20,056 nucleotides of DNA, taken from positions 1 through 20,056 of IMG/VR virus record IMGVR_UViG_3300046755_000075; one strand, given 5' to 3'. The stretch comes from a virus. Below the pieces are notes generated by a model. That model was not told the origin of the DNA, ran no database searches, and saw only the letters and a program-made list of their open reading frames with translations. The first letter of the stretch is position 1. Each line of letters begins with the position of its first letter. Below, piece by piece: positions 1-20,056 of this stretch. The translations under genes and the position numbers were made by a program.

Positions 1-60
1 ACCTTTTTTCTTCATGCCCTTTTGGACATATCCTTGCCAACAAGAGCCTCGTTCGCTCAT
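1..60 (-). CDS. N-terminus of a small CWxGY-type protein (cut by window edge)
   Basis: The ATG is at 60-58 and the frame is open to the window edge, so only about 20 residues are visible. They read MSERGSCWQGYVQKGMKKKG. The CWxGYxxxGMKxKG pattern is one I remember from very short, basic proteins of marine phages, which usually continue into a Pro-Asn-Cys-Val-Pro segment; that part lies outside the window. The start overlaps the stop of the gene at 57-302 in an ATGA arrangement, which supports translation by coupling. Function unknown. Confidence 0.6.
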   Translation of the reverse strand, partial: MSERGSCWQGYVQKGMKKKG

Positions 61-302
61 TTTAACAAGTCACCGTAATAGTTTTTCAATTCATTGTTAG
101 ATAAATTAATATCACCTGATTCATGTTTTATAAATTTACCTTGATAAGCTTTTTTAGGTCCCCAATCTTTTCTTTTTGTACCTGATGGATCTTTTATTTT
201 TCCCGCACATATTTTACTAGCGTATGCATTCGCATATGCAGACGGGTAAACTTTAAATTTTCTTTTTGCGGCCGCTTTGCCTCTAGCACATAGTTTTGTC
301 AT
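57..302 (-). CDS. Small basic Cys-containing protein, conserved marine-phage type
   Basis: 81 residues, very rich in Lys, Arg and Ala, with a CARGKAAAKRKFKVYPSAYA stretch near the N-terminus (residues 5-24) and a second Cys at residue 32. I recall this motif (RGKAAAKxKFxVYPSAYAN) from a family of unknown function in marine phages and environmental genomes, filed as a DUF whose number I cannot state with certainty. AAGAGG lies about 10 bases before the ATG. The stop overlaps the next ATG as ATGA. High charge suggests nucleic-acid or virion association, but that is inference only. Confidence 0.75.
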   Translation of the reverse strand: MTKLCARGKAAAKRKFKVYPSAYANAYASKICAGKIKDPSGTKRKDWGPKKAYQGKFIKHESGDINLSNNELKNYYGDLLK

Positions 303-355
303 GCTGTTTAAGCCTCTTTCTGTTGTACAACTTCTTAGATTGTACCACTCTTGGC

Positions 356-499
356 CTAAACAGTAAATGTCCTAGCGAGAGGATTCTTTTTATTGGATTT
401 TTTAGCTTGAAATTTCTTTTTTTCTTTTTTCTTTTCATCTTTGGCACCTCTTAACTTGCCATCAACCTGTTGTGTCATTTGTGATCTTGTTATAGCCAT
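356..499 (-). CDS. 47-aa Lys-rich protein with MAITRSQ start
   Basis: The ORF starts in a TAATG overlap with the stop of the M15 peptidase gene (taa at 501-499, ATG at 499-497) and ends with TAG at 358-356. It starts MAITRSQMTQQVDGK, then has a Lys-dominated centre and ends in PLARTFTV. The first seven residues almost match the start of the major capsid protein at 4279 (MAISRSQ), and the DNA over the two starts is nearly identical. The exact stop/start overlap and the protein-like N-terminus support a real gene. Role unknown; an internal or DNA-binding virion peptide would fit the charge, but this is speculative. Confidence 0.6.
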   Translation of the reverse strand: MAITRSQMTQQVDGKLRGAKDEKKKEKKKFQAKKSNKKNPLARTFTV

Positions 500-975
500 T
501 ATACTAAATCTACTGCCTTTCCTATTATTGGTTTATACTTTGTTTTACCCTCTGATTTGTACGCATGCAAGAACTGTTTTCTTGGTTGGTCAGGTGTATA
601 GCTACAATGAATCCATCCGCTGTTAGGTTCACCGGGAGTGTAGAACTCAAGAATGAGCTGGTCATACGGAAGGTTCTTATTAATCCAATCAGCTAATTCA
701 GCATTGTCGGTTCCTATACATTCGAAGTCTGCCGCCTCAGCTTTTGCATGTTGGCTGTTGACTGAGCTGCCAATTTTTAGGCACAACTGTTCTGAACGGA
801 ATCCGCTAGTAACTTTTACTCTTCCGAAGTGATCACGTACCGGTTGCAGTATATTTTCACACAATGCTTTTAGTTTTTCTATTTGACCAGAATTAGGGTT
901 GTTATTTATATCCAACCTAATTGCTGTATCTGATTTAATTAGCTCTTGAAGAGAAAAATTTCTTGTCAATTCCAT
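499..975 (-). CDS. M15-family peptidase, probable phage endolysin
   Basis: 158 residues resembling the short single-domain M15 (D-Ala-D-Ala carboxypeptidase / L-Ala-D-Glu endopeptidase-like) zinc peptidases used by many phages as endolysins that cut peptidoglycan cross-links. The N-terminus (FSLQELIKSDTA) matches the usual family opening. The zinc site is visible: SQHAKAEAAD gives H76 and D83 in HxxxxxxD spacing, and GWIHCS gives H123. E110 or nearby acidic residues could be catalytic. The Gly often found between the first two ligands (SxHxxG) is Ala here. There is no signal peptide, so release would need a holin. GGAG lies 5 bases before the ATG. It ends a chain of small membrane-protein genes, which fits a lysis module. 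Confidence 0.85.
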   Translation of the reverse strand: MELTRNFSLQELIKSDTAIRLDINNNPNSGQIEKLKALCENILQPVRDHFGRVKVTSGFRSEQLCLKIGSSVNSQHAKAEAADFECIGTDNAELADWINKNLPYDQLILEFYTPGEPNSGWIHCSYTPDQPRKQFLHAYKSEGKTKYKPIIGKAVDLV

Positions 976-977
976 AA

Positions 978-1190
978 TTACTCCAATATTAATTTTTTAA
1001 TTGATTTACTACCATCGATGTTCGACTCAAGCTCGGCCATCGACTTTATACACTGATACTGAATATTATTATTTTTATTCGTTCTCGTTGCAACCCTCTT
1101 GCCCTTCAAGCAGTCAGACATAGATTCTTGTATTCTGTGTTCTTTAATCTCACCGTTGACAATCATAAGTAAAGCTATAATCAACTCCAT
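978..1190 (-). CDS. 70-aa conserved protein with hydrophobic N-terminus
   Basis: The first 12 residues (MELIIALLMIVN) are hydrophobic, followed by a polar, Lys/Asn-rich body with two Cys (C28 and C47) and an ISKxxxE-like charged end. The short hydrophobic start may be a signal or membrane anchor. If exported, the two Cys could form a disulfide. The start overlaps the previous stop as TAATG. The position between a coiled-coil membrane protein and the M15 peptidase suggests a lysis accessory role, perhaps spanin-like. No lipobox is visible, so an o-spanin cannot be claimed. I remember near-identical proteins from marine phages but not a function. Confidence 0.7.
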   Translation of the reverse strand: MELIIALLMIVNGEIKEHRIQESMSDCLKGKRVATRTNKNNNIQYQCIKSMAELESNIDGSKSIKKLILE

Positions 1191-1564
1191 TAATGACCCC
1201 CGTTTGCTCTAACTTTGTCTTTTAATTCTTCAATATCAGCTAATGCCTTATCTAACTGTTCTCTTAAAAATTCTATATTAACTTTATTAGTCATGTTCAT
1301 TTCTTGAGTCTGTTCCATTTTCTCAACAGACTTGTACAAATCCTCAATTAAAAATATTTGTTCCTGATCCACGGGTACTTGTTCTGATTTCTTTAACAAA
1401 TCATTTTGAAATAATTCTCTTGATGTCTCCAGAGATACTAATCTAGAAGTCAGCTCAGTATACCCAAGTACTCCCATTGCGACCAGTAAAATCAAACTAG
1501 CTACCGTCTTCATTGGCATTTGCACCTTTGCCTCTTCTCCGATGTTAAGGGGTTTAGTGGACAT
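1190..1564 (-). CDS. Type II membrane protein with periplasmic coiled coil (spanin-like)
   Basis: 124 residues. A short cytoplasmic N-terminus is followed by one transmembrane helix at about residues 19-36 (TVASLILLVAMGVLGY), then a long heptad-rich, Glu/Lys/Leu coiled coil to the end. This N-in/C-out architecture with a periplasmic coiled coil is that of inner-membrane spanins (Rz type), and the gene lies two genes upstream of the M15 endolysin. Sequence identity to any known spanin is not claimed. Coiled-coil membrane proteins of other kinds look the same. Stop and start overlaps with both neighbours are TAATG. Confidence 0.7.
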   Translation of the reverse strand: MSTKPLNIGEEAKVQMPMKTVASLILLVAMGVLGYTELTSRLVSLETSRELFQNDLLKKSEQVPVDQEQIFLIEDLYKSVEKMEQTQEMNMTNKVNIEFLREQLDKALADIEELKDKVRANGGH

Positions 1565-1719
1565 TAAATACCTTGTAATCTTGGATCATTAGATGTGATG
1601 TTCTTAACTGCTTTTGGTCTTGCAATAGAATCTAAACTTCTTTTACGAAGCTGTGCTTTTGCAGACTCAGCTTTCTTTTTTTCGTCTAATTGTTTTTTTA
1701 AATCCCATTTAAAATTCAT
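1564..1719 (-). CDS. 51-aa basic small protein
   Basis: The ATG is at 1719-1717 and the stop TAA at 1566-1564 overlaps the next ATG as TAATG. The SD AAGGAAG lies about 5 bases before the ATG. The peptide begins MNFKWDLKKQLDEKKK, is rich in Lys/Arg/Ala in a helical pattern, and ends NDPRLQGI. No transmembrane segment and no Cys. Coupling on both sides (ATGA upstream, TAATG downstream) and a good SD are the reasons for calling it. Function unknown. Confidence 0.65.
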   Translation of the reverse strand: MNFKWDLKKQLDEKKKAESAKAQLRKRSLDSIARPKAVKNITSNDPRLQGI

Positions 1720-1811
1720 TTCTTCTTCCTTTTGTTAAAGAATATATTATCTATCCATTCACAAACTTTGTCTAGAGTCTCAAAAAATGCATATATAAAT
1801 CTATCTATCAT
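1716..1811 (-). CDS. 31-aa amphipathic/hydrophobic peptide with KRKKK tail
   Basis: The ATG at 1811-1809 overlaps the stop of the 245-aa gene (ATGA), and its own TGA at 1718-1716 overlaps the next ATG (ATGA). The peptide starts MIDRFIYAFFETLDK, continues through aromatic/aliphatic residues (VCEWIDNIFF) and ends in NKRKKK. A hydrophobic helix followed by a basic tail is typical of very small phage membrane proteins, including some small lysis proteins. I remember similar short ORFs (xFDRFLxAFF...KKRK) in marine phages. The perfect overlaps on both sides make translation likely; the role is not known. Confidence 0.6.
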   Translation of the reverse strand: MIDRFIYAFFETLDKVCEWIDNIFFNKRKKK

Positions 1812-2545
1812 TCGTAACTTTTATCCTCTGCTTTTATTTTTTCTGCATTTTCGTATTGTTTTTGCTCTTCAACATACCCCTCCATAAGAATATCATTTAC
1901 TGATTTTTCTTTTTCTTTCATTTGATAAAACATTTTATCACTATCTTCTGTAACCATATCATTATCTTCCGCATCCCAATATGTAGTTTGAACTTTATAG
2001 TCTGGCCAGCTGTTATCAGTAGTATAACTATTAATGTGCCACAGAATACGATTATTAGGCTGAGCTGCATAATTACCGTTATCAAGAGCCAATATATGCG
2101 CACACTTATGCTCTTGAGGAATTTCAGAATGTTCTGTGTCCAAAATATTAACGTCTGGATGTGCCCAATCAATCGTGAAAAGATATTTTCCATGATAGAA
2201 TTTTTTATCTAATCCTAGATACTTACCAGCTACACCATCCAGCCAATCAAAACAAGTAACACTAGGCCAATAGCTAAAACTATTCCACAATTCCAATTCA
2301 TGTACTTGCATATTCGGCACGTCGGATCTATCAAAAGATTTTTGATAAAATGCTGATATAGGTAAACGCCAGTAGCACGCACCGTTTGGTAACATGATAT
2401 TGAATAAGAGCGCACGACCTGAGATAGATGTAATACCGAAGATAACACAGTCTTCACTCTCTTCCATATGTTGTTTAAGATCATATAAATACTCCTTTCT
2501 AAGCTTACAGTATATTGGAGGTATGTTTGCATTCAGATAAGACAT
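1808..2545 (-). CDS. 245-aa conserved marine-phage protein, function unknown
   Basis: 245 residues without transmembrane segments, with many Trp/Tyr and a characteristic N-terminus (MSYLNANIPPIYCKLRKEYL). Recognisable stretches include SGRALLFNIMLPNGACYWRLPISAF and YLFTIDWAHPD. I remember this architecture from cyanophages and SAR11-type phages as a conserved protein of unknown function. The last 40 residues are highly charged (Glu/Lys) and probably helical or disordered. GGAGAG lies about 12 bases before the ATG. Its first 41 bases overlap the 3' end of the small ORF at 2505-2642, and its stop couples to the 31-aa gene. It sits between capsid and lysis genes. No catalytic motif is visible. 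Confidence 0.85.
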   Translation of the reverse strand: MSYLNANIPPIYCKLRKEYLYDLKQHMEESEDCVIFGITSISGRALLFNIMLPNGACYWRLPISAFYQKSFDRSDVPNMQVHELELWNSFSYWPSVTCFDWLDGVAGKYLGLDKKFYHGKYLFTIDWAHPDVNILDTEHSEIPQEHKCAHILALDNGNYAAQPNNRILWHINSYTTDNSWPDYKVQTTYWDAEDNDMVTEDSDKMFYQMKEKEKSVNDILMEGYVEEQKQYENAEKIKAEDKSYE

Positions 2546-2642
2546 GTTTATATTTTTCTCTCCAATAATTTTTTCTTTCTAGCAGTCTAATTTTGTATTC
2601 TAGTTTATCAATACCTAATATCTTTTTCAACCAACTTAACAT
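2505..2642 (-). CDS. 45-aa helical small protein overlapping its neighbour
   Basis: The second ATG (2642-2640) is 9 bases after the SD AAGGAG; an ATG two codons earlier (2648) is also possible but only 3 bases from the SD. The peptide begins MLSWLKKILGIDKLEYKIRL and continues as a basic heptad-like helix, with one Cys near the end. The 5' end lies inside the last codons of the gene at 2636-2956, and the 3' end overlaps the first 41 bases of the 245-aa gene. I recall MLxWLKKxLGxDKLExxI starts in small phage proteins. The long overlap lowers confidence. Confidence 0.5.
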   Translation of the reverse strand: MLSWLKKILGIDKLEYKIRLLERKNYWREKYKHVLSECKHTSNIL

Positions 2643-2956
2643 TTCCATCTTCTCCTTGCAGCACATATTCTCTTGTCTGGAGTTTTACTACAATTAACAT
2701 TATGCATTTTCATTTGACCTGCTGATCTTGCACAATATGACTTACGTCTTTTTGAAGCTTTACTTCCTTTCTTAACTGTACCTGTAACTGCTGTTTTTAA
2801 TTTAGATCCAGGGTTTTTTCTTCTGTAGGCAGCAACACCTGCTCTTGTCATTCCTGCACCTGATTTTGTAGATCGAAAATTTTTTTTATTTCGCGCAGGC
2901 ATTCCACCTTTTGCGAAACCATCGATCTCTATACCTAAGTCAGCATAGTAGTCCAT
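2636..2956 (-). CDS. Lys/Arg/Cys-rich conserved phage protein (NPGSKLKTAVTG family)
   Basis: 106 residues, strongly basic. After a short acidic start there is a Gly-Gly segment (FAKGGMPARN), then GVAAYRRKNPGSKLKTAVTG, KASKRRKSYCARSAGQMKMH, and a final CxxxxxKRICAARRRWKC. Four Cys (residues 75, 89, 97 and 106) could bind metal. I remember this conserved core from cyanophages and other marine viruses as a domain of unknown function; the DUF number is not certain. It follows the capsid genes, so a DNA-compacting or virion-internal role is conceivable but unproven. AGG lies 6 bases before the ATG, with only 7 bases to the upstream stop. Confidence 0.8.
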   Translation of the reverse strand: MDYYADLGIEIDGFAKGGMPARNKKNFRSTKSGAGMTRAGVAAYRRKNPGSKLKTAVTGTVKKGSKASKRRKSYCARSAGQMKMHNVNCSKTPDKRICAARRRWKC

Positions 2957-2963
2957 GTTTTAC

Positions 2964-3284
2964 CTATGATGTTAATCCTGGAGCTGAGTATTTATCAGTT
3001 AGTAATGTGTATGCGGTAACGTTAGTTTTTGTTTTGCAAAAAATACCTTTTGGAAAAGGAATACCATCTTCTGGAAAAGAAAAGTTAATCACATCACCTG
3101 TAGGAACATCTAATAATAAAAGTGTAGTTCCTGAGTTTGAAGTTGTTGTTAATTCTAAAACACCAGCTCCACCACCGCTTGAAGCTACAATAATTCCTCT
3201 TAATCTGATTGGGCCTTCTATGATTGCAGTTGCACCTGCGTTAGCAGTTGATCTAGTTGCTTGTATATCGCTTTTGTATCCCAT
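2964..3284 (-). CDS. Small beta-rich virion-type protein
   Basis: 106 residues, Gly/Thr/Ser/Val-rich, with alternating hydrophobic pattern typical of beta-sandwich structural proteins. It opens MGYKSDIQATRSTANAGATA and contains a Gly-rich turn (SSGGGAG) and PEDGIPFPKGI before ending TLLTDKYSAPGLTS. I recall homologues next to major capsid genes of marine phages. It lies 62 bases downstream of the capsid gene and beyond its terminator hairpin, so it may be expressed at a lower level. A decoration, head-fibre or tail-associated role would fit, but none can be shown from sequence. Confidence 0.75.
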   Translation of the reverse strand: MGYKSDIQATRSTANAGATAIIEGPIRLRGIIVASSGGGAGVLELTTTSNSGTTLLLLDVPTGDVINFSFPEDGIPFPKGIFCKTKTNVTAYTLLTDKYSAPGLTS

Positions 3285-3303
3285 AATAAATCCTATTATA
3301 AAC

Positions 3304-3336
3304 TTTAAATATAGGGGCGTAAAGTACGCCCCTATA
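3304..3336 (-). terminator. Rho-independent terminator after the major capsid gene
   Basis: TATAGGGGCGT at 3310-3320 and ACGCCCCTATA at 3326-3336 are perfect inverted repeats; an added A-T pair makes 12 bp around a 3-base loop. Read on the minus strand, the stem is preceded by ATTTT and followed by TTTAAAGTT, a modest U-tract. It starts 11 bases past the capsid stop codon. Either partial termination or a 3' end stabiliser for abundant capsid mRNA is possible. Confidence 0.8.
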
Positions 3337-3346
3337 AAATATCTTA

Positions 3347-4279
3347 TTACGCTCCTGGAGAACCGAAGATTCCTCTAGGGTCAGACCAACCGAAGCTGTA
3401 TCTTTCTCTAGCTTTGAATCTAACGTTACCAGTATCGAAATCACCTTCAATAGCAGTTTTGATAGGACTTCTTACGAAGTTCTTCAAGCCATTAGGTGCA
3501 TCAGTCATAATGAAGAATGCATCAGTATCAGTTAAGAAATGGTTAATTCTGTAACCTTCTGGAACCATACCCATGTTCATCATTGCGTTGATGTCGTTTT
3601 TCGCAAACGCATTTGATCCACCTGGAGTTGTAGATAAAGGTGATTTCATGATTCTCTCAGCAGTAAATTGTAATTCTTTTGGAATTATCATTTTTCTACC
3701 TTGTAGAGCGATCTTTAATCCTCTTTCGTCTACGAACGCCGCGATGTCAATCAACGCTTGTTCTAACGAAGTTTCTGACAAATCAGAAGCAGTAGAAAGT
3801 TCATTTCTGAAAGTTCCACCATTTGCTAAAGGGTGATCAGTAGTCATAAGTGCTTTACCGTCACCACCATTGTATGAACCACCAGTGTCAAAACCGTTGT
3901 TCAAAATGTTAGCAGCTGTGATTTGTTTAGATTGCGCCATTGATCTTGCAAGAGCTCTTGTGTATCTGCCTGCTAATCTGTCGTATAAGTTATCTTCGAT
4001 AGCCTCTTCCGTGATCGCGAATCCTAGCGCCACAGTATTGTGAGTGTATCTTGATGTATACGCTTCAGTAGCTTGGTCCATAGTGACCATAGCACCTTCT
4101 GCTTTAGTAGCAGCAGTGCCGAAGCCAGATAACATTACTTCTTCTTCAAACGCTCTGTCTGAAGACTCTGAAGCAAAGATCTCTGCGTGTTCATTGTCGT
4201 ATCTGTTATATTCCAGGCCAAACAGTGCGTTCAATCCTGGCTCTAGTTCTTTAACTAGTTGTGATCTTGATATAGCCAT
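3347..4279 (-). CDS. Major capsid protein
   Basis: 310 residues. The N-terminus (MAISRSQLVKELEPGLNALF) followed by GLEYNRYDNEHAEIF and SSDRAFEEEVMLSGFG, and the C-terminus FKARERYSFGWSDPRGIFGS, are the pattern I recognise from HK97-fold major capsid proteins of tailed phages, resembling the Mu gpT-like major head subunit type. It would form the icosahedral shell on the scaffold encoded at 5390-6376. The internal MSQ/AARS stretch (ARSMAQSKQITAANILNN) also belongs to that family. AGGAG lies about 8 bases before the ATG. The gene sits between a putative decoration protein and a strong terminator. Slightly higher GC than flanking genes fits high expression. The first seven residues recur in the 47-aa ORF at 356-499. 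Confidence 0.92.
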   Translation of the reverse strand: MAISRSQLVKELEPGLNALFGLEYNRYDNEHAEIFASESSDRAFEEEVMLSGFGTAATKAEGAMVTMDQATEAYTSRYTHNTVALGFAITEEAIEDNLYDRLAGRYTRALARSMAQSKQITAANILNNGFDTGGSYNGGDGKALMTTDHPLANGGTFRNELSTASDLSETSLEQALIDIAAFVDERGLKIALQGRKMIIPKELQFTAERIMKSPLSTTPGGSNAFAKNDINAMMNMGMVPEGYRINHFLTDTDAFFIMTDAPNGLKNFVRSPIKTAIEGDFDTGNVRFKARERYSFGWSDPRGIFGSPGA

Positions 4280-4282
4280 AAA

Positions 4283-4861
4283 TTATACTCCTGTTCCTTG
4301 ATCGTAGAAGTGATTGTTAATTCTAACTAACACATCCACGTTCGCGCTTCCAGCAGTTTCGTTTTGCGTGTCTTGCGAAACGTCAATTGCTTGAAGGACA
4401 GTTCCACTTGTTGTTAATCCAGAAACACTAAAGTCCATTTGAACTTCAGAAATTCCAGTTAAAGTGTTACCTGCACCTGTTGTTATTGCAAAGTTTTTAA
4501 AGATGTCTGCCACAGCAAACGCTCCATCAGAGTCTACTGAATAAACTACATGCGGGTCATCGATGACGTTAGCGACGATGTCACTAGCGGCAACTCCACC
4601 AGGGTAGTAGTTTTTCCAAGTAGGCTTTTGAGTAGTAGGGTCTGTGTAGAACACTCCGTTAAAAACGCCAACGACTAGATCGGAAGTATTAGCAACCGCT
4701 CTTTCGATACCACCACCTGTAACAGGTTTTACCAAGTCACCTTGAAAAATCGCAGTAGCATAACCACTTGCGATTCTGTATCTGTTTTGTGCGTTAATAA
4801 ACGGAGAGCCATCTAACTTTCTTACCGGTCTTAGACCGTATTTTTCAGCTACATTAGCCAT
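4283..4861 (-). CDS. Virion structural protein, possible capsid decoration
   Basis: 192 residues, no charged clusters, rich in Val, Thr, Gly and Asn with beta-strand periodicity. It begins MANVAEKYGLRPVRKLDGSP and contains GDLVKPVTGGG and VVGVFNGVFYTDP; this opening is one I recall from proteins encoded immediately upstream of marine phage capsid genes. The beta-rich composition, the spacing of 3 bases to the capsid ATG and the strong SD (AAGGAG, 9 bases from the ATG) suggest a stoichiometric head protein such as a decoration/cement protein. That specific role is inferred from position, not from motif. Confidence 0.8.
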   Translation of the reverse strand: MANVAEKYGLRPVRKLDGSPFINAQNRYRIASGYATAIFQGDLVKPVTGGGIERAVANTSDLVVGVFNGVFYTDPTTQKPTWKNYYPGGVAASDIVANVIDDPHVVYSVDSDGAFAVADIFKNFAITTGAGNTLTGISEVQMDFSVSGLTTSGTVLQAIDVSQDTQNETAGSANVDVLVRINNHFYDQGTGV

Positions 4862-4917
4862 AGTTGTTTTCTCCTTTTATTGTTTAACATTTACTTGTAG
4901 TGGTGATTACCAAAAAA

Positions 4918-5388
4918 TTAATTTTTGTTTCCTCCACCAAAAGTTACGCGAGATTGTCTACTAATATTAATAGGCATCTCAGGTCGTTGTTCCTTCATGA
5001 CATCGTTGTCCACCGCGGTAACTCTATCTTGAGTAATTCTTTTGAAATACTCAGCACGGCTTTTTGCAATCTCTTCCGGTATCCTTCCCAACACAAGGCC
5101 AGCAACCCCGATCAACCCTGCGTAAGTTCCTTGAGCTATGATTGGATAACCATGATCACCTAATTGATTTTTAATCTCTTCGGCTCTCACAAATTCCCAA
5201 CCTTCTCTCATTTTCTTAGATACGTTAGCCGTATCTTGGAAACCCATACTTTCGGTTCTGATCCATCTATGAACATAACCGTCTGGCGCAGGTGGTGCAT
5301 CCAGAGATGATGGTGGCGTCCAAGGTTTTAACCTTGTTTCTTTTTTTTCTTCAGACGCGCGTGAAGTTCTTTTTACATTGTCGCTCAT
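4918..5388 (-). CDS. Conserved capsid-module protein (156 aa)
   Basis: 156 residues. A disordered basic start is followed by APDGYVHRWIRTESMGFQDT and VSKKMREGWEFVRAEE, the hallmark of a conserved marine-phage protein encoded between scaffold and capsid genes. A hydrophobic Gly-rich segment (about residues 88-104, GTYAGLIGVAGLVLGRIP) is followed by EEIAKSRAEYFKRIT, and the tail ends VTFGGGNKN. The hydrophobic stretch includes Gly and may be a turn rather than a membrane helix. AAGGAGG lies 6 bases before the ATG. It starts directly after the scaffold stop. A head-assembly role is likely from context; a precise function is unknown to me. Confidence 0.8.
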   Translation of the reverse strand: MSDNVKRTSRASEEKKETRLKPWTPPSSLDAPPAPDGYVHRWIRTESMGFQDTANVSKKMREGWEFVRAEEIKNQLGDHGYPIIAQGTYAGLIGVAGLVLGRIPEEIAKSRAEYFKRITQDRVTAVDNDVMKEQRPEMPINISRQSRVTFGGGNKN

Positions 5389-5389
5389 T

Positions 5390-6376
5390 CTATACCTCCT
5401 TCACGAATTTAGCGTATTCTTCTAGTGGCACCCCTAATTTTTTGGCAATCGCCACCTGTGATTTGGTGAGTCTCACAGATCTACGTCCCTGCTGAGATCT
5501 TCCAGCAGAAGCAACTTTTTGGACGGGTCTTCGTTGCTCTTGACTAGCAAAACGATGAGGGAAATTATCCTTCATTCGTTTGTCTATCTCATTATAGTAC
5601 TCATCACTTTCAACATCAACACCCATGCCCACTAGATCTTCGTGCACAGTCATTGCTGCATTTGTCATGATTTTATCATTACCAAACCAAGCATTTTTAG
5701 TCGCCCAATCCTTAGCTTTACCGCTAGGTTCAGATTGTTCAACCTGTTGTTCTTGGGTTGGCTCCTCTTTTGGTGCATTTTTCTGCTCTTCAAGCTGTTT
5801 TAATCTAGCTTCTCTATCAGCCATCTTGATTCTAGCTTTTTCTTTTTCAACAGTTAATTGAGTCATCTCGTCATTAGCCTGCATGATTGCTTCCGCATCA
5901 TTAGACTCAATTGCGTCCTTCAACTTCTTCTTAACTTGTTCTCTTTGAGCATCAACTCTTGCATCAAACTCTTTCAGATATTTTTCATCTGTAGAATCAT
6001 ATTTTGTTTGAGTATCATCGTACTTTTTTTGTAAACCTTTAGCAAAATCCAAAGCCGCTTGTTCTCTTCTTTCTGCTTCTCTAAATTTCCTAGTAAGTTT
6101 ATCTATTCTTTTTTTAACAGATTCAGAAACTTCACTTAAATTATCAGGTTCTGATTGTTGTTTTGTTTCTTGTACAGGTTCTTCTTGAACTTCTTCAACC
6201 GCAATATCTTCTTTGGGTTGTTCCCTATCGTGTTCAGTGTAACCTAAATCAACTTCACCAGCATTTAAGTCTGGTTGTTTCGATTCTTCCTGTTTTGTTT
6301 CTTCAACCTTAACATCTGTTTCTTTAACATCATCAAGATCAATTTCTACTTCAGGATTTTTATTTGCATCACTCAT
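5390..6376 (-). CDS. Capsid scaffolding-type protein
   Basis: 328 residues of the composition expected for a phage scaffold. Residues 1-85 are highly acidic (Glu/Asp/Gln) and disordered; about 86-205 form a long charged coiled coil with KRIDKLTRKFREAERREQAA; a Gln/Glu/Pro linker follows. The C-terminal 100 residues carry a helical region (WATKNAWFGNDKIM) and a basic end with VRLTKSQVAIAKKLGVPLEE. Basic C-terminal helices of scaffolds bind capsid protein in well-studied phages. Position just upstream of the capsid genes supports the call. AAGGAG lies 9 bases before the ATG. No protease motif is visible, so it is not obviously a protease-scaffold fusion. Confidence 0.8.
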   Translation of the reverse strand: MSDANKNPEVEIDLDDVKETDVKVEETKQEESKQPDLNAGEVDLGYTEHDREQPKEDIAVEEVQEEPVQETKQQSEPDNLSEVSESVKKRIDKLTRKFREAERREQAALDFAKGLQKKYDDTQTKYDSTDEKYLKEFDARVDAQREQVKKKLKDAIESNDAEAIMQANDEMTQLTVEKEKARIKMADREARLKQLEEQKNAPKEEPTQEQQVEQSEPSGKAKDWATKNAWFGNDKIMTNAAMTVHEDLVGMGVDVESDEYYNEIDKRMKDNFPHRFASQEQRRPVQKVASAGRSQQGRRSVRLTKSQVAIAKKLGVPLEEYAKFVKEV

Positions 6377-6388
6377 GATGTGTTCTCC

Positions 6389-6838
6389 TTAATATAAATG
6401 CAGAATATCTTCTGGTTTTGCTATTGTTGCGATGATTTCATCGTCATTTAAAATACGGTGTTCACCATATTTAGTTTTAAATCTAGAACCGGCATATCTA
6501 CCGTAGATTACAAATTGACCCTTCTTACACCAAGGACCTTTTGGAAATTTTTCCTTATCCTGATAACAAAGATCACCCATCTCAACAACAAGACCAACTA
6601 CGGTTGTCATTTGAATAGTGTCATTCACTGTATCAGTTAAGATAATTCCACCTTTAGTTTTTTTAGGACCTGCATAAGGTCTAACTAAAAGTCTATATCC
6701 AACTGGTTTTGGTATAATGCTTAGATATTTTTTAATACCCTCTGGATCAGTGGGTATGGCATTTTCTTTTGATTCTGGTGGTACCTCACCATTTTTTTTG
6801 ACTCCAACAATAGTGGAATCAGGTGTTATTATCGTCAT
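6389..6838 (-). CDS. GroES-like co-chaperonin (phage-encoded)
   Basis: About 149 residues. After a roughly 38-residue extension, the C-terminal 110 residues follow the Cpn10/GroES pattern: IIPKPVGYRLLVRPYAGPKK as the first strand (like IRPLxDRVxVK), a mobile-loop region GGIILTDTVNDT, VVEMGDLCYQDK, KKGQFVIYGRYAGSRFK and a final DDEIIATI. It could act with the host GroEL to fold capsid protein, as T4 gp31 does. The second ATG (6838) lies 7 bases from GGAG and is preferred over the one at 6844. It overlaps the gene upstream by 20 bases. The N-terminal extension is not typical of cellular GroES. Confidence 0.75.
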   Translation of the reverse strand: MTIITPDSTIVGVKKNGEVPPESKENAIPTDPEGIKKYLSIIPKPVGYRLLVRPYAGPKKTKGGIILTDTVNDTIQMTTVVGLVVEMGDLCYQDKEKFPKGPWCKKGQFVIYGRYAGSRFKTKYGEHRILNDDEIIATIAKPEDILHLY

Positions 6839-7028
6839 CGACATTCTCCTCGTTTCTCTGCAGGCCTTTAAGATCCTGTAGCAGCGTTTCTAAAGCGCTG
6901 AGTTTCCCTTTAGAATACTTGAGGTTGTCGATTGTGTCTATACCGTACACTATGTCGTCTTTGATTTGTTTAATCTGTTTATTGATATAATGTTTTATTG
7001 CGTCTAATGTATCTAGATCAAGATTCAT
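6819..7028 (-). CDS. 69-aa coiled-coil small protein
   Basis: Almost entirely predicted helix: MNLDLDTLDAIKHYINKQIK, then leucine and isoleucine at heptad spacing to QDLKGLQRN, and an acidic tail (ENVDDDNNT). The start overlaps the methyltransferase-like gene by 11 bases and the end overlaps the GroES-like gene, so it is translationally coupled on both sides. A homo-oligomeric coiled coil or an assembly helper is plausible. No motif gives a function. Confidence 0.65.
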   Translation of the reverse strand: MNLDLDTLDAIKHYINKQIKQIKDDIVYGIDTIDNLKYSKGKLSALETLLQDLKGLQRNEENVDDDNNT

Positions 7029-7578
7029 TTTTCTCTAGACAAATTTTGTTTTTGCCTTTTTCTAATTCCTTAAATCCATATTTTTCCATTACTTTTTCAA
7101 TCAAAGGCATGTCGTATTTTGGATAATCGTCGTAAATAATTCTTGTGATAGGTGCAGATCTATTTGCAAACCAGACAGATTCAGTAATGACATCTTTTGT
7201 CATATGAGGACCGTCTAAATGAATAAAGGCAAATTTAGAATCTTTATGTTTTGATGTATTCATAAACTCAACATCAGTTTCTATACTTAAAGAAAATTTA
7301 CCTGCATTTCTGTAAGGTTTAAAATCTTCTAACATTGTATCTCTCATCTCATCTGTGTAATCACAAGTGTATGAGCCTGTGTTATCATAATGTTGGTAAT
7401 TTAAATTACCGTAAGGATCAACACCCACATGAATAAAATTATTGATGATGTTATCCATAATAATCTTAGACCCAAGTCCCTCACGAACTCCGATCTCACA
7501 TGATTTATAACCTTGGCAATCAAATCCTTTACTCCATTTTTCAAGTAGTTCATATTCCAAACTGTCTCCTCTAATCAT
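7018..7578 (-). CDS. Class I SAM-dependent methyltransferase-like protein
   Basis: 186 residues with the layout of small Rossmann methyltransferases. CEIGVREGLGSKIIMD (27-42) resembles SAM-binding motif I (ExGxxxG). D54 in VGVDPYG can be the acidic motif II residue that contacts the ribose. FAFIHLDGPHMTKDV (116-130) gives D122 like the motif IV/strand 5 acidic site, followed by RIIYDDY. This Methyltransf_24-like arrangement occurs in marine phages. The substrate is unknown; a DNA or lipid target cannot be told apart. Lack of an NPPY or PPC motif argues against a classical DNA methyltransferase. It precedes the coiled-coil and GroES-like genes. Confidence 0.6.
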   Translation of the reverse strand: MIRGDSLEYELLEKWSKGFDCQGYKSCEIGVREGLGSKIIMDNIINNFIHVGVDPYGNLNYQHYDNTGSYTCDYTDEMRDTMLEDFKPYRNAGKFSLSIETDVEFMNTSKHKDSKFAFIHLDGPHMTKDVITESVWFANRSAPITRIIYDDYPKYDMPLIEKVMEKYGFKELEKGKNKICLEKNES

Positions 7579-7591
7579 AGAGTAGTTATAT

Positions 7592-7978
7592 CTATTTTTT
7601 TCTATTTGTAAAGATTTGTGATCCCTTTATTCCATAAATACTCGCCACGACGAGGATCCACAGGTTTGTGAACCAGGACGGAAGCTGCGAGAACATCTCA
7701 AAGAACAATTTTACTTTGTCCATCGCTGTAGGATCATCTGATATGACTGCCCAACTCAAAATTGCTACGGGCAAACTTAATATTACGAGAACCGCCTCGT
7801 CCTTCCAGTCCGATTGTCTAGCCTCTAATAATTTGCCCTGATAAGCTTCCTCACCTCGCGCCATCTTCTCGGCATGCATTAGTTGCGCATCCGACATCGC
7901 TTGTTTTGTCTTTTGACGGTTCTGATACAGGTGGGCTCCAGTTTTTAGGCCCATCCCCAATAGCTTTAACCACGGCAT
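7592..7978 (-). CDS. 3TM-type phage holin-like protein
   Basis: 128 residues from the ATG at 7978 (MPWLKLLGMGLKTGAHLYQN). A basic, helical N-terminal half is followed by SDWKDEAVLVILSLPVAILS, a transmembrane helix at about 62-79, and a second one at about 98-115 (LPSWFTNLWILVVASIYG), then a basic end. The WKDE-hydrophobic, P-x-W and final G-x-K pattern is that of the GTA/phage holin with up to three helices, which permeabilises the inner membrane for endolysin release. The ORF is open upstream to 8059, but those codons overlap the endonuclease. AAGGAG is 14 bases from this ATG, longer than usual. It lies away from the M15 gene. Confidence 0.65.
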   Translation of the reverse strand: MPWLKLLGMGLKTGAHLYQNRQKTKQAMSDAQLMHAEKMARGEEAYQGKLLEARQSDWKDEAVLVILSLPVAILSWAVISDDPTAMDKVKLFFEMFSQLPSWFTNLWILVVASIYGIKGSQIFTNRKK

Positions 7979-8294
7979 AATATTGTTCTTTTCTCCTTGT
8001 ACATAAATAGGGTAGCATCTCTTCCATAAACTGTAAAGCACGGTAACCTTTAACACCAAATCTCCAAATATCTTTGTGGTGTTCGTGAACTTTTTTCTTT
8101 CTTTTTCGAATGTTATTGTCTAGTCCAAGATAATTTTGAAATAAATGTACAACTCCCTCATCACTCATTTGTACTTCTAAACATGCACTAGGAGTCCAAC
8201 CATTAGGTCGTTTATTTAAACCAAACCAACCCTCGCCTTCAAATACACCTGATAAAAATATTAACTGCTCTTTTTTAGAGAGTTGGTCAAACAT
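7851..8294 (-). CDS. LAGLIDADG-type homing endonuclease (free-standing)
   Basis: 147 residues. LIFLSGVFEGEGWFGLNKR (residues 11-29) is the single LAGLIDADG dodecapeptide with the catalytic acidic residue in the FEGEG core; downstream lie LEVQMSDEGVVHLF, WRFGVKGYRALQFMEEMLPY and RRKEQYYAVV, the usual order of this family (strand, QxxD/N-EE.l, then a Lys-Arg-rich helix). A single motif implies a homodimer. It likely cuts phage DNA at a site of a rival lacking the gene. No SD is evident. The last 43 codons overlap the holin gene by 128 bases in another frame, so its tail (from about residue 105) may be acquired. It sits between structural genes, not in an intron. Confidence 0.8.
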   Translation of the reverse strand: MFDQLSKKEQLIFLSGVFEGEGWFGLNKRPNGWTPSACLEVQMSDEGVVHLFQNYLGLDNNIRKRKKKVHEHHKDIWRFGVKGYRALQFMEEMLPYLCTRRKEQYYAVVKAIGDGPKNWSPPVSEPSKDKTSDVGCATNACREDGAR

Positions 8295-8300
8295 AAAATG

Positions 8301-8534
8301 TTATAACAGATCTTTTATGTAATCGCCACCTTTTTTAATTTCGACTTCACCACCTACTGATGCACCAGGTATAGATTTAGGCCCCATATCATCTTCTCTT
8401 AACATTCTTAAAATATTACTAGTGTTAGCTTCTAAAGACATACTTGGATCAAACTCAGTTTTCATCAACTCATCAAATTTTATTTGTTTAGCTGGATTAT
8501 TAGCTAAAACTTTTTTTGCAGTGCTACTGGGCAT
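8301..8534 (-). CDS. 77-aa protein with GGEV...DYIKDLL C-terminus
   Basis: A soluble, helical N-terminal part (KVLANNPAKQIKFDELMKTE, NTSNILRMLREDD) is followed by a linker and the C-terminus GGEVEIKKGGDYIKDLL. The same ending, GGEV...KGSDYIKDLID, closes the 139-aa protein at 14379-14798. The 11-base overlap with the 49-aa gene upstream supports translation. It belongs to the run of small proteins after the portal. A structural or virion-targeted role is inferred only from location and from the shared tail. Confidence 0.65.
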   Translation of the reverse strand: MPSSTAKKVLANNPAKQIKFDELMKTEFDPSMSLEANTSNILRMLREDDMGPKSIPGASVGGEVEIKKGGDYIKDLL

Positions 8535-8673
8535 TTAAATTCCTACAAATTGGACAACCTTTTTTATACTTTTCGTGTTTCCAACACGGGTCTTTTTTAA
8601 CTACTTTAGGTTCGTAAACTTGTCTGCTAGGGGTTACTGAATTGATTATAAACTTCCATATTTTTTTTAACAT
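8524..8673 (-). CDS. 49-aa protein with zinc-binding type motif
   Basis: The ATG at 8673-8671 overlaps the stop of the gene at 8673-8855 (TAATG) and it ends TAG at 8526-8524. The N-terminus MLKKIWKFIINSV is amphipathic and could touch a membrane. The C-terminal part holds CWKHEKYKKGCPIC, a Cys-x2-His...Cys-x2-Cys arrangement resembling a small zinc knuckle. The next gene overlaps it by 11 bases. The motif and the stop-start coupling are the case for a real gene. Function unknown. Confidence 0.6.
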   Translation of the reverse strand: MLKKIWKFIINSVTPSRQVYEPKVVKKDPCWKHEKYKKGCPICRNLNAQ

Positions 8674-8855
8674 TATCTTACTCCTTGAAAGTTAAAACCT
8701 TTGACTTGAATTCCTTTTGTGCCTCTTGTGTTTGTTTCCATACACTCATCACATCCACAACCCATTCCACCTGTGACTAACTTAATAGGTGGTACTTGAG
8801 AGTTGGGTCCACTTTTAGGTGGGGTAGTTTTTGTTAATCTTTTATTTTTTATCAT
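8673..8855 (-). CDS. 60-aa small protein with CGCDEC motif
   Basis: A basic, proline-rich start (NKRLTKTTPPKSGPNSQVPP) is followed by a Gly-Gly element (VTGGMGCGCDEC) with three close Cys, and the end GIQVKGFNFQGVR. I recall this sequence plan (KRLTKTxPPKxGP...IQVKGxKFxG) from small proteins near marine phage portal genes. The Cys cluster may bind metal. It is coupled to both neighbours by overlap (ATGA upstream, TAATG downstream). No function is known to me. Confidence 0.65.
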   Translation of the reverse strand: MIKNKRLTKTTPPKSGPNSQVPPIKLVTGGMGCGCDECMETNTRGTKGIQVKGFNFQGVR

Positions 8856-9397
8856 AATAAATTTTTATCTACATTTGATGATATCACAACTTCACCACCG
8901 TCGTCATAAGATTGAAACCCACTTAAAAAATTTTGAGCAGGTGTTTTTATTTGTGTTGTTGGTGTTTTACACGGGGGGTTAGTTCCATCTGGGCATAAAC
9001 TTTGGTTTTGTCCACCTCCTCCAGTGTTACCTATTGTTGCTGCTCCTGTAGTTTTTTTACCTGTAGTTAACATTTCACCACCAAGAATGTCATCTTCACG
9101 TGCATCTTTTAAATTTTTTTTATTATATAGACTTCTTGAAATCGCGTTAAAACCAGCTGTAAGAGGTCCGATAGTAGGAAGTTGTACAGGTCCGCTTCTT
9201 GCAGTTACTTGGTTTGTTTGATTATTTGAAATATTGTTAGCTGATCCACTCATTGTAGATGTTTTACCACCTAAATTAGAATCTCTTCTTCCGACAGAAG
9301 TATTACCCATGGCAGCGCTCTTAGCTTGATTGGACTTGTTACCCATGTCCATACCTCCACCACGTAATTTTCTAACTTTTCTGTTGTTTACTTTCAT
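8852..9397 (-). CDS. 181-aa low-complexity protein after the portal
   Basis: 181 residues rich in Asn, Ser, Gly and Thr, mostly disordered. It opens MKVNNRKVRKLRGGGMDMGN, which I recall from proteins next to marine phage portals. The only folded-looking stretch is GPLTAGFNAISRSLYNKKNL. Near the end, FQSYDDGGEVVISSN carries the GGEV motif shared with neighbours. Its first 26 bases overlap the portal 3' end; an internal ATG (18 codons in) with GGAGG nearby is an alternative start. A connector, internal or neck-associated protein is a guess from context. Confidence 0.7.
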   Translation of the reverse strand: MKVNNRKVRKLRGGGMDMGNKSNQAKSAAMGNTSVGRRDSNLGGKTSTMSGSANNISNNQTNQVTARSGPVQLPTIGPLTAGFNAISRSLYNKKNLKDAREDDILGGEMLTTGKKTTGAATIGNTGGGGQNQSLCPDGTNPPCKTPTTQIKTPAQNFLSGFQSYDDGGEVVISSNVDKNLL

Positions 9398-11705
9398 TCT
9401 GTTTTTCCCTGTTAAGATCTATCTTCTCTTCTGCAATTCTAATTCTTTCATCAGCTTGGTCTTCTGCAGATTCTAACTTCATTTTATCTAAATCAATACG
9501 TTCTTCAAATTCCATGCCTTTTCTTTCTTGATCCATCATATTTTCTTGTGCTTTTCTTTGCATATCCATAGCTCTTAAATCTAATTCTCTTTGCTTTAAG
9601 GCAACTAAAGGATCTTGTTTTTGATTACCCGCTTCTTCCTTCGCTAACCCCATAGTTATTTCTGCAATTCGTTTTGCAACCATAGAATCAAATAAAATTT
9701 TAAAACCGTCTGGATCCATTTGTGATTGTTGTTGCATTTCTGGAGATTCTTGTACTAAATTACCAACCTCACCATGTGCTTGTAGTGCTATGTGGTCAGA
9801 TATATGTCCTTGTAACAAAGCGTACACCATCGGGTTGATTTGAACCATTCTTGAAGCCATAAAAGCTCTATGAGCTGCAATATGCGACTCATGATCTTGT
9901 TGGGGAAACGCTTTTAAGGGTTGCATTTGTAAAGCTTTAGCATTTTCAGTTGCAGGATCTTCAGGTTGTGGTTGTATCTCTGGTTTTAACAAAGAATCAA
10001 TATTTTTTGTACCTAAAGCTTCGTAAACTCTTCTGTAAGCTTCTCTTAGGTTGTGCATTTGTGGATTTGACGCTGCAATTTTTAAATTTTCGTTTGCTAA
10101 AGTTACTCTTTGAGCCATACTCATAATATTTGGGTCTGCAACGGGAATTACATCTACTCTTTCATCAAAATCTTTTAATTTCACAAATCGATCTGCGTTT
10201 GTAACTGCGTATGGATACACAGGAGGTAAGTAATCAGCAAAAACATTTGCTAAAAGTCTAAATTCTTGTCTCATAGCATAGTAACATCGCTTGTGTATTG
10301 CGCTCATGACCCTCGAACCACGTTCTAACAAAGCAATTGTAGTCCCAACCGCTCTATTTTGTGCATCTTCACCCATTTGCATGTCTGCAATTGATGCAAA
10401 ACGTTGTCCTGCTTGTACTACAAAACCTAAAAGTTGAAATAGTGTACCACTTGGCTCTTTAAAAGGTAAAATTTGAAACTGATCTTTAATATTTCCACCA
10501 GGTGCATCAACATCTCTGAACTCTCCAGGCTGAAAAGGTTGATCATCATCACGAATTCTTATTCCTCTAGACTTAAATCCAGCAGGTAAGTTAGCTAATG
10601 TACCCGCATCAAGTAATTGTCTTAATGCTTGCGTAGCAGATCTAGATAATCCACCGATCATATGAATTAAACCAAAACCATAGAACCCTAAACCAGGTAA
10701 AAACTTGTAATGAACAAAGTATTCTTTTCTAGTATAAGTGTCATCATCTTGATTATAGTTTCTGTAGATAGATAATATCTCTCCTGAACCTTCGTCGATT
10801 GAAACGACATAGGGAAGTTTAACTTCTTTCTCTGCATTCTCCATTTCAAACTCATTTAAGTTCAAGTCGATGTGCATTTCTAAAATGTTATATTGATATT
10901 CTTTTTCTCCAGCAGGTTTTACACCTTCTAGCTCATTGAGTTTATCTTGTATTGGACTTTTTTCTGCCTGTTTTGCAATTAATTCAACGTCTCTATAAAA
11001 CCCAGCTTTCTGTTGTTTAAGAACATCGTTCTCTGACATTTTAACAAGATGTGTAATTCTTTCACAATCTTTTAAATCGGTTGCGTAGTATGGAACAATT
11101 AGATCTTCAGCAGGTACAAACTTAGCAACTGCTCTTTGTTTAATTTCATCGTAGTAAATTTTTTTAAATGCAGATCCTGCAAGGGGTAAATAAAATAATA
11201 GTTGATCTGTGTCTGGTGTGTATTCTTCCATTTCTTCCATCAACATATAGTTCATGAAATCTTTAACTCTAGTTGCTTGATCTTCAACTTCTTTTGTTTG
11301 TGCACCAACAACAGATGTTCTCACAGGTCCGTCACTTGGTAATAATTCTTTATAAGCTTGCGCTTGAAATTGTGTTACAGCTTCTGATAAGAGCGGATGG
11401 GTAACACCACTTGCACCTTGAAACGGTCTAGTGTTATTTACATACTTGAATCCAAGTAAATCTAAACCTTGAGTGTAAGCCTGTTCCCAATCCGATCTTG
11501 AAACTTTATCTCTTTTATAATCTTGAATTAATTGAGAAGACATTCGACCAAGAACTCGGTCATCCATGTCCTCAGCTAAGTTTCTATAAAAATCTTCTTC
11601 TGGTGTTTCCTCTTCAGGAAGTTCTTCTTCACCCTCAACTTCTACGTCTACTTCTTCTGTCTCAACTTCTTCAGGAAGTTCATTTTGTTTCTCTATTTCA
11701 GCCAT
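9372..11705 (-). CDS. Portal protein (head-tail connector)
   Basis: 777 residues, long for a portal. Recognised by the portal-type core: RSDWEQAYTQGLDLLGFKYV, RPFQGASGVTHPLLSEAVTQ, QAQAYKELLPSDGPVRTSVV, then DQLLFYLPLAGSAFKKIYYD and FVPAEDLIVPYYATDLKDCE, the wing/stem segment with GDxxQNRAVGTTIALLERGS (crown region), and a Glu/Lys/Met-rich coiled-coil tail. This resembles the large podovirus-like portals of P22 or N4 type rather than the 400-aa lambda class. It would form the dodecameric vertex ring on which the terminase docks. The start overlaps the 137-aa gene stop (TAATG). An acidic N-terminus (about 1-45) precedes the conserved part. Confidence 0.9.
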   Translation of the reverse strand: MAEIEKQNELPEEVETEEVDVEVEGEEELPEEETPEEDFYRNLAEDMDDRVLGRMSSQLIQDYKRDKVSRSDWEQAYTQGLDLLGFKYVNNTRPFQGASGVTHPLLSEAVTQFQAQAYKELLPSDGPVRTSVVGAQTKEVEDQATRVKDFMNYMLMEEMEEYTPDTDQLLFYLPLAGSAFKKIYYDEIKQRAVAKFVPAEDLIVPYYATDLKDCERITHLVKMSENDVLKQQKAGFYRDVELIAKQAEKSPIQDKLNELEGVKPAGEKEYQYNILEMHIDLNLNEFEMENAEKEVKLPYVVSIDEGSGEILSIYRNYNQDDDTYTRKEYFVHYKFLPGLGFYGFGLIHMIGGLSRSATQALRQLLDAGTLANLPAGFKSRGIRIRDDDQPFQPGEFRDVDAPGGNIKDQFQILPFKEPSGTLFQLLGFVVQAGQRFASIADMQMGEDAQNRAVGTTIALLERGSRVMSAIHKRCYYAMRQEFRLLANVFADYLPPVYPYAVTNADRFVKLKDFDERVDVIPVADPNIMSMAQRVTLANENLKIAASNPQMHNLREAYRRVYEALGTKNIDSLLKPEIQPQPEDPATENAKALQMQPLKAFPQQDHESHIAAHRAFMASRMVQINPMVYALLQGHISDHIALQAHGEVGNLVQESPEMQQQSQMDPDGFKILFDSMVAKRIAEITMGLAKEEAGNQKQDPLVALKQRELDLRAMDMQRKAQENMMDQERKGMEFEERIDLDKMKLESAEDQADERIRIAEEKIDLNREKQNESKQQKS

Positions 11706-12118
11706 TAGTATAGTTTAGTTGGTTTTAAATTAACCATTTTTCCGCCTCTAGCTTTAATCATTTTACCTGTTTTAGCTCCGCCAGAAAATCCATCTCCAAA
11801 AGCATTTCCATATTCTCCAGATAATGTTCCACCTTTTTTAGATGTTGCATTTTTTCCTGGACCCATTTTAATAATTTTATCAAATACATTTTTTGCTTTT
11901 GTACCGATACCGATTTTAGATTTTGTAGCACCTTTACCGCCTGACATGATTGAATCTCTGTAGCTTGAATTAGCTCTTGATCTAGCCATTGCACTTGCGC
12001 TTTTGCCACCTCTACCGCTATCTACATTTGCAGCTGTGGTTTTACTACCGAGCGCTTTAGCTCCTAAGTAACCCGCAAGACCAGCCATGATAGCTTTTTT
12101 TATTTTTTTGCTTGCCAT
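11705..12118 (-). CDS. 137-aa basic Gly-rich protein with RGGKMVNLKP tail
   Basis: Low complexity, rich in Lys, Gly and Ala. The N-terminal IKKAIMAGLAGYLGAKALGS (about residues 6-25) is a small-residue hydrophobic helix that may insert in a membrane; the middle is disordered. The end, KARGGKMVNLKPTKLY, is another Gly-Gly tail of the set seen at this locus. AGGAG lies 9 bases before the ATG and the stop overlaps the portal start. An ejected inner-membrane or virion protein would fit, but no homologous function is known to me. Confidence 0.65.
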   Translation of the reverse strand: MASKKIKKAIMAGLAGYLGAKALGSKTTAANVDSGRGGKSASAMARSRANSSYRDSIMSGGKGATKSKIGIGTKAKNVFDKIIKMGPGKNATSKKGGTLSGEYGNAFGDGFSGGAKTGKMIKARGGKMVNLKPTKLY

Positions 12119-12156
12119 GATAATTATCTCCTATTTGTTATAACAGATTTATAATA

Positions 12157-14376
12157 TCACGCAAATATATTTACGACTAGACCACCCGACTGATAAGCCT
12201 TAAAGGGTTTATTAATCATATCTGGGGATATTCTTATAGCAAATACATCCATATATAATCTTGGATCTCCATCCATAATTTTCTCTACTGAGCCACCGTG
12301 TCTTCCTGAGTAAAACAAAGCATCCGCTTCAGTTTGAAATGCTGCAATATGTTCTGTTCCTGCCTGATCTTTATTTACCTTAAAATTCTTACTAGTATTA
12401 TTAAGTTCTTTAACTACCTTAAAAGGCTTACTAGGATCTGATTTAGCCATAGGTATTGTTTTTACTTCCGAATTATATTGTTTAGCAAGTCTTTCCATCT
12501 CAGCAGGTAAAGTTGCTTTCTTTTTTGGATCTGTTTTAACAGTTTTATCTTGAGCCTTAGAGAAAACTTTATAGTTATCAAATCCTGCTTTACCAAATCT
12601 ATTACCATAGAACTCAATGTCTCCTAAATATCTTTCTCTCTTAGCATGGTGCAAATGCTCTACAGGACTAATACCGACCCATTGAACATCCCCTCTATCC
12701 GCCGCATCCTTAATAGTATTTTTTAATGCATGGCTACCCCAGTTCTCTTTTCCGTAAAGAGGTAAGAATGGAATACCGTCTTGAGCTTGGTTCTTTGTAA
12801 TATTAGACAAGTTTAATGAATTACTTCTTAGTTCTTTAAACTCACTGTTTAAATCATAGAATCTTTTTTGATCTTCACGTGAAGCCTTAATTCCTTTTTT
12901 ACTTATATCTTTCATCTCGTTAACAATCTTTTCTAACTTTCTATTTGATGAAAAGAATTCTACTTCAGATCCAAATGCGTTTACAACTTTATCTCTTGTA
13001 GGATTATTGTTTCTCAATGCTTGAGCATAGTCAGCTTGGATCTCATCGATCATTATAATCTTTTGATTATTGGTAGTTGATCTGACATTGCCCCTTACAT
13101 GGTAAATTTGATTAGGAACCCCTGAGTAATGTTTATTATATTCTGAACCAATCTTTTGTCCCATAGGCAAAGGCTTAGGGTAATAAACTAAATTTTCAAA
13201 ATACTCATCACCACCTTTAATTCTATATTCAGAATAGTTTCCATACTTAGGAGTCATCTTCTGTGTGTCTTGTAACTGTATTCGTCTAAAAATATCTATG
13301 TCTTTCGCTTTAGCGATCTCAGTTATTCTACTTACATCAGTTGGATCAATGGCTATCCCTAATTGTCTTGCTCTGTTAACGATAGATTCAAAGTTACCTA
13401 TAGCGTTCCCAAATGGAGAGCCGTCCATGTTAGTATACTCATTATCCCCACTTCTAAATTTATTATACATGTTAGCATTTGTTTTTCTAATACTTCCACT
13501 AAGCACGTTAATATCTTCAATCAAACTTTCGGTTTGTGATCCTATATTAGTTGGTTGTGATAGAAGTTTATTTTTTACGTTGTCTAAAGCGTTGTTCATG
13601 TCTCTACCAATCTCTTCAGCCTCATCAACCATTTTAGTATCGAACTTATACTTTCTCATTACTAGATTGTTCACAGGAGCTTTCTCTACGATATATAATA
13701 AATCCATTTTAGTTAATGGTATCTTCTTCTCAGCAGCAACCTTTAAGAAGCCACCTATTAAGTTTCCATTTTTATCAAACTGTGCAATGTTTGAGTCCCA
13801 CAGTTCTTCTTTCTTAACTGCTTGTGATATGCTTTTAAAATCAGGATTACCTGTTTTAAAAGATCCAGGACCCCCTGATTTAAAATCTCTTACCCACTCC
13901 TCTGCTTTTCTTGCACCTGCAATCGGGTGTCGTGCAATGTAGTCCCAAAGTGAAGAACCAATTCTATTAGTCTTACCCCCACGAGATAGTGGTGCTTGAT
14001 AAGCTATCTTTTTAAGTTCGTTTGATCTAGCGATTGCAACTTGTCTTAATTCATCTTGGGGTTTGTTTTGAGCAACAGTCATCGCCCGTCCTCTATCCAT
14101 TTTAGTTGGAGCTATCTCTAGAATATCTTCAACTTCATCTTTAGGACTGGTTCGTGAAGCAGGAGCCTTAGGTAATTTAATATTAGCTATTTTGTTAATG
14201 ACTCTACCGATAGGGTTCCTAAAAGCCACGGCTCCGGCACCAGCTAAAGCCATACCTGCTAAGCCTCTAGCAGCTGAAGGGTCGTAAGGTTCTGTGTCAG
14301 ATTTATTTAAAGGTACAGAAGATGTAGGTTCATCCTCAATGGTTTCAACCTTTTGTAAATCTGCTAGTCCAGCCAT
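12157..14376 (-). CDS. Large IDEIQ-motif protein between terminase and portal
   Basis: 739 residues. A Gly/Ala-rich hydrophobic segment lies at 38-53 (GLAGMALAGAGAVAF). A domain at about 380-570 shows YSEYRIKGG, NQIYHVRGNVR, KIIMIDEIQADYAQ (443-450 core) and WGSHALKNTIKDAADRG, the order I recall from very large phage and plasmid proteins with an IDEIQSDW signature, many treated as co-injected polyvalent or DarB-like proteins. The exact activity of that domain is not established to my knowledge. The C-terminus reads QSGGLVVNIFA, a Gly-Gly tail. Length and context suggest a virion protein delivered with the DNA. It begins 2 bases after the 139-aa stop. Confidence 0.6.
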   Translation of the reverse strand: MAGLADLQKVETIEDEPTSSVPLNKSDTEPYDPSAARGLAGMALAGAGAVAFRNPIGRVINKIANIKLPKAPASRTSPKDEVEDILEIAPTKMDRGRAMTVAQNKPQDELRQVAIARSNELKKIAYQAPLSRGGKTNRIGSSLWDYIARHPIAGARKAEEWVRDFKSGGPGSFKTGNPDFKSISQAVKKEELWDSNIAQFDKNGNLIGGFLKVAAEKKIPLTKMDLLYIVEKAPVNNLVMRKYKFDTKMVDEAEEIGRDMNNALDNVKNKLLSQPTNIGSQTESLIEDINVLSGSIRKTNANMYNKFRSGDNEYTNMDGSPFGNAIGNFESIVNRARQLGIAIDPTDVSRITEIAKAKDIDIFRRIQLQDTQKMTPKYGNYSEYRIKGGDEYFENLVYYPKPLPMGQKIGSEYNKHYSGVPNQIYHVRGNVRSTTNNQKIIMIDEIQADYAQALRNNNPTRDKVVNAFGSEVEFFSSNRKLEKIVNEMKDISKKGIKASREDQKRFYDLNSEFKELRSNSLNLSNITKNQAQDGIPFLPLYGKENWGSHALKNTIKDAADRGDVQWVGISPVEHLHHAKRERYLGDIEFYGNRFGKAGFDNYKVFSKAQDKTVKTDPKKKATLPAEMERLAKQYNSEVKTIPMAKSDPSKPFKVVKELNNTSKNFKVNKDQAGTEHIAAFQTEADALFYSGRHGGSVEKIMDGDPRLYMDVFAIRISPDMINKPFKAYQSGGLVVNIFA

Positions 14377-14378
14377 TG

Positions 14379-14798
14379 TTAGTCAATCAAATCTTTTATA
14401 TAATCTGACCCTTTACCAAAAGATACTTCACCACCTAAACGTAATTTAGCACTTCCTGTTTTTTTCTGTTCACTGCTTTCTGTATTTGACAAAGTAGCTG
14501 TAGAAGTAGTTGCAGGTGCTGCTGTTACTGTTTTCTTTTTACCCTTAGCAATTCTTCCAACCATAGCTAATGGTGATAAGAACTCTAATCCTTTTGCACC
14601 ACTCTCTTTAGCTTTTTTATATACTTCGACACCTAAGCCCATAAATGCTTTTGTAGGTTTTTTCTTTGGCACCATAATTTTTTCTTCATTAATATTTGCG
14701 CCTTCACCTGTTGTTGTATCTATTTGTAGACCTCTAGGTAAATCTCTAATATTGTTTTTTTTCTCATCTCGACCGTATTTATATTTTTTACCACTCAT
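14379..14798 (-). CDS. 139-aa basic protein with GGEV...DYIKDLID tail
   Basis: Basic N-terminus (SGKKYKYGRDEKKN), then GLQIDTTTGEGANINEEKI, a small hydrophobic part (LEFLSPLAMVGRIAKGKKK), a Thr/Ala/Ser linker, and the end RLGGEVSFGKGSDYIKDLID. That ending matches the 77-aa protein at 8301-8534. It follows the terminase directly: the terminase stop TAG is part of the AGGAG ribosome site of this gene. No enzyme motif. A role in packaging or connector assembly is suggested only by location. Confidence 0.65.
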   Translation of the reverse strand: MSGKKYKYGRDEKKNNIRDLPRGLQIDTTTGEGANINEEKIMVPKKKPTKAFMGLGVEVYKKAKESGAKGLEFLSPLAMVGRIAKGKKKTVTAAPATTSTATLSNTESSEQKKTGSAKLRLGGEVSFGKGSDYIKDLID

Positions 14799-14806
14799 AT
14801 TTTCTC

Positions 14807-16282
14807 CTAATAATATTTGTACTCCTTCGGCACATTATATAATTCTTCTTCATGATCATTTAAAAGTTCTATGAAGTTTCCCTGACGGTATCTTAACACG
14901 GCTTGTGTGGTGCTGTCGACATAGTCATCGTGAGCTCCGTGAGGAAAAGCTGCACATTCTTCAATGACTTCTTCAGCAAATTTCTCATCATCTGGATAAT
15001 ATATTTGGCCACTCTCAAATACTGGGGCGGTAGCGTTGACCCGTGAATGCTTATCCTTGCCCCTTGATGGTACAAATGGAATGACAGGAATCCCCATTCG
15101 TCTGAACTCTTGCATGAGTGGTTCTCCTGTAGCCTTAGCCTCAATGATCACGGACTCCGGTTCCCAGTATTTATACTGATCCATGGCTATTGCTTTTAGT
15201 TCTGGAAAGTCAAACTTACCTTTCATTGCATCTAATAACACCATTGCAGGTTTACCATCTTCTTTGGGAAAGAATACTCCCCAAGTAGTAATGGCTGAGT
15301 AGTCAGCAGTTTCTTTTGCACTGAATGCAGTATCATAAGATTGAATGACATGTTGTAATTTTGGCATCGTAGGTTTGTCCCAAGGTATCCACCATTCTCG
15401 TTTTAAGATTGCACCTTCTTCTGATGTCGGATTCTGCATGTATTGTGCAGACCAGTTTCTAATCGGTAGAGACGCTTTTACTTTTTCTAATTCTTCTAGT
15501 TCCCAATACTCAGGCCATACAGGTTTTCCTGAATCTAAAATTGCAGGAAATGAAATTACATTCCATTTGTCAGCACGAGGCTCTTTTTGAGCCTTGATTA
15601 ATCTTCCTGTTAAATCATCCTCAGCCCATCTTGTCATTACAACTACAATTGAGCCTCCAGGTTGAAGACGTTGTCTTGGTCCTGATACATACCAATCATA
15701 TGCACGTTCCATAGCAGACTCAGATAATGCGTCTTGCTCCGTATGTGGATCGTCAATAATAAGTAAGTCCGCCCCTCGTCCTGTGATAGAACCGCCAACA
15801 CCCGCTGCAAAGTATTCCCCACCTTGATTGGTCTCCCAACGTCCTTTTGCCTTACTATCTTCTCTTAGTCTAACATCTCCGAATATATTTTTATACTCCT
15901 TCTGTTCCATAAGGTTCCTAACTTTAGAACCAAATCTAGATGATAATTCCGCGTTGTGGGAAACCTGCATAATTTTTAGTGTGGGAAACTTCCCTATCAT
16001 CCAAGCAGGAAACAAAAAGGATGCAAATTCTGATTTAGTATGTCTAGGGGGCATATTGATAATGAGCCTCCCTTTTTTTGTATCTGAAATTTTTGTAAAC
16101 TCTGAAGCTATATGTTGATGGTGCCCCCACTTTTTGGGACTAGGATCCAATCTACAAATAAACTCAGGCCAAACTTCCTTCACAAAATATATAAAATTAT
16201 CCTGGCACAACTTTATGTGCTCAATCCATTTTTTTTCTACAGCTAATCTAAGCTGTTCGTTCGTCAGTAATTCTTTTTGCAT
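14807..16282 (-). CDS. terL: Terminase large subunit (TerL)
   Basis: 491 residues with all landmarks of a phage packaging motor. The ATPase domain has a Walker A variant LIINMPPRHTKS (73-84), Walker B LLIIDDPH (173-180) with the coupling acidic pair, and motif III VVMTRW (about 214-219). The C-terminal RNase H-like nuclease has SYDTAF (305-310, D307), an acidic VIIEAKATG (368-376, E371) and HDDYVDS (441-447, D442 to D446) as metal ligands. It cuts concatemers and pumps DNA through the portal. AAGGGG is about 5 bases before the ATG. It is the first gene of the late module, and no convincing small terminase lies directly upstream. Confidence 0.95.
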   Translation of the reverse strand: MQKELLTNEQLRLAVEKKWIEHIKLCQDNFIYFVKEVWPEFICRLDPSPKKWGHHQHIASEFTKISDTKKGRLIINMPPRHTKSEFASFLFPAWMIGKFPTLKIMQVSHNAELSSRFGSKVRNLMEQKEYKNIFGDVRLREDSKAKGRWETNQGGEYFAAGVGGSITGRGADLLIIDDPHTEQDALSESAMERAYDWYVSGPRQRLQPGGSIVVVMTRWAEDDLTGRLIKAQKEPRADKWNVISFPAILDSGKPVWPEYWELEELEKVKASLPIRNWSAQYMQNPTSEEGAILKREWWIPWDKPTMPKLQHVIQSYDTAFSAKETADYSAITTWGVFFPKEDGKPAMVLLDAMKGKFDFPELKAIAMDQYKYWEPESVIIEAKATGEPLMQEFRRMGIPVIPFVPSRGKDKHSRVNATAPVFESGQIYYPDDEKFAEEVIEECAAFPHGAHDDYVDSTTQAVLRYRQGNFIELLNDHEEELYNVPKEYKYY

Positions 16283-16295
16283 TGGGTCCCCTTTT

Positions 16296-16324
16296 ACTAT
16301 ACCTCATAATAAAAATACAGTCAC
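16296..16324 (-). promoter_or_regulatory. Sigma70-like promoter candidate at terL
   Basis: GTGACT (16324-16319), a 17-base spacer and TATAGT (16301-16296) on the minus strand, a fair match to TTGACA/TATAAT. The expected start site (about 16289) would leave only a few bases before the ATG and remove the SD AAGGGG, so this may be a coincidence. Confidence 0.3.
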
Positions 16325-16510
16325 TACATCTATTCGACAGAGTTTAAAGCACGAACCTCGCTATAATCACGAAAGCTTAGCGTGGCTACAACATCTTGTG
16401 TAAAAGTTTGATTTTGGTTCTAGATTTGGTACCTCTATTGAGGTGCGTCAGGTGTCCGAGATGGCAGGTGAAGGTGCAGTTGCTACCCCGAAGGGTAGCA
16501 ACTAAGGTGC
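16325..16510 (-). other. Structured intergenic spacer before terL
   Basis: A spacer without a convincing gene between the 85-aa gene and the terminase. Its upstream part (16440-16510) is clearly GC-richer than its surroundings; on the transcribed strand it is C-rich and G-poor (CACCTTCACCTGCCATC). Three hairpins are visible: the perfect 11-bp stem at 16478-16503, a short ACCTC/GAGGT stem near 16430-16446, and CGCTA/TAGCG around 16358-16383. A Rho-dependent terminator or processing region between early and late transcripts would fit. Confidence 0.5.
16471..16510. repeat. Perfect hairpin abutted by 7-bp direct repeats
   Basis: AGTTGCTACCC (16478-16488) and GGGTAGCAACT (16493-16503) are perfect inverted repeats around CGAA; the minus-strand RNA has the extra-stable C(UUCG)G loop. 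AAGGTGC occurs directly on both sides (16471-16477 and 16504-16510). It follows the stop of the gene at 16511-16768 but has no U-tract on either strand. Confidence 0.8.
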
Positions 16511-16768
16511 TTACTGATCAAAGTTTTGATCGGTTCGTATTAATTCAAGGATAGGTCTTAAATTATTAACAAGCTTTTGTTTTAACTCATTAACAATAGG
16601 GTCATTAGGGTACTGTATGATAATCTCCTCAACAGCACTCTCTAATTGTTTATACATGAATTGATAATTCAACCCACTATCAAGCGAGTTAGTACTCGCT
16701 TGTTCAACCTCATTACTATTCTTTTTATTCTCAATAATAGTATTAACCATTTTAACTAAGTTAGACAT
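16511..16768 (-). CDS. 85-aa helical protein
   Basis: All-helical composition without membrane segment or Cys: MSNLVKMVNTIIENKKNSNE, then LNYQFMYKQLESAVEEIII, PNDPIVNELKQKLVNNL and an acidic end (DQNFDQ). It begins 1 base after the stop of the 114-aa gene. Small terminase subunits are helical and often lie just upstream of terL, but no DNA-binding motif is visible and a 228-base spacer intervenes, so that assignment is not made. Confidence 0.65.
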   Translation of the reverse strand: MSNLVKMVNTIIENKKNSNEVEQASTNSLDSGLNYQFMYKQLESAVEEIIIQYPNDPIVNELKQKLVNNLRPILELIRTDQNFDQ

Positions 16769-16769
16769 A

Positions 16770-17114
16770 TTAATTTAACTCCTTTTGTTGAACTTTAATC
16801 TTAATCTCTTTAGTATCCATTTCAACTAAAAACTCCTCATATAACTTAGGGAATTTCTCCTTGAACTTAGACACATCAAATCGTTTCATTGTTCTTTTGA
16901 TTAATTGAGCAAAGCCCTCAATACCCTCAACTTTATCAATGATGATTAGATTAGATTTAATTGTTTCAAACAACTCAACATGAGTTGGTTTGATTAAGTC
17001 ATTAGCTTTTTTTTGTGCTTTGACTTGTTCAACACTATAGTGAAAATTCACTATGTCTTGTTGTTGTACTTTAGTTGCTTTAACTTGTCGTTTAGCTTTC
17101 TTAATTGTACTCAT
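16770..17114 (-). CDS. 114-aa basic helical protein
   Basis: A Lys-rich start (MSTIKKAKRQVKATKVQQQD) is followed by helical segments FHYSVEQVKAQKKANDLIKP, LIIIDKVEGIEGFAQLIKRT and FKEKFPKLYEEFLVEMDTK, and a basic end. SD AAGGAG is 7 bases before the ATG, and a promoter candidate lies 37 bases further upstream. It pairs with the 85-aa gene. Charge suggests nucleic-acid binding. No recognised family. Confidence 0.7.
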   Translation of the reverse strand: MSTIKKAKRQVKATKVQQQDIVNFHYSVEQVKAQKKANDLIKPTHVELFETIKSNLIIIDKVEGIEGFAQLIKRTMKRFDVSKFKEKFPKLYEEFLVEMDTKEIKIKVQQKELN

Positions 17115-17150
17115 AACATTTCTCCTTTTTAAGTTAATTGTTATCCCATG

Positions 17151-17178
17151 TTTATAAGATATTAAAAAGTTTATTCAA
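17151..17178 (-). promoter_or_regulatory. Promoter candidate for the 114-aa and 85-aa genes
   Basis: TTGAAT (17178-17173), a 16-base spacer and TATAAA (17156-17151) on the minus strand. Predicted start near 17144 gives a 5' leader of about 30 bases containing AAGGAG. CATGGGATAA follows the -10. The site lies just downstream of GC-rich block A. Confidence 0.5.
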
Positions 17179-17263
17179 CAAGTTTTTTACATTTATTTAA
17201 TTTTATTTCTAGCCCTCTTAAACTTCACATATAAAGAAATAGCTTGACTTATCTGAAACCCCA

Positions 17264-17364
17264 TTCCGTACTGGTGCAACTGGCCAGCAGCTAAGTTTAG
17301 TTTAAGTAAGAACGCCGACGGTGTGGGCGTGGGTGTGGCGTGGGTGTTAGCCCACGCCGACCGT
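17264..17364. repeat. GC-rich intergenic block A (repeat unit)
   Basis: A GC-rich stretch 3' of the 167-aa gene in an AT-rich background. On the plus strand it contains ACTGGTGC, GGCCAGCAGCT, TTTAGTT and a terminal GTGGGCGTGGG, in the same order as block C. GGCGTGGG/CCCACGCC (17337-17344 / 17351-17358) form an 8-bp stem, and ACGGT/ACCGT (17318-17322 / 17360-17364) may close an outer stem. On the mRNA strand it is C-rich. The rest of 17179-17370 holds nothing I can call. Confidence 0.6.
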
Positions 17365-17370
17365 ATTAAC

Positions 17371-17874
17371 TTAACATATACGGAAACCGTTTGACTGTTC
17401 GCAGAACTCAATGAACTCTTGAACATTCTCCATTGTAAATGGATAGCTTGAGCCGTACGAGTATTTACTTTGTATCCAATCCCAAGTGTCGTGGTCGTCC
17501 TTTGGATAGTCAGCAGGGGCAAGATTAGTTTTGTCGGTTTCTTTCTCTACCTTTGCCCTCAACATCTCGTGACATCTATCAACGAACTTATTATTCTTTT
17601 CGGCTTTTTCCATTTCCTTTTCTACCTCAATGATAACTTTGGATACTGTGCCGTCCTTAATCAAAGCTTTTAATTGTTTTGCAATTTGCTTTGCAGTTTG
17701 TTCATCTACCTCATGCCCACTATTAGATTGCCAATGCTCTTTATCCGTTTCAGTAATAACCCCTGTTTGCTCACATACAAAGTCAGCAAGTCTTCGCCAC
17801 CACCAAACATTGTTTCTAAAGTATTCGCCTTTGTCTGTTTTATGATTACCTAATGAGTATAAATCAAATCCCAT
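17371..17874 (-). CDS. Conserved phage protein, YFRNNVWWWR type (167 aa)
   Basis: 167 residues. MGFDLYSLGNHKTDKGEYFR followed by NNVWWWRRLADFVC is the signature of a conserved small protein that I recall from many phages; some of them have a longer insert between the two parts. A charged helical middle follows, then SYPFTMENVQEFIEFCEQS and the end GFRIC. No catalytic residue set is recognised. SD AAGGAG is 8 bases before the ATG. It probably belongs to the early, host-manipulation set. The spacer on its 3' side is GC-rich block A. Confidence 0.8.
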   Translation of the reverse strand: MGFDLYSLGNHKTDKGEYFRNNVWWWRRLADFVCEQTGVITETDKEHWQSNSGHEVDEQTAKQIAKQLKALIKDGTVSKVIIEVEKEMEKAEKNNKFVDRCHEMLRAKVEKETDKTNLAPADYPKDDHDTWDWIQSKYSYGSSYPFTMENVQEFIEFCEQSNGFRIC

Positions 17875-17955
17875 TTTATTTTCTCCTTGTTAAGTTAGTT
17901 TCCTAATTCCTATCATATCCCATGTAGTAATCAAGTTTTATTTTTCAGAAAATTT

Positions 17956-18141
17956 ATCCAGCTCCACCAAACTCCAGCTGCAGACTGGGCTCCTGACCTA
18001 GTTCTTCTATCTCTCTACATTGCAGATGTCGTCGTGGGTGTGGGACAGAGCTTCCTGATCCAGCAGCCTCTTCCCAGCTGGCCAGGCCAGTAGCTTGGTT
18101 CACACAAGGTACCGTACGAGCAGTGCCTGCGTGGGCGTGGG
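17956..18141. repeat. GC-rich intergenic block B (two repeat units)
   Basis: The 381-base gap 17875-18255 holds a short AT-rich leader (17875-17955, with TTGATT at 17934-17929 and CATGGGATA) and this GC-rich block. Unit B1 (17956-18044) has CCAGCTGCAGACTGG, CTCCTGA, TAGTTC, TTGCAGATG, GTGGGTGTGGG. Unit B2 (18053-18141) has CCTGATCCAGCAGC, CCCAGCTGGCCAGGCCAG, GTGGGCGTGGG. Both match block C in order. A 62-codon frame on the minus strand (18015-18203) looks spurious. 18142-18255 shows nothing further. Confidence 0.65.
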
Positions 18142-18255
18142 CTCAGTGACCAAGTCCTGTGCATCCACGGATCAGGGCCACCAGTACAAAGATGTACGTC
18201 CATCCGGCAAACCTAGGGAAGAACACTAATGGCGTCAGAAGAGCTAGCAACCATA

Positions 18256-18564
18256 TCAAGCAGCCTCCTGCGCGGCCAGCTCCTGAGCGCAGATCTCAAC
18301 AGCCAACCATACCATACTGTTCTTGAAGGCGGTGGGTCCACGGATGTCCTTGTCCAGCAGGTAGAAGACTGACTCACCAGCGGCATCCGCTGCGTGCCTC
18401 ACCTGCTTCCACACATCAGCTTCGTGCTCATTATAGAAGGCGGTGGTCTCTACGTAGTACGTGAGTCCTGGAACTCCGCCACTACAGCCGTGCTTCGCGA
18501 TGTCAGAAATAAGGAACTGCTCATGCAGTTCCCCTTCCTTTAACCATTCTTTTATCGTCCCCAT
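18256..18564 (-). CDS. Conserved phage protein, GCSGGVxGLxYY type (102 aa)
   Basis: 102 residues. MGTIKEWLKEGELHEQFLIS, then IAKHGCSGGVPGLTYYVETT and FYNEHEADVWKQVRHAAD match a small conserved phage/bacterial family I recall with the GCSGGVSGLIYY and HDEHEEEIW signatures. It ends in an Ala/Glu-rich helix, EICAQELAAQEAA. The last 13 codons are unusually GC-rich and resemble the intergenic repeat units. GGAGG is 7 bases before the ATG. It overlaps the upstream gene by 13 bases. Function unknown; HxxH/Cys residues might bind metal. Confidence 0.75.
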   Translation of the reverse strand: MGTIKEWLKEGELHEQFLISDIAKHGCSGGVPGLTYYVETTAFYNEHEADVWKQVRHAADAAGESVFYLLDKDIRGPTAFKNSMVWLAVEICAQELAAQEAA

Positions 18565-18893
18565 GTGATGCCCTCCACGTCTGTCTTGAACTTCACCATC
18601 TGTCGATGCTGTAGCTTAGTAAGTACTTTAGGTACATTGTCTAATGTGCCTTCACCCTTGAGTCGAGATCCTTTGGTAATCCTAACCCACATCTTCTCGT
18701 GGTGACCTCTATGCTTGAACCATACGTATACGTAATCCTGCATCTTTCTCTGCCTTTCAAGGGCTTTGATTTTAAAGTAAGTTTCTTTTCCATGCTCTGG
18801 ACAAGAGTAGACGATGTTACCTTTCGCTTCTTCAGAGTCTAGTGGATCTCTCCAAATGAAGTTATCTTCAATGTTCTTTTTAATGTTTACCAT
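18552..18893 (-). CDS. 113-aa conserved protein
   Basis: The ATG at 18893 (MVNIKKNIEDNFIWRDPLDS) is chosen because AGGAG lies 7 bases upstream; the frame is open to 19028 but that part overlaps a better small gene. The protein has VYSCPEHGKETYFKIKALER, then VYVWFKHRGHHEKMWVRI and a basic C-terminal region ending ITWGR. CPxHG plus the later His pair may make a small metal site. It overlaps both neighbours. I recall the TYFKIKALERQRK stretch from phage proteins but not a role. Confidence 0.7.
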   Translation of the reverse strand: MVNIKKNIEDNFIWRDPLDSEEAKGNIVYSCPEHGKETYFKIKALERQRKMQDYVYVWFKHRGHHEKMWVRITKGSRLKGEGTLDNVPKVLTKLQHRQMVKFKTDVEGITWGR

Positions 18894-18967
18894 ATGATAA
18901 CTCCTGTGATTGTAAGCAGACCTACCCATAGGAATGCAAATATTAGTTCTGGAAGTATTGTGTTCAT
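18887..18967 (-). CDS. 26-aa single-transmembrane peptide
   Basis: The ATG at 18967-18965 is 6 bases after an excellent SD (AAAGGAG), and the stop TAA at 18889-18887 overlaps the next gene's ATG region. The peptide begins MNTILPELIFAFLWVGLLTI and ends TGVIIW, one membrane helix with no charged residue after Glu7. It is the first gene after promoter 18994-19022. Short hydrophobic phage proteins of this kind may act on host membrane proteins. The SD, the promoter and the 7-base overlap with the next gene are strong evidence for expression. Confidence 0.65.
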   Translation of the reverse strand: MNTILPELIFAFLWVGLLTITGVIIW

Positions 18968-18993
18968 TTCTTTCTCCTTTGTTAGTTATGTAA

Positions 18994-19022
18994 TAGATAA
19001 GACATGATGGGATAGATGTCAA
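18994..19022 (-). promoter_or_regulatory. Sigma70-type promoter upstream of the small-TM gene
   Basis: TTGACA (19022-19017), a 17-base spacer (19016-19000) and TATCTA (18999-18994) on the minus strand. Start expected near 18987, a 20-base leader with AAAGGAG before the ATG at 18967. The spacer contains TATCCCATCATG. Block C lies directly upstream. Confidence 0.65.
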
Positions 19023-19044
19023 GTTCATCTTTCAAATAAATTTT

Positions 19045-19301
19045 TCCCTGATCCACAGCAGCTTCCAGCTGCAGACTGGTGCCCAGCTCCTGAAGGTTTA
19101 GTTCAGGACAGCAGGTTAGCTTTGCAGATGGGAATGGGGGCGTGGGTCGAGAAAGGAAAATGAAAATAAACCATACCCACACCCTGTAGGAACATACCAT
19201 TTCCTGACCAGCAGCGCCAGATCCCAGTGCCCAGCTCACCAGGCCAGAGTTTAATAGTTCAAAAGTGTTGTGGGAGTGGGAGTGTGGGCGTGGGCGTGGG
19301 G
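19045..19301. repeat. GC-rich intergenic block C (two repeat units, G-quadruplex motif)
   Basis: A gene-free GC-rich stretch between the VRR-NUC stop and the promoter at 18994-19022. Unit C1 (19045-19146) has CCTGATCCACAGCAGC, CCAGCTGCAGACTGG (19065-19079, identical to 17974-17988), CTCCTGA, TTTAGTTC, TTTGCAGATG, GGGGGCGTGGG. Unit C2 (19200-19301) has CCTGACCAGCAGC, CCCAGCTCACCAGGCCAG and five G-runs at 19272-19301. An 85-codon frame on the minus strand through it looks spurious. Confidence 0.65.
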
Positions 19302-19691
19302 TCAGGCCTCACGGCTGCTTCCACGCGGTCCCAGCTGGGATGCGAAGGTGATTAAAGTTTTAAGATCCGTGTGGCGGGAGAGTGGGACGGCGGTACGGGA
19401 CTCACGGCTCACGGCCAGAAGTTCATAGGGCGCCTTCAAGAGGGGCCTATTCAAGATATACGCTCTACCACCTGCTTTCAAGTATTTAATATGCCAATTG
19501 ATTTGGTACTTTGACAGACCACAATTCTTGCTGGTGTTGGCTTTGAGTTCAAGCCAAAATACTTGCTTGTTTACGACACAATGAACATCGGGAATACCAT
19601 TTACTGTGCTAGATTCTACGCGGGTAAAATGCCAATTTTTATCTAGGTTTTTAAGCTGTTGCCATATCCTAGTTTCTTTGTTTTGAGCCAT
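19302..19691 (-). CDS. VRR-NUC domain nuclease
   Basis: 129 residues. The VRR-NUC (PD-(D/E)XK superfamily) core is clear: helix MAQNKETRIWQQLKNLD, then GIPDVHCV (G32, D35), WLELKA (E48, K50), and LSKYQINWHIKYLKAGGRAY (59-78, Q63 and H67 as later motif residues). D35, E48 and K50 are the metal site. Such short single-domain phage nucleases may resolve Holliday junctions, degrade host DNA or trim ends. About 40 C-terminal residues beyond the domain (from SRESRTAV on) are encoded by GC-rich DNA like the adjacent repeat block, so the tail may be recent. The SD is weak (TAAGAT). Confidence 0.85.
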   Translation of the reverse strand: MAQNKETRIWQQLKNLDKNWHFTRVESSTVNGIPDVHCVVNKQVFWLELKANTSKNCGLSKYQINWHIKYLKAGGRAYILNRPLLKAPYELLAVSRESRTAVPLSRHTDLKTLITFASQLGPRGSSREA

Positions 19692-19702
19692 ATCTTAATA
19701 GG

Positions 19703-19975
19703 TCAATAATTACAAATTTTGCCTAACACAGGTTCATTAAATACTGTGTGAACAACCCAACTTTCATTGTCTTTTGGATTTAATCTTTCCGTAATTGAGA
19801 AATTATTTTTCCACCAAACATCACAAGATTGATTGATTGCGAATGATTTTAAGGTGTAACTGCCATCTAAATTTATAAAAATGACACCTATACGCTCATT
19901 AAAGCTTGATGAGTTTAGTGATGACGGAGTTAGGAATAATAGTAGTACCACCAATAGTTTCAATATGACCTTCAT
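19703..19975 (-). CDS. Small secreted protein with signal peptide
   Basis: 90 residues from the ATG at 19975, which lies 5 bases after AAGGA; an ATG five codons earlier also fits. MKVILKLLVVLLLFLTPSSL is a basic plus hydrophobic signal sequence with a possible cleavage near the Ser-rich stretch that follows. The exported part has two Cys (about residues 51 and 88), SCDVWWKNNFSI and GKICNY, which could be disulfide-bonded. There is no lipobox Cys. The gene ends 11 bases before the VRR-NUC start. Periplasmic role unknown; small phage periplasmic proteins sometimes affect superinfection. Confidence 0.6.
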   Translation of the reverse strand: MKVILKLLVVLLLFLTPSSLNSSSFNERIGVIFINLDGSYTLKSFAINQSCDVWWKNNFSITERLNPKDNESWVVHTVFNEPVLGKICNY

Positions 19976-20056
19976 CGCCTTCCTTTCCATCTTTTAGACC
20001 GTAATCACAAAAAATTCTAGTTATACCTTTTTCACGAGAGACTAACCAACCTCTAG
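19899..20056 (-). CDS. C-terminal part of an ORF entering from the right edge
   Basis: A frame is open from the window edge to TAA at 19901-19899. The readable part begins RGWLVSREKGITRIFCDYGL and ends TKLIKL. It overlaps the signal-peptide gene by 77 bases in another frame. The first 30 residues look protein-like, the last ones less so. Too little is visible to assign a family. Confidence 0.4.
   Translation of the reverse strand, partial: RGWLVSREKGITRIFCDYGLKDGKEGDEGHIETIGGTTIIPNSVITKLIKL

Follow-up and report, generated by a model that had tools for sequence, protein, structure and literature searches.

The window, that is, the whole stretch of DNA analysed here (20,056 nt), makes up an entire virus record and is a fragment of an HTVC023P-type pelagiphage; its portal protein aligns across 95% of its length with that of Pelagibacter phage HTVC023P, at 71% identity. 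Pelagiphages have as their host Pelagibacter, an abundant bacterium of the ocean. The window and HTVC023P have a common order of head genes, namely TerL, variable genes, portal, small genes, GroES, a scaffold-like protein and capsid (a Phage_capsid_4 / Mu gpT-like protein), and all head-region genes of the window lie on the minus strand.

The gene for the terminase large subunit (TerL, 14807..16282, minus strand, as are all features given below) forms the upstream border of a region in which proteins end in conserved C-terminal tags, designated classes A to E. Between TerL on one side and the gene for a 739-aa protein on the other lies that for a 139-aa protein (14379..14798) with the class A end GGEVSFGKGSDYIKDLID (14382-14435), homologues of which bear the same tag in many contigs. 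The 739-aa protein (12157..14376) has the family-bound class E tail GGLVVNIFA (12160-12186). A 137-aa protein (11705..12118), encoded immediately upstream of the portal gene, has the class C end ARGGKMVNLKPTKLY (GG to end, 11708-11746), and HTVC023P gp30 (ARGGGMARMKPTKMY) is of the same class. The portal protein itself (9372..11705; phrog_1216) has no tag. Beyond it are a 181-aa protein (8852..9397) with the class D tail GGEVVISSNVDKNLL (8855-8899), whose homologue HTVC023P gp32 is class B, a 60-aa protein (8673..8855) with the class B-like tail RGTKGIQVKGFNFQGVR (8676-8726), and a 77-aa helical protein (8301..8534) with the class A end GGEVEIKKGGDYIKDLL (8304-8354). A GroES-like co-chaperonin gene (6389..6844) forms the downstream border of these portal-side tagged genes. 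At the left edge of the window an 81-aa ORF (57..302) of the MTKLCxRGKAAAKRKF family ends ...NYYGDLLK (60-83), a class A variant, and its homologues in other contigs have class B ends.

The 739-aa protein, modelled with AlphaFold2 from 26 sequences, was mostly ordered (mean pLDDT 77.6) with residues 731-739 at about 29, and these residues are nearly invariant across homologues at 25-93% identity (invariant G731, G732, L733, N736 and F738). The model of the 77-aa protein consists of three helices with mean pLDDT 61.5 and residues 50-77 below 50. The low-confidence tails of both models are consistent with a free docking peptide. The 739-aa protein, encoded near portal and terminase, had no Pfam domain above the cut-off and no match among phage records, and its model had no significant match in the PDB. 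Against BFVD the model matched large phage proteins (best E 1.8e-12), including matches annotated with large polyvalent protein associated domains at E 2e-3 to 3e-3. Searches of the tagged proteins against Pfam, PHROGs and NCBIfam gave almost no named domains, most bodies being without a recognisable one; RepL and dockerin/EF-hand matches on single tagged members were set aside, and an ADP-ribosyltransferase-like body suspected by eye in a 140-aa protein of locus L153 received no support from Pfam.

Shared protein ends within the window

The first-pass annotation of this DNA had read the ends of the 77-, 139-, 181-, 137- and 739-aa proteins as a single motif, a hydrophobic residue followed by Gly-Gly-x-Val/Met. 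All five ends are present, on the minus strand, but they do not form a single motif: class A is found on the 77-aa and 139-aa proteins, and the other three ends belong to classes C, D and E. The residues that precede Gly-Gly are V, L, D, R and S, so that a hydrophobic residue at this position is not a consistent feature. The loose Gly-Gly element is indeed enriched, with GGx[V/M] or GG[V/M] found within the final 20-30 residues for 5 of 31 window genes, where shuffles or random positions would give about 0.5-1.1 (p <= 0.0005). However, a slightly wider Gly-Gly form occurs in the last 22 residues of 4 of 51 T7 ORFs and 7 of 81 lambda ORFs, and because the ends of these phages carry it too, at similar rates, Gly-Gly near the end is by itself weak evidence, and the loose motif was dropped as a signal in favour of the specific tags.

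The real signal is the specific match between the ends of the 77-aa and 139-aa proteins, and the core observation is larger than first reported. This pair has a C-terminal match score of 62, with the next best pair in the window scoring 18, and has in common the 17-residue class A tag GGEVxxxKGxDYIKDL(L/I), in which 4 of 12 codons at same-residue positions differ. Since the window ends fall in separate classes, the earlier reading had merged four different ends, and it had missed two members, the 60-aa protein and the 81-aa ORF.

Distribution and exchange of the tag classes

Class A has the motif GxDYIKDL[L/I], class B the motif RGxGxA[IV]xGxxFxGV[FKR] (shorter form RGxGxAxxGxxFxGV) and class C the motif KPTKL[Y/F/C], often as GG[S/E]V-ARGNKLAR-KPTKL-, while D (the 181-aa end) and E (the 739-aa end) are each conserved inside a single family. 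Classes B and C came out of the same comparison of C-terminal ends in gene pairs, described below, and were then confirmed by pattern scans. The core KGxDYIKDL was scanned across 2.9 million viral contigs; the counts are of the matches listed and are thus to be read as at least the number given. A motif was scored as terminal when the protein ends within 4 residues after it. Class A was terminal in 160 of 163 distinct instances among the matches listed with all scans combined, class B in 154 of 155 and class C in 93 of 93, giving 407 C-terminal instances out of 411 for the three classes together. The three non-terminal class A instances come from two unrelated proteins, and one terminal instance, at locus L120, may be a chance match. 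The tags are borne by about 21-23 body clusters for class A, 32 for class B and 5 for class C; the class A clusters were made after removing the last 20 residues of the tagged proteins, and their number is approximate because low-complexity sequence may join the largest cluster. Class A recurs on many proteins in contigs fetched via portal similarity and occurs 0-3 times in each of 13 longer records, and a single contig can hold up to three tagged genes with different bodies.

Sharing of ends was scored in loci chosen by portal similarity only (L002-L081), using within-contig gene pairs whose bodies gave BLAST E > 0.01. Stretches of 14 residues were compared at four places in each protein, a score of 30 or more being taken as similar and distinct sequence pairs being counted once. 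This gave 24 similar pairs at the C-terminal end, whereas the stretch 15 residues upstream gave 3, the N-terminal end 2 and the middle 0, related contigs being non-independent in these numbers. In a larger set that includes tag-selected loci the counts were 75, 3, 3 and 0, respectively.

The first-pass annotation had raised the prospect that such a motif is equally common at protein ends elsewhere, and for the specific tags this is not so. A scan of 84,980 cellular genomes with the tag pattern gave 11 matches, none of them a terminal tag, so that a cellular origin was set aside, and T7, lambda, HTVC010P and HTVC019P contain no comparable shared-end pair (best scores 18-28). No comparable shared tags were found in the isolated HTVC027P or in phage 023Pt_psg01, and the trait is therefore not universal in the wider group; tblastn searches of phage records with the bare tags returned no useful match, the queries being too short. 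In the pattern scans, which were not seeded with core genes, 91% of class A, 93% of class B and 95% of class C loci have HTVC023P-type core genes. We placed 477 distinct tagged genes, and those with labelled neighbours lie in the TerL-portal, portal-GroES/scaffold or M15 peptidase-tail-adaptor intervals, class C almost only in the first of these. None of the 477 has TerS or a replication gene as its nearest landmark, many of the contigs being short. Transmembrane-like stretches occur in 4% of tagged versus 11% of other small proteins, which disfavours the membrane role that had also been proposed.

Homologous bodies with different tag classes account for 948 pairs, a number in which related sequences count repeatedly and classes are broadly defined. 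In the clearest family, bodies about 65-71% identical through ...TKKFSKGG continue with KDYIKDLL (A), AIQGTKFNGVR (B) or KGCGKVMNDRRKVTKMY (C-like). Because bodies align through Gly-Gly and their ends then diverge by class, the Gly-Gly looks like a hinge that precedes an exchangeable peptide. As judged from gene order, a deletion between neighbouring tagged genes could account for one class switch, that of locus L177 versus L097.

Selection on the peptide and competing explanations

Where two tags of one contig have the same residue, the codons differ in 39.5% of cases, versus 51% for independent draw from the codon usage of these phages, and the DNA of the tags has therefore largely diverged while the residues were kept. 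Together with the disordered tails of the models, this argues that selection acts on the peptide. The variable x of KGxDYIKDL is the same in 34 of 50 within-contig pairs against a null of 15.2 +/- 3.0, an excess to which phylogeny contributes, and this agreement points to a partner in common or to exchange among the tags. We consider it very probable that the tags are modular C-terminal signals that function at the level of the protein.

Conserved ends could in principle be translated DNA features, such as recombination joints, ribosome-binding sites or sites of translational coupling, and it is true that the start of the next gene overlaps the stop codon by one base in 62 of 128 cases scored and that tag swapping needs recombination near the joint. 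Such features do not sit well with codons that have diverged to about three quarters of independence under kept residues, or with a Shine-Dalgarno-like run that is found in only 50 of 135 tags at varying distances from the next start; following the codon-divergence and start-distance tests the Shine-Dalgarno and recombination-site explanations were disfavoured, and we regard a DNA-level origin as the least probable of the alternatives weighed here. It is very unlikely, too, that the shared ends are functionless relics of gene duplication whose bodies have diverged. Tagged genes often adjoin, and their bodies are called unrelated on BLAST or phmmer thresholds only, but the end persists while the body turns over, the same body bears different classes, and the invariant columns of the 77-aa family are concentrated in its tail.

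An exact C-terminal site on unrelated proteins, some with hydrophobic ends such as DLL or DLI, is also what would be expected of C-degrons through which ClpXP of the host, or some other protease, would set protein levels. Against this, three chemically unlike classes swap on the same bodies, the motifs span 12-20 residues and are not ssrA-like, and the tagged genes are found in the late head region only, so that we think degrons quite unlikely. The alternative that we take most seriously, while still judging it improbable, is that the tags dock proteins on a structural or assembly protein (portal, scaffold, GroES/GroEL) or on the outside of the virion, with no packaging or injection, as assembly factors or decorations. 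The tagged genes do sit around portal, co-chaperonin and scaffold, and the terminal position and the swapping of the tags fit equally. However, variable, lineage-specific bodies would suit host-directed cargo better than conserved assembly factors, and the tagged set includes a large body whose fold resembles the polyvalent type.

Candidate loading signals and comparison with known systems

A common docking or packaging tag had been suggested for the five window proteins. What holds of this suggestion is that the ends are C-terminal, modular, swapped, conserved at the protein level and found only in the head/portal region; what does not hold is a single tag, there being at least three interchangeable classes and two family-bound ends. 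As to kind, there is good support for reading the ends as terminal docking or packaging tags. By analogy with known cargo systems, we put at roughly 0.55 the probability that the tags are docking peptides by which small effector or cargo proteins enter the head as it assembles. Small variable proteins, encoded among the genes for terminase, portal, co-chaperonin and tail-adaptor, would end in a flexible Gly-Gly hinge and then a docking peptide, either one of the interchangeable A, B and C or, on single families, D or E. During head assembly the peptide would bind a structural protein of the phage (shell, scaffold or portal) and so bring the attached body into the head, from where it would reach the host together with the DNA. 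It is these steps, binding, entry and injection, that we infer. The fold of the 739-aa protein matches polyvalent-type viral proteins, for which packaging and injection have been predicted, and the protein may thus be cargo-like.

The related Roseobacter phage CRP-902 offers a parallel. Four of its portal-GroES proteins have a common N-terminus, MANP[VI]K..., which repeats in related viral contigs; a PBECR5 nuclease domain is present in one of the four and a GNAT domain in another. PBECR domains have been discussed as likely virion-packaged, injected effectors (PMC5512222). By analogy only, the N-terminal tag of CRP-902 supports the idea that the head region may encode packaged cargo.

An objection to loading by docking peptide is that with one shared binding site one class should suffice, and that three classes need several receptors or several ways of fitting one. 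A speculative reading, which we consider less probable than not, is a small address code in which each class would dock at a different site of the head, phages would re-label effectors by swapping peptides, a mixed cargo would be injected into Pelagibacter, and related Roseobacter phages would use an N-terminal label for the same task.

Should the tags prove to be loading signals, the last 15 residues would be enough to recognise virion cargo among the uncharacterised proteins of an abundant marine phage group, and for each SAR11 phage genome one could compile the proteins that are likely to act in host takeover. The choice of internal proteins by phages would become testable through tag swaps, and the N-terminal targeting sequences known from T4 and P1 would gain a counterpart that is C-terminal and comes in several classes. 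Our searches of open-access papers, which covered HTVC023P and C-terminal packaging signals, did not turn up any account of these peptides.

Recurring C-terminal sorting regions on unrelated proteins are known as GlyGly-CTERM and PEP-CTERM, one kind with Gly-Gly, and sorting by them requires a transmembrane helix, which basic residues follow, and a sortase. The tagged proteins gave no NCBIfam match to these up to E = 1 and have few transmembrane-like stretches. Nor, when compared by sequence, do the tags appear to have the common hydrophobic or Ala-rich end of an ssrA-like C-degron, as they end differently in DLL/DLID, GVF/GVK and KLY/KIC. Polyvalent proteins of phages and plasmids are large, multidomain, often encoded near virion genes and predicted to be packaged and injected (Iyer et al. 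2017, PMC5512222); the main text of that study describes their domains and does not contain the term 'C-terminal motif'. The BFVD matches of the 739-aa model include proteins of this type, whereas the small tagged proteins are mostly not polyvalent.

Encapsulin cargo-loading peptides are C-terminal peptides of about 10 residues, found on different cargos and encoded beside an HK97-fold shell gene (PMC7355545). The tags resemble them as short conserved C-terminal peptides on different bodies, encoded in the same gene region as portal and capsid. They differ in that encapsulins are cellular compartments with other peptide sequences. Encapsulin-type peptides bind a pocket on the inner face of the HK97-fold shell; for the phage tags the shell is one candidate partner beside scaffold and portal.

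In T4 internal proteins and P1 DarB, a short N-terminal capsid targeting sequence sends unrelated proteins into the head, and the P1 study reported no consensus among Dar proteins (PMC9024508). The likeness is a short terminal peptide on unrelated proteins. The difference is one of position and number: the targeting sequences of T4 and P1 are N-terminal, whereas classes A, B and C are C-terminal in nearly every instance, follow a Gly-Gly hinge and comprise several swappable classes. The N-terminal tag of CRP-902 is the most T4/P1-like and is the sole N-terminal shared tag seen.

Weak domain matches in the head region

A 147-aa ORF on the minus strand of the window (7851-8294), which overlaps a 155-aa ORF at 7592-8059, gave a weak match to LAGLIDADG endonucleases (E 0.02, below cut-off) and is possibly a homing endonuclease gene lying within the head region. 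The 186-aa protein encoded at window positions 7018-7578, which related phages conserve at that position, gave a weak methyltransferase match (Methyltransf_24) that is also below cut-off.

The right end of the window

In its rightmost part (17954-19691) the window becomes richer in GC, going from about 36% to 48%, and a weak match to the Hjc resolvase was found inside this stretch at 19302-19691. The right end may have been acquired recently.

Other recurring sequences in related loci

A further recurring module, GYGAARTSGMGL[EQ]DE-L-PGK, is present in gp53 of Pelagibacter phage HTVC023P (locus L082, 33143-33508) and in a 381-aa protein of viral locus L122, and is placed either within tagged proteins or immediately upstream of the tags. 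Four proteins of Roseobacter phage CRP-902 (513, 178, 248 and 436 aa; L087, 37200-42451), one having a PBECR5 nuclease and one a GNAT domain, have a common tag at their N-termini, MANP[VI]K..., and this pattern recurs in viral contigs L412, L420, L423 and L424.
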